Assembly (NCBI GenBank): GCA_900315305.1
Contig: OMYS01000014.1
Coordinates: 1 to 64,000, forward strand
From: an uncultured Eubacteriales bacterium
Lineage (GTDB): Bacteria > Bacillota > Clostridia > Lachnospirales > Lachnospiraceae
Reading direction: 5' to 3'
DNA length: 64,000 bases
Position 1 is the stretch's first letter. Each line of letters begins with the position of its first letter. The translations under genes were made by a program, and so were the position numbers. The notes beneath the pieces are model-generated. The model did not search any database, was not told where the DNA came from, and worked only from the letters and a program-made list of their open reading frames with translations. Shown here in pieces: positions 1 through 64,000 of the stretch.

Positions 1-414
1 GGCGCGGACACGCAGGGATGGCTTCCGGGGCTTGAGGAGGACAAGGAGCTCTTTCGGCGCGTGCGCTCTCTTGAGCTTCTCGATGAGAGGTGGCGCAGCA
101 TCATGGATGAGGTGGAGGCGCTTTCCTTCGGGGATGCATCCTTCGGAAATGAGGAGCAGACAGACCGGTGGTTTACAAAGCTCGGCGTGTATTTTCTGTT
201 CCGGTACATGATCGACTCGTATTTTGACGGCGGGGGCGACGGCGTGATCCGCTTTACATCGAGAAGTCTCCGGTACATCTGGCTTATGTGCCTGGCCCGC
301 GCGAAGCGGCTCGGGCGCATGCTCACGGACGAGGACCTCACGGACATCGCGCATCTCTATTCGAGGCAGGTTGAGCACTCGGAGGAGAACGTGGCGGTGA
401 TGAAGGAGGCGTGA
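1..414 (+). CDS. C-terminal part of a FliB-like flagellin lysine N-methylase (5' end outside window)
   Basis: The frame is open from base 1 and stops at 412-414, so only the last 137 codons are present. The visible part has an aromatic-rich stretch (YFLFRYMIDSYFDG) and ends with LYSRQVEHSEENVAVM. From memory, this pattern is typical of the C-terminus of FliB-family proteins, Fe-S enzymes that methylate flagellin lysines. The Cys cluster that would confirm the family lies upstream of the window. FliB assignment is therefore by C-terminal resemblance only. No flagellar gene follows; the next 400 bases are repeats. Confidence 0.6.
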   Translation, partial: GADTQGWLPGLEEDKELFRRVRSLELLDERWRSIMDEVEALSFGDASFGNEEQTDRWFTKLGVYFLFRYMIDSYFDGGGDGVIRFTSRSLRYIWLMCLARAKRLGRMLTDEDLTDIAHLYSRQVEHSEENVAVMKEA

Positions 415-415
415 T

Positions 416-440
416 CCTTATCCCATTGCGACTGGACTTA
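416..440. repeat. R2 repeat end fragment (25 bp, repeated at 641-665)
   Basis: These 25 bases, starting two bases after the stop of the preceding gene, are identical to 641-665, the right end of the R2 element at 494-669. They look like the leftover end of a second R2 copy. The interval 415-828 contains no gene; it holds this fragment, an R3 fragment, one R2 element, a terminator and a promoter. Confidence 0.7.
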
Positions 441-447
441 AATAACG

Positions 448-490
448 ATTCAGCATCCCAGGACTCGAAACGCTTCGCGTTTCTCGGGGG
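448..490. repeat. R3 repeat fragment
   Basis: The stretch beginning TTCAGCATCCC and running through an imperfect hairpin (GAAACGC / GCGTTTC) matches the left ends of the R3 elements at 46991 and 55940. It is cut off where the R2 element begins at 494, which suggests that R2 inserted into an older R3 copy. Confidence 0.65.
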
Positions 491-493
491 GGG

Positions 494-669
494 TGTATAA
501 GTCCCCCGCATCGCTTCACGCCTTCGGCGTTTTCGCGCTGCTAACAGGCATTCGCATTCTCGTGCCGCTTACGCGTCACTTCATGCTCATACCTGTTGTC
601 GTCGCGAATGGGATTTCGGTCAGGCAGGCAAGCCTGCCGCCCTTATCCCATTGCGACTGGACTTATACA
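494..669 (-). repeat. R2 palindromic element, 176 bp
   Basis: The ends are an 11-bp perfect inverted repeat (TGTATAAGTCC at 494-504, complement at 659-669). The interior, read on the minus strand, matches 42857-42921 with few mismatches, including GACAACAGGTATGAGCATG and TGACGCGTAAGCGGCA. It holds no plausible gene. The shared ends and interior at two distant sites in opposite orientations suggest a mobile, non-coding element. Confidence 0.75.
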
Positions 670-682
670 TAAACAAATTTTA

Positions 683-720
683 GCTGCTGTATACGAATTG
701 TATACAGCAGTTCTTTTTTT
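683..720 (+). terminator. Rho-independent terminator before the rnf promoter
   Basis: A 12-bp stem (GCTGCTGTATAC, 5-base loop) is followed by a run of T (711-720). It would insulate the rnf promoter at 742 from upstream reading. Confidence 0.8.
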
Positions 721-741
721 ATATCGTGATGAGGAAATCCT

Positions 742-750
742 TGATATAAT
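742..750 (+). promoter_or_regulatory. Extended -10 promoter of the rnf operon
   Basis: TGATATAAT matches the extended -10 consensus TGnTATAAT. No good -35 is visible at the usual spacing. It lies just after the terminator and about 80 bases before the rnfC start codon, so it is the natural promoter for the rnf genes. Confidence 0.55.
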
Positions 751-828
751 GAACAGGACAGACGTCAAGTCCTGTGCCGGTCTGTGCAGAAAGCACAAAA
801 CGGAACACAAGGAGAAAGGAGTGATGAA

Positions 829-2180
829 ATGAGTCGGACAATCAAAGGCGGGGTCCATCCGCCGGAACACAAGGAACTTTCCGAGCTCGTATATCCGCTC
901 TCTCAGCATATCGGACGTCCGGCAAAGCCGGTCGTGAAGAAGGGCGATCACGTTCTGGTCGGACAGAGGATCGCGGAAGCGGACGGATTTGTGTCCGCCT
1001 GCATCTGCAGCAGCTGCTCGGGAACCGTGAAGGCGATTGAGAAACGCCGCACGAATGCAGGCACCTATGGCGAATGCATTGTCGTAGATAATGACGGACA
1101 GTTCACAGAGGCGCCGGACTATGGAAAAGAGGTCAGCTGGGAGACTCTGACAAATGAAGAGATCATCGGAAAGATCCGCGATGCGGGTATCATCGGCATG
1201 GGCGGAGCCGGTTTTCCGACCGCTGTCAAGCTCATGCCGAAGAATCCGGACGCGATCCGCCATGTCATTGTGAACGGCGCGGAGTGCGAGCCGTATATTA
1301 CCTGTGATGATCAGCTGATGCGGACGCGCGCGGATGACATCGTCGAGGGACTTCAGATTGTCATGCGGCTGTTCCCGAATGCGGAGGGCGTCATTCTGAT
1401 TGAGGACAACAAGCCGGAGGCTATTGCGGCCATGACAGCTGCGGTCGCGGGACACGGCCATGTGCGGGTCGTTGTGGCGAAGACGAAGTACCCGCAGGGC
1501 GGCGAGAAGTCGATCATCAGTCTTGTGACAGGAATCTACACGAAGGTGAGCGAGCTCCCGGCGGAGGCGGGCTGCATAGTCGACAATGTGGCGACGGTCC
1601 TTGCGATCCGGAATGCCGTGCGCTTCTCGGAGCCGCTGATTCGCCGGATGGTGACTGTGACGGGCGATGCCGTTGCGAAGCCGTCCAATCTGATTGTGCG
1701 GATCGGCACGAGCGCGAGGCCGCGGGAGGTATCCGCGAGGGAGTAACTCTCGAGAAGGCGCTCTTTGGCGGACCGATGATGGGAGTTGCGGTGGCGGAGC
1801 TCTCCGTTCCGATCCAGAAGGGCTCCAACGCGCTGACGCTTCTCACGCATGATGAGACAATGGATGCGCAGCGGGAGATGACCGCCTGCATCCGTTGCGG
1901 CCGGTGCGTTCACGTATGTCCGATGGGACTTATGCCGGAAATGATGGCGTCCGCAGCAGAGAAAAAGGATTATGAGAGCTATGAAAAGAAGTTCTACGGC
2001 CTTGAGTGCATTCAGTGCGGCTCCTGCACCTATATCTGTCCGGCGAAACGCCCCTTAACGCAGCTCTTTAAGGTTGCAAAGGCAGAAATTATGGCTGAAA
2101 AGCGGGCGAGGGCCACTGCTGAGAAGCTGAAGGCAGAGGCTGCGAAAAAACCGGCGTCTTCAGGAAAGGAGGATAAGTGA
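829..2180 (+). pseudogene. rnfC: rnfC, Rnf complex subunit C, split by a frameshift near 1716
   Basis: RnfC is the peripheral NADH/FMN subunit that passes electrons between NADH and the Rnf Fe-S chain. The first part (829-1746) starts at ATG 829 after a GGAGAAAGGAG site and has the N-terminal domain, the glycine-rich GMGGAGFP near residue 123 and NGAECEPY near 149. The second part carries both ferredoxin-type clusters, CIRCGRCVHVCP (about 1888-1923) and CIQCGSCTYICP (about 2008-2043). The frame shifts by -1 between IGTSA and EAAGG: the -1 frame upstream of 1776 reads EAAGGIREGV into FGGPMMG without a stop. The linker is also a few residues short compared with typical RnfC, favouring a roughly 10- or 13-base deletion. 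No slippery heptamer is present. A sequencing or assembly error remains possible. Confidence 0.85.
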
Positions 2181-3748
2181 TGGCAGAAGAAAAGGTTCTT
2201 CATATGTCATCCGGGCCGCACGTCCGGAGCAGACTGAAGACAAGCTCCGTCATGCTCGGAGTGATCATTTCGCTGATGCCGGCGACGATCATCGGTATCT
2301 GGAACTTCGGTCCGTCCGCGCTGGGTACGGTGCTCGCAAGTGTCGTGGCCGCCGTTCTCACGGAATATCTGTTTGACCGGATTGTACACAAGGAGAATAC
2401 GGTAAAGGACGGAAGCGCGGTTGTGACAGGCATCCTTCTTGCGCTTGTCCTTCCGAACGGCACGCCGCTCTATATCCCGATCATCGGCGCCGTCTTTGCG
2501 ATTCTCGTCGTCAAATGCTTCTTCGGAGGACTCGGGAAGAACTTTATGAACCCGGCGCTTGCCGCCAGATGCTTCCTTCTGATCTCCTTCGGCACGCAGA
2601 TGACAAGATACGAGATCGACGGCGTATCCAGTGCGACTCCGCTTGCGAATCTTGCAGCAGGGGGAAATGAGAGTCTCCTCAATATGTTCCTCGGCAGGAC
2701 GAACGGCGTTATCGGCTGCTCGATCCTTGGTCTCTTGATCGGCGGCATCTTCCTGTGGGCGATCGGCGGCATCACCTGGCAGATCCCGGTGTCGGTGCTC
2801 GCGTCGTTCACACTGTTTATGGCCATCTTCGGAGGCCATGGCTTAAGCCCGGTCTATCTCCTTCAGCAGATCTGCGGAGGCGGCGTCGTGATGGCGGCGT
2901 TCTTCATGGCGACTGACCCCGTGACGAGCCCGGTCGCCGGCAGGGGACAGCTGATCTACGGATGTCTGGTGGGCATACTGTCCGGTCTCTTCCGTGTGTA
3001 CGGGAGCTCGGCGGACTCTGTAAGCTATGCGGTCATTATCTCGAACCTGTTTACACCGCTCATTGACATGATGCCTGCTCCGAAGCCGTACGCGTACAGG
3101 AAACGGCACGCGGCGGAAGATGCGGGGCAGAAGAAGCCCTTCCGCTTCCCGAAGCCGGCTCTCATTTTGTGCGTGATCACGCTGATCGCCGGCCTTCTTC
3201 TCAGCACGGTATACGGCATGACGAAGGCGCAGATCGCGCTGAAGCAGGAGGAGGAGAAGACCGCTTCCTACAAGGAGGTCCTCCCGGACGCAGACAAATT
3301 CAGCACGGGCTCTGATCTCAAGTCAAAAGTTGCTGCCCTTGACGGAAAGACGTACGGGACCTCGTTCGGCAAGGTCACGATCGACGGGGCTGTGGAAGGC
3401 AAGAACAGCTCGGGCGATACCGTCGGCTATGTCATTGCGGTTACGAGCGGCGACGGCTTCAACGGTGACATCTCGCTGTCTGTCGGTATTCTCACGGATG
3501 GTACGGTCAATGGCATTTCATTTACCACACTCAATGAGACGGCAGGCATGGGCATGAAGGCGGAGGAGCCGGCGTTCAAGGACCAGTTTGCCGGAAAGAA
3601 CGTGGACTCATTTGTCCTCAATAAGCAGGGCGGATCGACGGAGGACAATCAGATCGATTCGATCTCCGGTGCGTCCATTACATCCGGCGCGGTTGTGAAC
3701 GCGGTCAATGCGGCCGTCGATTTCTACAGAAACCAGATTGCAAAGTGA
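2180..3748 (+). CDS. RnfD-RnfG fusion protein of the Rnf electron transport complex
   Basis: One 522-residue reading frame joins two subunits that are usually separate. Residues 1 to about 310 are RnfD: many membrane segments, the SSATPL motif where FMN is expected to be attached through Thr, and ATDPVTSP. A short basic and charged linker (YRKRHAAEDAGQKKPFRF) follows. From about residue 322 comes RnfG: one membrane anchor (ALILCVITLIAGLLL), then an exported FMN-binding domain with SGASITSGAV near the C-terminus, the covalent FMN site. In family order rnfG follows rnfD, so fusion of neighbours explains it. The ATG at 2180 overlaps the rnfC stop and has a GGAAAGGAGG site. Confidence 0.92.
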   Translation: MAEEKVLHMSSGPHVRSRLKTSSVMLGVIISLMPATIIGIWNFGPSALGTVLASVVAAVLTEYLFDRIVHKENTVKDGSAVVTGILLALVLPNGTPLYIPIIGAVFAILVVKCFFGGLGKNFMNPALAARCFLLISFGTQMTRYEIDGVSSATPLANLAAGGNESLLNMFLGRTNGVIGCSILGLLIGGIFLWAIGGITWQIPVSVLASFTLFMAIFGGHGLSPVYLLQQICGGGVVMAAFFMATDPVTSPVAGRGQLIYGCLVGILSGLFRVYGSSADSVSYAVIISNLFTPLIDMMPAPKPYAYRKRHAAEDAGQKKPFRFPKPALILCVITLIAGLLLSTVYGMTKAQIALKQEEEKTASYKEVLPDADKFSTGSDLKSKVAALDGKTYGTSFGKVTIDGAVEGKNSSGDTVGYVIAVTSGDGFNGDISLSVGILTDGTVNGISFTTLNETAGMGMKAEEPAFKDQFAGKNVDSFVLNKQGGSTEDNQIDSISGASITSGAVVNAVNAAVDFYRNQIAK

Positions 3749-3764
3749 GAAAGGAGGAAATGAG

Positions 3765-4463
3765 ATGAACCAGTATACGGAACGGATCTATAATGGTGTT
3801 GTCAAGGAAAATCCGACGCTCGTTCTGATGCTCGGCATGTGTCCGACACTCGCGGTCAGCACGTCTGCGACGAACGGCATCGGCATGGGACTGTCGACGC
3901 TGGCGGTACTCGTCGCGTCGAATCTGATCATTTCCCTGCTGAGACATGTGATCCCGGATGAGGTCAGACTTCCGGCCTATATCGTCATTGTCGCGACGCT
4001 TGTCACGGCTGTCGAGCTACTGATTGAGGCATATCTTCCGGCGCTCTATGACGCGCTCGGAATTTATATTCCGCTGATCGTTGTCAACTGTATTATTCTC
4101 GGACGTGCGGAGGCTTACGCCAATAAGCACAGACCGCTTCTTTCCGTCTTCGACGGAGTCGGCATGGGACTCGGATTTACGATCTCGCTGACAATCCTCG
4201 GCCTCATCCGTGAGCTTGTCGGCGCGGGCACTGCATTTGGCGTGCAGGTCCTCCCGAAGTCATACAATCCGATCGGCATCTTCGTCAAGGCGCCGGGCGC
4301 GTTCCTTGTGATCGCCTTTATGATCATGGTTATGAACGCCTGCGGAAAGAAGACCCGCCAGAGAGAGCTTGTCACATCCGGATGCGACGGAAACTGCGCG
4401 TGCTGCGCGGTACACGGAATGGAAGACGGACAGAACCTGTCCGGGAAGGGAGATAAATCATGA
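3765..4463 (+). CDS. rnfE: RnfE, Rnf complex membrane subunit E
   Basis: RnfE is one of the two homologous integral membrane subunits (with RnfA) that form the core of the ion-translocating Rnf complex. The 232-residue protein shows about six hydrophobic segments, the N-terminal ENPTLVLMLGMCPTLAVS with its Fe-S-related Cys, and the second-half VVNCIILGRAEAYA. The C-terminus has an unusual Cys-rich tail (CDGNCACCAVHG), which some clostridial RnfE proteins carry. Start ATG 3765 follows AAAGGAGG; an in-frame upstream codon at 3708 lies inside rnfDG and is rejected. The stop overlaps the rnfA start. Confidence 0.93.
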   Translation: MNQYTERIYNGVVKENPTLVLMLGMCPTLAVSTSATNGIGMGLSTLAVLVASNLIISLLRHVIPDEVRLPAYIVIVATLVTAVELLIEAYLPALYDALGIYIPLIVVNCIILGRAEAYANKHRPLLSVFDGVGMGLGFTISLTILGLIRELVGAGTAFGVQVLPKSYNPIGIFVKAPGAFLVIAFMIMVMNACGKKTRQRELVTSGCDGNCACCAVHGMEDGQNLSGKGDKS

Positions 4464-5038
4464 CAACGTACATTATGATTATCGTGACCTGTGCCCTGAT
4501 CAATAACGTCGTCCTGATTCAGTTCCTCGGAATCTGCTCGTTCCTCGGCGTATCGCAGCAGATGAAGGCGTCGGTCAGCCTCGGCATGGCGGTCACGCTC
4601 GTGACGACGGTCTCGTCTGCGGTCGCGTGGGCGCTCTACACGCTGATCCTTGTGCCGCTTGGACTTGAATACATGAAGACGATCGTGTTCATTCTCGTGA
4701 TCGCCGCGCTCGTCCAGTGCGTCGAGATGTTCCTGAAGAAGACGTCGCCGGCCATCTACAAGGCCCTCGGTATCTATCTTCCGCTGATCACGACGAACTG
4801 CGCGGTCCTCGGTGTCGCCCTGACAAATGTGCAGGATGAATATAATCTCCTGCAGAGCGTCCTCGCGGGACTCGGAACAGGGCTCGGCTACACGCTGGCC
4901 ATTGTTCTTCTCGCGGGAATCCGGAGCCGCATCGATGAGTCGGACCTGCCAAAGCCGCTCAGGGGAGCACCGGTTGTTCTGCTTTCCGCGGCTCTCATGT
5001 CAATTGCATTTATGGGCTTTTCCGGGCTCGGAAGATAA
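4460..5038 (+). CDS. rnfA: RnfA, Rnf complex membrane subunit A
   Basis: RnfA pairs with RnfE in the membrane and helps hold the intramembrane Fe-S centre through Cys residues such as those in QFLGICSFLGVS and TTNCAVLGVA. It is a 192-residue, six-helix protein of normal family length. The ATGA overlap with rnfE indicates translational coupling, and rnfB follows 14 bases later. Confidence 0.94.
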   Translation: MTTYIMIIVTCALINNVVLIQFLGICSFLGVSQQMKASVSLGMAVTLVTTVSSAVAWALYTLILVPLGLEYMKTIVFILVIAALVQCVEMFLKKTSPAIYKALGIYLPLITTNCAVLGVALTNVQDEYNLLQSVLAGLGTGLGYTLAIVLLAGIRSRIDESDLPKPLRGAPVVLLSAALMSIAFMGFSGLGR

Positions 5039-5052
5039 GGGGGTGAGACGAT

Positions 5053-5853
5053 ATGTCAGGAATTATCATTGCGACGGTCGTTCTCGCCGTCATCGGCGTC
5101 GTGGTCGGCGTCGCGCTCGTCTCTGTCGGGCGGAAGTTTCATGTGGACACCGATCCGAGAGTGACTGAGGTCCGGGACTGCCTTCCGGGTAACAACTGCG
5201 GCGCGTGCGGCTATGCCGGCTGCGACGCGATGGCGGAGGCGATCGCCGCAGGCGAGGCACCGGTGAACGGATGTCCCGTCGGAGGCGGCCCTGTCGCGGA
5301 AAAGATCGGAAAAATCATGGGCGTGGATGCCGCTGCGGAGGAGAGAAAAATTGCATTTGTCAGATGCAAGGGAAGCTGCGACGTGACGAAGGAGCGCGGC
5401 GAATATGTCGGCATCAGGGACTGCCGGGCCGCCGTGCTCTCGGGCATTTCCATCTGGGAGTGTGACTACGGCTGCGTCGGCTTCGGCTCCTGCGTGAACG
5501 TCTGCCCGGAAAATGCCATTCATGTGGAGAACGGCGTCGCGATTGTCGACCGGAAGAAATGCATCGGCTGCGGCCTCTGTGTGAAGGCCTGCCCGAAGCA
5601 CCTGATCGAGCTGATCCCGGCGAGCCGCACGCAGGCCGTGCGCTGCAGCAACCATGACAAGGGACGGGCCGTCCGGAATGTCTGCAATGCGGGCTGCATC
5701 GGCTGCGGCCTGTGCGTGCGGCAGTGCGCGTATGATGCGATTCATGTCGACGGGAACCTGGCGCATATTGACTACGCGAAGTGTGAGCTGTGCGGAAAAT
5801 GCGACGACAAGTGCCCGGCCCATATTATCGCGGACTTAAGAGAAGGGAACTGA
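5053..5853 (+). CDS. rnfB: RnfB, Rnf complex ferredoxin-like subunit B
   Basis: RnfB takes electrons from reduced ferredoxin and feeds the Rnf chain. The 266-residue protein has one N-terminal membrane anchor (residues about 3-25), then the CLPGNNCGACGYAGC cluster site, then CDYGCVGFGSCVNVCP, CIGCGLCVKACP, CIGCGLCVRQCA and CELCGKCDDKCP. This gives the several 4Fe-4S sites expected of clostridial RnfB. It is the last rnf gene, in the usual clostridial order C-D-G-E-A-B. With rnfC broken, the working state of the complex is uncertain. Confidence 0.95.
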   Translation: MSGIIIATVVLAVIGVVVGVALVSVGRKFHVDTDPRVTEVRDCLPGNNCGACGYAGCDAMAEAIAAGEAPVNGCPVGGGPVAEKIGKIMGVDAAAEERKIAFVRCKGSCDVTKERGEYVGIRDCRAAVLSGISIWECDYGCVGFGSCVNVCPENAIHVENGVAIVDRKKCIGCGLCVKACPKHLIELIPASRTQAVRCSNHDKGRAVRNVCNAGCIGCGLCVRQCAYDAIHVDGNLAHIDYAKCELCGKCDDKCPAHIIADLREGN

Positions 5854-5903
5854 ATGTTTCCGCGAGAAGCTTCGCGGCACATATACCAAAGGAGGTATAG
5901 AAA

Positions 5904-6365
5904 ATGAAAATCGCCATGGCAAATGACCACGCGGGCACAAGGCTGAAGCAGGAGATCAAGGCGTATCTCGAGTCGGAGGGCCACGAGGTCGTCGATTTCG
6001 GGACATACGACGAGGAGTCCTGCGACCTCAGTGATTTCGTCTATCCGGCTTCTCTCGCCGTCGCAAAGGGCGAGTGCGACCGGGGCATCTTCGTCGACGG
6101 CGTCGGCTACGGGAGCGCGATGATCGCAAACAAAATAAGCGGCATCTACGCCTGCGTGTGCCAGGACCCGTTCTGCGCCTCACTTGCGCGCCAGCACAAC
6201 GACGCGAATGTTCTGTGCATTGGCGGGAAGATCATCGGCGGCATGATCGCGATGGAGATTGTGAAGACATGGATGGCGACGGAGCCGCTCACGGCAGAAA
6301 AATACGTGAGACGCCGCAACAAGGTGAAGAAAATTAACGACAGGCACTGCGTGCCGGTGAAATAA
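5904..6365 (+). CDS. RpiB/LacA/LacB-family protein lacking the usual catalytic Cys
   Basis: The 153-residue protein matches the RpiB fold family of sugar-phosphate isomerases: MKIAMANDHAG at the N-terminus, then GYGSAMIANK and ARQHNDANVLCIGGKIIG. In typical RpiB the stretch before GTG/GYG contains a Cys that acts as base; here it reads FVDGVGYG, with no Cys. Some actinobacterial RpiB proteins use Glu instead, so activity cannot be excluded, but the substrate is unclear. A strong AAAGGAGG site precedes ATG 5904. It follows rnfB after 50 bases, so cotranscription is possible, and a hairpin follows the stop. Confidence 0.8.
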   Translation: MKIAMANDHAGTRLKQEIKAYLESEGHEVVDFGTYDEESCDLSDFVYPASLAVAKGECDRGIFVDGVGYGSAMIANKISGIYACVCQDPFCASLARQHNDANVLCIGGKIIGGMIAMEIVKTWMATEPLTAEKYVRRRNKVKKINDRHCVPVK

Positions 6366-6397
6366 ACGGAATATGCTGACATAAGGAACGGCTGCTC

Positions 6398-6430
6398 ACT
6401 CCGCATGCAGATTTTTTGCATGCGGAGTGA
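6398..6430 (+). other. Perfect 13-bp hairpin after the RpiB-like gene
   Basis: CACTCCGCATGCA pairs perfectly with 6418-6430 across a 7-base loop. The T residues are in the loop and none follow the stem, so it is not a standard intrinsic terminator. It may protect the mRNA 3' end or be a protein-binding palindrome. Confidence 0.6.
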
Positions 6431-6516
6431 AGCTGTGTCCGGAAAAAGGCATCCCGGCAGATAGAAGCTGCGTTCGGGTGCAGGCACCCTGGCAGCCGAT
6501 CGAAAGGAGGACGGAA

Positions 6517-7581
6517 GTGGCAGAGCAGAAGCGGCGACATATAGCAGACGAGATGGAGAAAAGACAGGACGAGCTCGACCGGCGCTATGAGAAGCAGCAG
6601 ATCGGAAAGGCAGAGAAATCGCGGTTCCGCGTGACCCGTCTGCTGCACCGTCTCAAGGCGAGAATCGGGCAGGATGCGAAGTCCCTGCGGGTGTACAGCA
6701 TTCTGCGGGTCCTCGTGATCTTCACGATGATCCGCTCATTTTTTACAGGAAGCTATGAAAATGCGGCGCTCTGCCTGCTCTCGCTGATTCTGTTTCTCAT
6801 GCCCGCGTTCTTTGAGGAAAATCTGCACATCGTGATTCCGACCCCGTTTGAGATCACTATTTATCTCTTCATCTATGCGGCGGAGATTCTCGGCGAAATC
6901 AACCACTACTACACGATGATACCCGGCTGGGACACGATGCTCCACACACTGAATGGTTTTTTGTGCGCGGCCGTCGGCTTCTCGCTCGTCGATATCCTGA
7001 ATCAGAAGTCGCAGAGATTTCATTTGTCGGCGGGATATCTCGCACTCGTCGCGTTCTGCTTCTCGATGACGATCGGTGTCTGCTGGGAGTTCTTCGAGTT
7101 CACGATGGACCAGCTGTTCCAGCTCGACATGCAGAAGGATTACATCGTGAAGACGATCGGCTCCGTGACGCTTGATCCGACGCACTCGCAGATCCCTGTC
7201 AAGGTGAAGAATATCACAAAGACGGTGATCTACACGGCGTCCGGCAGGACAGTGACCATTGAAGGCGGCTATCTTGATATCGGCATCATCGATACGATGA
7301 AGGACCTGATGGTCAATTTCGTCGGCGCACTTGCCTTCAGCATCTTCGGATTTCTGTACTTAAGCGGAAAGGACAGGAAGAGGGCGAGAATCGGAAATGC
7401 GATTGTCGACGGACTGATTCTGCACCGCGAGGATGAGCCTCCGGCAGCGGAGGAGCTCGAGGAGGAAGAGGAAGAAGAGAAAGCGATCCGGACCAGGGCA
7501 GACCCTGTGCGCGGAAAGGAAAAGACTTCATCGAAAGCCGGACAGTCAGAAGAAAAGTCAGAGCCGGGTAACTTTTTATGA
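6517..7581 (+). CDS. Conserved polytopic membrane protein of unknown function
   Basis: A 354-residue protein starting at GTG 6517, chosen because AAAGGAGG lies six bases upstream; an in-frame codon at 6427 would place the start in a hairpin. It begins with a highly charged cytoplasmic stretch, then has about six membrane segments including ENAALCLLSLILFLM, MLHTLNGFLCAAVGFSLVDIL and LALVAFCFSMTIGVCWEFFEF. The end is very acidic and then basic (runs of E, then K/S/E). A HTLNG...WEFFEF core occurs in uncharacterised bacterial membrane proteins, but I cannot name the family with certainty. A HicB-like gene follows 12 bases later. Confidence 0.7.
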   Translation: MAEQKRRHIADEMEKRQDELDRRYEKQQIGKAEKSRFRVTRLLHRLKARIGQDAKSLRVYSILRVLVIFTMIRSFFTGSYENAALCLLSLILFLMPAFFEENLHIVIPTPFEITIYLFIYAAEILGEINHYYTMIPGWDTMLHTLNGFLCAAVGFSLVDILNQKSQRFHLSAGYLALVAFCFSMTIGVCWEFFEFTMDQLFQLDMQKDYIVKTIGSVTLDPTHSQIPVKVKNITKTVIYTASGRTVTIEGGYLDIGIIDTMKDLMVNFVGALAFSIFGFLYLSGKDRKRARIGNAIVDGLILHREDEPPAAEELEEEEEEEKAIRTRADPVRGKEKTSSKAGQSEEKSEPGNFL

Positions 7582-7593
7582 AAGGAGAAGATC

Positions 7594-7875
7594 ATGCGAT
7601 TTGTATATCCTGCAGTATTTGAAAAAAAGGAGGACGGCACCTACCACGCCTCATTCCCTGACCTCGAGGACTGCGAGGCAGACGGAGATTCACTCGAAGA
7701 GCTCATGAAGAATGCCAACGAGGCGATGTTCAACTGGATTGACATTGAGCTCCACGAGGATGATCCCTGCCTGCCGCCGGCCTCCTACCCGGATGAGATT
7801 CACCTTAAAAATGACAGGCAGAGCGTCCACAATATTCTGGTCCACTACCGGATGGTGGAGGGCTGGGACGAGTGA
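7594..7875 (+). CDS. HicB-like antitoxin-fold protein without a HicA partner
   Basis: The 93-residue protein has the HicB N-terminal fold signature: YPAVFEKKEDGTYHASFPDLEDCEADGDSLEELMKN split over two beta-strands and a helix. The sequence lacks an obvious C-terminal DNA-binding domain. HicB proteins normally neutralise the HicA mRNA-cleaving toxin encoded next to them, but no HicA-sized gene with the double-stranded RNA-binding motif is found on either side. Solo HicB-like proteins are common in Clostridia and may have other jobs. A GAAAGGAG site precedes the ATG. Confidence 0.75.
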   Translation: MRFVYPAVFEKKEDGTYHASFPDLEDCEADGDSLEELMKNANEAMFNWIDIELHEDDPCLPPASYPDEIHLKNDRQSVHNILVHYRMVEGWDE

Positions 7876-7880
7876 GGTGA

Positions 7881-8028
7881 GTGCATATCCGGGAGGGGAC
7901 GGACTCCGGCTCCCCATGGCCGCGCGCACTCACAGGTGGAAAGGCAGCGGAGGTAAGTAAGTGCATATCCGGGAGGGGACGGACTCTGGCTTCCCCGTAG
8001 CCGCGCGCTCGCAGATGGGAAGGCGGTG
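7881..8028. repeat. Tandem direct repeat, two copies, 80-bp period
   Basis: The 26 bases beginning GTGCATATCCGGGAGGGGAC at 7881 recur at 7961. The following segment (CCGCGCGC ... CAGATGGGAAGGC) is also shared with small differences. The pair fills the gap between the convergent HicB-like gene and the NUDIX-Maf gene; no terminator hairpin is apparent there. Confidence 0.8.
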
Positions 8029-8032
8029 CATG

Positions 8033-9241
8033 TCAGGACATGAACTGCTTGAGCGCCTGAAAGACGTGGCCGACCGGGAGCCCGACGACATTGCTGTAGG
8101 ATCCGTCAATGCCCTGAATATACGCGGCAAAGCGTCCCTGGATCGCGTAGGCGCCCGCCTTGTCCATGGGCTCACCGGAGCCTGCGTACGCGAGGATTTC
8201 CTTCTCGGTCATCGGATAGACGCGGACGGACGTCTTTTCGGCAAATGAGACCTCCTTTGGCGCGGGCAGGCTTTTGCCCGAACAGCTGGCCGGTTCCTGA
8301 TGAGCGGGCGATGCTCCCTGCGATCTGTCTTCTGCTCCGCAGGCAAGGTCGGGATATCCGATGCGGAGAATCGTCACGCCTGTGTAGACCTCGTGCTGCC
8401 CACCGGCAATGAGACGGACCATATCGGCCGCCTCCTCGTGGGTGTGCGGCTTGCCGAGAATCCGTCCCTTGGCCGAGACGACCGTGTCCGCACCGATAAT
8501 TAAAGTGCCCTCGGGGCAGAGCGCGTAGCGGCCTGTATCTTCGGGAACGGAAGCATCTATGTCTTCCGGGGTGTTCAAGGATTGAGAACCATGGCCGGAA
8601 TCCGGGTCATCCGCAAAGCGGCCGGCGATGTCGTATGCCTTCTGCCGGGACAGCTCACGGACGACACCCTCCGGGTCAGAGGCCTTCGGATGCTCCGGAA
8701 GAAGACTCGGAATGATTTCCGGAAGAAGATCAATCCTCTCGAGCAGCTCGCGGCGCCTCGGAGAGGTGGATGCGAGAATCAGCCGCGGAAGAAGCGCGGA
8801 GGAGACGAGACGGTCGCCGTGATAGATGAGGCGGAGATGAAAGAACGGACGGTTTTTCCTGATCTCATCGAAGAAAATTTTATCGCCCTCCCACTGGGGG
8901 AGAGTGGGAATCTCCTCCTTCGGGACCCACTTGAGTACCCCTTCATTGCAGTCGATGAGAGAGCCGGTGAAGCTGTCCGCCGTGTAGAGATACATGACCT
9001 CGGAGACCCAGCGGTCTGAAATAAAGTCCACCGTTCCGCGCAGACGGAGCGACGTGAGCGTAAGCCCCGTCTCCTCGAGAACCTCCCGCCGGACACACAT
9101 CTCCGGCGTCTCACCCGGCTCGAGATGGCCGCCGACGCCGACCCATTTCCCCTCATTCAGGTCATTTTTCTTCTTGACGCGGTGCAGCATGAGATATGCA
9201 CCGTCATGCTCGATATAACAGAGAGTCGTTTCTGTGTACAT
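8033..9241 (-). CDS. NUDIX hydrolase fused to a Maf nucleotide pyrophosphatase
   Basis: A 402-residue protein joins two house-cleaning enzymes. Residues 1 to about 150 are a NUDIX domain of the MutT/8-oxo-dGTP type, with the box G-x5-E-x7-REVLEETGL around residues 38-60. From about residue 153 (LPRLILASTSPRRRELL) is a Maf domain, which hydrolyses non-canonical or modified nucleoside triphosphates, with GADTVVSAKGRILGKP and KAGAYAIQGRFAAYI. The Maf part carries two inserts of roughly 25 residues (around ADDPDSGHGSQS and AEDRSQGASPAHQE) not seen in ordinary Maf. The start has an AAGAGGT site. It lies alone on the minus strand. Confidence 0.9.
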   Translation of the reverse strand: MYTETTLCYIEHDGAYLMLHRVKKKNDLNEGKWVGVGGHLEPGETPEMCVRREVLEETGLTLTSLRLRGTVDFISDRWVSEVMYLYTADSFTGSLIDCNEGVLKWVPKEEIPTLPQWEGDKIFFDEIRKNRPFFHLRLIYHGDRLVSSALLPRLILASTSPRRRELLERIDLLPEIIPSLLPEHPKASDPEGVVRELSRQKAYDIAGRFADDPDSGHGSQSLNTPEDIDASVPEDTGRYALCPEGTLIIGADTVVSAKGRILGKPHTHEEAADMVRLIAGGQHEVYTGVTILRIGYPDLACGAEDRSQGASPAHQEPASCSGKSLPAPKEVSFAEKTSVRVYPMTEKEILAYAGSGEPMDKAGAYAIQGRFAAYIQGIDGSYSNVVGLPVGHVFQALKQFMS

Positions 9242-9361
9242 AGATACCTCTTATCTCATACTTGTCATTACCATTTTTTATCTTAGTCCCTTCGGCGGCA
9301 GACTGCAAGTTTCGCACCGCGTGCGGATGTGGTAAAATCTATATATCTTCAGTGCCCGTCT

Positions 9362-9439
9362 GGGTGTCAGGTTCCAATAAAAATTCTATAAATAAATCGA
9401 GGCGAATGTTTATGATTTGTTAATCGGAACCTGACACCC
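9362..9439. repeat. R4 element, 78 bp, AT-rich with 14-bp perfect inverted ends
   Basis: GGGTGTCAGGTTCC at 9362-9375 is perfectly repeated in inverse at 9426-9439, and the similarity continues a few bases inward. The 50-base centre is much richer in A and T than the surroundings. It contains no gene. The shape is that of a miniature inverted-repeat element; only one copy is in the window. Confidence 0.6.
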
Positions 9440-9444
9440 TACAA

Positions 9445-9500
9445 GACACACGCCACTAGACCTCGGTGAACGGGCATGCGACTTTGGATGGCGTGTGTGC
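9445..9500. repeat. R1 deletion derivative, about 56 bp
   Basis: ACACACGCCACTAGACCTCGGTGAACGG split over the left arm joins directly to GCATGCGACTTTGGATGGCG from the right arm of the full R1 element at 43002. The whole middle of R1 is missing. It abuts the R4 element and lies just upstream of the gene at 9533. Confidence 0.7.
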
Positions 9501-9532
9501 AGACCCCCACAACATCAAAAGAGGAGACCGAT

Positions 9533-10582
9533 ATGATCGCTGGCATGACATACTACCAGATTCTCTGGTATTTTCTTCTGTACTCATTTGGCGGCTGGGT
9601 CGTTGAGGTCGTCTACCACGCCGTAAAGCTAGGAAAGATCGTAAACAGAGGCTTCCTGAACGGACCTGTCTGCCCGGTCTACGGCTTCGGCATGCTCGGA
9701 GTTCTCAGCGTCATCCACGAGCTGGGCCGGGTGGCGGGCGGCCTGAACCTCTCCGCTGACGGGACCGGAAGAGAGACCTGGTTGGATGTCCTCGTCCTCT
9801 TCCTCATCGGAATGGCCCTGACGACGGCTGTTGAGCTCATCGCCGGGTGGCTCCTTGACACCCTGTTCCACACGAGATGGTGGGATTACAGCGATCTGCC
9901 CTGCAACTTCCACGGCTATATCTGCCTCAAATTCAGCATTATCTGGGGCCTTGCCGTCGTTTTCATCGTGCGTCTTGTCCATCCGTCTCTCGGAGCGGGG
10001 ACGGTCGCAATGATCCCTGAAGGGACAGGCTGGTGGCTGCTTCTCATTTTCTACTGCGCGTACGGGACCGATCTTGTCGTCACAGTCCTCTCGATTGTCG
10101 GGCTCAACAAGAAGCTGGCACAGATCGATGAGCTGCGGAAGTCGATGCGGAAGGTCAGCGACAATATGACGGACGTGATTGCAGGGGCGAGCATCAGCAC
10201 GGCGCAGCGTATCCAGGAGGGACAGGTCCAGGCGGCCCTCGGGAAGGCGGAGATGATGGACCGGATCGGCGAGGAGCGCGGACTCCGGAAGGAGGAGAAG
10301 GCAATCGGGCGCGCCGAGTACAGGGCGAAGGCGGAGCGTCTTGCCGGCCAGGCCCAGGAGGCCGCCGAGGAGGCGAGGAGGCGCGCAAATGAGCTTAAGA
10401 ACGCGATCCTGCGGCGCGGTCACTCGGGCGCGGCGAGAATCATGCGGGCCTTCCCGCAAATGGAAAATCACGACCATCGCAGCGCACTCATGGGTCTGAA
10501 ATCGCTTCTTGACAAGCCGATGGAGGCGGACCTCTTCGATGAGATGGACAGACAGGAACAGGACAATGATCACAAGGAGTGA
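9533..10582 (+). CDS. Putative ABC-transporter type IV family (CmpB-like) membrane protein
   Basis: The N-terminal half matches the family called putative ABC-transporter type IV: YQILWYFLLYSFGGWVVEV, then NRGFLNGPVCPVYGFG and a later WWDYSDLPCNFHGYICL. About six membrane segments are visible up to residue 195. The last third is an Ala/Glu/Arg-rich coiled coil (GKAEMMDRIGEERGLRKEEK and EAAEEARRRANEL). The family has no established biochemical function despite its name. Start ATG 9533 is preceded by GAGGAGA; the in-frame codon at 9476 lies in the R1 fragment and is rejected. A small membrane-protein gene follows three bases later. Confidence 0.8.
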   Translation: MIAGMTYYQILWYFLLYSFGGWVVEVVYHAVKLGKIVNRGFLNGPVCPVYGFGMLGVLSVIHELGRVAGGLNLSADGTGRETWLDVLVLFLIGMALTTAVELIAGWLLDTLFHTRWWDYSDLPCNFHGYICLKFSIIWGLAVVFIVRLVHPSLGAGTVAMIPEGTGWWLLLIFYCAYGTDLVVTVLSIVGLNKKLAQIDELRKSMRKVSDNMTDVIAGASISTAQRIQEGQVQAALGKAEMMDRIGEERGLRKEEKAIGRAEYRAKAERLAGQAQEAAEEARRRANELKNAILRRGHSGAARIMRAFPQMENHDHRSALMGLKSLLDKPMEADLFDEMDRQEQDNDHKE

Positions 10583-10585
10583 AAC

Positions 10586-10777
10586 ATGAAAACATTTTTT
10601 CTTGCAGGTGTAACGATTGGCATCATCGGCGTCGTGGTCACAGAGATCCTTCTGTGCTATGCCATGATCCGGAAGGAGAAGAGCAAGATCTCGACGAGGC
10701 GGTGCGGCGAGCTCACCATCTTTTTCTTCGGGATTCTGGTGATCAGCGCCACGGCACTGATGGTCCTCTATAAATGA
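10586..10777 (+). CDS. Small two-helix membrane protein
   Basis: A 63-residue protein with two hydrophobic stretches (FFLAGVTIGIIGVVVTEILL and LTIFFFGILVISATALMVL) separated by a basic loop (RKEKSKISTRR). The start is three bases after the preceding stop and has a CAAGGAG site, so it is probably translated with the CmpB-like gene. I do not recognise a family; a partner or assembly role for the upstream membrane protein is only a guess. Confidence 0.6.
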   Translation: MKTFFLAGVTIGIIGVVVTEILLCYAMIRKEKSKISTRRCGELTIFFFGILVISATALMVLYK

Positions 10778-10796
10778 AAAAGAAAGGCGGAAAAAG

Positions 10797-11684
10797 ATGA
10801 AGACGGTATTAAAAAATGAGATCCTTCAGCTCACGGTGGACACCCACGGGGCGGAGATGCAGTCGCTCACAAAGGACGGCGTGGAATATCTGTGGTCGGG
10901 AGATCCGAAGTTCTGGGGCAGGCGCGCGCCCGTTCTGTTCCCGATCGTCGGTGCCCTTCAGGGCGGACAGTACACATTTGGCGGAAAGACGTATCACATG
11001 GGGCAGCATGGCTTTGCGCGCGACATGGAATTTGAGCTGACGGAGCAGACCGATACGTCCCTCACCTATCGTCTCACGGAAAATGAAAAGACGCTCAGCA
11101 TGTACCCGTTCCGGTTCTTGCTCGAGGTCGGCTACGAGCTCAGGGAAAATGAAGTGACTGTGTCCTGGAAGGTGGAAAATCCTGCGGAGTCCGACCTGTA
11201 TTTCTCCATCGGCGGCCATCCGGCGTTCATGTGTCCTCCGGGCGGCGGAGAGGCATTCCGGGGCTGCGGCATTCTGCTCCGGAAGAATGGAAGAAATCTT
11301 GAAAGCCTCAGCACAAGTCCGATTGATGTCGCGGCGGGAGGCCTCATTATTGAGGACGCGCCGAAGCGCTATGCGCTTTTGGGCGGCGTGCTCACACCGT
11401 CTGATGAGCTCTTCGCGGATGATGCCCTTGTGGTTGAGGGAAGTCAGGCCGATGAGGTCTCGCTCACAGGTCCGGACGGAAGGGCGTACCTCACGGTGTC
11501 AGGCGATACGCCGCTCTTCGGGCTGTGGTCCCCGGCAGGAAAGAGCGCGCCGTTCGTATGCATCGAGCCGTGGTATGGACGTGCGGACGGAGTCAGCTTC
11601 CACGGGACACTGGAGGAGAAGAAATACGAGCGGAAGCTTGGAAAGGGTGAGTCATTCTGCGGCGGATACACCATCCGGCTGTGA
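10797..11684 (+). CDS. Aldose 1-epimerase (mutarotase) family protein
   Basis: The 295-residue protein shows the galactose-mutarotase-like beta-sandwich pattern of the LacX-type subfamily: an early HGAEMQSL and VEYLWSGDPKFWGRRAPVLF, then GGHPAFMCP with the active-site His, and a late CIEPWYG with the Glu-containing segment. It would interconvert anomers of a sugar or sugar phosphate in the cytoplasm; no signal peptide is present. The exact substrate is not readable from sequence. An AAAGGCGG site precedes the ATG, and a strong bidirectional terminator follows. Confidence 0.88.
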   Translation: MKTVLKNEILQLTVDTHGAEMQSLTKDGVEYLWSGDPKFWGRRAPVLFPIVGALQGGQYTFGGKTYHMGQHGFARDMEFELTEQTDTSLTYRLTENEKTLSMYPFRFLLEVGYELRENEVTVSWKVENPAESDLYFSIGGHPAFMCPPGGGEAFRGCGILLRKNGRNLESLSTSPIDVAAGGLIIEDAPKRYALLGGVLTPSDELFADDALVVEGSQADEVSLTGPDGRAYLTVSGDTPLFGLWSPAGKSAPFVCIEPWYGRADGVSFHGTLEEKKYERKLGKGESFCGGYTIRL

Positions 11685-11708
11685 TAAACTGCCTGGGACA
11701 GGCATGGA

Positions 11709-11752
11709 AAAGGGCTGTGAAAAACGAAGATTGTTTTTCACAGCCCTTTTTC
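11709..11752. terminator. Bidirectional rho-independent terminator
   Basis: A stem of about 17 bp (AAAGGGCTGTGAAAAAC) with a 7-base loop has A residues on one side and T residues on the other. It lies between the converging mutarotase-like gene and the ANTAR gene and can serve both strands. Confidence 0.88.
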
Positions 11753-11819
11753 TGATCCGCATTTTTCGTAACCGGCGGATCACAGTCTTTAGTATCGGAA
11801 TGTATGTGTCAGAAACCGT

Positions 11820-12356
11820 TCAGCTCAGAGCGGTCAGAATCATCTGTGCGACATCCGGCATCGGCGTTGAGGTTTCCATGCTGCGCTTCTGGATGAAGCG
11901 GTATGCCTGGTCTTCCGTCATGGAATTCTTCTCCATCAGAAGCTCCTTGGCGGTTGTGATTACCTGCTTTTCCTCCTCTGTGCGCTTTGGCACGCTGGCC
12001 GCGACGATCCGTTCATCGAGCTGCATCAGGATCCTGACACATCCGAGCAGCTCTCCGGAGTGAACCGGAAGCGCGACACGGAAAAATCTGTCACTGACAC
12101 AGTTCTCCATCTCTGTCGGACGCGCGAGCAGAAGATACTGTGCGTCGTCGTACAGAAGATCTACGAATTCGTCGGCCGTCATATCCGTAAGCCTTGCTGA
12201 CAGAATGACGACACCGCCGCCCATGCGCTTGATGGCGCGAATAGCCTCACGGCCGGACTGACAGACATTCCGGATTTCGATACCGTTGCGCTGCAGCATG
12301 CCTGCGATCGATTCGCGAAGCGTTTCATTTGCAATTGCAATGACGATCCGGGTCAT
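11820..12356 (-). CDS. ANTAR-domain antiterminator with a degenerate receiver (GlnR-like)
   Basis: The 178-residue protein ends in an RNA-binding ANTAR domain: KRTEEEKQVITTAKELLMEK, then MTEDQAYRFIQKRSME and PMPDVAQMIL. ANTAR proteins bind paired hairpins in mRNA leaders and block termination. The N-terminal part has a receiver-like fold but lacks the acidic pair (IAIANE instead of VDDE), the phospho-Asp (ILSARL) and the conserved Lys, so control by phosphorylation is unlikely. It is directly downstream of glnA on the same strand, as in clostridia where such a GlnR-type protein regulates nitrogen genes. Leaders of glnA and asnB here both contain terminators. Confidence 0.88.
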   Translation of the reverse strand: MTRIVIAIANETLRESIAGMLQRNGIEIRNVCQSGREAIRAIKRMGGGVVILSARLTDMTADEFVDLLYDDAQYLLLARPTEMENCVSDRFFRVALPVHSGELLGCVRILMQLDERIVAASVPKRTEEEKQVITTAKELLMEKNSMTEDQAYRFIQKRSMETSTPMPDVAQMILTALS

Positions 12357-12462
12357 GGTCTGTCCTCCTCCTTAGTGTATCGTATAAGCAGAAACGATCG
12401 GACACCGTTCCGCCGGAACGGTGAGAGTTTCATTTCCGGCGGAATACGGTATCCGGATAAAG

Positions 12463-13791
12463 TCAGATCGTTACCATGTACTTCTTCAGCTCCCACTCGC
12501 TGACCTGTGTGCGGTACTCGTCCCACTCAGCAGTCTTGCCTGCGATGTACTGCTCGAAGACATGGTCACCGAGAACGCTTGTGATGAGCTCATCGGCGGA
12601 CATTGCGTCGAGCGCCTCCTTCAGTGTTCCCGGAAGAGACTCGATTCCAGCCATCCGTCTTGTCTCAGCGGACATCTCGAAGATGTTCTCTGTGATTTCA
12701 TCCGGCGGAGTCATGCCCTTCTCGATGCCGTCGAGGCCTGCTGCGAGGCAGACAGCGAGAGCGAGATACGGGTTGCAGGACGGATCCGGGCAGCGGAGCT
12801 CGACACGTGTCGCGGCGCCTCTCGATGCCGGGATACGGATCAGAGCGGAGCGGTTCGAAGCGGACCATGCGAGATAGCACGGAGCCTCATAGCCCGGCAC
12901 CAGACGCTTATAGGAGTTGACAAGCGGGTTCGTGATCGCTGTGATGCCCTTGATGTGAGCGAGGATGCCGGCGATAAATGAGTAAGCCTCCTTGGAGAGC
13001 TTCCGGTCGCCGTTCTCATCGAAGAAAATGTTCTTGCCGTCCTTGAAGAGGGACATGTTGATGTGCATGCCGGATCCATTGACACCGTAGAGCGGCTTCG
13101 GCATAAATGTCGCGTGAAGGCCGTTTCTTGCAGCGAGCACCTTGACGGCGAGCTTGAAGGTCATGATCTTGTCGGCCGTAGCGAGCGCCTCGCCGTACTT
13201 GAAGTCGATCTCATGCTGGCCCTTTGCGACCTCATGATGGGAGGCCTCAATCTCATAGCCGAGCTTCTCAAGGTTCAGGCAGATCTCACGGCGTGTATCG
13301 GAGCCGTGATCGATCGGAGCGAGATCGAAGTAGCCTGCCTCATCCTGCGTGTTCGTCGTCGGTCTGCCGACCTCGTCTGTCTCGAAGAGGAAGAACTCAC
13401 ACTCCGGGCCGACATCGAACTCATAGCCCATAGCCTTTGCCTTCTCGAGCTCTCTCTTGAGAACGTTGCGCGGATCTCCGACGTACGGTGTGCCGTCCGG
13501 ATTGTGGACGTCGCAGAGGAAGCGGGCAACCTTGCTGTGCTGCGGTCTCCACGGAAGAATCGCGAAGCTGTCGAGGTCCGGATACAGGTACTGGTCGGAC
13601 TCATTGATGCGCGCGAAGCCCTCGATCGAAGAGCCATCGATCATGATTTCGTTGTTCAGCGCCTTATTGAGCTGGGAGCGTGTGATGGCCACGTTCTTCA
13701 GCTGACCGAAGATATCCGTGAACTGCATACGAATAAATTCAACGTCATTTTCATCTGCGATACGGATGATATCGTCTTTCGTATAACTCAT
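12463..13791 (-). CDS. glnA: Type I glutamine synthetase
   Basis: GlnA makes glutamine from glutamate, ammonia and ATP. The 442-residue protein starts at ATG 13791 after GGAGG and shows the N-terminal [23 protein letters not shown], the metal-binding GPECEFFLF, the [13 protein letters not shown] block, [10 protein letters not shown] and the [10 protein letters not shown] region. The length fits the GSI-alpha form, which is normally controlled by feedback and not by adenylylation. A longer in-frame reading to 13920 crosses the promoter and attenuator and is rejected. The ANTAR gene lies 106 bases downstream. Confidence 0.97.
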
Positions 13792-13840
13792 GATTTTTCC
13801 TCCATACAATCCGGGAAATGAATTTTTATAAGTACAAAGA

Positions 13841-13920
13841 AAGCGAGACTGCTCCCGTTTTGGAAGCACCCTCGCTTGTCCATGTGATGGATTATAGTGC
13901 GCTGCCCGTTTTTCTGTCAA
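13841..13920 (-). promoter_or_regulatory. glnA promoter and leader attenuator
   Basis: Read on the minus strand, TTGACA (13915-13920) and TATAAT (13891-13896) are 18 bases apart. About 15 bases after the -10 comes a strong hairpin (13841-13877): AAGCGAG pairs with CTCGCTT, and TGCTTCC with GGGAGCA, around an AAAAC loop. TTTCTTT follows. This is an intrinsic terminator between promoter and glnA start. Antitermination by the neighbouring ANTAR protein is a likely control, but I see no clear pair of hexaloop hairpins in the short leader. Confidence 0.75.
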
Positions 13921-13970
13921 GTCTTTTCCGCAGGGCCCTTGTTCTTTTTACTATACGCGTAAAGGCCGGG

Positions 13971-15590
13971 TCAGGCGTGCGTGCGCTCGTCCATGTGGGC
14001 GATTGCTGCTGCCACGAAGCCGCGGAAGAGCGGATGCGGGCGGTTCGGGCGGGACTTGAATTCCGGATGCGCCTGCGTCGCGATGAAGAAGGTGAGGTTC
14101 GGGTTCTCGCACATCTCGACGATGTGGCCGTCCGGAGACGTGCCGGAGAAGACGAGGCCGTGGTCCTCGAGGACCTGGCGATACTCGTTGTTCACCTCAT
14201 ATCTGTGTCTGTGGCGCTCCGTGATGTCGTCTGTGCCGTACAGAGACTCCGCAAGAGAGCCTGTCTTCAGGTGGCACGGATAGGAGCCGAGACGGAGCGT
14301 GCCGCCGATATCCGTCACGCCGTTCTGGTCCGGCATCAGCGCGATGACCGGATGCGTCGTGTCCGGATTGAACTCGATTGAGTCTGCGTCCTCGAGACCT
14401 GCCACATGGCGGGCGAATTCAATGATGGACAGCTGCATGCCGAGGCAGAGGCCGAGGTACGGGACGTTGTGCTCGCGGGCGTACTGGATTGCGACGATCA
14501 TTCCCTCAATGCCGCGGTCGCCGAAGCCGCCGGGGACGAGAATTCCGTCGACATCCTTGAGAAGGAGAGAGGCTGTGTCATTCGTGACATCCTCGGACTC
14601 GATCCACTTGATATGAACGTCCGCGTAGCTTGCGATGCCGCCGTGCTTTAAGGCCTCGACGACGGAGAGGTACGCGTCGTGGAGAGCCGTGTATTTGCCG
14701 ACCAGTGCGACCGTGACTTCCTTCTTCGGATGGCGGAGACGGGAGACCATCTCTGTCCAGTCCGTGAGATCCGGTTGCGGGCACGGAATATGAAGCGCCT
14801 CACAGCAGACCTGGGCCAGGTGCTCCTTCTCCATCGCGAGCGGAGCCTCGTAGAGGTAATCGACGTCGAGGTTCTGCAGGACGTGGGATGTCGGGACGTT
14901 GCAGAAGAGCGCGATCTTGTCGCGGATCGACTGCGGGACCTCCATCTCGGAGCGGCAGATAATGATGTCAGGCTGAAGTCCCATGGACTGCAGGGACTTG
15001 ACGGCCATCTGCGTCGGCTTGGACTTCATCTCGCGGGAGCAGCGGAGATACGGGAGAAGAGAGACGAGCATGAGGATCGCGTTCTCTTTTCCGACCTCCT
15101 GCTGGAACTGGCGGATCGCCTCGAGGAACGGCTGAGACTCGATGTCGCCGACCGTTCCGCCGACCTCGATGATCGCGATGTGCGTGGAGTCGTCCGTATC
15201 ATTTGTATAGAAGCGGCTCTTGATTTCATTTGTGATGTGCGGGATGACCTGAACTGTTCCGCCGCCGTAGTCGCCGCGGCGCTCCTTCTGCAGCACGGAC
15301 CAGTAGACCTTTCCGGTGGTCACGTTCGCGTTGCGGCCGAGGTTCTCATCGATGAAGCGCTCATAGTGGCCGAGGTCGAGATCGGTCTCAATGCCGTCCT
15401 CTGTGACATACACCTCGCCGTGCTGGATCGGGTTCATCGTGCCGGGATCGATATTGACATACGGATCCATCTTCTGCATGGTGACCTTGTAACCGCGCGC
15501 CTTGAGAAGACGGCCGAGAGACGCTGCCGTGATTCCCTTGCCGAGTCCGGATACGACACCGCCGGTAACAAATACATATTTGACTGCCAT
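13971..15590 (-). CDS. pyrG: CTP synthase
   Basis: PyrG converts UTP to CTP using ATP and ammonia released from glutamine. The 539-residue protein begins [19 protein letters not shown], the N-terminal ATP-binding loop, and continues with [15 protein letters not shown] and [12 protein letters not shown] of the synthase domain. The C-terminal glutaminase has the nucleophile Cys in YLGLCLGMQ near residue 380, plus the late THPEFKSRP-like [12 protein letters not shown]. Start ATG 15590 has AGGAG just upstream; a codon five residues earlier is weaker. It is a single gene with its own promoter. Confidence 0.97.
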
Positions 15591-15639
15591 ACGTGCTCCT
15601 TTCACATGTCATGACTTGTAATGGACCATAGATAATACC

Positions 15640-15669
15640 ATTATAAAAAACTCTACTAATATAACGCAA
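15640..15669 (-). promoter_or_regulatory. pyrG promoter
   Basis: On the minus strand TTGCGT (15664-15669) and TATAAT (15640-15645) are 18 bases apart, with a leader of about 45 bases before the pyrG start. The region 15646-15757 is AT-rich and otherwise empty. Confidence 0.6.
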
Positions 15670-15757
15670 TGCATTTTTTATGTAAATACTCATTCTCCTT
15701 AAAATTAGGGCTTGGATTATGTATCCGATTCCGAACATGGAAATTGAATCTGTATGC

Positions 15758-15884
15758 TTGACAGGTATTTTCTGCGGTGTTAACGTCTTAACAAACCTGC
15801 ATCAAGCAGGGAAATGAAGACCGTGCATGTCCAAGGAGGGACAGCAGGCCTGTTCGACGGCGGACAGGTCTGTTGTCCTTTTTG
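15758..15884 (+). promoter_or_regulatory. asnB leader: promoter, two small hairpins and an attenuator terminator
   Basis: TTGACA (15758) with a weak -10 (TAACGT, 15781) precedes hairpin CCTGC-ATCAA-GCAGG (15796-15810), then TGTCC-AAGGAG-GGACA (15828-15843), then a terminator stem 15839-15878 with T-rich tail. The right arm of the second hairpin (15839-15843) is also the left arm of the terminator, so the two cannot form together. The second loop is six bases with A at position 1 and G at position 4, as in ANTAR targets. The first loop has five bases and does not fit that rule. No T-box sequence is present. Confidence 0.6.
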
Positions 15885-15989
15885 TAATTTTTCAGCATCC
15901 CTTGGAAAGTTGCTCGGATTTATGCATGAGACACGCAGTCATGTCGAACCTGGCAGCGCGAATATTGAAAGAAGGAGGATTGCCGCAGC

Positions 15990-17651
15990 ATGTGTTCAAT
16001 TATCGGTTTTGAGAAGAGAGGTATTTCTGAAAATAATGCGAAGGAAGCATTTGAGAAGACGGCGTCCCGCGGACCGGACATGATGCGTTTTGAAGAGGCC
16101 GGAGACGGCTGGCTCGGATTTGAGAGACTGTCCATCATGGGCCTGAATGAGGAGGGTATGCAGCCATTCCATATCGGAAAGAAGGCGGTTGTCTGCAACG
16201 GAGAGCTCTATAACTTCCGTCCGCTCCGCGCGGAGTTCATCGCGGAGGGCTATAAGCTGAAGAGCACATCGGACTGCGAGATCATCCTTCCGATGTATGA
16301 GAAGTACGGTGTTGATATGTTCCGCCATCTCGATGCGGAGTTCGCGATGATCATCTATGACGGCGAGACGAACAGCCTGATCGCTGCCCGCGATCCGATC
16401 GGCATTCGCCCGCTCCACTACGGCTATCTGAAGGACGGCTCGATCGTGTTCGCCTCCGAGGCGAAGAACCTTGTCGGACTCTGCGACCGGATCATGCCGT
16501 TCCCGCCCGGATGCTACTGGAAGGACGGAACATTTACGAGATACGCAGAGATCTACAAGGGCAGAAAGTCCTTTGAGTCCTGCGAGAGCGCACCGGACCC
16601 GACGGATCCGGAGGTTGTTGCCGGGACAAAGGCGGGCGATGCCCTCTATATCCACGATGATGCGGAGACGGCATCCGCGAAGATCCGCGACCTGCTGGTC
16701 AAGGCTATCGAGAAGCGTCTCGACGCAGATGCGCCGCTCGGCTTCCTGCTCTCAGGCGGCCTCGACTCCTCGCTTGTCTGCGCAATTTCCGCGAGACTTC
16801 TCGCGAAGCCGATCCGTACATTTGCCATCGGCATGAACACAGATGCGATCGACCTCAAGTACGCGAGAGAGGTGGCTGACTATCTCGGGGCCGATCATAC
16901 AGAGGTGATTATCGACAGAGATACCGTCGTAAATTCTCTTCGCGAGGTTATCGCTGCGCTCGGGACCTTCGATATCACAACGGTCCGCGCGAGCATGGGC
17001 ATGTACCTGTGCTGCAAGTACATCCATGAGCACACCGATGTCCGCGTCCTTCTGACCGGCGAGGTTTCCGACGAGCTGTTCGGATATAAATACACAGATT
17101 TCGCGCCTGACGCGGAGGAGTTCCAGAAGGAGGCCGAGAAGCGCGTGCGCGAGCTCAACGTCTACGATGTTCTCCGCGCGGACCGCTGCATCAGCGTCCA
17201 CTCGATGGAGGCCCGCGTGCCGTTCGGCGATCTCGACTTCGTGTCCTATGTCATGCGCCTCGATCCGGCGGTCAAGATGAACACCTATGGAAAGGGAAAA
17301 TATCTTCTGCGCCACGCATTTGAGAACAGCGACTGGCTGCCGCACGACATTCTGATGCGTGAGAAGGCTGCATTTTCCGATGCGGTCGGTCACTCGATGG
17401 TCGACGACCTGAAGGAATTCGCGGAAAGCTATTATACGGATGAGGAGTACGAGGAGAAGCGGATGAAGTACACGCATGCACGTCCGTTCACAAAGGAATC
17501 GCTCCTGTACCGCGAGATTTTTGAGGAGTATTATCTGGGACAGGCGGAGATGATCCCCGCATTCTGGATGCCGAACAAGACATGGCCGGGATGCGATGTC
17601 AATGATCCGTCGGCCCGTGTGCTGTCAAACTACGGAGCATCAGGACAGTAA
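15990..17651 (+). CDS. asnB: Asparagine synthetase B (glutamine-hydrolysing)
   Basis: AsnB makes asparagine from aspartate, ATP and glutamine. The 553-residue protein starts Met-Cys (MCSIIGFEKRG), giving the N-terminal nucleophile Cys after Met removal. The glutaminase half includes CNGELYNFRPL and the synthetase half LSGGLDSSLV near residue 254, the ATP pyrophosphatase loop. Length equals the usual enterobacterial AsnB. A GAAGGAGG site lies 11 bases before the ATG, slightly far. Its leader carries an attenuator, linking it to the nitrogen control suggested for glnA. Confidence 0.96.
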   Translation: MCSIIGFEKRGISENNAKEAFEKTASRGPDMMRFEEAGDGWLGFERLSIMGLNEEGMQPFHIGKKAVVCNGELYNFRPLRAEFIAEGYKLKSTSDCEIILPMYEKYGVDMFRHLDAEFAMIIYDGETNSLIAARDPIGIRPLHYGYLKDGSIVFASEAKNLVGLCDRIMPFPPGCYWKDGTFTRYAEIYKGRKSFESCESAPDPTDPEVVAGTKAGDALYIHDDAETASAKIRDLLVKAIEKRLDADAPLGFLLSGGLDSSLVCAISARLLAKPIRTFAIGMNTDAIDLKYAREVADYLGADHTEVIIDRDTVVNSLREVIAALGTFDITTVRASMGMYLCCKYIHEHTDVRVLLTGEVSDELFGYKYTDFAPDAEEFQKEAEKRVRELNVYDVLRADRCISVHSMEARVPFGDLDFVSYVMRLDPAVKMNTYGKGKYLLRHAFENSDWLPHDILMREKAAFSDAVGHSMVDDLKEFAESYYTDEEYEEKRMKYTHARPFTKESLLYREIFEEYYLGQAEMIPAFWMPNKTWPGCDVNDPSARVLSNYGASGQ

Positions 17652-17678
17652 ATCAGATTTATCTATGTTATGGATGGA

Positions 17679-17726
17679 GGCGCCTGTGCCTGCCGGGAGA
17701 ATATCCCTGCAGGCCGGGCGCCTTTT
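17679..17726 (+). terminator. Rho-independent terminator of asnB
   Basis: GGCGCC...GCCTGC pairs with GCAGGC...GGCGCC, followed by TTTT (17723-17726). It lies 28 bases after the asnB stop. Confidence 0.85.
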
Positions 17727-17739
17727 CATATGTCTGGGT

Positions 17740-17879
17740 CCAGGATCATCCCCAGCTTTCCTTCGCCGCTGATACAGCGGCTCAGGGTGATCTTCGGACT
17801 CCTCCTTATGACGCCTTTCCTTTACCGCTCCTGATATCGCTGACTGCTCATCGAGGTCTGATGGCGTGTGAACGGTAAC
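17740..17879 (-). repeat. R1 element, truncated copy
   Basis: Read on the minus strand, 17879 back to about 17792 matches the left arm of the full R1 copy (43002 onward), including the end GTTACCGTTCACACGCC and GCGATATCAGGAGCGG. The central hairpin TTCGCCGCT-GATAC-AGCGGC is recognisable, but the right arm beyond it is degenerate or lost. The gap 17652-18015 holds only the asnB terminator, this repeat and the region before the MocR gene. Confidence 0.7.
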
Positions 17880-18015
17880 TAATGGTGTGTGAACTCAGCA
17901 GATTAAGAGGGACTCCGGCTTGTGTACGGACCGGCTGTCTGGTATGCTTGAAGCCGACGAATAATAGATAATCTACAGGGCCAGCCGGGCGGCAGGCCCT
18001 CTGGGAGGAATATCG

Positions 18016-19410
18016 ATGATTGCGCTTGATCCGAAGAGCAGAAGACCGCTCTATGAGCAGCTCTACAGGGAGCTTGAGGAGGAGATTCTCGCCGGGCAGT
18101 ATCAGCCGGGGCAGACGCTCCCCGGACGGAGAACGATGGCGGAGCGGCTCGGCGTCAGTGTCAACACGGTCGATACGGCCTATCAGATGCTTGCGGCCGC
18201 GGGCATTGTCGAATCGGCCGAGCGGAGGGGATTTATCGTCCAGGACACGGGCGGCATGCTCCACGTCTATCATCCGCCGGCCACGGGCATGGCGGCCGGC
18301 ACGGAGAGAAGGACCGGGATGACGGACCTCTCGACGGGAAGCATTGACACCGGGCTTTTCCCGGTCAGACAGTGGGGGCGGATCCAGAGGGAGCTTCTCT
18401 ACCACAACCAGGAGCTCTGGCAACGCGGGGACATGCAGGGCGACCTGAATCTGCGGGAGCAGATCGCGGCCTATCTGTCCGCGAGCCGCGGCGTCGAGTG
18501 CACGCCGGAGCAGATCGTGGTCGGGGCCGGAATCGAGTATCTGCTCGGATGCCTTGCGCATCTCTTTCAGGGGAGTGTCGCCGCGATTGAGAACCCGGGC
18601 TACAGCCGCACGAAGGCGGTTCTTGAGAACTGCGGAATCAGGACAAGACTTGTGAATATCGATGCCGGGGGACTGCCGGCGGATGCGCTGAGAGAGAGCG
18701 GGGCCAATATCTGCTACATCACGCCGAGCCACCACTTTCCGACCGGCGTGACGATGCCGGCGAGGCGGCGGGCACAGCTCCTTACGTGGGCGGAGGAGAG
18801 AGAGGACCGCTATATTCTGGAGGATGATTATGACTCTGAGTTCCGCTTCGATATCCGCCCGCTTCCGTCCCTTCAGGGAATGGCGGGAAAGCGCGGGCAC
18901 GTCATTTACCTGACGACCTTCTCCAAGTCGCTCGCGCCCGGTATCCGCATTGCCTGCATGGTTCTCCCGGAGAATCTGCTTCAAAGGTACAGACAGGACT
19001 TTGCACTCTACGCGAACACGGTCTCAAGGGTGGAGCAGCAGACACTGGCTGACTTCATGGCGGAGGGCTTCTTTACGAGACACATCGGGCGCATGCGTCA
19101 TGCGTATAAAAAAAGAAAGACGGCCTTTGCCGCCGCGCTCCGGACTGAGCTGGGAGGCGGCCTTACCATCCGCTCGGAGCACTCGGGGCTTCATTTCCTG
19201 CTGACATATCCGGAGGCCGGGAGCGAGCGCGACATGATCCGGTCGGCGGAGCGGGAGGGCATTCTGATCAGGGGCCTCAGTGACTATTACATGGCTGACG
19301 CTGAGAGCTGTCCGCCGTCTACGGTTGTGGCGGGCTATGCGGGCCTTGATCCGTCCCTGATCGAAGAGACGGCCGCTGCGCTTGCGAGGGCGTGGAGAGC
19401 GCGCACTTGA
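18016..19410 (+). CDS. MocR-type (GntR family) regulator with aminotransferase domain
   Basis: Residues 1-75 form a winged helix typical of GntR proteins (PLYEQLYRELEEEILAGQY, then RRTMAERLGVSVNTVDTAY). The rest is a fold-type I aminotransferase-like domain with the pyridoxal phosphate lysine in TTFSKSLAPG (Lys304) and the LEDDYDSEFRF block. MocR proteins sense PLP or amino-compounds and switch transcription of vitamin B6, GABA or similar genes. No target gene is adjacent, so the ligand is open. A GGGAGGAAT site precedes the ATG. Confidence 0.92.
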   Translation: MIALDPKSRRPLYEQLYRELEEEILAGQYQPGQTLPGRRTMAERLGVSVNTVDTAYQMLAAAGIVESAERRGFIVQDTGGMLHVYHPPATGMAAGTERRTGMTDLSTGSIDTGLFPVRQWGRIQRELLYHNQELWQRGDMQGDLNLREQIAAYLSASRGVECTPEQIVVGAGIEYLLGCLAHLFQGSVAAIENPGYSRTKAVLENCGIRTRLVNIDAGGLPADALRESGANICYITPSHHFPTGVTMPARRRAQLLTWAEEREDRYILEDDYDSEFRFDIRPLPSLQGMAGKRGHVIYLTTFSKSLAPGIRIACMVLPENLLQRYRQDFALYANTVSRVEQQTLADFMAEGFFTRHIGRMRHAYKKRKTAFAAALRTELGGGLTIRSEHSGLHFLLTYPEAGSERDMIRSAEREGILIRGLSDYYMADAESCPPSTVVAGYAGLDPSLIEETAAALARAWRART

Positions 19411-19543
19411 CTTCATTTCGCGCAGAAGATAATATGGTAACCAGTGTCAGAAGCCGACCGGCGGCCCCGGACGGCTCAGCTATTTTGTAACGAGGGAGAA
19501 TAATCCAGTCGAAATTTGATGACCATGGAGTGTATCAGAGCTT

Positions 19544-20974
19544 GTGGGCAGAATAAAAAAATATCTTTCAGACCTGTATGAGTTTGCCTCCGATGCGTGG
19601 AGCGCGCGGGTCGAAAAAAATAAAAAAAAGCATGGAGAAAGGCCCCCGGAACGGCGAAAAAATATCGATACGATTTCGGACCGGGAGGACCGTGAGGTCG
19701 AGGAGCTCCTTGATCAGCTTCATCTGCCGACTGACGGCGGGAGCGGGGAGCAGAAGGAAAAAACAAAATCTGTCTTCGACGAGGAGTTCGATGAGACAGT
19801 TTATGAACGAAAAGCAGGCAGGCAGGAGGAAGATTCCCCGAGGCCGGGGAAAACGCGCGGCGAAGGAAACAAGCAGGAGAGAATATCCGCCGCAGGGCAT
19901 GCGCCGGAAGGGAAGAGCGGCGGCTCTTTCAATGAGAAACATATGAAGAAGGTCCTGAGGCCTGTTCTTGCGGCTGTGCTGATCCTTGCGCTTGTCCTCG
20001 TCGCCGCATTTGTCGTGACGCTCCGGCACGGATCGGGCAGAGGTGGGGGAGCGTCCACTGATGCAGAGAACGGAGAAGCAGGAACAAATTCGAAGAGAAC
20101 TGTTACCAGCTCCGCGGAGTCCGGGACGGCCTCCGTCTCTCAGACGGTCACGGACTCCGGGACGGGAGAGACCTGGACGCTGACGCAGTATCCGACCTCA
20201 GACGAGTGGCAGGCGATGATCTACACGATCACTGACCAGGAAGGAAATCTTGCCATTGTGGACGGCGGCTACACGCAGGACGCGGACCAGATGCGGTCGA
20301 TCATCGCGGCGCATGGCAACCATGTGTCGACCTGGATCATCACGCACGCGCACCCGGACCACTGCGGCGCGTTCACGCAGATCATGGGCAATAACACAGA
20401 CGGGGCGATCACCGTGGACCGCGTGATCACGCCGAAGGTCAACGAGGAGCTGTATGAAAAGACTGCAACGGCAGTCGATGATATCGACAGCTATTACGCA
20501 TTTGAGAAGGTCCTCGGTACCATGAGCAACGTCGTCTATCCGAGCGAGGGCGACACCTATGACATTCTCGGGCTGAAAATGACGGTCCTCAATACATGGG
20601 ACTCGGCGGTCGAGAAGCTCAGCACGGACCTCTTGAATGCGGGAAGCCTTGTGTTCCGTCTCGATGGCAGGAGCACGAGCATGCTGTTCATGGCGGACCT
20701 CATTTCCACACAGGAAATGCACGTCGTCGATCACTACAAGGACCTGCTCGACACGACATACGTTCAGGTCGCGCACCACGGAAACCACGGCTGCTCGACC
20801 AGAATTTACCAGTACATGCACCCCGTCGGCGTCTTTATCGACGCGCCGGACGTCATCATTGATGCAGATACCTATGAGACCTATAACGGGAAAATGCTGC
20901 TCGAGGATTTCGAGGCACAGGGGGCGGCCATTTACCGGCTCTCGGCGGCGCCGCATTCCGTCACGCTGCAGTGA
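19544..20974 (+). CDS. Membrane-anchored metallo-beta-lactamase-fold protein (ComEC C-terminal-like)
   Basis: A 476-residue protein. Residues 1-133 are a highly charged cytoplasmic region, 134-158 a single membrane helix (VLRPVLAAVLILALVLVAAF), 160-205 a Gly/Ser/Thr-rich spacer, and the rest a metallo-beta-lactamase domain with HAHPDHCGAF (about residue 267) and AHHGNHG (about 410). These match metal ligands of the hydrolase fold found in the C-terminal domain of ComEC. With a type II anchor the enzyme domain would be outside the cell, suggesting an extracellular nuclease or phosphodiesterase role, which is inference. The GTG start at 19544 lacks a clear ribosome site and is uncertain. Confidence 0.82.
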   Translation: MGRIKKYLSDLYEFASDAWSARVEKNKKKHGERPPERRKNIDTISDREDREVEELLDQLHLPTDGGSGEQKEKTKSVFDEEFDETVYERKAGRQEEDSPRPGKTRGEGNKQERISAAGHAPEGKSGGSFNEKHMKKVLRPVLAAVLILALVLVAAFVVTLRHGSGRGGGASTDAENGEAGTNSKRTVTSSAESGTASVSQTVTDSGTGETWTLTQYPTSDEWQAMIYTITDQEGNLAIVDGGYTQDADQMRSIIAAHGNHVSTWIITHAHPDHCGAFTQIMGNNTDGAITVDRVITPKVNEELYEKTATAVDDIDSYYAFEKVLGTMSNVVYPSEGDTYDILGLKMTVLNTWDSAVEKLSTDLLNAGSLVFRLDGRSTSMLFMADLISTQEMHVVDHYKDLLDTTYVQVAHHGNHGCSTRIYQYMHPVGVFIDAPDVIIDADTYETYNGKMLLEDFEAQGAAIYRLSAAPHSVTLQ

Positions 20975-21090
20975 CTCCTGCCGGAGTGTAGTTCGTTACC
21001 GGGCACACTGCCGGAAGGCATGCCATTTCAGGTGATGTGCGGCTTGCCGGCGGCAGAGCAGGTGACACACAGATTTAAGCGGAGGAACAG

Positions 21091-21531
21091 ATGAAAATTA
21101 AAGTCCGGAAACTGACAGATACGGCAAAGCTCCCGACGCGCGGGAGCAGCGAGGCAGCGGGATATGACCTGTATGCCGATCTCAGGGAAAATGAGAGCAT
21201 TGCGCCGCACGAGACAAAGATGATCGGCATCGGCCTTTCCATGGAGCTTCCCTCCGGATATTTCGGAGCGGTCTTCGCAAGAAGCGGGCTTGCGTCGAGG
21301 GAGAGTCTCCGGCCGGCGAACTGCGTCGGCGTCATCGACTCCGACTACCGGGGACCGTTCATGGTCCCGCTCCACAACGACGGCGAGACGGCGAGGACGG
21401 TTGAGCCCGGGGAGCGGATTGCCCAGCTGATCGTCATGCCTTACCTTCCCGTAACCTTTGAGGAGACCGAGGAGGAGCTGAGCGGGACAGAGCGCGGAGA
21501 GAGCGGCTTCGGCTCGACCGGGAAACATTAA
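21091..21531 (+). CDS. dut: dUTP diphosphatase
   Basis: Trimeric dUTPase hydrolyses dUTP to dUMP and diphosphate, keeping uracil out of DNA. The 146-residue protein has the family's five motifs in order: AAGYDLYAD, then ARSGLASRE, then GVIDSDYRGP, then ERIAQLIV, and the C-terminal RGESGFGSTG that closes over the site. Length is normal. A GCGGAGGA site precedes the ATG. ung, which removes uracil from DNA, is elsewhere in the window (63694). Confidence 0.96.
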   Translation: MKIKVRKLTDTAKLPTRGSSEAAGYDLYADLRENESIAPHETKMIGIGLSMELPSGYFGAVFARSGLASRESLRPANCVGVIDSDYRGPFMVPLHNDGETARTVEPGERIAQLIVMPYLPVTFEETEEELSGTERGESGFGSTGKH

Positions 21532-21543
21532 GTGCCATAAAAA

Positions 21544-21586
21544 AGGACTGTGAAAACCAACCTGGGGTTTCACAGTCCTCTTTTTC
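21544..21586. terminator. Bidirectional terminator between dut and the DUF1292 gene
   Basis: AGGACTGTGAAAACC pairs with GGTTTCACAGTCCT with one bulged base, flanked by A-run and T-run. It lies between converging genes. Confidence 0.87.
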
Positions 21587-21601
21587 TTTCCGGTGTGCGG
21601 A

Positions 21602-21961
21602 TTACTCGGTCGTTATATCCACCTCGTGAATGACGGTATCATCATCGTCATCATCGCCACCTTCTTCGTCGAATTCCTGCTCGTCGAGCAGCTCATCGAA
21701 GGCATCCGCCGCGACGTCGTACTCTTCGTCGCTTTCGATGTTCTCGAGCTGCGGGTCCTCCCCGTCTTCTCCCTCGATGAAGCGGTAAATCAGAACATCC
21801 GCGTCGTCCGCATCCTCGTCTTCGTCCTCTGCCAGAGGAAGAAGGGCGATGTACTTGCTGTCACCGGCCGGATAGATCGCCAGAATGGCACATTCCAGCT
21901 CGGAATCGTCCTCAAGAGTCAGCGTGACAGTGCCAAAATCCTCGTGTTCGGTATCAGCCAT
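21602..21961 (-). CDS. DUF1292 (YrzB-like) acidic protein
   Basis: A 119-residue, extremely acidic protein with the DUF1292 pattern: TVTLTLEDDSELECAILAIY, then KYIALLPLAED and VLIYRFIEGED. The last third is almost all Asp and Glu. Proteins of this family occur widely in Firmicutes, often near Holliday-junction resolvase genes; the function is not established. Start ATG 21961 has AGGAG upstream; the longer in-frame reading to 22060 is not supported. Confidence 0.88.
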   Translation of the reverse strand: MADTEHEDFGTVTLTLEDDSELECAILAIYPAGDSKYIALLPLAEDEDEDADDADVLIYRFIEGEDGEDPQLENIESDEEYDVAADAFDELLDEQEFDEEGGDDDDDDTVIHEVDITTE

Positions 21962-22048
21962 GGATAAACTCCTTTCTGCGTATGCCTTTATGTGATTACA
22001 GTGAGCATAACAGAATGGCCGCGAAAATGCAATTCCCTTTCGGCTGCA

Positions 22049-22113
22049 GTTTACACACATCTAAAATCGCATGCGGTCGCGAATGTCAGGGCGGTATCGG
22101 CCGGACTCCGTCA
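22049..22113 (-). repeat. R1 element, right-arm fragment
   Basis: TTTACACACATC...ATCGCATGCGGTCGCGAAT...GGGCGGTATCG...GACTCCGTC matches the complement of 43129-43190, the right arm of R1. The rest of the element is missing. It lies between the divergent DUF1292 and GH13 genes. Confidence 0.7.
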
Positions 22114-22236
22114 ACAGGGGGGTGACATGGAAGTCACGAAGACGTATAATATAAACTGTATGCACATTCTGGAAATTTGTCCATCCGCGCATGACGCAGT
22201 GGCCGCGGAACGGCAGATCGGATCAGGAGGAATGAT

Positions 22237-24393
22237 TTGAGCGAAAACATGAACTGGGACATACAGCCGGGCAATCCGGAAATTCCGGGAGCGCGCACGG
22301 TGAGAGGCGGAGTGAATTTTTCGTTTGCTGTCGCGGACGGCAAGAAGGCGGAGCTCGTTCTGTCCGATCCGGATGGAAGGGAAATGCTGCGGGTGCCGCT
22401 CCCGGCTGAGGAGCGGACGGGAGATGTCAGCAGCATATATATCGGGGGCCTCAACGCGGCTTCCTTTACGTATCACTATGAAATTGACGGGAGAGTCATT
22501 CCGGACCCGTATGCGGGAGGAATTGACGGAAAGGAGTGCTTCTGCGCGGACGGCTCGCAGGGCCGGACGGACGACAGGGCGCCTCTCCTTGATATGTCGG
22601 ACGTCTGCATCTACAAGCTTCACGTCAGAGGCTTTACGGAAAAGGCAAAGAAGGGCGTGCGGCACAGAGGAACCTTCCGCGGAGTCATGGAAAAGATCCC
22701 GTATATCAGGGACCTGGGCTTCACGGCTGTCGAGCTGATGCCCGTCTATGACAGAAACCCGGACCTTGGGATCACGCCGTTTGCGGAGACGGTCAAGGGT
22801 CCGGACGGGCGGGAGACCGCCGTCGCCCCGAAGAACTACTGGGGCTACGCGGACAGAAATTATTACTTTGCGCCGAAGAGAGGCTTTTCCTCGTCCCCCG
22901 ATGCGGACGGAGAATTTGCCGAGATGGTGAGAGCATTTCACCGTGAGGGCATGGAGGTCTATCTGGAAATGTATTTCCCGGAGAAGACCGACCAGCAGAC
23001 AGCAGTGATGGCCATCCACTGGTGGAAGCGGCACTTCCATGTCGACGGCTTTCATCTGATCGGGACCGGCGTGCCGATGGCTTTGCTTGTCCATGATCCG
23101 CTGCTCAGCCGGACCAAGCTGATGTTTGATCACATCGACGCGGGCTGGATCTACGGCAGCAATACGCCGCGGCACAGAAATCTGATGGAGTACAACGACT
23201 ATTTTGAGCAGACGGCGCGGTGCCTGCTCAAGGGTGATCAGGGGAAGATCCTTCCATTTGCCCAGCTGGTCCGGAGAAATCCGGGGACGCACGCCTTTGT
23301 CAACTATATGGACAATGTCAACGGCTTTACGCTGAATGACATGGTTACCTATGACTGGAAGCACAACGAGGCGAACGGCGAGAACAACTGCGACGGTCCC
23401 GCCGATAATTTCAGCTGGAACTGCGGCGTTGAGGGACCGACAAGAAAGCGGGCGGTCAGAGAGCTCCGCATGCGGCAGCTGAAAAATGCATTTCTCTATA
23501 TCTTCCTGTCCCAGGGAGTGCCTCTCATCATGGCCGGTGACGAGTGCATGAACACGCAGGGAGGCAACAACAACGCGTATTCCTCGGACAACGAGACCGG
23601 CTGGACGGACTGGAACACGGGAAAGGACGCGCTGGAGCTGCAGGCCTTTGTCAGAAAGCTGACGGCCTTTCGGAAGGCACACCCGATCTTCCGGATGCGC
23701 GGAGAGCTGCGGGGGACGGATACGATGTCCTGCGGCTATCCGGACATTTCCTTCCATGACACGAAGGCGTGGGTGTTTGAGCTCGGCAACGGGTCGAGAA
23801 CACTCGGCATGCTGCTGGACGGGGCCTACGCCGTCCGCGAGGGATATCCGGCCGATGATTTCTTCTATGTCGCCTATAACGCCCACTGGGAGAACCACTG
23901 CTTCGCACTTCCGCAGCTGCCGACAGGGTTTGCGTGGGAGATCGCCATCGATGACTCCGATCCGGGAAATGAATTCCGCTCAAGTGTGAGCGGGGAGGCT
24001 TTGAGCAACCAGCAGTTCATCGAGGTGGGGCCGCGGTCGGTGACGGTCGTGCGCGGAAGAAAGAACACCGAATTCTGGAAGAGGGCCGCGGCCCTCGCCG
24101 CCAGACGCCGCGAGGAGGCGAGACTTGCCGCAAAGCGCGCTGCCGAGGAGGCGGCCGCAAAGGAGAAGGCCCTGAAAGAGGAAGCCGCGAGAGACAAGGC
24201 CCGGAAAGAAGAGGCTGCGAAGGAAGAGGCCCGGAAAGAAGAAGCTGCGAGAGAAAGGATTCTGAAGGCGAAAGCCGCAGAAGAAAAGACCCTCAAGGCG
24301 AAAACCGCAGAAGAAAAGGTCATGAAGGCGGAAGCTGCGGAGAATACGACGGAGGCCGCAGAGGACAAAAAGATCCGCAGCACGGACCGGTGA
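22237..24393 (+). CDS. Non-catalytic GH13 (isoamylase/GlgX-like) protein with Lys/Glu/Ala-rich tail
   Basis: A 718-residue protein starting at TTG 22237 after AGGAGG. Residues 1 to about 95 resemble a CBM48 starch-binding module; then comes a shortened GH13 barrel with KLHVRGFTEKAKKGV and a late FTLNDMVTYDWKHNEANGE typical of isoamylase/GlgX. The catalytic residues are absent: the nucleophile motif GFRFD reads GFHLI (about residue 271), the acid Glu region reads KLMFDHID, and the HDG of region IV reads NVNG (about 359). Residues about 608-718 are imperfect repeats of E/A/K-rich 8- to 10-residue units, a probable long helix. It probably binds glycogen without cutting it; glgA is elsewhere at 37379. 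Confidence 0.85.
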   Translation: MSENMNWDIQPGNPEIPGARTVRGGVNFSFAVADGKKAELVLSDPDGREMLRVPLPAEERTGDVSSIYIGGLNAASFTYHYEIDGRVIPDPYAGGIDGKECFCADGSQGRTDDRAPLLDMSDVCIYKLHVRGFTEKAKKGVRHRGTFRGVMEKIPYIRDLGFTAVELMPVYDRNPDLGITPFAETVKGPDGRETAVAPKNYWGYADRNYYFAPKRGFSSSPDADGEFAEMVRAFHREGMEVYLEMYFPEKTDQQTAVMAIHWWKRHFHVDGFHLIGTGVPMALLVHDPLLSRTKLMFDHIDAGWIYGSNTPRHRNLMEYNDYFEQTARCLLKGDQGKILPFAQLVRRNPGTHAFVNYMDNVNGFTLNDMVTYDWKHNEANGENNCDGPADNFSWNCGVEGPTRKRAVRELRMRQLKNAFLYIFLSQGVPLIMAGDECMNTQGGNNNAYSSDNETGWTDWNTGKDALELQAFVRKLTAFRKAHPIFRMRGELRGTDTMSCGYPDISFHDTKAWVFELGNGSRTLGMLLDGAYAVREGYPADDFFYVAYNAHWENHCFALPQLPTGFAWEIAIDDSDPGNEFRSSVSGEALSNQQFIEVGPRSVTVVRGRKNTEFWKRAAALAARRREEARLAAKRAAEEAAAKEKALKEEAARDKARKEEAAKEEARKEEAARERILKAKAAEEKTLKAKTAEEKVMKAEAAENTTEAAEDKKIRSTDR

Positions 24394-24413
24394 CTGGGAG
24401 ATGAGAGACAGCA

Positions 24414-24965
24414 ATGGATCCAATCGGACATTTTAGGACTATCACAAAACATCATAATCTGGTATGCTCATATTGCTTCAGAGCGGGACTTTACAAGCAG
24501 GGACTTCTGCATGACCTGAGCAAATATTCGCCGACAGAATTTCTGATCGGAGCGAAATATTATCAGGGCGTGCGGAGCCCGAACAACGCAGAGCGCGAGG
24601 CGACCGGCGTGTCGACGGCGTGGCTGCACCACAAGGGACGCAACCCGCATCACTATGAGTACTGGATTGACTACTCTGCCGACATGAAGGACGAGCGTGT
24701 CCTTAAGGGGGCGCAGATGCCCCGCAGATATGTGGCGGAGCTCATTTTCGACAGGGTGTCCGCGAGCCGCGTGTACCTCGGGGACAAATACACAGACCGG
24801 TCTCCGTATGAGTACTGGCTCAGAGGAAAACAGCGGTCGTGGTTCATTCATCCTGTGACGAAGAGACAGATCGATTTTCTTCTGCGGCTCTGGGCAGAGA
24901 AGGGAGAGAATTATACGATCAGCTACATTAAGCACGTGTTCCTGAAGGGGTGCAGGCGCTGGTGA
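24414..24965 (+). CDS. DUF5662 family protein
   Basis: A 183-residue protein with GLLHDLSKYSPTEF, then AWLHHKGRNPHHYEYWIDY and LIFDRVSASRVY. The spaced His and Asp residues (HD, HH, HHYEYW) suggest a metal-binding, HD-like helical core. Related proteins of unknown function are common in Lachnospiraceae and their phages. It starts 20 bases after the GH13 gene and its end meets the FtsW-type gene, so the three may be cotranscribed. No reaction can be assigned. Confidence 0.8.
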   Translation: MDPIGHFRTITKHHNLVCSYCFRAGLYKQGLLHDLSKYSPTEFLIGAKYYQGVRSPNNAEREATGVSTAWLHHKGRNPHHYEYWIDYSADMKDERVLKGAQMPRRYVAELIFDRVSASRVYLGDKYTDRSPYEYWLRGKQRSWFIHPVTKRQIDFLLRLWAEKGENYTISYIKHVFLKGCRRW

Positions 24966-24970
24966 CTGGT

Positions 24971-26173
24971 ATGTGGAAGAGATTTAGAACAAAAAGAAAC
25001 TTCCGGGCGGATTATTATGACTACGGACTTTTGACATCAGTCATTTTGCTGACGGGCTTCGGACTGGTGATCCTGTACAGTGCGACGGCGTACACGTCAC
25101 AGGTTCGATATGGCAACGACCTGCATTTTTTCGGAAAGCAGGCGGGCATATCGGCCCTTGCGCTTATCGGGGCCGTGATTCTGTCGATGATACTTGACTA
25201 CCACATCCTCTGGAAGGCCGGGGGCATGCTGTATATCCTGTCACTTGTACTTGTTATGCTGACAAAGTCGCCGCTCGGAAAGACCGTGAATGGTGCGCGG
25301 CGCTGGATCAATCTCGGTCAGCTCAGCTTTCAGCCGGCGGAGCTTGCGAAGATCGCCGTGATTGTGTATATTCCAATCTGGATCGTGAAGATGGGGCGGA
25401 AGTACAAGGGAGTAAAGGCTATTATTTTCCCCTTGTGTCTGGGAGCCGTTCAGTCGCTGTGTGTGTTTTTCTTCACACAGAATCTGAGCACTGCAATTAT
25501 TATTCTGGGAATCGCGGTCACGATCATTTTTATTGCGCATCCGAACACGAAGGCCTTTCTCATTGCGGCTGCCATTATTGTGGCCTTTGTGGCCTTTTGC
25601 GTCTGGCTAATCGGTACGCATGAGATTGGAGGAAGCTTCCGGTTCAGCCGGATCCAGGTGTGGCTCCATCCCGAGAAGTATTCGTCGAGCGGAGGCTATC
25701 AGATCCTGCAGGCGCTCTACGCGATCGGCAGCGGCGGTCTTCTGGGCAAGGGACTCGGCAACAGCACGCAGAAGCTGGGAGCTGTGCCGGAGGCTGAAAA
25801 TGATATGATTTTTTCAATTATCTGCGAGGAGCTGGGCATAGTCGGCGGCATCATCGTGGTGCTGCTCTTCATTTATCTGCTGTACCGCCTGTTCATCATC
25901 GCGCAGAACGCGCCGGATCTGTACGGCTCACTGATTGTGACAGGAATTTTTGCGCACATAGCGCTGCAGGTGATTTTGAATATCAGCGTTGTGCTGAACC
26001 TGATACCGACGACAGGAGTGACACTGCCCTTTGTCAGCTATGGCGGGACATCGGTGGTGTTCCTGATGCTTGAAATGGCGATTGCGCTGTCCGTCTCTAT
26101 GCGGATCCGCTTCCGGGAGGCCAGACCGAATCTGTGGGGAGAAATTGCGGACGAGGTACGGGAAAGCTCGTGA
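24971..26173 (+). CDS. FtsW/RodA/SpoVE-family peptidoglycan glycosyltransferase
   Basis: SEDS proteins polymerise glycan strands from lipid II together with a class B penicillin-binding protein. This 400-residue protein has about ten membrane segments and the family landmarks GARRWINLGQLSFQPAELAK, then HPEKYSSSGGYQILQALYAI, PEAENDMIFSIICEELG and the final TGVTLPFVSYGGTS. Whether it is the division (FtsW), elongation (RodA) or spore (SpoVE) form cannot be decided; no mur or mre genes are nearby. Start ATG 24971 was chosen over GTG 24950, which overlaps the preceding gene; neither has a strong ribosome site. Confidence 0.92.
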   Translation: MWKRFRTKRNFRADYYDYGLLTSVILLTGFGLVILYSATAYTSQVRYGNDLHFFGKQAGISALALIGAVILSMILDYHILWKAGGMLYILSLVLVMLTKSPLGKTVNGARRWINLGQLSFQPAELAKIAVIVYIPIWIVKMGRKYKGVKAIIFPLCLGAVQSLCVFFFTQNLSTAIIILGIAVTIIFIAHPNTKAFLIAAAIIVAFVAFCVWLIGTHEIGGSFRFSRIQVWLHPEKYSSSGGYQILQALYAIGSGGLLGKGLGNSTQKLGAVPEAENDMIFSIICEELGIVGGIIVVLLFIYLLYRLFIIAQNAPDLYGSLIVTGIFAHIALQVILNISVVLNLIPTTGVTLPFVSYGGTSVVFLMLEMAIALSVSMRIRFREARPNLWGEIADEVRESS

Positions 26174-26313
26174 GGTTCTGCGGCCGGACGGATACCGTAT
26201 ATTATGGCCCGCAGCGTCTTGTGAGAGATTAGATAAACACGTTATATATGGCAGCCCGCAATGCGTTGGATGCCGAGGCGGGATGCATGAATCAATGGAA
26301 AGGAGCTGGAATT

Positions 26314-26547
26314 ATGCTTGAGAAGATGAAAAAGTACATTGCGGAACAGCTGAATGTCGAGGAGGATGAGATCGGTATGGACACCGATTTCAAGGATGAT
26401 CTGGGAGCGGACTCCCTTGATCTCTACGAGCTCGCCATGAATCTTGAGGATGAGTATTCCATTGAGATTCCGATCGACGACCTTCAGAAGATGCACACGG
26501 TCGGCGATGTCATCACATATCTGAATGAGCACGGTATCGACGAGTAA
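26314..26547 (+). CDS. acpP: Acyl carrier protein
   Basis: A 77-residue acidic protein with the phosphopantetheine attachment site GADSLD (Ser34). It carries growing acyl chains in fatty-acid synthesis or a related pathway. Start ATG 26314 is preceded by GGAAAGGAG; a longer in-frame reading to 26248 is not supported. No other fab genes are adjacent, but a Sfp-type phosphopantetheinyl transferase gene that could activate it lies 2.2 kb downstream in the same gene chain. Confidence 0.93.
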   Translation: MLEKMKKYIAEQLNVEEDEIGMDTDFKDDLGADSLDLYELAMNLEDEYSIEIPIDDLQKMHTVGDVITYLNEHGIDE

Positions 26548-26565
26548 TACCGGGAAGGAGACAGC

Positions 26566-27291
26566 ATGGATCTTGGTACGCTTCGCAGAGAGATCCGGGA
26601 AAGCAGTCACATCGTCTGTCTGCTGGGACTCAGTGTCGCCAGTGACTGCGGATGCTTCAACTATCGTGACAGTGACAACGCCTATGCCGTAGAGACGAAA
26701 TATGGCTACTCGCCGGAGGAAATTTTTTCGGCCCAGTTTTTCAACACGCGGCCGAAGATGTTCTTTGATTATTATCACGAGGATATTCTGGGCAAGCTCG
26801 GAACGCCGGGACCGGCGCTGGAGACACTCCGCCGCCTCGAGGATGAGCGGCGCGTCCAGTCTGTAATCACGCGGTCCATCTACGGGCTGCCCGGACGGGC
26901 GGGAATCCGCCGGTACATCGAGATGCACGGAAGTGTCTATCAGAACCACTGCCCGCACTGCGGGGCAAAGTTTCCGATTGAGTTCATGATGCAGGCAGAG
27001 GGCATTCCGCTCTGTCCGCACTGCGGCAGCGTCGTGCGCCCCGATATTGTGCTTGACGGGGAAATGATCCCGAACTCGCTGGTCACCGCGTCCGCGAGTG
27101 AGGTGGAGAGAGCGGACACGCTTCTCATTCTGGGTTGCTCGATGAAAGCGACTCTTGTGAGAAATGCAATCAGCTATTTTGACGGAAAACGTATTATTCT
27201 AATCAATGAGGAGGAGAACTCCTCGGACAGAGCGGCAGACCTTGTCTTTCACGGAAAGCCGCGCGATATTCTTCCGGGGATTTATACATGA
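26566..27291 (+). CDS. Degenerate Sir2-family protein
   Basis: A 241-residue protein with the sirtuin outline: a Rossmann-like start, the catalytic-type His in [13 protein letters not shown] (His121), and a zinc site of two CPHC pairs (about residues 127-130 and 145-148). The NAD-binding motifs are altered: GAGxS reads LGLSVAS, the TQNID motif reads TRSIYG (about 102-107), and GTS reads GCS. The Asn and Asp needed for deacylation are missing. Annotation tools would call it a NAD-dependent deacetylase, but activity is doubtful; it may bind a nucleotide or protein. It starts 18 bases after acpP and overlaps gltX by four. Confidence 0.82.
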
Positions 27292-28757
27292 CTATGGTAA
27301 AAACCAGATTTGCACCGAGTCCGACAGGCAGAATGCATGTCGGCAATCTTCGCACAGCTCTTTATTCCTATCTGATCGCAAAGCATGCGGGAGGCACGTT
27401 TATGCTCCGCATCGAGGACACCGATCAGGAGCGGTTCGTCGAAGGTGCAGTAGACATTATCAACCAGACACTGAAGGATGCCGGCATCGAATATGACGAG
27501 GGCCCGGACAAGGACGGCGGCGTCGGACCGTATGTCCAGTCCGAGCGCTGCAGACAGGGCATCTATCAGAAATATGCCGAGGAGCTGATCAAAAAGGGCA
27601 AGGCGTATTACTGCTTCTGCACGAAGGAGAGACTCGACTCGCTCCGGACGGAGGTTGGCGGCAAGGAGATCAGCCGCTATGACAAGCACTGTCTGCATTT
27701 GACGAAGGAGGAGATCGAGGAGAAGCTTAAGGCAGGCGTTCCGCATGTCGTCCGCCTCAATGTCCCGCTCGAGGGAACGACGACGTTCCACGACGATATC
27801 TACGGGGACATCACGGTGGAAAATGCCGAGCTTGACGACATGATCCTGATCAAGTCCGACGGCTTCCCGACCTATAACTTTGCCAATGTCGTTGACGACC
27901 ATCTGATGGGCGTGACGCATGTCGTCCGCGGAAATGAGTATCTCTCCTCAAGCCCGAAGTACAACCTTCTCTATGAGGCGTTCGGGTGGGAGGTGCCCGT
28001 GTATGTCCACTGCCCGTTGATCACCGATGAGCATCACAATAAGCTGAGCAAGCGCTCCGGTCACTCCTCCTTTGAGGACCTGGTGGACCAGGGGTATCTT
28101 CCGGAGGCTATTGTCAATTACACGGCCCTGCTCGGCTGGAACCCGCCGGACAATCAGGAGATCATGTCTCTCGATGATCTGGTCAGGAAGTTTGACTACA
28201 CGAAGATCAACAAGTCGCCGGCTGTCTTTGACATCGGAAAGCTTCGCTGGATGAACGGCGAGTATCTGAGAAAGCTTACGCCGGAGGAGTTCCTTGAGAA
28301 GGCGCGTCCCGCGATCGAGGCGGCTGTCCCGGGCATCGATCCGGCAGTCCTCGCCCCGCTGGCCCAGAGCCGCATCGAGAATTTCGATGAGATCGGTGAT
28401 CTGCTCGGATTCTTCCGGGAGGTGCCGGACTACGATCTCTCCATGTACACGCACAAGAAAATGAAGACTACGCCGGAGCTCTCCCTTGCGGTTCTTGAAA
28501 AGGTGCTGCCGGTTCTTGAAAAGGCTCCTTCTTTCTCCAACGACGCGCTGTTTGCGGAACTGAAGTCTTTTGCGGCGGAAAACGGTTGGAAGAACGGACA
28601 GGTCATGTGGCCGATCCGCACGGCGGTGTCCGGAAAGCAGACGACACCGGGTGGTGCGACGCAGCTTCTTGAGATTCTTGGAAAGGATGAATCGCTGAAG
28701 AGAATCCATGCGGCGATTCAGAGGCTCTCGGATTATGTGGATAGCAGAAAGCAGTGA
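27288..28757 (+). CDS. gltX: Glutamate-tRNA ligase
   Basis: GluRS charges tRNA(Glu), and in bacteria lacking GlnRS also tRNA(Gln). The 489-residue class I enzyme has the HIGH-type motif in [16 protein letters not shown] near the N-terminus, RIEDTDQER, and the KMSKS-type KLSKR in [10 protein letters not shown]. Length is normal. Translation probably starts at ATG 27288, which overlaps the sirtuin-like stop (ATGA), or two codons later at 27294. The downstream transferase gene overlaps its last 23 bases. Confidence 0.96.
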
Positions 28758-29301
28758 CAGGATCGCCGGCGTATATTATCTGAGGCTTGCACACGCAAAG
28801 GAGATGACCCATCAGGAGATCAGCGCCAGAGGCAATGATCTTCTGATGTATGCGCTCGCAAAGAGGTATGGGATCCAGAGAGAGGACTGTGTGCTCGCGC
28901 AGGCGGAGCACGGGAAGCCCTATCTTCAGAATTATCCCGATATTCATTTTAATATCAGCAACTCCGGATGCTACATCGTGCTCGCGGTCTCACCGCACAG
29001 GGTCGGTATAGATATCCAGGAAAAAAAGGTAACAGACATCGACAAGCTGGGAAAACGCGTATTTTCGGTCGACGACTACAGAAAATTCCTTGCCTCCGAG
29101 GACAGGCAGGACAGGTTTTTCAGGGAGTGGGTGCGCAAGGAGGCGTATGTGAAATGGACGGGCGAGGGCCTGCTCCGGAGCCTCCGCGACCTGCCGATGG
29201 ACGGGTGGTCCCAGTTTATCTATGTGGACAGGGAGTATTTCTGCGCCATTCAGTCGGATCTGCCGCTAACACTTGAGATCGAGGAAGTAACGAATTTATG
29301 A
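28735..29301 (+). CDS. 4'-phosphopantetheinyl transferase, Sfp type
   Basis: This enzyme moves phosphopantetheine from CoA to a Ser of carrier proteins. The 188-residue protein has the two family motifs: [10 protein letters not shown] (metal-binding Asp) and [18 protein letters not shown]. It is shorter than classical Sfp but typical of clostridial forms. Start ATG 28735 lies inside the end of gltX, and its stop overlaps prfC, so it is translationally coupled to both. acpP upstream in the chain is an obvious candidate substrate. Confidence 0.9.
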
Positions 29302-30893
29302 ATGAAATTGAAAGACGACGTACATTTGCCATTATTTCACACCCGGACGCCGGCAAGACGACGCTGACGGAGAAGTTCCTTCTCTACGGCGGGGCCATCA
29401 ATCTGGCGGGATCGGTCAAGGGCAAAGCTACGGCGAGACATGCCGTGTCCGACTGGATGGAGATTGAGAAACAGAGAGGTATTTCCGTCACTTCATCGGT
29501 TCTGCAGTTCGGCTATGAGGGATACTGCATCAACATCCTGGATACGCCGGGCCACCAGGACTTCTCGGAGGACACCTATCGTACACTGATGGCGGCGGAT
29601 TCGGCTGTCATGGTCATCGACGGCGCGAAAGGCGTCGAGCCGCAGACAAGAAAGCTGTTCAAGGTCTGCGCGAGGCGCCACATTCCGATATTCACCTTTA
29701 TCAACAAGATGGACCGCGACGCGCGGGATCCGTTCGAGCTCACGGATGAGATTGAGAGCGAGCTCGGTATCCCGTGCTGCCCGGTGAACTGGCCGATCGG
29801 CTCAGGCAAGGGATTCAAGGGCGTCTATGACAGAAAGACGCGCAAGGTGCTCATTTTCAGTGACACACAGAAAGGAACCAGAGAGGGAACGGAGCTTGAC
29901 ATCGACATCGATGATCCGGAACTTCTCAAGTACGTCTCGGAGGAAGAGGTGGAAAATCTGAAGGGCGAGATCGAACTGCTCGACGGCGCCTCCGTGGAAT
30001 TTGATCAGGACAAGGTCAGCCGCGGAAAGATTTCCCCGGTTTTCTTCGGATCTGCGCTCACGAACTTCGGCGTTGAGACTTTTCTTCAGCATTTCCTCGC
30101 CATGAGCTCCGCGCCGCTCCCACGCATGTCCGACCAGGGGCTGATTGACCCGGAGAAGAACGACTTCTCCGCGTTTGTTTTTAAGATTCAGGCAAATATG
30201 AACAAGAACCACCGTGACCGGATCGCGTTCATGCGCATCGTCTCAGGTCACTATGACGCGAACATGGAAGTGTGGCATGTCCAGGGGCAGCGGAAGGCAC
30301 GCCTCAGCCAGCCGCAGCAGATGATGGCCGAGGAGCGCCATATCGTGTCGGAGGCATGGGCCGGCGACATCATCGGCGTGTTCGATCCAGGCATCTTCTC
30401 GATCGGAGACACCGTGGAGGCACCGGGGAACACCTTCCGTTTCGGGGGAATCCCGACTTTCTCGCCGGAGCATTTTGCGCGGATACGTCAGGTCGACACG
30501 ATGAAGCGCAAGCAGTTTACAAAGGGAATTGAGGAGATCGCCCAGGAGGGCGCGATCCAGGTCTTCCAGGAGTACAACACGGGCATGGAGGAGATTATTG
30601 TCGGTGTTGTCGGTGTCCTGCAGCTCGATGTCCTGAAGTACCGCCTCGAACACGAGTACAACGTTGACATTTACATGGACACTCTTCCGTACGAGTACAT
30701 TCGCTGGATCGAGAATCCGGACGATGTCGATGTGGAGAACCTCGAGGGGACGACTGATATGAAGAAGATCAAGGACATGCATGGAAATCCGCTTCTTCTC
30801 TTTGTCCACGAGTGGAGCGTCGGTATGACGCTTGACCGAAACAAGAACCTGAAGCTGTCGGAGTTCGGCGGCTGGGATGACGACGGGGAGTGA
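29298..30893 (+). CDS. prfC: Peptide chain release factor 3
   Basis: RF3 is a GTPase that ejects RF1/RF2 from the ribosome after termination. The 531-residue protein has the P-loop SHPDAGKTTLTEKF (residues about 14-27), the switch II DTPGHQDF, the NKMD guanine motif in FINKMDRDARDP, and the RF3-type QRGISVTSSV. Length fits RF3 and excludes EF-G. It overlaps the preceding gene by four bases and ends the acpP-prfC chain. Confidence 0.97.
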   Translation: MNEIERRRTFAIISHPDAGKTTLTEKFLLYGGAINLAGSVKGKATARHAVSDWMEIEKQRGISVTSSVLQFGYEGYCINILDTPGHQDFSEDTYRTLMAADSAVMVIDGAKGVEPQTRKLFKVCARRHIPIFTFINKMDRDARDPFELTDEIESELGIPCCPVNWPIGSGKGFKGVYDRKTRKVLIFSDTQKGTREGTELDIDIDDPELLKYVSEEEVENLKGEIELLDGASVEFDQDKVSRGKISPVFFGSALTNFGVETFLQHFLAMSSAPLPRMSDQGLIDPEKNDFSAFVFKIQANMNKNHRDRIAFMRIVSGHYDANMEVWHVQGQRKARLSQPQQMMAEERHIVSEAWAGDIIGVFDPGIFSIGDTVEAPGNTFRFGGIPTFSPEHFARIRQVDTMKRKQFTKGIEEIAQEGAIQVFQEYNTGMEEIIVGVVGVLQLDVLKYRLEHEYNVDIYMDTLPYEYIRWIENPDDVDVENLEGTTDMKKIKDMHGNPLLLFVHEWSVGMTLDRNKNLKLSEFGGWDDDGE

Positions 30894-30969
30894 CCGCGCG
30901 GCCGGTTGAATTTCCGCGCGGCCCCATGTATAATGAGGGCAATCTGAGAGAATCGCGAGGTACAAATCT

Positions 30970-31353
30970 ATGGCTGAAAATCGCAATACATATACGTTAA
31001 AGAATGATGCGGGCAGAGGAACGGTCAAGGTCGCTGAGGAGGTCGTAGCGGTTATTGCCGGCCTCGCCGCCACAGAGGTGAAGGGCGTCGCGTCGATCGC
31101 AGGCGGAATCACCGGAAAGATTCTCGCCCGGAAGGGCATCAAGGCGCTCTCGAGAGGCGTCCATGTCGATGTGAAGGACAATGCCGTCACAGTCGATCTT
31201 GTGCTTGAGCTCGACTACGGCTTCAGCATCCCGGAGGTGGGCGCTGAGGTGCAGGAGAAGGTAAAGAGCACCATCGAGACGATGACCGGCCTTCAGGTGG
31301 AAAATGTCAATATTTCCGTCGCTGACGTCGCTGTTGATGACGGGGAGCAGTGA
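30970..31353 (+). CDS. Asp23/Gls24 envelope stress family protein
   Basis: A 127-residue protein with the family's GTVKVAEEVVAVIAGLAATE, then GVASIAGG and a late LQVENVNISVADV. Asp23/Gls24 proteins associate with the membrane in Firmicutes and respond to alkaline or envelope stress; exact biochemical action is unknown. It precedes nusB, a frequent arrangement in Clostridia. The gap to nusB (31354-31472) shows no gene or terminator, so the two may share a transcript. Confidence 0.92.
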   Translation: MAENRNTYTLKNDAGRGTVKVAEEVVAVIAGLAATEVKGVASIAGGITGKILARKGIKALSRGVHVDVKDNAVTVDLVLELDYGFSIPEVGAEVQEKVKSTIETMTGLQVENVNISVADVAVDDGEQ

Positions 31354-31472
31354 GAAGCTCCGGGCTTATCAGGCGGCAGAGGACAGGAGACCTGCTGCTT
31401 CGCGGAGCGGTCCCAGGCGGGAAATGAATCTCTCCCGGAGCAGCATCAGAAATAGAATTTCGGAGAACAAAA

Positions 31473-31874
31473 GTGAGCAGAAGAAAACTTCGCGAGCATT
31501 TATTTAAACTGATTTATCTCACTGCATTCAACAGCAGTGAGGAGATGCCGGAGCAGGCAAAGCTGTATCTCGACGGCATCGAGGACCTGGACGAGAAGGA
31601 CAGGGCGTTCCTTGAGCAGAGATGGCAGGCGGTGAGCAGCAAGGAGAAGGACATCGATGACCTGCTGAACAGCACGGCGCGCGGCTGGAAGACGAGCCGC
31701 TTCGGCAGCTGCGACCTTGCGATCCTCCGCGTCGCCGTCTATGAAATGAAGTACGACGACACGATCCCGGAGGGAGTTGCGATCAACGAGGCGGTCGAAC
31801 TGGCAAAGCAGTACGGCGGAAGTGAATCGCCGGCCTTTATCAATGGGATTCTCGGCGAGATTGCACGGTCATGA
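31473..31874 (+). CDS. nusB: Transcription antitermination factor NusB
   Basis: NusB joins NusE (S10) on boxA RNA to prevent early termination in rRNA operons. The 133-residue all-helical protein begins [15 protein letters not shown] (with GTG start) and ends with the conserved [18 protein letters not shown] and [10 protein letters not shown]. Length is normal. The ribosome site is weak (GGAGAACAAAA). Its stop overlaps the xseA start. Confidence 0.94.
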
Positions 31875-33274
31875 CCGGCAGGCACATCTATTCGGTCGGA
31901 GAGATCAACCGCTACATCCGGAATATGTTTGCGGGTGACGGCATTCTCTCTGCCATATTCATCCGGGGAGAGGTATCAAACTGCAAATACCATTCCTCGG
32001 GTCATATCTATTTTTCCCTGAAGGACGCAAAGGGCGCGATGTCCTGCGTCATGTTCGCCGGTGACCGCCGGGGCCTCCCCTTCCGGATGAAGGACGGGGA
32101 CAAGGTCGTCGTCGGAGGCCGCGTGGATGTCTATGAGCGAGACGGGCGGTACCAGCTGTACGCAAAGGAAATCCGCCTCGAGGGCGAGGGAATTCTGTAC
32201 GAGCGCTTCATGAAAATGAAGAACGAGCTCGGGGAACTCGGCATGTTCGACGTATCCTATAAAAAGCCGATTCCGAAGTATGCAATGAACATAGGCGTTG
32301 TCACCGCCCCGACCGGAGCGGCGATTCGCGATATCCAGAACATTTCCCACAGAAGAAATCCATACGTGCAGGTCATTTTGTACCCGGCACTCGTCCAGGG
32401 TGAGGGCGCGAAGGATTCCATCGTGGAGGGGATTCGTGTCCTGGACAGTCTGGGACTCGACTGCATCATTGTCGGCCGCGGCGGAGGCTCGCTCGAGGAT
32501 TTGTGGGCCTTTAATGAGCGGGAGGTTGCGGAGGCGATTTTTGCCTGCGAGACGCCGGTCATTTCCGCTGTCGGGCACGAGACGGACGTGACAATCGCGG
32601 ATTACGTGGCGGACCTGCGCGCACCGACGCCGTCGGCCGCCGCAGAGCTCGCAGTATTCGATCTCGGTGAATTCAGAAAGAAGCTGGACCGGTATGCAGA
32701 TTCTCTGGAGCGTCTCACGAGCGGCCGCATCCGTCAGGACCTGCGCCGCGCGGAGTGGTATGAGGCAAGGCTTAAGGCTTCATCGCCGGGAGCCCGTCTC
32801 AATAATGAAAAATTCAGGCAGGCACAGCTCACAGACCGCTTTGACCGTGCGATCCGCGTGAAGCTGCAGGCTGCGTCCGGGAGAGCGGAGCGCTATCCGG
32901 AGCTTCTTCAGCGGGCCATGGATGAGAAAATAAGAGGCGCGAAGGCAAGGCGAGATGATCTCGGGGAGCGGCTGGAAAGAGGCGCGAAGGGAGCTCTTGC
33001 GCGGGATGAGAAGCGCGCCGATCTGTATCTTGCAAGGCTTGACAGCCTGAATCCCGTGAAGCAGCTGACGAGAGGCTTCTCATTTGTCACGGAGGAGGAC
33101 GGCCACGCCCTGACAAGAGTTGCGCAGGCAAAACCGGGAGACCGGATCAGAATCTATGTGACGGACGGAGTGATCCGTTCCGAGGTGACAGGCACGGAGC
33201 GCGTAAATTCGGAGAAACAGGGACCGGAGGAAGGTGCTCCGGCAAAAAATACGGAGAACACGCATGGAGAATAA
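31871..33274 (+). CDS. xseA: Exodeoxyribonuclease VII large subunit
   Basis: XseA is the catalytic subunit of exonuclease VII, which trims single-stranded DNA. The 467-residue protein begins with an OB-fold ([20 protein letters not shown]), followed by the nuclease core with [29 protein letters not shown] and [17 protein letters not shown] long charged coiled-coil follows. It overlaps nusB by four bases and xseB by eleven. Confidence 0.96.
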
Positions 33275-33503
33275 GACACAGAAGAACGAGGAAGGCACGG
33301 AGCAGCTGACGGTTGAGGAGAGCTTTGCAAGGCTCGATGAGATGGTAAAGCGCCTCGAGTCGGAGGACGTCCCTCTCGAGGAGAGCTTCCGCCTCTATCA
33401 GGAGGGCATGAAGCTCCTGAAGGACGTGAGCGGCCGGATCATGACATACGAGAAGAAAATGCAGGTCCTTTCCGGGGACGGTACGCTGGAAGACCTGGAC
33501 TGA
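33264..33503 (+). CDS. xseB: Exodeoxyribonuclease VII small subunit
   Basis: XseB binds in several copies to XseA and is needed for activity. The 79-residue protein has the typical SFARLDEMVKRLESEDVPLE and SFRLYQEGMKLL. Start ATG 33264 lies within the end of xseA; the codon at 33234 is an extension into xseA and is rejected. In many Clostridia ispA and dxs come next; here tlyA follows after 14 bases. Confidence 0.94.
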   Translation: MENKTQKNEEGTEQLTVEESFARLDEMVKRLESEDVPLEESFRLYQEGMKLLKDVSGRIMTYEKKMQVLSGDGTLEDLD

Positions 33504-33517
33504 AGGGAGCGCCGGAC

Positions 33518-34330
33518 ATGAAAAAGAGACTGGACATACTGATGACGGAGCAGGGGCTTGCGGCGTCCCGCGAGAAGGCGAAGGCGCTCATCATGGAGGG
33601 CATCGTCTACGTTGACGGCAGGCGGTGCGACAAGGCGGGCACTTCATTTGAAGAGACGGCTAAGATCGAGGTGCGCGGCACGAAGCTCCGCTATGTGAGC
33701 CGGGGAGGACTGAAGCTCGAGAAGGCGCTCAAGGTCTTTCCGATCTCGGTGGAAGGAAAGAACTGCCTCGATATCGGGAGCTCGACGGGAGGCTTTACGG
33801 ACTGCATGCTGCAGAACGGGGCAAAGCACGTGTGGTCCATCGACGTCGGCCGCGGTCAGCTGGACTGGGGACTCAGAAATGACCCGCGCGTGACGAGCAT
33901 GGAGAAGACGAATATCCGCTATGTGCTGCCGGAGCAGATCGGGACGCCGGCGGAATTTGCGAGCATCGATGTCAGCTTCATTTCCCTCATCAAGGTGCTT
34001 CTTCCGGCCCGGAACCTTCTCACAGAGGACGGGCAGATCGTCTGCCTGATCAAGCCGCAGTTTGAGGCGGGGAGAGAGAAGGTCGGAAAGCACGGCGTGG
34101 TCCGCGATCCGGAGGTTCACAGAGAGGTCATCAGCAGGGTGACGGAATACGCGGCATCCATCGGCCTCATGCCGCAGATGCTTGATTTCTCCCCGATCAA
34201 GGGACCGGAGGGCAATATCGAGTACCTGTGCCTCCTCAGCCGCGCAGCGGAAGAAAACCGCGTGAGCGGAGAGATGATTGACGCCGTCGTCGAAGAGGCG
34301 CACGCGGCCCTTGACAGGAAGGAGTCATGA
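33518..34330 (+). CDS. tlyA: TlyA family RNA methyltransferase
   Basis: TlyA proteins 2'-O-methylate cytidines in rRNA. The 270-residue protein begins with an S4-type RNA-binding domain (RLDILMTEQGLAASREKAKA) and continues with a FtsJ-like methyltransferase: LDIGSSTGGFTDCMLQ as the SAM-binding loop, then VWSIDVGRGQLDW and CLIKPQFEAGRE. Length is normal. It follows xseB closely and precedes nadK, the standard Firmicutes order. Older names call it a haemolysin, which is misleading. Confidence 0.93.
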   Translation: MKKRLDILMTEQGLAASREKAKALIMEGIVYVDGRRCDKAGTSFEETAKIEVRGTKLRYVSRGGLKLEKALKVFPISVEGKNCLDIGSSTGGFTDCMLQNGAKHVWSIDVGRGQLDWGLRNDPRVTSMEKTNIRYVLPEQIGTPAEFASIDVSFISLIKVLLPARNLLTEDGQIVCLIKPQFEAGREKVGKHGVVRDPEVHREVISRVTEYAASIGLMPQMLDFSPIKGPEGNIEYLCLLSRAAEENRVSGEMIDAVVEEAHAALDRKES

Positions 34331-34331
34331 C

Positions 34332-35159
34332 ATGGAACGGTTCGCGCTGATCCGCAATGTGACAAATGAGGAGACAGCCGTCGTCGCCGCTTCCATCATA
34401 GACTATCTCCATGAGAGGGGCTGCCTGTGCACCGTATCTGATGAGGAAACGGACGTGCCGGATTCGACGCAGTGCGTGATTGTGCTCGGCGGCGACGGCA
34501 CCCTGCTCAGGGCGGCCCAGAAGATCTTCCGCCGCGAGATTCCGATTATCGGCATCAACATGGGGACAATCGGATATCTGGCTGAGGTCGAGCGGCGCAA
34601 CATGAAGGACGCAATTGACCGTTTGATCAGCGGAGACTTTTCCATCGAGGAGCGCATGATGCTCCGCGGAAAGATCATCCGCGCGGATCAGGAGATCTAC
34701 TCGGACGTCGCGCTCAATGACATTGTGCTCTCAAGGAGCAAGCCGCTCCGCGGCCTCCGGTATGTCAACTCGGTCAACGGAAAGTACCTGAATACCTATG
34801 CGGCGGACGGCATCATCGTGGCGACGGCGACCGGGTCGACGGGGTACAATCTGTCCGTCGGGGGACCGATTGTCTCGCCGGAGGCGCAGATTCTTCTGCT
34901 CACGCCGATTGCTGCGCATTCCCTGATTTCACGCAGCATCGTGCTCCCGGGAACCGATCAGATTTCGATCGAGATCGCGGAGGGAAAAATGGGAGCACTG
35001 GAGGAGGCAGTCAGAGTCAGCTTCGACGGCGGTTCACCGATCGCACTGAATATCGGGGACCGCGTGACGATCCGCCGGTCAAAGTGGCACACGAGACTCG
35101 TCAAAATGAAGAATACGAGCTTCCTTGAGACGCTCCGTTATAAAATGAGAGAGGCGTGA
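34332..35159 (+). CDS. nadK: NAD kinase
   Basis: NadK phosphorylates NAD to NADP. The 275-residue protein has the GGDGTLLRA motif (about residues 53-61), the INMGTIGYLAEVE stretch and the second NAD-binding block ADGIIVATATGSTGYNLSVG. Start ATG 34332 is one base after the tlyA stop; an in-frame codon at 34278 lies inside tlyA and is rejected. Length is normal. Confidence 0.95.
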   Translation: MERFALIRNVTNEETAVVAASIIDYLHERGCLCTVSDEETDVPDSTQCVIVLGGDGTLLRAAQKIFRREIPIIGINMGTIGYLAEVERRNMKDAIDRLISGDFSIEERMMLRGKIIRADQEIYSDVALNDIVLSRSKPLRGLRYVNSVNGKYLNTYAADGIIVATATGSTGYNLSVGGPIVSPEAQILLLTPIAAHSLISRSIVLPGTDQISIEIAEGKMGALEEAVRVSFDGGSPIALNIGDRVTIRRSKWHTRLVKMKNTSFLETLRYKMREA

Positions 35160-35175
35160 GATCCGGAGGGACGGT

Positions 35176-35628
35176 ATGAAGAATGCGAGACATGAACAGA
35201 TCCTGAAGCTGATCCGCGAGCATGATGTAGAGACGCAGGAGGAGCTCGCCGAGCTCCTGAACCGGTCCGGCTTTGCCGTGACGCAGGCGACGGTCTCGAG
35301 GGATATCCGCCAGCTGCAGCTGCACAAGACGGCAGGTCCGGACGGGCATTTCAGGTACAGCGCAAAAAATGCCGGGGACCCGGAGAACGCGCTGCGCTAC
35401 AGAAGAGTCCTCAGGGACGCATTTGTATCCATGGATGTGTCCAGCAATATTCTTGTCATTCACACAGTGTCCGGCATGGCCATGGCGGCCGCAGCCGCAC
35501 TTGATTCGCTGGACTGGTCCGAGCTTCTCGGATGTATTGCCGGGGACGACACGATCATCGCGGTGATCCGCTCCCCGGAGGACGCCGACGTGCTGCGCGG
35601 GAAGCTCGGGCAGATCATGAAGGAGTGA
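35176..35628 (+). CDS. argR: Arginine repressor ArgR
   Basis: ArgR binds arginine and controls arginine synthesis and breakdown. The 150-residue protein has an N-terminal winged helix (RHEQILKLIREHDVETQEEL, then VTQATVSRDIRQL) and a C-terminal arginine-binding and trimerisation domain ending GCIAGDDTIIAVIRSPEDA. Its place between nadK and recN is standard for Firmicutes, so the position says little about its targets; no arg genes are nearby. Confidence 0.95.
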   Translation: MKNARHEQILKLIREHDVETQEELAELLNRSGFAVTQATVSRDIRQLQLHKTAGPDGHFRYSAKNAGDPENALRYRRVLRDAFVSMDVSSNILVIHTVSGMAMAAAAALDSLDWSELLGCIAGDDTIIAVIRSPEDADVLRGKLGQIMKE

Positions 35629-35633
35629 GAGCT

Positions 35634-37319
35634 ATGCTGAGAAACCTTCACATCAGGAATCTGGCGCTGATCCGGGAGGTAGACGTCGATTTCACAGACG
35701 GACTGAATATCCTGACCGGAGAGACAGGTGCCGGAAAGTCTATCATTATCGATTCTATCGGGCTCGCGCTCGGCGGCAGATCCCAGAGAGATCTGGTCAG
35801 GCCCGGACAGATCGGACTGGCGGAGCTGGTTTTTGAGACGGACGACCAGGGCGTACTGGAGTCGGTCCGTGCAATGGATGTCGAGCCCGAAAACGGGGTG
35901 ATTCTCATTTCCCGGAAAATTCAGGACGGGCGGAGCACGATCCGCGTAAACGGGGAGACGAGAACGGCTGCCGAGGTGAGACGGCTCGCATCCTTTCTGA
36001 TCGACATTCACGGCCAGAGCGAGCATCAGAAGCTTCTCGCGAGCGATGTGCAGCTTGACCTTCTCGACCGCTACGGAAAAAAGACAATCGCACCGCTAAA
36101 GAAGCAGACGGCCACGGATTACGCGGAATACGCCGCGATCAAAAAGCAGCTCGGCGGCAGCCCGATGAGCGCGGAGGAGCGGGCGAGACGGGCCTCCTTC
36201 CTCGAGTTCGAGATTGGGGAGATCGATGACGCGGCTTTAAAGCCCGGCGAGGATGAGGAGATCGAGAAGACATACCGGAGGCTCCTCAATGCGAAGAAGA
36301 TCGCGGATGCAGCCGATGAGGTCCACGAGCTGACGGGATATGACGAGCAGACGGCAGCGGGAGAGCTGATCGGCCGCGCGCTGCGCAGAATGACACAGGT
36401 GGCCGAGTACGACGAGAGGCTTGGTCAGCTTCTCTCCCAGCTGTCTGATATCGACGGTCTTCTGAATGACTTCAACCGGGACCTGTCGGAATACGCGGAC
36501 GGTCTCAGCTTTGAGGCGGAGTCCTTCGTGGACACCGAGGAGCGGCTCAATACGATCAATCACCTGAAGCAGAAATACGGAGATTCTATCGAGGAGATTC
36601 TCGCGTCGCGCGATGCGAAGGCGAAGGAGCTGGAGGAGCTCCAGGACTATGAGGAGCGGAGAGCGCAGCTTGAGAAGAAGCTGGGAGAGGCTGAGAGGCG
36701 GCTGCGCCTTTCCTGTGATGCCCTCTCGGCGGAGCGCAGGAAATACGCGGAGATCTTCTCGGAGGAGGTCATAAGACAGCTCAAGGAGCTTAATTTTGCC
36801 CGGGCTGACTTCGGAATCGACTTCAAGGATGCGGGACGATATTCGGCAAATGGAGCGGATGCCATCGAGTTTACGATTGCGACGAACCCGGGAGAGCCGC
36901 GAAGATGCCTCCGGAACGTCGTCTCCGGCGGTGAGCTCTCGCGGATCATGCTCGCGATCCGGACGATTTTTGCCGATGCGGACGCAGTGGGGACTGTCAT
37001 TTTCGATGAAATTGATACCGGCATCAGCGGCCGCACAGCACAGAGAGCAGCCGAGAAGATGGCGGCGATCGCCAGAAGACAGCAGGTCCTGTGCATCACG
37101 CACCTTCCGCAGATCGCGGCCATGGCCGATGCGCACTACGGCATCACGAAGGATGTCTCGGAGACGGCGGCGATCACGAAGATTGAGTCTCTCTCTGATG
37201 AGGAGTCGGTCGAGGAGATCGCGCGGCTGATCGGCGGGGCCGAGATTACGGAAAATACGCTGAAGTCGGCGGCGGAAATGAAAGAGATGTGTCGACAATA
37301 TAAAAAGAATGCTCTATAA
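35634..37319 (+). CDS. recN: DNA repair protein RecN
   Basis: RecN is an SMC-like ATPase that acts at double-strand breaks. The 561-residue protein has the Walker A GETGAGKSIIID near residue 28, a long central coiled coil with LIDIHGQSEHQKLL before it, and near the C-terminus the signature VSGGELSRIMLAI and Walker B VIFDEIDTGISG. Start ATG 35634 was chosen over an upstream in-frame codon inside argR. The end of the gene contains a likely promoter for glgA (TATAAT at 37314-37319). Confidence 0.95.
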   Translation: MLRNLHIRNLALIREVDVDFTDGLNILTGETGAGKSIIIDSIGLALGGRSQRDLVRPGQIGLAELVFETDDQGVLESVRAMDVEPENGVILISRKIQDGRSTIRVNGETRTAAEVRRLASFLIDIHGQSEHQKLLASDVQLDLLDRYGKKTIAPLKKQTATDYAEYAAIKKQLGGSPMSAEERARRASFLEFEIGEIDDAALKPGEDEEIEKTYRRLLNAKKIADAADEVHELTGYDEQTAAGELIGRALRRMTQVAEYDERLGQLLSQLSDIDGLLNDFNRDLSEYADGLSFEAESFVDTEERLNTINHLKQKYGDSIEEILASRDAKAKELEELQDYEERRAQLEKKLGEAERRLRLSCDALSAERRKYAEIFSEEVIRQLKELNFARADFGIDFKDAGRYSANGADAIEFTIATNPGEPRRCLRNVVSGGELSRIMLAIRTIFADADAVGTVIFDEIDTGISGRTAQRAAEKMAAIARRQQVLCITHLPQIAAMADAHYGITKDVSETAAITKIESLSDEESVEEIARLIGGAEITENTLKSAAEMKEMCRQYKKNAL

Positions 37320-37378
37320 TAAAAGCAGTATTTCAGCATAATCACCAATGCTGAATCATAAGCGCGGAGGTTTTTGTT

Positions 37379-38821
37379 ATGAAGAAGATTCTGTTTGTGG
37401 CTTCAGAAGGAGTTCCGTTTATAAAGACCGGCGGACTGGCGGATGTTGTCGGTTCACTGCCCAAGGCTCTTGACAAGCGCTATTTTGACTGCAGAGCCGT
37501 CCTTCCCTATTATTCCTGCATGGCGCAGAAATGGAAGGATATGCTTGAGTACAAGACAAACTTCTACATGGATTTCAACTGGAACAGCTGCTACGTCGGC
37601 ATTTTCGAGTGCGAGTACGAGGGGATCAAGTTCTATTTCATTGATAATCAGGACTATTTCACCTGCGACAAGCCGTATGCGGGTATGCCCTGGGACCTCG
37701 GGAAGTTTGCATTTTTCAGCAAGGCAGCGCTCTCGATTCTGCCTACCATCGATTTCCGTCCGGATGTCATCCACTGCCATGACTGGCAGACGGGACTGGT
37801 TCCGGTCTACCTGAATGCGGATTTCCAGAATAACGAATTTTACCGCGGCATCAAGACGGTCATGACGATTCACAACCTGAAGTTCCAGGGTATCTGGGAC
37901 ATCAAGACAATCAAGAATATCGTCGGTCTGCCGGATTATTATTTCACACCGGACAAGCTGGAATATAAGAAGGACGCAAACCTGCTTAAGGGCGGCCTGG
38001 TCTACGCGGATGCAATTACGACGGTATCCAAGACCTATGCGGAGGAGATCAAGATGCCGTACTACGGCGAGGGCCTCGACGGTCTGATGCGCGCGAGAGC
38101 GCATGACTTGCGCGGTATTGTCAACGGCATTGACTACAAGACCTTTAATCCGGCTACGGATGAAGCGATCTACAACAAATACGATGCGAGGACCTTCCGC
38201 AAAGAGAAGGTTAAGAACAAGACGGCTCTCCAGGCCGACCTCGGACTGACGGTTGATCCGGACACGATGCTGATCGGAATTGTCTCTCGTCTGACCGACC
38301 AGAAGGGCTTCGACCTGATCGCCTACGTCATGGACGAAATGTGCCAGGATGCCATCCAGTTTGCTGTTCTCGGAACAGGAGACGAGAAATATGAGAATAT
38401 GTTCCGCCATTTCGCATGGAAGTATCCGGGAAAGGTATCGGCCCAGATCTACTACAATGAGGCACTGTCTCACAAGATCTACGCGGGCTCTGACGCCTTC
38501 CTGATGCCGTCCAAATTCGAGCCCTGCGGTCTGTCTCAGCTGATGTCGCTCCGGTACGGCACAATTCCGATAGTCCGTGAGACCGGCGGTCTGAAGGACA
38601 CGGTTGAGCCTTACAATGAGTTCGAGGGAACCGGAACAGGCTTCTCGTTCCAGAACTACAATGCGCATGAGATGATGGCGACTGTCCGCTATGCGGAGAA
38701 GGTGTACTACGACAACAGACGCGAGTGGAACAAGATGATCGACCGCGCGATGGCGGCGGATTTCTCCTGGGAGGCATCCGCTCTGCAGTATCAGGAGCTC
38801 TATGACTGGCTGATCGGCTGA
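37379..38821 (+). CDS. glgA: Glycogen synthase
   Basis: GlgA extends glycogen from ADP-glucose. The 480-residue GT5 enzyme has the N-terminal KTGGLADVVGSLPKAL (KTGGL binds ADP-glucose), HCHDWQTGLVPVYL, and the C-terminal DAFLMPSKFEPCGLSQL and RETGGLKDTVEPY. GGAGG lies upstream of ATG 37379. A small inverted repeat (TCAGCAT / ATGCTGA, 37333-37354) lies in its leader. No other glg synthesis gene is next to it; the non-catalytic GH13 protein at 22237 could act on the same polymer. Confidence 0.95.
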   Translation: MKKILFVASEGVPFIKTGGLADVVGSLPKALDKRYFDCRAVLPYYSCMAQKWKDMLEYKTNFYMDFNWNSCYVGIFECEYEGIKFYFIDNQDYFTCDKPYAGMPWDLGKFAFFSKAALSILPTIDFRPDVIHCHDWQTGLVPVYLNADFQNNEFYRGIKTVMTIHNLKFQGIWDIKTIKNIVGLPDYYFTPDKLEYKKDANLLKGGLVYADAITTVSKTYAEEIKMPYYGEGLDGLMRARAHDLRGIVNGIDYKTFNPATDEAIYNKYDARTFRKEKVKNKTALQADLGLTVDPDTMLIGIVSRLTDQKGFDLIAYVMDEMCQDAIQFAVLGTGDEKYENMFRHFAWKYPGKVSAQIYYNEALSHKIYAGSDAFLMPSKFEPCGLSQLMSLRYGTIPIVRETGGLKDTVEPYNEFEGTGTGFSFQNYNAHEMMATVRYAEKVYYDNRREWNKMIDRAMAADFSWEASALQYQELYDWLIG

Positions 38822-38851
38822 TGAGACCTGCAGTCTGACATATGATTTTAA

Positions 38852-38889
38852 CGAAGCTGATTCATTCCTTCGGGAATGGACCAGCTTCG
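38852..38889 (+). other. Hairpin after glgA
   Basis: CGAAGCTG and CATTCC pair with GGAATG and CAGCTTCG around a TTCG loop, with small mismatches. There is no good T-run after it, so it may be a weak terminator or an mRNA-stabilising structure. Confidence 0.55.
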
Positions 38890-38989
38890 ATTCATCTTCG
38901 GGCAATGATAAGATTGTGCAATTTGTAATGCTTCAGCACTACTCAGAAAACTAAGCTTTCCGCCGACCTGTCCCCGGTGGAATTTCCTG

Positions 38990-39043
38990 TTGACAGAACA
39001 CTTGTTTTATAGTAATCTGTAAAGAGCAACGAACGAACGTTCG
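38990..39043 (+). promoter_or_regulatory. recA promoter with SOS (LexA) box
   Basis: TTGACA (38990-38995) and TAATCT (39013-39018) are 17 bases apart. Downstream, CGAACGAACGTTCG (39030-39043) is a perfect match to the Gram-positive LexA operator CGAAC-N4-GTTCG. LexA bound here would block early transcription of recA. It is the only such box noticed in the window. Confidence 0.88.
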
Positions 39044-39064
39044 CGAAAAAGTGAGGAGAAAACA

Positions 39065-40156
39065 TTGGCAAAGAAGAATACAGAAGATCTGCAGAAGCTG
39101 CAGGGAGAGAAGGAGAAGGCCCTTGAGGCCGCAATCGGTCACATTGAGAAGGAGTTCGGCAAGGGCGCAGTCATGAAGCTTGGTGACGCGACCGCCAATA
39201 TGAACATTGAGGCGGTGCCGACAGGCTCGCTGTCCCTCGACATCGCGCTCGGTGTCGGAGGAGTTCCGAAGGGAAGAATCATTGAGATCTACGGGCCGGA
39301 GTCAAGCGGAAAGACGACAGTCGCGCTCCACATGGTTGCGGAGGTTCAGAAGAGGGGCGGCATAGCGGGCTTTATCGACGCGGAGCACGCGCTCGATCCC
39401 GTCTACGCGAAGAATATCGGTGTCGATATCGACAACCTGTATATTTCCCAGCCGGATTCCGGCGAGCAGGCCCTCGAGATCTGTGAGACGATGGTCCGCT
39501 CGGGCGCGGTCGATATCATTGTCGTTGACTCTGTGGCGGCTCTGACGCCCCAGGCGGAAATTGACGGTGAGATGGGAGACTCCCACGTCGGTCTCCAGGC
39601 GAGACTGATGAGCCAGGCGCTCCGCAAGCTGACGTCGAGCGTGAGCAAGACCAAGTGCATCGTCATCTTTATCAATCAGCTCCGTGAGAAGATCGGCGTC
39701 ATGTTCGGCAATCCGGAGACGACGACAGGCGGCCGGGCGCTTAAATTCTACGCGTCTGTCCGCATGGACGTGAGACGTGTGGAGACGCTGAAGGCCGGCG
39801 GCGAAGTAATCGGAAACCGCACGAGAATCAAGATTGTAAAGAACAAGGTGGCTCCGCCGTTCAAGGAAGCTCAGTTTGACATCATGTTCGGAAAGGGCAT
39901 CTCGCGCTCCGGCGATATCCTCGATCTCGCTGTCGAGAATAATATCATCGACAAGAGCGGCGCATGGTTTGCATACCATGATGAGAAGATCGGTCAGGGC
40001 CGTGAGAACGCGAAGGCGTATCTGGAGAGCCATCCTGACATCATGCAGGAGGTCGAGCAGCAGGTGCGCGGCGCGTACGGCCTTCCGGTTGATGAGACCG
40101 TTCCGGCCCCGGCAAAGCAGGAGGAAGATGATCCTTCTCTTGTGACAGAGAGCTGA
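39065..40156 (+). CDS. recA: Recombinase RecA
   Basis: RecA forms filaments on single-stranded DNA, drives strand exchange and stimulates LexA cleavage. The 363-residue protein starts at TTG 39065 after GTGAGGAG and has the Walker [10 protein letters not shown] (about residue 77), the Walker B-like [12 protein letters not shown], the L2-adjacent [20 protein letters not shown] and [12 protein letters not shown]. An SOS box precedes it and recX follows after one base, the normal pairing. Confidence 0.97.
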
Positions 40157-40157
40157 C

Positions 40158-40925
40158 ATGCGAAGTGAAGCTGAGAATCCGGGAGAGGGGCAGAAGCCCG
40201 AGGTAAAAGCCGGGAAGCGGCCGGCCCTCTCCTGGGGGAAAGACATCAGTGAGCTGATGAAGACTGCTCATTTTCCGGATGAGGAGAGGCCGGAGCAGGG
40301 CGGAGAGAAGAATGATGCGGAGCGCTTTCCGAGGATACACCGGCATGAGAACGGCCGGACGGCCGGACGGCACACAGATCTGCCGTTATCCGAATCGGAG
40401 AATGCGGATGATGGCGGCAGCGATGCTGCTTCCCGGAGCGATACGGACGAGATCAGGCGCGCAAGACAGAAGGCCCTCGATCTTCTGACTGATATGGACC
40501 GGACGGAGGCGCAGCTCAGGGAGAAGCTTCGCAGAAAGGAGTTTTCTTCCGGAGCAGTGGATGATGCCATAGCCTATGTGAAGCGGTTCGGCTATATCAA
40601 TGACACGCATTATGCGGACCATTACCTGGAGGTCTATCGCGATAGGAAGAGCAGGCGGAGAATTCTGTATGACCTGCAGAAGAAGGGGCTTTCAAAGGAG
40701 GTTATTGACGGCGCCTTCGAGAAGGCAGGCTGGTATGATGAGCGGCCCCTCATCCGGGAGCTGGCTGAGAAGAAGGCGAAAACACTGGACCTCGGCGATC
40801 CGAAGGACTTACGAAGGCTTGCGTCTTATCTCGGGAGACTCGGCTTCTCCGGACAGGATATCTATGCTGTGCTGGATGAGATGCGACGGGAGGATCACAG
40901 TTCACACGCTATCAGACCTTGGTAA
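40158..40925 (+). CDS. recX: RecX regulator of RecA, C-terminus replaced by repeat sequence
   Basis: RecX modulates RecA filaments. The 255-residue protein has a non-conserved, charged N-terminal extension of about 95 residues, then the tandem three-helix repeats: KALDLLTDMDRTEAQLREKL, then AIAYVKRFGYINDTHYAD and LGRLGFSGQDIYAVLDEM. The final residues SSHAIRPW and the stop are encoded by an R1 repeat that begins about base 40898. The RecX core seems complete, so the insertion probably only changed the tail. Confidence 0.88.
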   Translation: MRSEAENPGEGQKPEVKAGKRPALSWGKDISELMKTAHFPDEERPEQGGEKNDAERFPRIHRHENGRTAGRHTDLPLSESENADDGGSDAASRSDTDEIRRARQKALDLLTDMDRTEAQLREKLRRKEFSSGAVDDAIAYVKRFGYINDTHYADHYLEVYRDRKSRRRILYDLQKKGLSKEVIDGAFEKAGWYDERPLIRELAEKKAKTLDLGDPKDLRRLASYLGRLGFSGQDIYAVLDEMRREDHSSHAIRPW

Positions 40926-41029
40926 GCGATCAGCGATATCAGGAGCGGTGAGGGCGTTATACGGAGGAGTCCGAAGATCACCCCGAGGAGCTGTAAGCGA
41001 CGAGGGGAAGCTGAGGAGGACGGAGTCTA
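40898..41029 (+). repeat. R1 element, inserted in the 3' end of recX
   Basis: From CAGTTCACACGCTATCAGACC onward this matches the left arm of the full R1 copy (43007 onward), with GCGATATCAGGAGCGGTGAG and ACGGAGGAGTCCGAAGATCA nearly identical. The central hairpin differs (CCCCGAGGAGCT...AGGGG). The right arm ends after GGAGGACGGAGTCT; the outer part is missing. It supplies the end of the recX reading frame. Confidence 0.8.
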
Positions 41030-41156
41030 CACGGGCGGGAAGAGAGTGAGCGGCAGCATGGAATGTTGCCTTGACAGTTCTGCCGAAAACCGATATAGTT
41101 AAGAAGTTGTATATTGTGTAAAATTGTACAATGAAAACTAAATAAGGAGGTGCTCC

Positions 41157-42737
41157 ATGATCGCAGTAATAATTGTGCTCGTGGTCCTCTTAGCTGTCTC
41201 TCTTCCTCTCACCTGGAAGCTTGCAATTGCGAAGAAAAATAAAGAAGATGAAGAACTGCTGAATTCCAAAAAGAATCAGGCGCAGCACTACATCGATAAC
41301 GCAATCGCCGAAGGGAACAGACAGAAACAGGAAAAGATTGCCGAAGGGCAGAGAAAGGCTGATGACATTGTTCTGAAAGCGAGAGAAAAGGCACTCGCGG
41401 CAAGAAACAGTGTCGAGGATGAAGTCAAGGAGAGACGGGCGGAGATTTCCAAGCAGGAACGGCGCGTGCAGTCCAAGGAAGATACACTGGACCGCAAGAC
41501 CGAGGCGATGGAAAGACGCGAGGCGGACTACACTGCAAAAGAGGCGGAGCTGAAAAAGAAGCAGAAGAAGATTGATCTGCTCCATGATCAGCAGGTTGAA
41601 GAGCTGGAACGGATTTCCGGAATGACATCCGAGGAGGCTAAGCAGACACTTCTCAAGTCCGTACAGGACGATGTGAAGATCGATGTTGCCAAGATGTACC
41701 GGGAGCTTGTTGAGCAGGCAAAGAATGATGCTGACAAGAAGGCGAGAGAGATCGTCGTCAATTCGATTCAGCGCTGTGCCGTTGATCATGTCGCGGAGTC
41801 AACGATTTCTGTCGTTCAGCTTCCGAACGATGAGATGAAGGGACGCATTATCGGCCGTGAGGGCAGAAACATCCGGACGCTCGAAACGCTGACAGGTGTA
41901 GACCTGATCATCGACGATACGCCGGAGGCAGTTGTTCTGTCTGCCTTTGATCCGATTCGCAGAGAGGTAGCCAGAATTGCTCTTGAGAAGCTGATTGTCG
42001 ATGGACGAATTCATCCGGCGAGAATCGAGGAGATGGTTGAGAAGGCGAAGAAGGAGGTCGAGACACAGATCCGTGAGGATGGTGAGCAGGCCGCGTTCGA
42101 AGTCGGAGTTCACAACCTGCATCCGGAACTGATTAAGCTTCTCGGAAGAATGAAGTTCCGTACGTCGTATGGACAGAATGCATTGAAGCATTCCGTTGAG
42201 GTCGCTGAGCTCGCCGGTCTTATGGCGGGTGAATGCGGATGCGATGTCAGAATGGCCAAGCGGGCCGGTCTTCTTCATGATATCGGCAAGTCGATCGATC
42301 ATGAGGTGGAAGGATCTCATGTTCAGATCGGTGCAGATCTCTGCAGGAAGTACAAGGAGAGTCCGATTGTCATCAATACCGTTGAGAGCCATCACGGGGA
42401 TGTGGAGCCGACGTCACTGATTGCGTGCCTGGTACAGGCAGCTGACGCAATTTCAGCATCTCGCCCGGGAGCCCGCCGCGAGACACTGGATAATTACACG
42501 AACCGCCTGAAGCAGCTTGAGGATATTGCAGGAAGCTTCAAGGGCGTGGACAAGTGTTTTGCGATTCAGGCCGGCCGCGAAGTTCGGGTTATGGTTATAC
42601 CGGAACAGGTCAGCGACGCCAACATGGTGCTTCTCGCACGGGACATTGCCAAGAGAATTGAGGATGAGCTCGAGTATCCGGGCCAGATCAAGGTCAATGT
42701 GATCCGGGAGAGCAGAGCAACCGATTACGCGAAGTGA
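41157..42737 (+). CDS. rny: Ribonuclease Y
   Basis: RNase Y is the membrane-bound endonuclease that starts mRNA decay in many Firmicutes. The 526-residue protein has an N-terminal membrane helix ([17 protein letters not shown]), a long coiled coil (about residues 30-190), a KH domain with [15 protein letters not shown], and an HD domain with [12 protein letters not shown] (about residue 373) and ESHHGDVEP. Length is normal. An AAGGAGG site precedes the ATG. A strong terminator follows. Confidence 0.97.
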
Positions 42738-42746
42738 TATCAGACG

Positions 42747-42788
42747 AAGCCGCAGAAACATGGTTTTTCATGTTTCTGCGGCTTTTTT
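42747..42788 (+). terminator. Rho-independent terminator of rny
   Basis: AAGCCGCAGAAACATG pairs perfectly with CATGTTTCTGCGGCTT over a 6-base loop and is followed by six or seven T. The R2 element begins at the last T. Confidence 0.92.
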
Positions 42789-42970
42789 AGTGTATAAGTC
42801 CCGGTCACAGTGCACAGGCCGCGGCGTGCTTGCACGCCGGCGGATCAGTGCACTAGCGACGACAACAGGTATGAGCATGGAATGACGCGTAAGCGGCATG
42901 GAAATGCGAATACCTGTAGGATTGCAGGAGCTGCGAAGCAGCGGAGCAATCCGCAGGGACTTATACACTA
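42788..42970 (+). repeat. R2 palindromic element, 183 bp, full copy
   Basis: The ends are a 15-bp perfect inverted repeat: TAGTGTATAAGTCCC (42788-42802) and its complement (42956-42970). Internally CAGGTATGAGCATG and GCGAATACCTG form a second inverted pair. It matches 494-669 in the opposite orientation. No gene fits. The gap 42738-43302 holds the rny terminator, this element, the R1 element at 43002 and the Rrf2 gene leader. Confidence 0.82.
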
Positions 42971-43001
42971 AAGTCGTCCCGGTCGCAGTGCAATGGGCAC
43001 T

Positions 43002-43199
43002 GTTACAGTTCACATGCCACCAGACCTCGGTGAACGGTCAGCGATATCAGGAGCGGTGAGGGCGTTATACGGAGGAGTCCGAAGATCACCCTTCGCCGCT
43101 GCGTCAGCGGCGAAGGGAAGCTGAGGAGGACGGAGTCTGCCCGATACCGCCCTGATATTCGCGACCGCATGCGACTTTGGATGGCGTGTGAACTGTAAC
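43002..43199 (+). repeat. R1 palindromic element, 198 bp, full copy
   Basis: The ends are near-perfect 21-base inverted repeats (GTTACAGTTCACATGCCACC at left; complement of GGATGGCGTGTGAACTGTAAC at right). The two arms remain similar in inverse along most of their length, and the centre is a perfect hairpin, CTTCGCCGCT-GCGTC-AGCGGCGAAG (43091-43115). Five partial copies are at 9445, 17740, 22049, 40898 and 55269. It has no gene and would fold into one long hairpin, as MITE-like or REP/BIME-like elements do. Confidence 0.85.
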
Positions 43200-43302
43200 A
43201 ACAGGTGTGAGCATATGGATGTTTGACATTGTTTCAGTTCCGTGGTACTCTCTCAGAAAGAAAATGTACTAAAACAGTCGGACTTTTTTAGAAAGGATCT
43301 GC

Positions 43303-43764
43303 ATGAAATTATCGACGAAGGGAAGATATGGCCTGCGGGCTATGCTTGATCTTGCCATTAACAGCGAAAATGAAGATGCTGTCTGCATCCAGAGCATTTC
43401 TGAGAGGCAGAATATATCCGAGAGCTATCTGGAGCAGCTGGTCAGGAAACTGAGAACAGCCGGACTTGTAAAGAGTGTGCGCGGAGCCGGAGGAGGATAC
43501 CGCCTGGCAAAGCCTGCTGATCAGATCTCTGTCGGAGACGTCCTGCGCGCCCTTGAGGGAAGCATTGAGGCTGTCACCTGCGGTGCGCCGGGAGAAGACG
43601 GACACTGTGAGCAGATGGATGTCTGCGTCACGAGGCTTGTGTGGGACCGGGTTAACAAGGCGATTGAGGAGTCGGTTGACTCGATCATGCTAAGCCAGCT
43701 CGTGGAGGAGAGCCGACGGAAGAATTCCGCGGCCCAGATGGACACAAAGGAGTGTGTCAATTGA
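43303..43764 (+). CDS. Rrf2/IscR-type transcriptional regulator
   Basis: The 153-residue protein has the Rrf2 winged helix (MKLSTKGRYGLRAMLDLA, then ISESYLEQLVRKLRTAGLV and RGAGGGYRLAKP) and three Cys in TCGAPGEDGHCEQMDVC that can bind an Fe-S cluster. It directly precedes a cysteine desulfurase gene, so it probably senses Fe-S status and controls this operon, as IscR does. The start has an AAAGGATC site. Confidence 0.93.
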   Translation: MKLSTKGRYGLRAMLDLAINSENEDAVCIQSISERQNISESYLEQLVRKLRTAGLVKSVRGAGGGYRLAKPADQISVGDVLRALEGSIEAVTCGAPGEDGHCEQMDVCVTRLVWDRVNKAIEESVDSIMLSQLVEESRRKNSAAQMDTKECVN

Positions 43765-44891
43765 TTTACCTTGACAATGCGGCGACAACGCGCCCGGAGG
43801 AGAGTGTTGTGCGCGTCATGGAGGAAAGCTTAAGAGACGAGTACGGAAATCCATCCTCCGTCTATCGGGCGGGAGCCGCGGCGAGAAGCCTCGTCGACCG
43901 CTCAAGAGACGCCGTCGCGCGCCTCGCCGGGGCGTTAAGTGATGAAATCTATTTTACATCGGGCGGAAGCGAGGCTGACAACTGGGCGCTTACAGCGGCA
44001 TACGAGGCATCTGGAAATCCGCACGCGCATATCATCACGACGGCAATTGAGCACCACGCGGTCCTTCGAACCTGCGATTATCTGAAGAAGCGGGGCGCGG
44101 AGCTCACGATTCTCGAGCCGGATTCTGAGGGCAGGATCTCTGCGGAGAGTGTGGAGCGTGCCATAAGGCCTGAGACTGTGCTCATTTCCGTGATGACTGC
44201 CAATAATGAAATCGGGACGATCGAGCCCGTCGGAGAGATCGGGGACGTGGCGCGCCGGCACGGGATTCTGTTTCACACGGATGCGGTCCAGGCATTCGGC
44301 CATATCCCTGTCGATGTCCGGAAAATGAACATCGACATGATGAGCGTATCTGCCCATAAATTCGGCGGACCGAAGGGCGTGGGCATGCTGTTTATTCGCA
44401 GGGGCGTCAGAATCGGGAGCTTCATCCGCGGGGGAGCGCAGGAGCGCGGACGCCGCGCCGGAACGGAAAATGTTCCGGGCATCGCAGGCTTTGGCGAGGC
44501 CGCCGGCCTTGCATGTTCGGGCATGGAGAAGTATGCCTCGGAGGAAAAGGAACTCCGCGACTATGGAATCGGCCTGATTCACAGCCTGATTCCGGATGCG
44601 GAGATCAATGGCGATCTTACGGAGCGGCTGCCCGGAAATATCAGCGTGACCATTCCCGGCATGGACGGCGCTCTTGCCGTGATGATGATGGACAGGAGAG
44701 GAATTGCCGTGTCGAGCGGCTCGGCCTGCTCCTCCGGCTCGACGGACCCGTCCCATGTCATGAAGGCGATCGGCCGCTCTGACCGCCAGGCACTCGGAAC
44801 GGTCCGGATTTCTCTGTCGCATCATAACACAAGGGAAGAAATCGAGACTGCGGTGAAAATTCTTGCAGATGTGGCGGATACTCTCCGATAA
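43761..44891 (+). CDS. Cysteine desulfurase (NifS/IscS family)
   Basis: The enzyme removes sulfur from cysteine for Fe-S clusters or thio-modified tRNA. The 376-residue protein has MIYLDNAATTRP at the N-terminus, the PLP lysine in SAHKFGGPKG (about Lys200), and the active Cys in SSGSACSSGS (about Cys323). Start TTG 43761 overlaps the regulator's stop and sits eight bases after AAGGAG; GTG 43752 would be too close to that site. mnmA, which needs this sulfur, follows 184 bases later. No iscU gene is present here. Confidence 0.93.
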   Translation: MIYLDNAATTRPEESVVRVMEESLRDEYGNPSSVYRAGAAARSLVDRSRDAVARLAGALSDEIYFTSGGSEADNWALTAAYEASGNPHAHIITTAIEHHAVLRTCDYLKKRGAELTILEPDSEGRISAESVERAIRPETVLISVMTANNEIGTIEPVGEIGDVARRHGILFHTDAVQAFGHIPVDVRKMNIDMMSVSAHKFGGPKGVGMLFIRRGVRIGSFIRGGAQERGRRAGTENVPGIAGFGEAAGLACSGMEKYASEEKELRDYGIGLIHSLIPDAEINGDLTERLPGNISVTIPGMDGALAVMMMDRRGIAVSSGSACSSGSTDPSHVMKAIGRSDRQALGTVRISLSHHNTREEIETAVKILADVADTLR

Positions 44892-44916
44892 GAGCGGCTG
44901 AAAAGCTGCTTTAACA

Positions 44917-44967
44917 TGCCGTGAGCAAGAAGCCCCACCTCTACAGGTGGCGGGGAAAAATTACGGC
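44917..44967. repeat. Compound palindrome resembling an IS200/IS605-type end
   Basis: TGCCGT and ACGGCA bracket a stem CCCCACCT-CTAC-AGGTGG plus CGGGG. The block GCAAGAAGCCCCACCTC resembles, from memory, subterminal hairpins of IS200/IS605 elements. A second palindrome (GGCATAC...GTATGCC, 44964-45002) abuts it. No transposase or TnpB gene is near. It may be a solo palindromic remnant or a transcription terminator lacking a T-run. Confidence 0.45.
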
Positions 44968-45075
44968 ATACACGATATTCCCTTGACGGGATGAACGTAT
45001 GCCGGGAAGAATAGAAGACTTGTACTGAGAAAAGGCAATGAGCGCTTTTTTGCGCTGTCTACAGGAGTGTGATCT

Positions 45076-46155
45076 ATGGCAACGGTTGTGGTTGGAATGT
45101 CAGGGGGCGTTGACAGCTCTGTCGCCGCGTACCTTCTGAAGCAGCAGGGGTATGACGTGATCGGAGTGACAATGCAGATCTGGCAGAATGAGGATGCCTG
45201 TTCTGTCGAGAAAAAGGGCGGATGCTGCGGCGTGTCCGCGGTTGAGGACGCCCGCCGCGTCGCGGATGTGATCGGAATCCCCTATTACGTCATGAATTTC
45301 AAGAAAGAATTCCGCGAGAAGGTAATGGACTATTTTGTCGCGGAGTATCAGGCGGGGCGCACGCCGAACCCGTGCATCGCGTGCAACCGCTATGTGAAGT
45401 GGGAGAGCCTGCTTCAGAAATCGCTCGCACTCGGCGCGGACTATATCGCAACAGGCCATTATGCGACGGTCGTCCGCCTTCCGAACGGACGCTTTACGCT
45501 CCACACGGCCGCGGGAGACGAGAAGACGTCAAAGGACCAGACCTATGCGCTCTACAACCTGACGCAGGACCAGCTCAGTCACACGATCATGCCGATCGGG
45601 GCTTACACCAAGGACAGGGTCCGCGCCATTGCGGAGGAGGCCGGTCTTCCCGTCGCGCATAAGCCGGACAGTGAGGAGATCTGCTTTATTCCGGATAATG
45701 ATTACGCCTCGTTTATCGAGAAGGACACGGGAAAGAAGGCGGAGCCGGGCAATTTTGTCGATGAGGAGGGCCGCGTGCTCGGAAGGCACAGAGGCATTAT
45801 TCGCTACACGATCGGTCAGAGAAAGCACCTCGGTATCGCGCTGGGACATCCCGTATTTGTCAAGGAGATTCGTCCGGACACGAATGAGGTCGTTCTCTCG
45901 GAAAATGCAGACCTCTTCAGCCGCACCGTGACGGTAAGAAACCTGAACTGGATGGCGGAGCCTGACCTGCCGGAAAATAACAGGGTCATGGCGAAGATCC
46001 GATATAATCACCGCGCGGCTTCTGCTATAATAGAGAAAACAGACGCAGATACCGTGCTGTGTACATTTGACGAGCCGGCCAGGGCAGCGGCACCCGGTCA
46101 GGCCGCCGTCTTCTACCAGAACGGCTGTCTGCTCGGCGGAGGCACAATAGAATGA
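45076..46155 (+). CDS. mnmA: tRNA-specific 2-thiouridylase MnmA
   Basis: MnmA puts sulfur on uridine 34 of tRNAs for Lys, Glu and Gln. The 359-residue protein has the PP-loop GMSGGVDSSVAAYLL near residue 7, the TPNPCIACNRYVKW block with the first catalytic Cys, and SEEICFIPDNDYASF with the second. Length is normal. A CAGGAGTG site precedes the ATG. Its sulfur donor gene is just upstream, giving a functional pair. Confidence 0.96.
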   Translation: MATVVVGMSGGVDSSVAAYLLKQQGYDVIGVTMQIWQNEDACSVEKKGGCCGVSAVEDARRVADVIGIPYYVMNFKKEFREKVMDYFVAEYQAGRTPNPCIACNRYVKWESLLQKSLALGADYIATGHYATVVRLPNGRFTLHTAAGDEKTSKDQTYALYNLTQDQLSHTIMPIGAYTKDRVRAIAEEAGLPVAHKPDSEEICFIPDNDYASFIEKDTGKKAEPGNFVDEEGRVLGRHRGIIRYTIGQRKHLGIALGHPVFVKEIRPDTNEVVLSENADLFSRTVTVRNLNWMAEPDLPENNRVMAKIRYNHRAASAIIEKTDADTVLCTFDEPARAAAPGQAAVFYQNGCLLGGGTIE

Positions 46156-46952
46156 TCGGAGATATCCATGTACACAGCAGCTTTTCGGCGGATTCCGACG
46201 AAGATATGGAGGAGAGCGTAAAGGCCGCGATCCGGGCGGGACTTCCGTGTCTGTGCTTTACAGACCATATCGACTGGGACTACCCGGAGAAGGAGCTGGT
46301 CTTTGACTTTGACCGGAAGAAATACTTTGAGCGGATCCGTGAGCTGCAGGAAAAATACGCGGGACAAATGAAAATCCTGGCGGGTGTGGAGCTTGGCATG
46401 CAGCCGCAGCTCGGCCCCCGCTACCAGAAGCTTCTGAAGGAGTGGCCGTTTGACTACTGCATCGGCTCCCAGCACCTTGTCGGCGGGAGAGACCCGTGGT
46501 ACCCGGACGCATTCGGCGAAGAGAGCGACGCAGAGATTTTCCGAAAATACTTCGAGGAGACGCTGCAGAACGTGAAGCTTTTTCATGACTTTGATTCGAT
46601 GGGGCATCTCGACTATATCGTCCGCTACGGCAGAAGGAAGGCACATGACTACAGCTACCGCGCGTATGCGGACATCATTGACGAGATCCTGAAGCTTCTT
46701 GTGCGGTACAATATAGCGCTTGAGATCAACACGGCGGGACTCCGGAAGCAGCTCGGCTTCCCGAATCCGCACCCGGATGTCCTGCGGAGATACCGCGAGC
46801 TCGGGGGCACGCTGGTCACGGCCGGATCAGACTCGCACAAGGCGTACAGCATCGGATATGCATTTGACACGGCAGGACAGATCCTGAAGGAATGCGGGTT
46901 TACGCATTATGTCTATTTTGAAAAGCGCGAGCCGAGATTCGTGAAGCTCTGA
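46152..46952 (+). CDS. PHP-family histidinol-phosphatase (HisJ/HisK-like)
   Basis: The 266-residue protein has PHP metal-binding motifs: MIGDIHVHSSFSADS, then CFTDHIDWDYP, GVELGMQPQ, GSQHLV, MGHLDYI and the final SDSHKAYSIG. It most likely removes phosphate from histidinol phosphate in histidine synthesis. PHP phosphatases can have other substrates. hisH and hisF lie 15 kb away. It overlaps mnmA by four bases (ATGA). Confidence 0.9.
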   Translation: MIGDIHVHSSFSADSDEDMEESVKAAIRAGLPCLCFTDHIDWDYPEKELVFDFDRKKYFERIRELQEKYAGQMKILAGVELGMQPQLGPRYQKLLKEWPFDYCIGSQHLVGGRDPWYPDAFGEESDAEIFRKYFEETLQNVKLFHDFDSMGHLDYIVRYGRRKAHDYSYRAYADIIDEILKLLVRYNIALEINTAGLRKQLGFPNPHPDVLRRYRELGGTLVTAGSDSHKAYSIGYAFDTAGQILKECGFTHYVYFEKREPRFVKL

Positions 46953-46990
46953 AGAACCGTGCGGGATGGAGAACAATGAAGAATTGTGAC

Positions 46991-47145
46991 TATTCAGCAT
47001 CCCAGACTCGGAACGCTTTGCGTTCCTCGTTGTGGGCGGACAGAGCGGCTTCGCCGCTTATCCGCCCCTCGGAAAAATGATGAAACCGTCTGGCGAGCAA
47101 GCTCTCCATCCGGATTTCATCGTTTTTCCGAGGGGGTGCTGAATG
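46991..47145 (+). repeat. R3 palindromic element, about 155 bp
   Basis: Ends are inverted: ATTCAGCATCCC at left and GGGTGCTGAAT at right. Inside are small hairpins (GGAACGC-TTT-GCGTTCC and GCGGCTTCGCCGC) and a second inverted pair around the centre (CGGAAAAATGATGAAA / TTTCATCGTTTTTCCG). It matches 55940-56098 closely. The gap 46953-47282 holds only this element and the gap promoter. Confidence 0.8.
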
Positions 47146-47187
47146 AGTGCAAAAAATTTTGAAATTTTCAAAGCCGCTAAAAAAGAC

Positions 47188-47216
47188 TTGTATTTTTATG
47201 GATGGTTTTGTACAAT
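47188..47216 (+). promoter_or_regulatory. Promoter of the glycolytic genes
   Basis: TTGTAT (47188-47193) and TACAAT (47211-47216) are 17 bases apart, about 66 bases before the gap start. The surroundings are AT-rich, unlike most of the window. Confidence 0.7.
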
Positions 47217-47282
47217 GTCAGTGGGTTATGATTTAACACTTATGTTAAAAATCAATAACAACAAACAGGAGGAAACACGATT

Positions 47283-48302
47283 ATGGCAGTAAGAGTTGCA
47301 ATCAATGGTTTTGGTCGTATCGGTCGTCTGGCTTTCCGTCAGATGTTCCAGGCTGAGGGTTTTGAGATCGTCGCTATCAACGATCTGACAAGCCCGGACA
47401 TGCTTGCTTATCTTCTGAAGTATGATTCTTCTCAGGGCAGATATGCTAAGGCTGATACAGTTACGTCTGATGAGAACTCTATCACAGTCGATGGCCAGAA
47501 GATTACAATTTACAAGGAAGCTGACGCTCACAACCTTCCGTGGAAGGATCTTGACATCGATGTTGTCCTTGAGTGCACAGGCTTCTATACATCCAAGGCA
47601 AAGGCACAGGCTCATATCGATGCTGGTGCTAAGAAGGTCGTCATCTCCGCTCCGGCAGGCAATGACCTTCCGACAATCGTTTACAACACAAACCATGAGA
47701 CACTGACAGCTGATGACAACATCATCTCCGCTGCATCCTGCACAACAAACTGCCTCGCTCCGATGGCTAAGGCTCTTAACGACCTCGCTCCGATCCAGTC
47801 TGGTATCATGGTCACAATCCATGCTTACACAGGTGATCAGATGATCCTTGATGGCCCGCAGAGAAAGGGCAACAAGAGACGTTCTCGTGCAGGCGCTGAG
47901 AACATTGTCCCGAACACAACTGGCGCAGCTAAGGCTATCGGCCTTGTTGTTCCGGAACTGAACGGCAAGCTCATCGGTTCTGCTCAGCGTGTACCGGTTC
48001 CGACAGGCTCCACAACAATCCTTACAGCTGTTGTCAAGGGCAAGGTTACGGTTGATGAGATCAACGCTAAGATGAAGGCTTCCACAAACGAGTCCTTCGG
48101 CTACAACGAGGATCAGATCGTTTCCAAGGATATCGTCGGCATGACATATGGTTCTCTGTTCGATGCAACACAGACCATGGTCCTTCCGGTCAACGATGAT
48201 CTGACAGAGGTTCAGGTCGTTTCCTGGTACGACAATGAGAACTCCTTCACATCCAATATGTGCAGAACAATCAAGTACTTCGCAAAGTTCCTTAACAAGT
48301 AA
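47283..48302 (+). CDS. gap: Glyceraldehyde-3-phosphate dehydrogenase
   Basis: GapDH oxidises glyceraldehyde-3-phosphate to 1,3-bisphosphoglycerate with NAD. The 339-residue protein begins [18 protein letters not shown] and has the active Cys in [13 protein letters not shown] (about Cys156). Codon use differs from most genes here: ACA for Thr and CTT for Leu are common, the mark of a strongly expressed gene. AACAGGAGG precedes the ATG. A terminator lies before pgk, so gap is probably also made on its own, more abundant mRNA. Confidence 0.97.
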
Positions 48303-48345
48303 TCTTGCCTGTTAAGATCAGCGAATACTGAATCTCAAGACCTAA

Positions 48346-48378
48346 AAGGGTCCGGTCTCAAGGACCGGGCCCTTTTTT
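48346..48378 (+). terminator. Terminator between gap and pgk
   Basis: AAGGGTCCGGTC pairs with GACCGGGCCCTT (one wobble) and is followed by TTTTTT. It would end gap mRNA or reduce reading into pgk. Confidence 0.88.
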
Positions 48379-48437
48379 AACAGCAGGACTGAAAACGAAT
48401 TCAGCCTGCTATATGAAAGACAGGAGGATAAAGGATC

Positions 48438-49655
48438 ATGGGTTTAAACAAGAAATCTGTGGATGATATTGATGTAAAGGGCAAGAGAGTTCTTTGCAGA
48501 TGCGACTTCAACGTTCCGCTGAAGAATGGTGAGATCACAGATGACAACCGTCTGGTTGCTGCACTTCCGACAATCAAGAAGCTGATTGCTGACGGCGGCA
48601 AGGTTATCCTCTGCTCCCATCTCGGCAAGATCAAGACAGACGCAGACAAGCCGTCCAAGACGCTTGCTCCGGTCGCTGCAGCGCTCACAAAGCTCCTCGG
48701 CCAGGAAGTCAAGTTCGTTCCGAGCCCGGTTGTCGTCGATGACAATGTCCGTGCAGTTGTCAATGAGATGAAGGACGGCGACGTCATTCTTCTTGAGAAC
48801 ACACGTTACAGAGCAGAAGAGACGAAGAACATCGATTCGTTCTCCAAGGACCTTGCTTCCATCGCTGATGTATTCGTCAACGATGCATTCGGTACAGCTC
48901 ACCGTGCTCACTGCTCCAACGTCGGTGTCACAAAGTTCGTCAAGGGCCCGCACGTTGTCGGCTATCTCATGCAGAAGGAGATCAACTTCCTCGGCAATGC
49001 AGTTGAGAACCCGGTTCGTCCGTTCGTTGCAATCCTCGGCGGCGCAAAGGTTGCTGACAAGCTGAACGTCATCAACAACCTTCTTGAGAAGTGCGATACA
49101 CTGATCATCGGCGGCGGCATGGCTTACACATTTGTGAAGGCTATGGGCCATGAGATCGGAAAGTCTCTCGTCGATGACACAAAGGTCGAGTACTGCAAGG
49201 AAATGATCGAGAAGGCAAAGAGCCTCGGCAAGCAGCTTCTTCTTCCGGTCGATGCCGTTGTGACATCTGAGTTCCCGGATCCGATCGATGCTCCGATCGC
49301 TACAGAGGTTGTTGATATCGACAAGATCCCGGCTGACAAGATGGGTATGGATATCGGACCGAAGACAATCGCTCTGTACAGCGACGCTGTCAAGAACGCA
49401 AAGACGGTTGTCTGGAACGGACCGATGGGCGTCTTCGAGAACCCGACTCTTGCAACAGGTACAAAGTCTGTGGCACAGGCACTTGCTGATACAGATGCGA
49501 CAACGATCATCGGCGGCGGTGATTCCGCAGCGGCTGTCAACCAGATGGGCTTCCATGACAAGATGAGCCACATCTCCACAGGCGGCGGCGCAAGCCTTGA
49601 GTTCCTGGAAGGCAAAGAGCTTCCGGGCGTTGCTGCAGCAGACGACAAGGACTGA
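48438..49655 (+). CDS. pgk: Phosphoglycerate kinase
   Basis: Pgk makes ATP from 1,3-bisphosphoglycerate. The 405-residue protein has the N-domain [32 protein letters not shown], the hinge [13 protein letters not shown] and the C-domain [14 protein letters not shown] and late [11 protein letters not shown]. Length is slightly above the usual 395-400. It has the same biased codons as gap. A GACAGGAGG site precedes the ATG. tpiA follows after a 120-base gap with a GC-rich hairpin. Confidence 0.97.
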
Positions 49656-49777
49656 TAAGACAAAATAGCAGAGCCCCTGCGGTCCTGCTCATGAAAGGAT
49701 GACCGCGGCGTGCCGTTTGCGCGCGGCCGCGGCCGTTTCATTTGTTCGCATTTTGCGATCAGGAGGGTATAAATTCC

Positions 49778-50530
49778 ATGGCAAGAAAAATTTTAGCGGC
49801 CGGCAACTGGAAAATGAATGAAACTCCGTCTGAGACAAAGGCTCTTATCGCGGAGATGGTCAAGACATGCGCAAGCGATACAGTAGATGTTCTTCTCTGC
49901 GTACCGGCGATTGATATCCCGGCTGCAGTTGAGGCAGCAAAGGGCTCCAACATCCAGATCGGAGCTGAGAACATGTATTTCGAGGAGAGCGGTGCATTTA
50001 CAGGCGAGATCTCCCCGGCTATGCTTGTGGACGCAGGCGTTAAGTACGTCATCATCGGCCATTCCGAGAGACGTCAGTACTTCGCAGAGACAGACCAGAC
50101 GGTCAACAAGAAGGTCCTCAAGGCTCTTGAGCATGGTCTTGTTCCGGTTATGTGCTGCGGCGAGACGCTCGAGCAGAGAGAGCAGGGCGTCACAATGGAC
50201 TGGATTCGTCAGCAGGTTAAGATCGGCCTGAACGGTGTGACACCGGAAGACGCAAAGAAGGTCATCATTGCGTATGAGCCGATCTGGGCTATCGGAACAG
50301 GCAAGACAGCAACCTCCGATCAGGCTGAGGAAGTCTGCAAGGGCATCCGTGATCTGCTTCGTGAGCTCTATGGCGATGATGTCGCTGAGACGACACGTGT
50401 CCTTTACGGCGGATCCGTAAAGCCGGCCAATGCAGCAGAGCTGTTCGCAAAGGAAGACATCGACGGCGGTCTCGTCGGCGGCGCTTCCCTGAAGGCAAGC
50501 TTCGGCGATATTGTCAATTACGCGAAATAA
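49778..50530 (+). CDS. tpiA: Triose-phosphate isomerase
   Basis: TpiA interconverts dihydroxyacetone phosphate and glyceraldehyde-3-phosphate. The 250-residue protein has [15 protein letters not shown], the catalytic His in [11 protein letters not shown], the catalytic Glu in [15 protein letters not shown] and the phosphate-binding [11 protein letters not shown]. Start ATG 49778 follows CAGGAGGG; an in-frame codon at 49742 is upstream of that site and rejected. Confidence 0.97.
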
Positions 50531-50694
50531 TTCCTGATGCGCATGAAAACTGCCGGACTGCGGCCCCGCGGCCCGCATGCTCATAGTGAGCGTGCGGGCG
50601 GGAGCTGCCGACGGCAGTATTTTTTCCGCAGAAGGAGCATCCGCCGGGCCGGAGAAGACCGGCGGATCAGGCATCAAGAGGAGAAATCAGAATT

Positions 50695-52236
50695 ATGGGT
50701 AAGAAAACTACAGTCTTAATGATCCTTGACGGCGTAGGTCTCAATCCGCGCAAGGACCACAACGCATTTGCCATCGCTAACACACCCGTTCTTGATGGTC
50801 TTATGAGAGATTATCCGTTTGTTCCGGGCCAGGCATCCGGCCTTGCCGTCGGACTTCCGGACGGACAGATGGGCAACTCTGAGGTCGGCCACACAAACAT
50901 GGGCGCAGGCCGCGTTGTTTACCAGGATCTCACAAGAATCACCAAGGCAATCGAGGATGGCGACTTCTTTGAAAATGAGGAGCTTCTCGCGGCTGTAAAG
51001 AACGCGAAGGAAAACGACTCCGCAATTCATTTTATGGGACTGCTCTCACCGGGCGGCGTCCACAGCCATCAGAACCATCTCTTCGGCCTGCTGGAGCTCG
51101 CGAAGAGAAACGGCCTCAAGAAGGTATATGTCCACTGCTTCATGGACGGCCGTGATACTCCGCCGGATTCCGGTGTCGAGGACATCAAGGAGCTGCAGGC
51201 GAAGATGGACGAGCTCGGCGTCGGCGAGATCGCGACGATCTCCGGCCGCTACTATGCGATGGACCGCGACAACAACTGGGACCGTGTCGTCAAGGCCTAT
51301 GACGCAATCGCAAATGGCAAGGGCGTAGAGAAGGACAACGCAGTCAAGGCGATGACAGATTCCTATGCGGACGGCGTGACAGATGAGTTCGTCATTCCGG
51401 TTGTCATCACGAAGGACGGCAAGCCGGTCGCGACCGTCAAGGACGGCGATTCCTGCGTCTTCTTCAACTTCCGTCCGGACCGCGCGCGTGAGCTGACACA
51501 CTGCTTCTGCGACGATGACTTCGACAAGTTCGACCGCGGCGCAAGAAAGAAGACAACATTTGTCGTCTTCACAGATTATGACGCGACAATCGGCAACAAG
51601 CTCGTTGCGTTCAAGAAGCAGGAGCTTCACAATGTCATGGGCGAGTGGCTCGCAAAGCACGGCAAGACACAGCTCCGCACAGCCGAGACAGAGAAGTACG
51701 CGCATGTCACGTTCTTCTTCAACGGCGGTGTAGAGAAGCCGTTCGAGGGCGAGGACAGAATCCTTGTTCCGTCACCGAAGGTAGCGACCTACGATCTTCA
51801 GCCGGAAATGAGTGCCCCGAAGGTCTGCGACGGTCTCTGCGACGCGATCAGAAGCGGCAAGTATGATGTCATCATCATCAACTTCGCAAACGGCGATATG
51901 GTCGGCCACACGGGTGTCGAGGAGGCTGCTGTCAAGGCAGTTGAGACTGTCGATGCCTGCGTAGGACGCGCAGTCGAGGCTCTGAAGGAGAACGGCGGCG
52001 TGATGTTCCTGTGCGCTGACCACGGAAACTGCGAGCAGATGGTCGACTATGAGACTGGCGAGCCGTGGACGGCACATACGACCAACCCGGTTCCGTTCAT
52101 CCTGATCAACGCGGACCCGAAGTATGGTCTCCGCGAGGGCGGACGTCTCTGCGATATCTGCCCGACACTGCTTGACCTGATGGGCATGGAGAAGCCGGCC
52201 GAGATGACGGGCGAATCCCTCCTGATCGAGCGATAA
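50695..52236 (+). CDS. gpmI: 2,3-bisphosphoglycerate-independent phosphoglycerate mutase
   Basis: GpmI converts 3- to 2-phosphoglycerate using a phospho-Ser intermediate and two Mn ions. The 513-residue protein has MILDGVGLNPRKDHNAF, the Ser in GQMGNSEVGHTNMGAGR, HCFMDGRDTPPDSG, and the metal site FANGDMVGHTG and CADHGNCEQM. The 164-base gap after tpiA contains GC-rich hairpins (around 50550-50630 with a T-run, and 50650-50673). eno is not in this cluster. Confidence 0.97.
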   Translation: MGKKTTVLMILDGVGLNPRKDHNAFAIANTPVLDGLMRDYPFVPGQASGLAVGLPDGQMGNSEVGHTNMGAGRVVYQDLTRITKAIEDGDFFENEELLAAVKNAKENDSAIHFMGLLSPGGVHSHQNHLFGLLELAKRNGLKKVYVHCFMDGRDTPPDSGVEDIKELQAKMDELGVGEIATISGRYYAMDRDNNWDRVVKAYDAIANGKGVEKDNAVKAMTDSYADGVTDEFVIPVVITKDGKPVATVKDGDSCVFFNFRPDRARELTHCFCDDDFDKFDRGARKKTTFVVFTDYDATIGNKLVAFKKQELHNVMGEWLAKHGKTQLRTAETEKYAHVTFFFNGGVEKPFEGEDRILVPSPKVATYDLQPEMSAPKVCDGLCDAIRSGKYDVIIINFANGDMVGHTGVEEAAVKAVETVDACVGRAVEALKENGGVMFLCADHGNCEQMVDYETGEPWTAHTTNPVPFILINADPKYGLREGGRLCDICPTLLDLMGMEKPAEMTGESLLIER

Positions 52237-52270
52237 ATGCTATAGAGAAACACAGCGTCGCTGACGCTGA

Positions 52271-52304
52271 AAGAGGCCCGGCTGCGCACGCAGCCGGGCC
52301 TCTT
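52271..52304 (+). terminator. Terminator of gpmI
   Basis: AAGAGGCCCGGCTGCG pairs with CGCAGCCGGGCCTCTT almost perfectly, followed by a short T-rich tail (TTCATC). Confidence 0.82.
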
Positions 52305-52420
52305 CATCACGTTAGTACTTCCGAGGTGCGTATGGTGCCCCATTTGGGATTTGCAGGTTGTAATTTGCGGCCAGCTGTGATATGATACACACCGGTATTT
52401 ACTTCGGAGGTATAGTATCA

Positions 52421-52663
52421 ATGGATATTCTCAAGATTGTGCTTACAATCGTCTATGTCATTGACTGCATCGCACTGTCAGTTGTCATTCTGATGCAGGA
52501 AGGCAAGTCAGCAGGACTCGGCGCCATTGCCGGAGCTGCAGATACCTACTGGGGACAGAACAAAGGCAGATCAATGGAAGGCGGACTGGTCAAGGCGACA
52601 AGAATTATGTCTGTGATCTTCTTTGCACTTTCAATTGTACTGTCAATGAATTTTCTTGCCTGA
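52421..52663 (+). CDS. secG: Protein translocase subunit SecG
   Basis: SecG is the small accessory subunit of the SecYEG channel. The 80-residue protein has two membrane helices (VLTIVYVIDCIALSVVILMQ and SVIFFALSIVLSMNFL) around the family's EGKSAGLGAIAGAADTYWGQ loop. Start ATG 52421 is preceded by CGGAGGTAT; the codon at 52382 is upstream of that site. In Firmicutes secG normally precedes rnr and smpB, as here. Confidence 0.93.
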   Translation: MDILKIVLTIVYVIDCIALSVVILMQEGKSAGLGAIAGAADTYWGQNKGRSMEGGLVKATRIMSVIFFALSIVLSMNFLA

Positions 52664-52677
52664 TCTCAGGAAGGCCA

Positions 52678-52765
52678 GAGGCTGTTACATCAGAAATTCT
52701 CCGGAGAATGACGGAAATGCCTGCATTTCCGTTGAGGATAACTGATGTGACGGCCTCTTTCTTTA
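52678..52765 (+). terminator. Branched terminator after secG
   Basis: GAGGCTGTTACATCAG pairs with CTGATGTGACGGCCTC across 48 bases that hold two further small hairpins (one is ACGGAAATG...CATTTCCGT). TTTCTTT follows. It lies between secG and rnr. Confidence 0.75.
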
Positions 52766-52795
52766 TGCCGGAACCGGCGGAAACAGGGTGTATAT

Positions 52796-54775
52796 ATGGG
52801 AAAGAAATACAAAATTAAGGGAGCCCGCCCCTCCGAAAGAGGAAAGCGCTCCGCATCAAAATCGAAAATGAAGACCGTGACGGGAATCTTTCAGTCCACA
52901 TCCAGGGGCTTCGGCTTTGTGACGCCGGACGGCGACGAGGATGCGGAGGACATTTTCATCCCGAAGGAATACACAAATAACGCCTGGAACAGAGACCGCG
53001 TGGAGGTCAAGGTCCTGCCGGCAAAGGGAAAGCACAGGTGTGAGGGAATTATAAAGACCATTATGGTCCGCGGCACGACGCGTGTCGTGGGGACCTTTGA
53101 GCAGAACAAGAACTTCGGCTTTGTCGTCCCGGACGACCTGAAGCTTCACAGGGACATCTTCATACCGAAGGACCTCCGGCTTGACGCAAAGGACGGAGAC
53201 AAGGTTGTCTGTGAGATCACGGACTATCAGGGTGCGGGCGGAAAGATCACTGAGGTGCTCGGCGCGGGCTCTGATCCGGGAATCGACATCTTCTCCATTG
53301 CGTACAGCATGGACATTCCGATGGAATTTCCGCCGAAGGCGATGACGCAGGCGGAGCGGTGTCAGACGCACGTCATCGAGGGCGATTTCAGCGGGCGCGA
53401 GGACCTGAGAAGCTGGCAGCTTGTGACGATTGACGGACCGGACGCGAAGGATCTCGACGATGCGGTCTCGCTGACAGAGACCGAAAATGGCTATGAGCTC
53501 GGCGTGCACATCGCCGATGTGTCAAACTATGTGCAGGAGGGGTCCGCACTGGACCGCGAGGCTTTGAAGCGGGGGACCTCTGTCTACCTCGCGGACCGCG
53601 TCATCCCGATGCTTCCGTTCCAGCTCTCGAACGGCATCTGCTCTCTGAATGCCGGCGTGGACAGACTGGCCCTCTCTGTCATCATGGAAATGAACAGAAA
53701 CGGCGAGGTGGTCTCGCACCGCATCGTGGAGTCAGTCATCAGAGTCGGAGAGCGCATGAGCTACCCGGACGTCCGCGCTATTCTGGAGGACCACGACGAG
53801 GCGCTGACGGAGCGGTACCGCGATTACGTCCCGATGTTTGAGCGCATGTATGAGCTCTCACAGAAGATCCGCACGCGGCGCAAAGAGAGAGGCTCGATCG
53901 ACTTTGATTTTCCGGAGGCAAAGGTCGTGCTCGACGAGAACGGCATTCCGGTCGATATTGTTGCGGAAGAGGCAAATATTGCGACAAAGCTGATCGAGGA
54001 TTTCATGCTGACGGCCAATGAGACGGTCGCGCAGGAGTTCTGCGAGAGGAAAATCCCGTTCCTCTACCGGATCCATGAGGATCCGGACCCCGACAAAATT
54101 GAGAATTTGATTGCATTTGTCAGGAAGAACGGGGTGAAGATTGAGAAGAACAGACAGAAAATTACGCCGAAGGAGATCCAGCAGGCGCTCGAGCGGATCA
54201 AGGGCGAGCCAAATGAGGCGCTCATCAGCCGCGTGATCCTCCGGTCGATGCAGCAGGCGCGGTACGACACGGAGTGCAGCGGCCATTTCGGTCTCGCCGC
54301 GAAGTATTACTGCCACTTTACGTCGCCGATCCGCCGGTACCCGGACCTGCAGATCCACCGGATTATCCACGATGTGATCCGCGGCCGGATGACAGAGGAG
54401 AGAAAGCAGCACTACCGGGACCTGCTCGGCGATGTTGCGGTCCGCACGTCGCAGACGGAGCGGCGCGCCGACGAGTGCGAGCGGGAGACGGAGAAGCTGA
54501 AGAAGGCCCAGTACATGAGCTCACACATCGGAGAGGAATTTGATGGCGTGATCTCCGGCGTGACCGGGTGGGGGCTCTATGTCGAGCTGCCGAATACCGT
54601 CGAGGGGCTTGTTCCCGCGTCGGAAATGAAGGACGATTATTACATTTTCAGCGAGGAGGACCACTCGATGACGGGACGCCTCAGCGGGAGGACGTTTGTC
54701 ATGGGCGATCCGGTGCGCGTGCGGGTCAAGGCGACAGACCTGCGGGCGAGGACGATCGATTTCGTGCTCGCATAA
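52796..54775 (+). CDS. rnr: Ribonuclease R
   Basis: RNase R is a processive 3'-5' exonuclease that digests structured RNA and works with tmRNA. The 659-residue protein has N-terminal cold-shock-like domains (STSRGFGFVTPDGDEDAEDI and NKNFGFVVPDD), the RNB catalytic domain with DGPDAKDLDDAVSL and its four Asp, and a C-terminal S1 domain (GVISGVTGWGLYVELPNTVE). It lacks the long Lys-rich tail of the enterobacterial enzyme. It heads rnr-smpB-ssrA, a complete ribosome-rescue set. Confidence 0.95.
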   Translation: MGKKYKIKGARPSERGKRSASKSKMKTVTGIFQSTSRGFGFVTPDGDEDAEDIFIPKEYTNNAWNRDRVEVKVLPAKGKHRCEGIIKTIMVRGTTRVVGTFEQNKNFGFVVPDDLKLHRDIFIPKDLRLDAKDGDKVVCEITDYQGAGGKITEVLGAGSDPGIDIFSIAYSMDIPMEFPPKAMTQAERCQTHVIEGDFSGREDLRSWQLVTIDGPDAKDLDDAVSLTETENGYELGVHIADVSNYVQEGSALDREALKRGTSVYLADRVIPMLPFQLSNGICSLNAGVDRLALSVIMEMNRNGEVVSHRIVESVIRVGERMSYPDVRAILEDHDEALTERYRDYVPMFERMYELSQKIRTRRKERGSIDFDFPEAKVVLDENGIPVDIVAEEANIATKLIEDFMLTANETVAQEFCERKIPFLYRIHEDPDPDKIENLIAFVRKNGVKIEKNRQKITPKEIQQALERIKGEPNEALISRVILRSMQQARYDTECSGHFGLAAKYYCHFTSPIRRYPDLQIHRIIHDVIRGRMTEERKQHYRDLLGDVAVRTSQTERRADECERETEKLKKAQYMSSHIGEEFDGVISGVTGWGLYVELPNTVEGLVPASEMKDDYYIFSEEDHSMTGRLSGRTFVMGDPVRVRVKATDLRARTIDFVLA

Positions 54776-54784
54776 GGAGACATC

Positions 54785-55252
54785 ATGGAAAAACAGTCGA
54801 TCAAGGTGATCGCAAACAATAAAAAGGCATATCACGATTATTTTATTCTGGAGACCTTTGAGGCGGGCGTTGAGCTCTTCGGAACAGAGGTGAAATCGCT
54901 TCGGATGGGCCGCTGCTCGATCAAGGAGGCTTATGTCGACATCCGGAACGGCGAGATTTTCGTCGACGGGATGAACATTTCCCCTTATGAGAAGGGCAAT
55001 ATTTTTAACCGGGAGCCACTGCGCCCGAAGCGGCTGCTTATGCACAAAAATGAAATTTTAAAGCTCGAGCAGCAGGTGAAGGAGAAGGGCGTCACGATTG
55101 TGCCGCTTGAGGTCTACTTCAAGGGGAGCCGCGTCAAGGTGAAGATCGGTCTTGCCCGGGGCAAGAAGCTCTACGACAAGCGGGCGGACATCGCCGCGAA
55201 GGACGCAAAGCGCGAGGCACAGAGGGACTTCAAGATTCGGAACTTCGGGTGA
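54785..55252 (+). CDS. smpB: SsrA-binding protein SmpB
   Basis: SmpB binds tmRNA and delivers it to stalled ribosomes. The 155-residue protein has NKKAYHDYFILETFEAGVEL, then GTEVKSLRMGRCSIKEAYV and LARGKKLYDKRADIAAKDAK. The usual C-terminal tail is present (RDFKIRNFG). An AAGGAGACATC site precedes the ATG. The gene is ten bases after rnr. An R1 repeat begins 16 bases after its stop, between it and ssrA. Confidence 0.96.
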   Translation: MEKQSIKVIANNKKAYHDYFILETFEAGVELFGTEVKSLRMGRCSIKEAYVDIRNGEIFVDGMNISPYEKGNIFNREPLRPKRLLMHKNEILKLEQQVKEKGVTIVPLEVYFKGSRVKVKIGLARGKKLYDKRADIAAKDAKREAQRDFKIRNFG

Positions 55253-55268
55253 ACAGTGACCTGGCGGG

Positions 55269-55391
55269 GTTACTGTTCACACGCCATCCAGAGTCGCATG
55301 CGGTCGCGAATATCAGGGCGGTATCGGGCAGACTCCGTCCTCCTCAGCTTCCCCTCGTCGCTTGCAGCTCCTCGGGGTGATCTTCGGACTC
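55269..55391 (-). repeat. R1 element, truncated, between smpB and ssrA
   Basis: GTTACTGTTCACACGCCATCC (with TCGCATGCGGTCGCGAATAT and the GGGCGGTATCGGGCAGACTC block) is the complement of the R1 right arm at 43110-43199. The central part (CCCCTCGTCGCTTGCAGCTC) matches the recX copy in inverse. The left arm stops after GATCTTCGGACTC, three bases before the ssrA -35 box. Confidence 0.8.
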
Positions 55392-55393
55392 AT

Positions 55394-55423
55394 TTGACAG
55401 ATGGTATGATTCTGGTATATAAT
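55394..55423 (+). promoter_or_regulatory. ssrA promoter
   Basis: TTGACA (55394-55399) and TATAAT (55418-55423) are both perfect consensus, 18 bases apart, and the mature tmRNA begins about 20 bases downstream. A strong promoter fits the abundance of tmRNA. Confidence 0.85.
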
Positions 55424-55443
55424 ACAAAACGCATATCAAGCTA

Positions 55444-55786
55444 GGGCTTGTACTGGTTTCGACGGGGGTTTCGAAGTCGAGGCAGCCATCCGCAGCCCCG
55501 TACTGCGCTAAAAACGGGAACTTATAAATTTAGCTGACAACAATACAGTTGCAGTAGCGGCCTGAGCCGCTCGTCGGCCCGGTTGTACCCGTACTTCCGG
55601 TAACCGGCGTCATGATTACGGGAAACGACACTGGCTAAGCTTTGCGTCAGCGGGCGTACGATGAAGCTACTGAGCACAGGAGGCTGCTGTTTGCCGCCTG
55701 TGTGAGGGAATGTAAATAAGCAGCTGTGATGGAAGATACCTCTGCGGACAGGCTTTCGGACGCGGGTTCGATTCCCGCCAGGTCCA
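55444..55786 (+). ncRNA. ssrA: Transfer-messenger RNA (tmRNA)
   Basis: tmRNA rescues stalled ribosomes and tags their products. The 5' end GGGCTTG pairs with CAGGTCC at the 3' end; CTGGTTTCGACGGGGG at the start and GGGTTCGATTCCCGCC before the 3' end form the tRNA-like part. CCA is not encoded. The tag frame starts at GCT 55533 and reads ADNNTVAVAA, stop TGA at 55563-55565; its end resembles the usual LAA/VAA degron. Ends are placed by the acceptor pairing. Confidence 0.93.
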
Positions 55787-55800
55787 TTTATTACGGACGG

Positions 55801-55858
55801 ATCCCGGAAAACAGCGGATAAGGTGTGAGAGCCTTGACCGTCGTTTTCCGGGATTTTT
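55801..55858 (+). terminator. Terminator of ssrA
   Basis: ATCCCGGAAAAC pairs perfectly with GTTTTCCGGGAT around a loop that contains a smaller hairpin (AAGG...CCTT), followed by TTTTT. From here to 56135 the only other item is the R3 element. Confidence 0.88.
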
Positions 55859-55939
55859 CGTATGCAGACAGGCATGCATAGATTCCTTCATTTGTCAATT
55901 CTTGTAATGTGAATCCGGGGTGATACCATATGTTGTGGT

Positions 55940-56098
55940 AACTTTCAGCACCTCAGACTCGGAACGCGTAGCGTTCCTCGTTGTGGGCGGACAGAGCGGC
56001 TTCGCAGCTTGTCCACCCATCAGAAAACTTCAGAAACCGTCCGGCGAGCAAGCTCTCCGTCCGGATTTCATCAGTTTTCTGATGGTTGCTGGATAGTT
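55940..56098 (+). repeat. R3 palindromic element with 12-bp flanking direct repeats
   Basis: Inverted ends AACTTTCAGCACC and the complement of GGTTGCTGGATAGTT bound an interior nearly identical to 46991-47145. It is flanked by the same 12 bases, ATATGTTGTGGT, at 55928-55939 and 56099-56110. Such flanking repeats are what target duplication on insertion would leave, supporting recent mobility. Confidence 0.82.
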
Positions 56099-56135
56099 AT
56101 ATGTTGTGGTCGATAGGACCTTGGAGGAAAAATAA

Positions 56136-56390
56136 GTGGAAACAGAGCATGTAGGAAATGTATGTCTTGAATCAATCCGGGAGACGTCCAGACACGTCTA
56201 TGAGGGGACGGCATCTGCTGACCTGAAGGGCAAGCGGCGGACAATTCCGTTTTATTTCAGCGACATGGACGGACAGCTCGTGATCCGGGAAAACGCGGAG
56301 ACAGTGGCTGTTCCGTTTTCCGTGAAGAAAGAAATTGAAGGAATCTGCGAGAATCTTGTCATGGAGAAGATTCTGAGTTTCGACATGTAA
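56136..56390 (+). CDS. Small protein of unknown function
   Basis: An 84-residue protein starting at GTG 56136, eight bases after TTGGAGG. It is mixed alpha/beta in outline, with no membrane segment, signal peptide or Cys cluster (TIPFYFSDMDGQLVIREN near the middle). I do not recognise a family. It lies between two R3 copies and ahead of the GH2 gene. Coding potential rests on the ribosome site and on codon use like that of the neighbours. Confidence 0.55.
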   Translation: METEHVGNVCLESIRETSRHVYEGTASADLKGKRRTIPFYFSDMDGQLVIRENAETVAVPFSVKKEIEGICENLVMEKILSFDM

Positions 56391-56393
56391 GTT

Positions 56394-56443
56394 ATTCAGC
56401 ACGACAAGGAAACGCGGCGTATTTCGAGTCTGGGTGTGCTGAG
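56394..56443 (-). repeat. R3 element, short derivative
   Basis: TTATTCAGCAC at left and GTGTGCTGAG at right are inverted ends; the core read on the minus strand (CCCAGACTCGAAATACGCC) matches the left part of R3. The inner half of the element is missing. Confidence 0.65.
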
Positions 56444-56511
56444 ATGAACGTTGACTTGGCCACTCCGGCAGCAAGCACTGGAGAGGCGGGCCATCCGAAG
56501 GGGGAACGGTC

Positions 56512-59055
56512 ATGAGAACAGTATCGCTTAACGGGACATGGTTCATGCACGAGGCAGGATCTCAGGAGGGATATTCTGTCCGCGTGCCGGGATCCGTGCT
56601 GTCCGGACTTCTCGACGCGGGAGTGATTGAGAATCCGTACGAGCGGATGAATGAATATGCGGCGAGAGAGCTATTCAGGAACGATTATATCTTCGAGAGG
56701 TCCTTTATGCTTCCGGAAGACCTGCTGGAGCTCGAGCATCTGGACCTTGTCTTCGAGGGAATCGACACGCTCGCGTCCGTTTCCGTAAACGGCGTGCATG
56801 TCGGGGACGCCGACAATATGCACCGGTGCTGGAGGTTCAGCCTGCGCCATCTTCACGCCGGGAAAAATGAGATCCGTGTTATGCTCCGCTCGCCTCTCCG
56901 CTTTATGGAGCGGAAGGACTGGCCGGAGGATAAACGGTCGGTCTATGCCCCGGAGGGCGCGATTCCGGGCTTCCGGGCGATCCGGAAATCTGCGTCGATG
57001 TTCGGATGGGACTGGGGGCCGCAGCTGCCGGACGAGGGAATCTGGCGGAGCGTGAGACTTGAGGCCTATGAGAGCCGGATGGATGACGTGCGGATCAGCC
57101 AGAGCATCTCGGGACACGAGGGAGAGCTCACTGTCGGCGTGACCTTTGTCCACACAAAACCGCTCCGGGGCTTTGTCGAGTGCGTCCTTCAGGAGAGAGG
57201 CTCCGGGGAGACAGTTCGTGCGCGCGTGAGGGCGGACGGGTCTGAGTCTCCGGACGGAAGCTGCACGGCAACTCTTAAGGTCCCGCATGTGCACCTCTGG
57301 TGGCCGAGAGGCTTCGGGGCGCAGAGTCTCTATGACCTGAAGATCCGGTACATGTCTTCAGAGGGAAATGTCCATGAGGAGGTCCGCCGGACGATTGGCT
57401 TCCGCACGCTGACCGTGGACAGAAGCAGCGATCAGTGGGGGCGCGCCTTTACGATCACAGTGAACGGAAAGGGAATCTTCGCGATGGGCGCCGATGTGAT
57501 TCCGCCGGATTGCATGTACTCCCATATCACGCCAAAGCGCGTCCGCTATCTGGTCCAGTCCGCGGCGGATGCCAATATGAACTGCCTCCGTGTCTGGGGC
57601 GGCGGCTTCTATCCGGATGACACGTTCTATTCCTGCTGCGATGAGCTCGGCATTCTCGTCTGGCAGGACCTTATGTTCGCCAACGCGGGCTATGTGCTGG
57701 ATGAGCACTTCGAGGAGTCTGTCAGAAATGAAGTCCGTGACAACCTGCGGAGAATCCGCTCTCATCCGTCACTCGCCCTGATCTGCGGAAACAATGAGAC
57801 GGAGAGCGCCTGGGAGGGCTGGGAGGATTTTAAGCGGGACAACGCGCCTGCCCTGAGGGACGACTATGTCCGCCTCTTTCAGGAGATTCTTCCGGAGATT
57901 GTCGAACAGGAGGCGCCCGGCGTCTTCTACTGGCCGTCATCCCCATCCTCAGGAGGACTCGGCGTCGCACAGAACACGGATGACGACGGAGATTCTCACT
58001 ACTGGGACGTCTGGCACGGAGAGAAGCCATTTTCGGATTACAAGAACCACATGTTCCGGTTCCTCTCGGAGTTCGGCTTTCAGTCCTTCCCGGACATGAA
58101 GACGATTGAGAGCTTTACGGAGCCGGAGGACAGAAATCCGTTCTCGCGGGTCATGGAGAGCCACCAGAAGAACCAGAATGCCAACGGAAAGATGATGCGC
58201 TACCTGTCTGCGCTCTTTCAGATGCCGACCAGCTTCTCGCAGACCGTGTACTTAAGCCAGCTGCAGCAGGCGCTCGCCATTAAGTGCGGCGTCGATCACC
58301 TCCGCAGGAACAGGGGCCGCTGCATGGGCACGCTCTACTGGCAGCTGAACGACGTCTGGCCGGGCCAGTCCTGGTCGTCCATCGATTATTTCGGCCGCTG
58401 GAAGATCCTGCATTACATGGCGCGCCGGTTCTTTGCGCCCGTGGCGGTCAGCCTCTATTACGAGGGCGACAAGGCGCGCATCTATACGTCAAATGAGACG
58501 CCGGACCCGATCGGAAGGACTGCGGAGATCTACGTGAAGGACATGCATTTTCATGAGCTCGGCCATGTCATGACCGCGGGGATCATCGAGGCACAGACGG
58601 CTGAGTCCTCCATGTGTTTTGACCTCACCAGCATACCGGAGTACCGGGAAATGAAGAAAAAACCGCGCACGGCCGGGTCGATCGATGAGCGGATCTTCAT
58701 CGAAGGCGTCGTCACGCTCTCTGACGGCCGCGAGCTCCGCGATGTCGCGACCGTGCTGCCGTGGAAATACCTGCAGCTTCCGGACCCGGACATCGATGTG
58801 GAGGTCAGGACCGGCGGGGCGGAGGATGATTTCAGCTATTCCATTACACTCACGTCGGATTCCTTTGCGCCGTATGTCCACCTCGATCTCGACAACGCGG
58901 ACGTCATTTTCAGCGACAATGACTTCTGCATCACGGACAGCCGGCCGCGCACGGTCCGCATCGAGAAGAAGGACATTCTGAGAGGAAATCCGGGCACGGC
59001 GGAGGAGCTGAAGAGGCATCTCCTGATACAGACGATTCGGGGAATGGTGAGATGA
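56512..59055 (+). CDS. GH2 family beta-mannosidase
   Basis: The 847-residue enzyme begins with a GH2 sugar-binding jelly-roll (SLNGTWFMHEAG, then DYIFERSFMLPEDL), an immunoglobulin-like domain and a TIM barrel. The acid/base Glu is in CGNNETESAW (Glu429) and the nucleophile Glu in FLSEFGFQSF (Glu520). The MFGWDWGP block is typical of beta-mannosidase. No signal peptide is present, so it acts in the cytoplasm on imported oligosaccharides, for example from mannans or N-glycans. No transporter is adjacent. A phosphoesterase gene overlaps its stop. Confidence 0.93.
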   Translation: MRTVSLNGTWFMHEAGSQEGYSVRVPGSVLSGLLDAGVIENPYERMNEYAARELFRNDYIFERSFMLPEDLLELEHLDLVFEGIDTLASVSVNGVHVGDADNMHRCWRFSLRHLHAGKNEIRVMLRSPLRFMERKDWPEDKRSVYAPEGAIPGFRAIRKSASMFGWDWGPQLPDEGIWRSVRLEAYESRMDDVRISQSISGHEGELTVGVTFVHTKPLRGFVECVLQERGSGETVRARVRADGSESPDGSCTATLKVPHVHLWWPRGFGAQSLYDLKIRYMSSEGNVHEEVRRTIGFRTLTVDRSSDQWGRAFTITVNGKGIFAMGADVIPPDCMYSHITPKRVRYLVQSAADANMNCLRVWGGGFYPDDTFYSCCDELGILVWQDLMFANAGYVLDEHFEESVRNEVRDNLRRIRSHPSLALICGNNETESAWEGWEDFKRDNAPALRDDYVRLFQEILPEIVEQEAPGVFYWPSSPSSGGLGVAQNTDDDGDSHYWDVWHGEKPFSDYKNHMFRFLSEFGFQSFPDMKTIESFTEPEDRNPFSRVMESHQKNQNANGKMMRYLSALFQMPTSFSQTVYLSQLQQALAIKCGVDHLRRNRGRCMGTLYWQLNDVWPGQSWSSIDYFGRWKILHYMARRFFAPVAVSLYYEGDKARIYTSNETPDPIGRTAEIYVKDMHFHELGHVMTAGIIEAQTAESSMCFDLTSIPEYREMKKKPRTAGSIDERIFIEGVVTLSDGRELRDVATVLPWKYLQLPDPDIDVEVRTGGAEDDFSYSITLTSDSFAPYVHLDLDNADVIFSDNDFCITDSRPRTVRIEKKDILRGNPGTAEELKRHLLIQTIRGMVR

Positions 59056-59741
59056 AAACAGTAGTAACGACAGATCTTCACGGCTGCGACCTGGAATTCC
59101 GGGCGCTGATGAAGAAGGCGGAGCTCGATCAGGATACGGACACGCTGATTATACTGGGAGATTTATTTGACAGAGGAAGGCATTCCTTCGAGCTCTACGA
59201 GACTGTCCTGAAAATGAAGCAAAGGATGGGAGACCGCATGATCCTCATCCGGGGAAATCACGATCAGTTTCTTCTCGATGCGGCGGCAAAGGGAGAGAAG
59301 ACGGTCCTCTGGGCATTGAACGGTGGCATGCGGACGGTGGAGTCCTTTGCGGCACATGGACATAAGTTTACGGAAGCCGCGGAGCTTCTGAAGGACACGC
59401 CGCTCTTTTATGAGACGGAGCAGTTCATTTGTGTCCATGCGGGACTGGTCTCAGATGACGTTAAGGAGAACACCGAGGACATCTGTCTCTGGGACCGCAG
59501 CGTCAATGAGGGCGAATACAAGGGAAAGCTCGGGATCGGCGGCCACACGCCGCACGAGACGCCGGTCTATTTTCCGGGCGACGGCGGGTGCGTGCCGCTC
59601 CCGTACGACAGGGAGCTCTCTCTTCCGGAGAAGGGCTTTATCTGCATCGATACGGGCTGCGTATTTGGCCGGAGGCTGACAGCCCTTGTCATATCGGGCG
59701 GGACATACCGGTGCCTCGCGATGAGAAAGATGGACTACTGA
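59052..59741 (+). CDS. Calcineurin-like metallophosphoesterase (PPP/ApaH type)
   Basis: The 229-residue protein has the PPP-family motifs: TTDLHGCDLEF, then ILGDLFDRGRHS, IRGNHDQFLLDAA and FICVHAG, with a late GGHTPHE. It could dephosphorylate proteins or hydrolyse a dinucleotide such as Ap4A; sequence alone does not decide. The start ATG overlaps the beta-mannosidase stop, so the two are coupled, though a functional link is not obvious. Confidence 0.9.
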   Translation: MKTVVTTDLHGCDLEFRALMKKAELDQDTDTLIILGDLFDRGRHSFELYETVLKMKQRMGDRMILIRGNHDQFLLDAAAKGEKTVLWALNGGMRTVESFAAHGHKFTEAAELLKDTPLFYETEQFICVHAGLVSDDVKENTEDICLWDRSVNEGEYKGKLGIGGHTPHETPVYFPGDGGCVPLPYDRELSLPEKGFICIDTGCVFGRRLTALVISGGTYRCLAMRKMDY

Positions 59742-59943
59742 GCCTGTCAAAATTTGCGGCGCGCGCCTGATTTCACACGATTTCCACATTTCCTGTATTA
59801 AATATTGCCTGGGGACTGCTGCGTAAGTCCGCCGGCACCATCGTTTTTGCCGGTATAAAAAATAGAGACAGTACCTGCCGGATCGCCGTGAGCGCAGCCC
59901 TGCAATGCGGATACCGGCTATAGATGGCAGATGGAGGGATCAT

Positions 59944-60636
59944 ATGGAAAAACTGAAAGTAATGATCGTAGATGATGAGGACAGAATGAGAAAGCTCGTC
60001 AGAGACTTTCTTGAGAGACAGAATTACGAGGTGATCGAGGCAGCCGACGGAGAAGAGGCCATCGATATCTTCTTTAAAATGAAGGACATCTCCCTTATCC
60101 TCCTTGATGTCATGATGCCGAAAATGGACGGCTGGCAGGTCTGCCGTGAGATTCGCCAGTATTCCCAGGTGCCGATCATTATGCTGACGGCGCGCGCGGA
60201 CGAGCGGGACGAGTTGCTCGGCTTTGATCTCGGCGTCGATGAATATATTTCGAAGCCGTTTTCGCCGAAGATTCTTGTCGCCCGTGTCGATGCGGTCCTT
60301 CGGAGATCAGGGCATGCGGGATCCGAGGACGTCGTCGAGGCAGCGGGAATCCGCGTCGACAAGACGGCCCATCAGGTCACGATCGATGGAAAGCCGATCG
60401 AGCTGTCGTTCAAGGAATTTGAGCTCCTGTCCTATTTTGTCGAGAACAAGGGTATCGCGCTCTCGCGGGAGAAGATCCTGAATGCGGTCTGGAATTATGA
60501 TTACTACGGAGACGCGCGGACGATTGATACCCATGTGAAGAAGCTCCGCAGCAAGATGGGAGACAAGGGCAATCTGATCAAGACAATCTGGGGCATGGGA
60601 TATAAATTCGATCCGGATGGGGCCGAAGCGAAATGA
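59944..60636 (+). CDS. OmpR/PhoB-family response regulator
   Basis: The 230-residue protein has a complete receiver domain (VMIVDDEDRMRKLVRDFL, phospho-Asp55 in LLDVMMPKMDGW, Lys in ISKPFSP) and a C-terminal winged helix (LSFKEFELLSYFVENKG, then RTIDTHVKKLRSKMG). Start ATG 59944 is preceded by GGAGGGATC; an in-frame codon at 59905 is rejected. The stop overlaps the partner kinase. The 200-base gap upstream has no gene; it holds a small hairpin near 59838. Confidence 0.95.
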   Translation: MEKLKVMIVDDEDRMRKLVRDFLERQNYEVIEAADGEEAIDIFFKMKDISLILLDVMMPKMDGWQVCREIRQYSQVPIIMLTARADERDELLGFDLGVDEYISKPFSPKILVARVDAVLRRSGHAGSEDVVEAAGIRVDKTAHQVTIDGKPIELSFKEFELLSYFVENKGIALSREKILNAVWNYDYYGDARTIDTHVKKLRSKMGDKGNLIKTIWGMGYKFDPDGAEAK

Positions 60637-62159
60637 GAGGCCCGGAAGAAAAAAAGCTGACGCCATCTGCCGGAGGCAGAAAGAAAAAACAGCCGGAGAA
60701 AAAGGCGCACTCCATGCGCACGGAGCTCTCGGGAATCGTGATTTTTATCATTGCGATCGCACTGATTGTCATCGGTCTTGCCAATGCGTTTCTGCTCACG
60801 CCGTTCTACCGGGTCAACAAGCAGAAGAAAATCGAGGCTTGCTACCGCAAGATCAACGCGCTCAGCGACGCATCAGCCCTGACGAACGAGATCCTGACGA
60901 TCTCCGTGCAGGACAACATCAGCGTCACGATTGTAGACTCTGACTTTCAGTCGATCGTCGCAACGACGAGTGATGCCGAGCGAAACACGATGCGCCTGTT
61001 CGGCTATTATACGGGCTTTTATTCAGACTCCGTGCACGTCATTGAGAAAAAGCACAACTATGTGATTCAGGAGACGACGGACAGCCGGATCCACACGAGC
61101 TATCTCGAGATGTGGGGGCAGCTGTCGAGCGGGGATTATTTTCTTCTGCAGACGCCACTTGAGAGTCTGTCCTCTGCGACGAGGTTGACAAATCTCTTCT
61201 ACATCGCGGCAGGCTCGGTTGTCATTATTGTGGCGGCCGTGGCAATCAGTTTTGTGATGAAGCGGTATACCAAGCCGATTGTGCAGCTGACGGACCTCTC
61301 GAAGCGGATGGCGAACCTTGATTTTGACGCGCGGTACAAGGGAAAGGAGACAAATGAGATCGGTGATCTCGGGCGGAGCTTCAACAAAATGTCCGATGAG
61401 CTTGAAAAATCTATCTCTGACCTCAAGGCCGCCAATGTCGAGCTTCAGAAGGACAATGAGAAGAAGACACAGATCGATGAGATGCGCAAGGAATTTCTCA
61501 ACAATGTGTCGCACGAGCTGAAGACGCCGATTGCCCTGATTCAGGGATACGCGGAGGGACTGACGGACGGAGTTGCGGACGACGAGGAGAGCCGGGATTT
61601 CTACTGCGGGGTCATCCTGGACGAGGCGAAGAAGATGAACCTCATGGTCCGGAGACTTTTGACGCTCAATCAGCTCGAGTTCGGCAATGACCCGGTCGTC
61701 ATGGACCGGTTTGACATCGTGCAGCTGATCAGTGGCATTATAAGCGGCATGCAGCTGATGATCAGTGAAAACGGCGCGGAGGTCTCATTTCCGTACAATC
61801 AGCCGGTCTATGTATGGGGAGATGAGTTCAAGATCGAGGAGGTCATGAACAATTATCTTCTGAACGCGATCCAGCACTGCGAGGGAGAGAAGCGGATCGA
61901 GGTGACGCTCGATCAGGACGAGAACCATCTGGTCACGGTCAGTGTGTTCAATACGGGCAAGCCGATTCCGGAGGAGGATATCGGCCGGGTATTTGAGAAA
62001 TTTTACAAGGTCGACAAGGCGCACACGCGGTCAAAGGGCGGATCGGGTCTCGGCCTTTCGATCGTCAAGGCGATTATCGACGGTCACGGCCAGAAATGCG
62101 GCGCGAGGAATTACGACAACGGTGTCTCCTTCTGGTTCACAATCGAGGGCAAGGTCTGA
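60633..62159 (+). CDS. Membrane sensor histidine kinase
   Basis: A 508-residue kinase. After a basic N-terminal region comes membrane helix 1 (IVIFIIAIALIVIGLANAFL, about residues 35-54), an extracellular sensing domain to about 185, helix 2 (IAAGSVVIIVAAVAISFVM), a HAMP domain, the phospho-His in NNVSHELKTPIAL (His294) and the ATPase domain with EEVMNNYLLNAIQHC and GSGLGLSIVKAI. It pairs with the preceding regulator through an ATGA overlap. The signal and targets are not evident. Confidence 0.95.
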   Translation: MRGPEEKKLTPSAGGRKKKQPEKKAHSMRTELSGIVIFIIAIALIVIGLANAFLLTPFYRVNKQKKIEACYRKINALSDASALTNEILTISVQDNISVTIVDSDFQSIVATTSDAERNTMRLFGYYTGFYSDSVHVIEKKHNYVIQETTDSRIHTSYLEMWGQLSSGDYFLLQTPLESLSSATRLTNLFYIAAGSVVIIVAAVAISFVMKRYTKPIVQLTDLSKRMANLDFDARYKGKETNEIGDLGRSFNKMSDELEKSISDLKAANVELQKDNEKKTQIDEMRKEFLNNVSHELKTPIALIQGYAEGLTDGVADDEESRDFYCGVILDEAKKMNLMVRRLLTLNQLEFGNDPVVMDRFDIVQLISGIISGMQLMISENGAEVSFPYNQPVYVWGDEFKIEEVMNNYLLNAIQHCEGEKRIEVTLDQDENHLVTVSVFNTGKPIPEEDIGRVFEKFYKVDKAHTRSKGGSGLGLSIVKAIIDGHGQKCGARNYDNGVSFWFTIEGKV

Positions 62160-62167
62160 GACTTGGG

Positions 62168-62216
62168 CAGGGCAGACGCATCTTATTTTCAAATGAGATG
62201 CGGTCCGCCCTGTTTT
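62168..62216 (+). terminator. Terminator of the two-component operon
   Basis: GCAGGGCAGACGCATCT pairs with AGATGCGGTCCGCCCTG with small mismatches, followed by TTTT. It separates the kinase from hisH. Confidence 0.82.
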
Positions 62217-62217
62217 A

Positions 62218-62226
62218 TGCTATAAT
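62218..62226 (+). promoter_or_regulatory. Extended -10 promoter of hisH
   Basis: TGCTATAAT is a perfect extended -10 (TGnTATAAT). Its last base is only eight bases before the hisH ATG, so transcription would begin at or within two or three bases of the start codon. No -35 is visible and the stem of the preceding terminator overlaps that region. Confidence 0.6.
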
Positions 62227-62234
62227 CTGGAACT

Positions 62235-62900
62235 ATGGTAGCGATTATTGATTATGATGCAGGAAATGTAAAGAGTGTCGAGAAGGCCTTCCGCAAAATC
62301 GGTCAGGAGGCCTGCCTCACGCGCGACCCGGACACAATTCTGTCCGCGGATCATGTAGTTCTGCCCGGCGTCGGAAATTTCGGAGACGCCATGAACAACC
62401 TGAAGAAATACGGAATGGACGAGGTCATCCGGGAGGTAATTAAGAAGGAGACTCCTTTCCTCGGCATCTGTGTGGGTATGCAGGTCCTGTTTGAGGGCAG
62501 CGAGGAGAGCCCGGAGGTTCCGGGACTTGGAATTCTGAAGGGCTATGTGAAGAGATTCCCGAGAAAGGATGGAATGAAAATTCCGCAGATCGGGTGGAAC
62601 TCCATTTTCATGATGAACGGCGGAGAGCTGTTCCGGGATATTCCGAACGGGTCCTATGTCTACTTTGTTCACTCATTTTACTGTGAGGACGAGAACATCA
62701 ATCAGGTCCGCGCGATCGCGGAGTACAGCACGATTTATCATGCGTCGGTCCAGAAGGGAAAGCTGTTCGCGACACAGTTCCATCCGGAGAAGTCCGGAGA
62801 TCTCGGACTGAAGATCCTGAAGAATTTTATCAAGCCGGCCGAGGATGAGATCCCCGAAAAGAAGGGGGCCGGCATGGTTTCTCTGGGAGGTGCTTCCTGA
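62235..62900 (+). CDS. hisH: Imidazole glycerol phosphate synthase, glutaminase subunit HisH
   Basis: HisH releases ammonia from glutamine for HisF in histidine synthesis. The 221-residue protein has [16 protein letters not shown], the nucleophile Cys in [13 protein letters not shown] (Cys79), and the His-Glu pair in [12 protein letters not shown]-terminal extension of about 20 residues ([17 protein letters not shown]) exceeds the usual length. There is no ribosome-binding site before the ATG; with the promoter eight bases upstream, the mRNA is probably leaderless. hisF overlaps by one base. Confidence 0.95.
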
Positions 62901-63667
62901 TGCTGACAAAACGAATTATTCCGTGCCTCGATATCAATAAGGGCCGCGTCGTCAAGGGTGTGAACTTTGTCAATCTGAAGGACGCGGGAGACCCGGTCGA
63001 GGTCGCGAAGGCATATAACGACGAGGGAGCGGACGAGCTGGTCTTCCTCGATATCACGGCGTCATCCGATGCACGAAAGACGGTTGTCGATCTCGTGCGC
63101 GCGGTCGCTGAGCAGGTCTTCATTCCGTTCACGGTCGGCGGCGGAATCCGCACGGTCGATGACATGAAGGCCATTCTCCGCGAGGGAGCCGACAAGATCT
63201 CCATCAATACTTCAGCGGTCACGAACCCGGAGCTCATCTCCGAGGGGGCCGCGAAGTTCGGAAACCAGTGCATCGTCGTCGCCGTCGATGCGAAGAGAAG
63301 AGCGGACGACAGCGGCTGGAACGTCTATGTGAAGGGCGGCCGGGAGGACACGGGTCTCGACGCTGTGGAATGGGCAAAGAAGGCCGTATCGCTCGGCGCA
63401 GGAGAGATTCTGCTGACCTCCATGGACAGGGACGGCGTGCAGAGCGGCTATGACATCGAGCTCACGAAGGCCGTCTCACAGGCTGTCGGCGTGCCAGTCA
63501 TTGCATCCGGCGGAGCCGGAAAGCCGGAGGACTTCTATGATGCGCTCACAGAGGGCGGGGCAGATGCGGCGCTTGCGGCGTCGCTGTTCCACTACAAGAC
63601 GCTGACAATCGGAGAAGTCAAGGAATACCTCGCGTCGAAGGGCGTCCCGGTCAGACGGACGTTCTGA
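62900..63667 (+). CDS. hisF: Imidazole glycerol phosphate synthase, cyclase subunit HisF
   Basis: HisF forms imidazole glycerol phosphate and AICAR from PRFAR and ammonia supplied by HisH. The 255-residue barrel has [20 protein letters not shown] with catalytic Asp11, [13 protein letters not shown], and VVAVDAKRR with the second catalytic Asp. Length is normal. TGATG overlap with hisH shows coupling, and CTGGGAGG lies upstream inside hisH. No other his synthesis gene follows; ung is next. Confidence 0.96.
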
Positions 63668-63693
63668 GATGCTGACAGGATGGAGATGAGACA

Positions 63694-64000
63694 ATGGCAA
63701 TCACAGGTGAGTGGGAGAAGGCACTGAAGGGCGAGTTCGGGAAGCCGTACTACGCAAAGCTCTACAAGACGGTGCTGCATGAATACAGAACGCGGGAGAT
63801 TTATCCGCCGAGTACAGAGATTTTCAGCGCGTTTCAGTTCACTCCGCTTGAGGACGTCAAGGTCGTGATTCTGGGCCAGGACCCGTATCACGAGCCGGGG
63901 CAGGCGAACGGCCTGTGCTTCTCCGTGCGGAAGGGCGTGAGAATTCCGCCCTCTCTTGTCAACATCTACAAGGAAATGCACGACGACATCGGCACGTATA
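63694..64000 (+). CDS. ung: Uracil-DNA glycosylase, N-terminal part (runs off the window)
   Basis: Ung cuts uracil from DNA. The visible 102 residues include the catalytic GQDPYHEPGQANGLCFSV block (Asp of GQDPYH activates water) and RIPPSLVNIYKE. The frame is open to base 64000. The start ATG has GGATGGAG upstream. Confidence 0.95.
   Translation, partial: MAITGEWEKALKGEFGKPYYAKLYKTVLHEYRTREIYPPSTEIFSAFQFTPLEDVKVVILGQDPYHEPGQANGLCFSVRKGVRIPPSLVNIYKEMHDDIGTY

Follow-up and report, generated by a model that had tools for sequence, protein, structure and literature searches.

Throughout green plants and algae, a conserved isoamylase, ISA2, lacks catalytic activity; it binds glucan through a secondary site and has been proposed to shape the polymer by non-catalytic means (PMC12510319). 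The CBM48 of GH13_11 has been reported not to bind glucan (PMC12510319). For the bacterial GlgX of Streptomyces venezuelae, which is under allosteric c-di-GMP control, sugar-contacting residues have been described with acarbose (PMC9530166). Within the Lachnospiraceae, a 648-aa GH13 protein is annotated as glgX2 in Butyrivibrio hungatei MB2003 (PMC5716241), and a second glgX is annotated in Blautia obeum (PMC10395257). A literature search on pseudo-GlgX or pseudo-GH13 proteins of the Lachnospiraceae found no description of the clade reported here.

In this study, the window, that is, the whole stretch of 64,000 nucleotides analysed from an uncultured member of the Lachnospiraceae, was found to encode a GlgX-like protein, termed pseudo-GlgX. 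Its gene and outer domains are as follows.

22225–22230, forward strand: AGGAGG ribosome-binding site, 6 nt 5′ of the TTG start (read directly)
22237–24393, forward strand: pseudo-GlgX gene, 718 aa, TTG start, stop codon at 24391–24393 (ORF reading, homology and family membership)
22258–22542, forward strand: N-terminal CBM48-like beta-sandwich, residues 8–102 (weak Pfam CBM_48 match of 18.9 bits, cut-off 22.4; strands in the model)
23746–24063, forward strand: C-terminal beta-sandwich domain, residues 504–609 (structure model)

The orthologue in the rumen genome RUG611 (L004), a sister species, is 90% identical and also begins with TTG, and the RUG611 record was the sole match when contigs were scanned with pseudo-GlgX. 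The similarity to isoamylase/GlgX claimed in the initial annotation was borne out, as the protein body matched PDB 2vnc (2.9e-61), rice ISA1 (3.1e-56) and S. venezuelae GlgX (1e-53), and the protein scored 281.7 bits on TIGR02100, the curated GlgX model, which is below the cut-off of 640.9. TIGR02100 was matched by 44/44 members of alignment A2, the cut-off being compared for the 718-aa protein alone. Pfam returned just a weak alpha-amylase match and the sub-cut-off CBM_48. Structure prediction, which the initial annotation had proposed as a check, returned the isoamylase/GlgX (GH13_11) fold: the AlphaFold2 model, built with 44 relatives (mean pLDDT 85.9), shows the N-terminal CBM48-like domain, the (beta/alpha)8 barrel and the C-terminal beta-sandwich of GH13_11. 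Its best PDB matches were rice ISA1, the ISA1–ISA2 complexes and S. venezuelae GlgX, with E values from 4e-51 to about 1e-40 and TM scores of about 0.7.

The host's own intact GlgX (G000:C77, L002), which carries the motifs DVVFNH, DGFRFD, LIAEAWD and CHDGF, and the E. coli GlgX were used as references for the active site. Alignment with them placed the following changes in pseudo-GlgX.

22966–22983, forward strand: degenerate region I, EMYFPE for DVVFNH, residues 244–249; Asp changed to Glu, Asn and His lost (alignment)
22981–23004, forward strand: site of the missing domain-B segment (E. coli GlgX 274–313), deleted in 55/55 relatives
23044–23064, forward strand: degenerate region II, DGFHLIG, residues 270–276; Arg changed to His, nucleophile Asp changed to Ile or deleted (alignment)
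23128–23130, forward strand: acid/base position, Asp298 replacing Glu (alignment)
23320–23322, forward strand: transition-state-stabiliser position, Asn362 replacing Asp (alignment)

The motifs DGFRFD, LIAEAWD and CHDGF thus read DGFHLI, LMFDHID and NVNGF, and the Ile, Asp and Asn that had been noted at the nucleophile, acid and transition-state positions proved exact against both references. No intact triad was found elsewhere in the barrel, and the losses extend to region I, the region II Arg and domain B.

The same positions were then read residue by residue in 55 family members, about half from the window's genus and half from other genera. The substitutions are shared by the homologues only in part. 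The nucleophile Asp (E. coli D336), which is Ile or a gap in pseudo-GlgX, is absent from 55/55 relatives, the region I His is gone from 55/55, and the region II Arg is replaced by His in 49/55; the acid/base position (E. coli E371), however, is Glu in 19, Asp in 13 and another residue in 23, and the transition-state position (E. coli D443) is Asn in 31, Asp in 22 and Glu in 2. The third Asp survives in 22/55 relatives, most of which belong to genera other than that of the window, and was therefore probably lost more recently than the nucleophile or domain B. A relocated nucleophile, in the form of an Asp or Glu a few residues downstream (GDGVP), was considered and rejected, as it occurs in just 21/55 relatives and is Thr in pseudo-GlgX. 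The pseudoenzyme clade keeps 60 of the 151 columns that are invariant in 21 canonical GlgX. We conclude that pseudo-GlgX is almost certainly not a working GH13 hydrolase, and the alignments make the predicted catalytic death of the whole protein family well supported.

To what extent the family has spread was evaluated by a profile search of the Lachnospiraceae, which gave matches in 243/299 genomes, nearly all from different genera. Divided by E-value, these comprised 208 pseudoenzymes (≤1e-115) and 35 weaker matches that are mostly canonical GlgX-like, and the pseudoenzyme is by this measure present in about 208/299 genera of the family. Among genomes of the window's own genus, a protein search found a relative in 34/36, the best matches being 39–90% identical. 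In the tree, one branch with an SH-aLRT of 100 separates the 56 pseudoenzyme rows from the 21 canonical GlgX. Beyond the host family, no pseudoenzyme was found in 196 genomes sampled at order level or in 291 sampled at class level, and the single match among the 196 (G513, L094) is a canonical GlgX by its motifs; in a plasmid search, the ten listed records were all annotated as glgX. Judged from sequence comparison, these results show a single origin of the clade, its family-wide spread and its independence from canonical GlgX. Family members probably carry the annotation 'GlgX'. The glgX2 of B. hungatei and the second glgX of B. obeum, likened to pseudo-GlgX by annotation, are second GlgX-like genes in members of the host family and may belong to the clade; the 648-aa length of the former fits it.

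The dN/dS between the window gene and its RUG611 orthologue was 0.053 for the body (residues 1–612) and 0.357 for the tail, compared with 0.045 for the adjoining DUF5662 gene and 0.131 for FtsW; the body is constrained like a working protein. Loss of the active site could by itself hint at a decaying pseudogene or a misassembly, but long open reading frames across hundreds of genomes, the dN/dS of 0.053, the agreement of 55/55 relatives and the confident fold refute this reading, whose probability is negligible. The constraint equals that of an enzyme, which would also be expected if the barrel had evolved a different catalytic machinery for some unknown reaction, and the clade has its own conserved polar residues, namely Tyr171, Lys214, Glu244, Asn348, Gln414 and Asp495. 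Such a new enzyme is nevertheless very unlikely, given that neither the acid position nor that of the third Asp is constant in the relatives, as described above, and that no new conserved acidic pair occurs at the old active site.

The constrained body is followed by a charged tail.

24067–24390, forward strand: E/A/K-rich tail, residues 611–718, with a predicted single helix at 611–689, not conserved (sequence and structure model)
24148–24335, forward strand: degenerate 30-bp tandem repeats encoding 10-residue repeats of the tail (repeat analysis)

A tail of about 110 E/A/K-rich residues forming one helix had been anticipated, and 108 aa from residue 611 were found, 68% of them E, A or K; the AlphaFold2 model supports the predicted single helix over residues 611–689 (~79 residues, 53% charged, with few hydrophobics). 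The tails of congeners, unrelated in sequence, vary in length between almost nothing and about 200 aa, while relatives in other genera are mostly without one, so the tail is a lineage-specific, fast-evolving add-on and not a core feature. It was accordingly rejected as a defining feature of the family, being absent from most relatives, and a coupling of the tail to function is not supported, since most relatives do without it and its rate of evolution is about seven times that of the body. In some congeners (L019, L020, L021, L023 and L028), a long helical insertion inside the C-terminal beta-sandwich takes the place of the C-terminal tail. Charged helical segments have been gained repeatedly in the pseudo-GlgX family.

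Whether the dead cleft retains sugar contacts was read from the acarbose-contacting residues of S. venezuelae GlgX, the PDB chain being offset by 3 from the published numbering, as read from the alignment. Two retained stretches carry three of these residues.

23356–23436, forward strand: retained loop WKHNEANGENNCDGPADNFSWNCGVEG, residues 374–400, with Glu382 corresponding to S. venezuelae GlgX Glu470 (alignment; PMC9530166)
23536–23589, forward strand: retained GDE..NTQGGNNNAYSSD, residues 434–451, with Asn446 and Tyr448 corresponding to Asn534 and Tyr536 (alignment; PMC9530166)

The contacts lost are those of the catalytic site, His271, Asp342, Glu378, Trp380, His449 and Asp450 (S. venezuelae numbering), and Arg212 lies in a loop for which no alignment is possible. 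Those kept are Trp222, Tyr224, Glu470, Asn534 and Tyr536, which correspond to Trp202, Tyr204, Glu382, Asn446 and Tyr448 of pseudo-GlgX and are found in 55, 55, 53, 53 and 50 of the 55 relatives, respectively. This pattern would fit a protein that holds glucan chains without cutting them, and the kept residues may also serve the fold.

Canonical GlgX (E ≤ 1e-140) was detected in at least 97/299 genera when three candidates per genome were scored: 76 genera had both proteins, about 132 the pseudoenzyme alone, 21 GlgX alone and 70 neither. The two were associated with an odds ratio of 1.9 (p 0.02, uncorrected for kinship). These data bear on the possibility of a heteromeric debranching enzyme with pseudo-GlgX as its obligate, non-catalytic subunit, paired with canonical GlgX as ISA2 is with ISA1, the closest characterised precedent (PMC12510319). 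The intact GlgX in the host genome, the weak positive association and the proximity of both genes in two genera would agree with such pairing. However, no match to canonical GlgX reaches E ≤ 1e-140 in about 132 of the 208 pseudoenzyme genera, a protein search found no second match besides pseudo-GlgX in several congeners, and the extra N-terminal beta-sandwich specific to ISA2 is missing from the model. Because most pseudoenzyme genera lack a detected canonical GlgX, an obligate partnership is unsupported by the distribution, and we consider it quite unlikely. In the two genera with neighbouring genes, canonical GlgX and the pseudoenzyme lie a few kilobases apart, convergent in L095 and on the same strand in L096, which is possibly a trace of an ancestral duplication.

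Other glycogen genes were also located. GlgA occurs in 289/299 genera, with 204/208 of those that have the pseudoenzyme and 85/91 of those that do not, and this near universality leaves hardly any information in its co-occurrence with the pseudoenzyme. The host glgA lies in the window at 37379–38821, alone between recN and recA/recX and outside any glycogen operon. The host genome further contains three full-length GlgB-type (G000:C76, C97 and C30) and two GlgP-type (C25 and C20) matches over the cut-off. The pseudo-GlgX gene is itself outside a glg operon, its frequent neighbours being DUF5662, xthA, ABC-F and DUF1292. In four genera (L068, L072, L075 and L081), a gene for a TraX-like membrane protein, recognised by eye, lies directly 3′ of the pseudo-GlgX gene, and in two of them it sits between that gene and DUF5662.

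The neighbour in the window is the following.

24414–24965, forward strand: DUF5662 gene, 20 bp 3′ of the pseudo-GlgX gene, probably co-transcribed (locus comparison)

At 13 of the 21 loci compared, which come from many genera, the pseudo-GlgX gene is followed by a DUF5662 gene, either immediately or with one gene in between, and mostly the two overlap or lie within 40 bp; by hand count, they are within about 1 kb of each other in at least 34 genera. Invariant His and Asp residues (H13, H33-D34, H72-H73, H79-H80 and D113) suggest that the DUF5662 product could be a metal-binding protein. Its model (pLDDT 83.1) had no significant PDB match, the best E being 0.94, and gave no functional clue. 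Across genera, both proteins occurred in 176, the pseudoenzyme alone in 32, DUF5662 alone in 70 and neither in 21, an association that is not significant (p 0.14). A functional coupling to DUF5662 was therefore not retained, since the synteny is clear yet the co-occurrence is not significant and the model is uninformative. The same data concern a sensor role, in which the ligand of the dead cleft would be maltodextrin or a nucleotide, for example c-di-GMP, and the signal would be relayed to a partner, perhaps the product of the DUF5662 gene. The c-di-GMP control of S. venezuelae GlgX (PMC9530166), the 13/21 loci and the equal constraint on DUF5662 speak for it, whereas c-di-GMP binding is reported for Streptomyces GlgX only, the presence of the two proteins is not significantly associated, and no signalling domain is fused to pseudo-GlgX; on balance a sensor is unlikely.

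The reading that we prefer, with a probability of about 0.5, is that pseudo-GlgX is a non-catalytic alpha-glucan-binding scaffold or regulator. The glycogen-binding scaffold or sensor suggested in the initial annotation appears the most plausible kind of role in view of the kept contacts, the glycogen genes and the strong selection, while its coupling to the tail is unsupported. Against a glucan scaffold would count the sub-cut-off Pfam CBM48 match, the reported lack of glucan binding by the CBM48 of GH13_11 (PMC12510319), a possible role of the kept residues in the fold, the position outside a glg operon and the little information in the GlgA co-occurrence. Under the scaffold or regulator reading, pseudo-GlgX is a non-catalytic protein of the cytosol with the GlgX/isoamylase (GH13_11-like) fold. 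Its clade lost the nucleophile, the region I His, the Arg of region II and domain B once, early in the host family, and has been under purifying selection ever since. Alpha-glucan chains may still be bound via the remaining barrel cleft, by which the protein would act on the glycogen particle as a scaffold or as a shield of branch points or, alternatively, as a recruiter or regulator of the synthase, branching enzyme or phosphorylase, working without catalysis in a mode likened to that of plant ISA2. The helical tail of the window species might serve as a spacer or tether. More tentatively, and at somewhat less than even odds, the host family uses a family-specific non-catalytic isoamylase-fold scaffold or regulator of the glycogen particle that is an independently evolved counterpart of ISA2.

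If this is true, the GlgX-like enzyme annotated in about two thirds of the host-family genera is not a debranching enzyme. In this major family of the gut and rumen, where about 132 sampled genera have the pseudoenzyme without a detected canonical GlgX, GlgX annotations may be incorrect, as may the models of glycogen breakdown that rely on them. Plant ISA2 posed the question of why selection has preserved a dead debranching enzyme over hundreds of millions of years. The pseudo-GlgX clade would add a second case, apparently of independent origin, in bacteria, which allow the deletion of a single gene and a direct measurement of glycogen.

Compared with the GlgX/isoamylase/TreX enzymes (GH13_11; PDB 7u39–7u3d, 2wsk, 2vnc and 4okd), pseudo-GlgX has the same three-domain fold at 23–26% identity in structure alignments and shares with GlgX the KHNE..NGENN..DG..SWNCG.EG loop, the GDE and GNNN.Y..D motifs and the non-catalytic sugar contacts. 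It differs from GlgX in lacking the nucleophile Asp, the region I His, the Arg of region II and the domain-B segment, in its variable acid and third-Asp positions, in its TIGR02100 score (281.7 vs. 640.9 bits) and in forming a separate clade. The c-di-GMP-activated S. venezuelae GlgX likewise has the same fold, with its non-catalytic acarbose contacts largely kept in pseudo-GlgX, but is an active enzyme. With ISA2 (PDB 9j6x and 9xvi), pseudo-GlgX has in common that it is a GH13_11 paralogue whose catalytic residues were lost in one ancestor and which is kept lineage-wide by selection (PMC12510319), and the clade, being a monophyletic non-catalytic paralogue kept by selection, represents an independent, analogous case of the ISA2 type. 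Unlike ISA2, it is closer to ISA1/GlgX in profile search (1e-120 vs. 3e-67), its model begins with the CBM48-like domain and no extra beta-sandwich before it, and most of its genera are without a detected catalytic partner. By analogy, the pseudo-GlgX clade resembles ISA2 in logic, not in descent or architecture.
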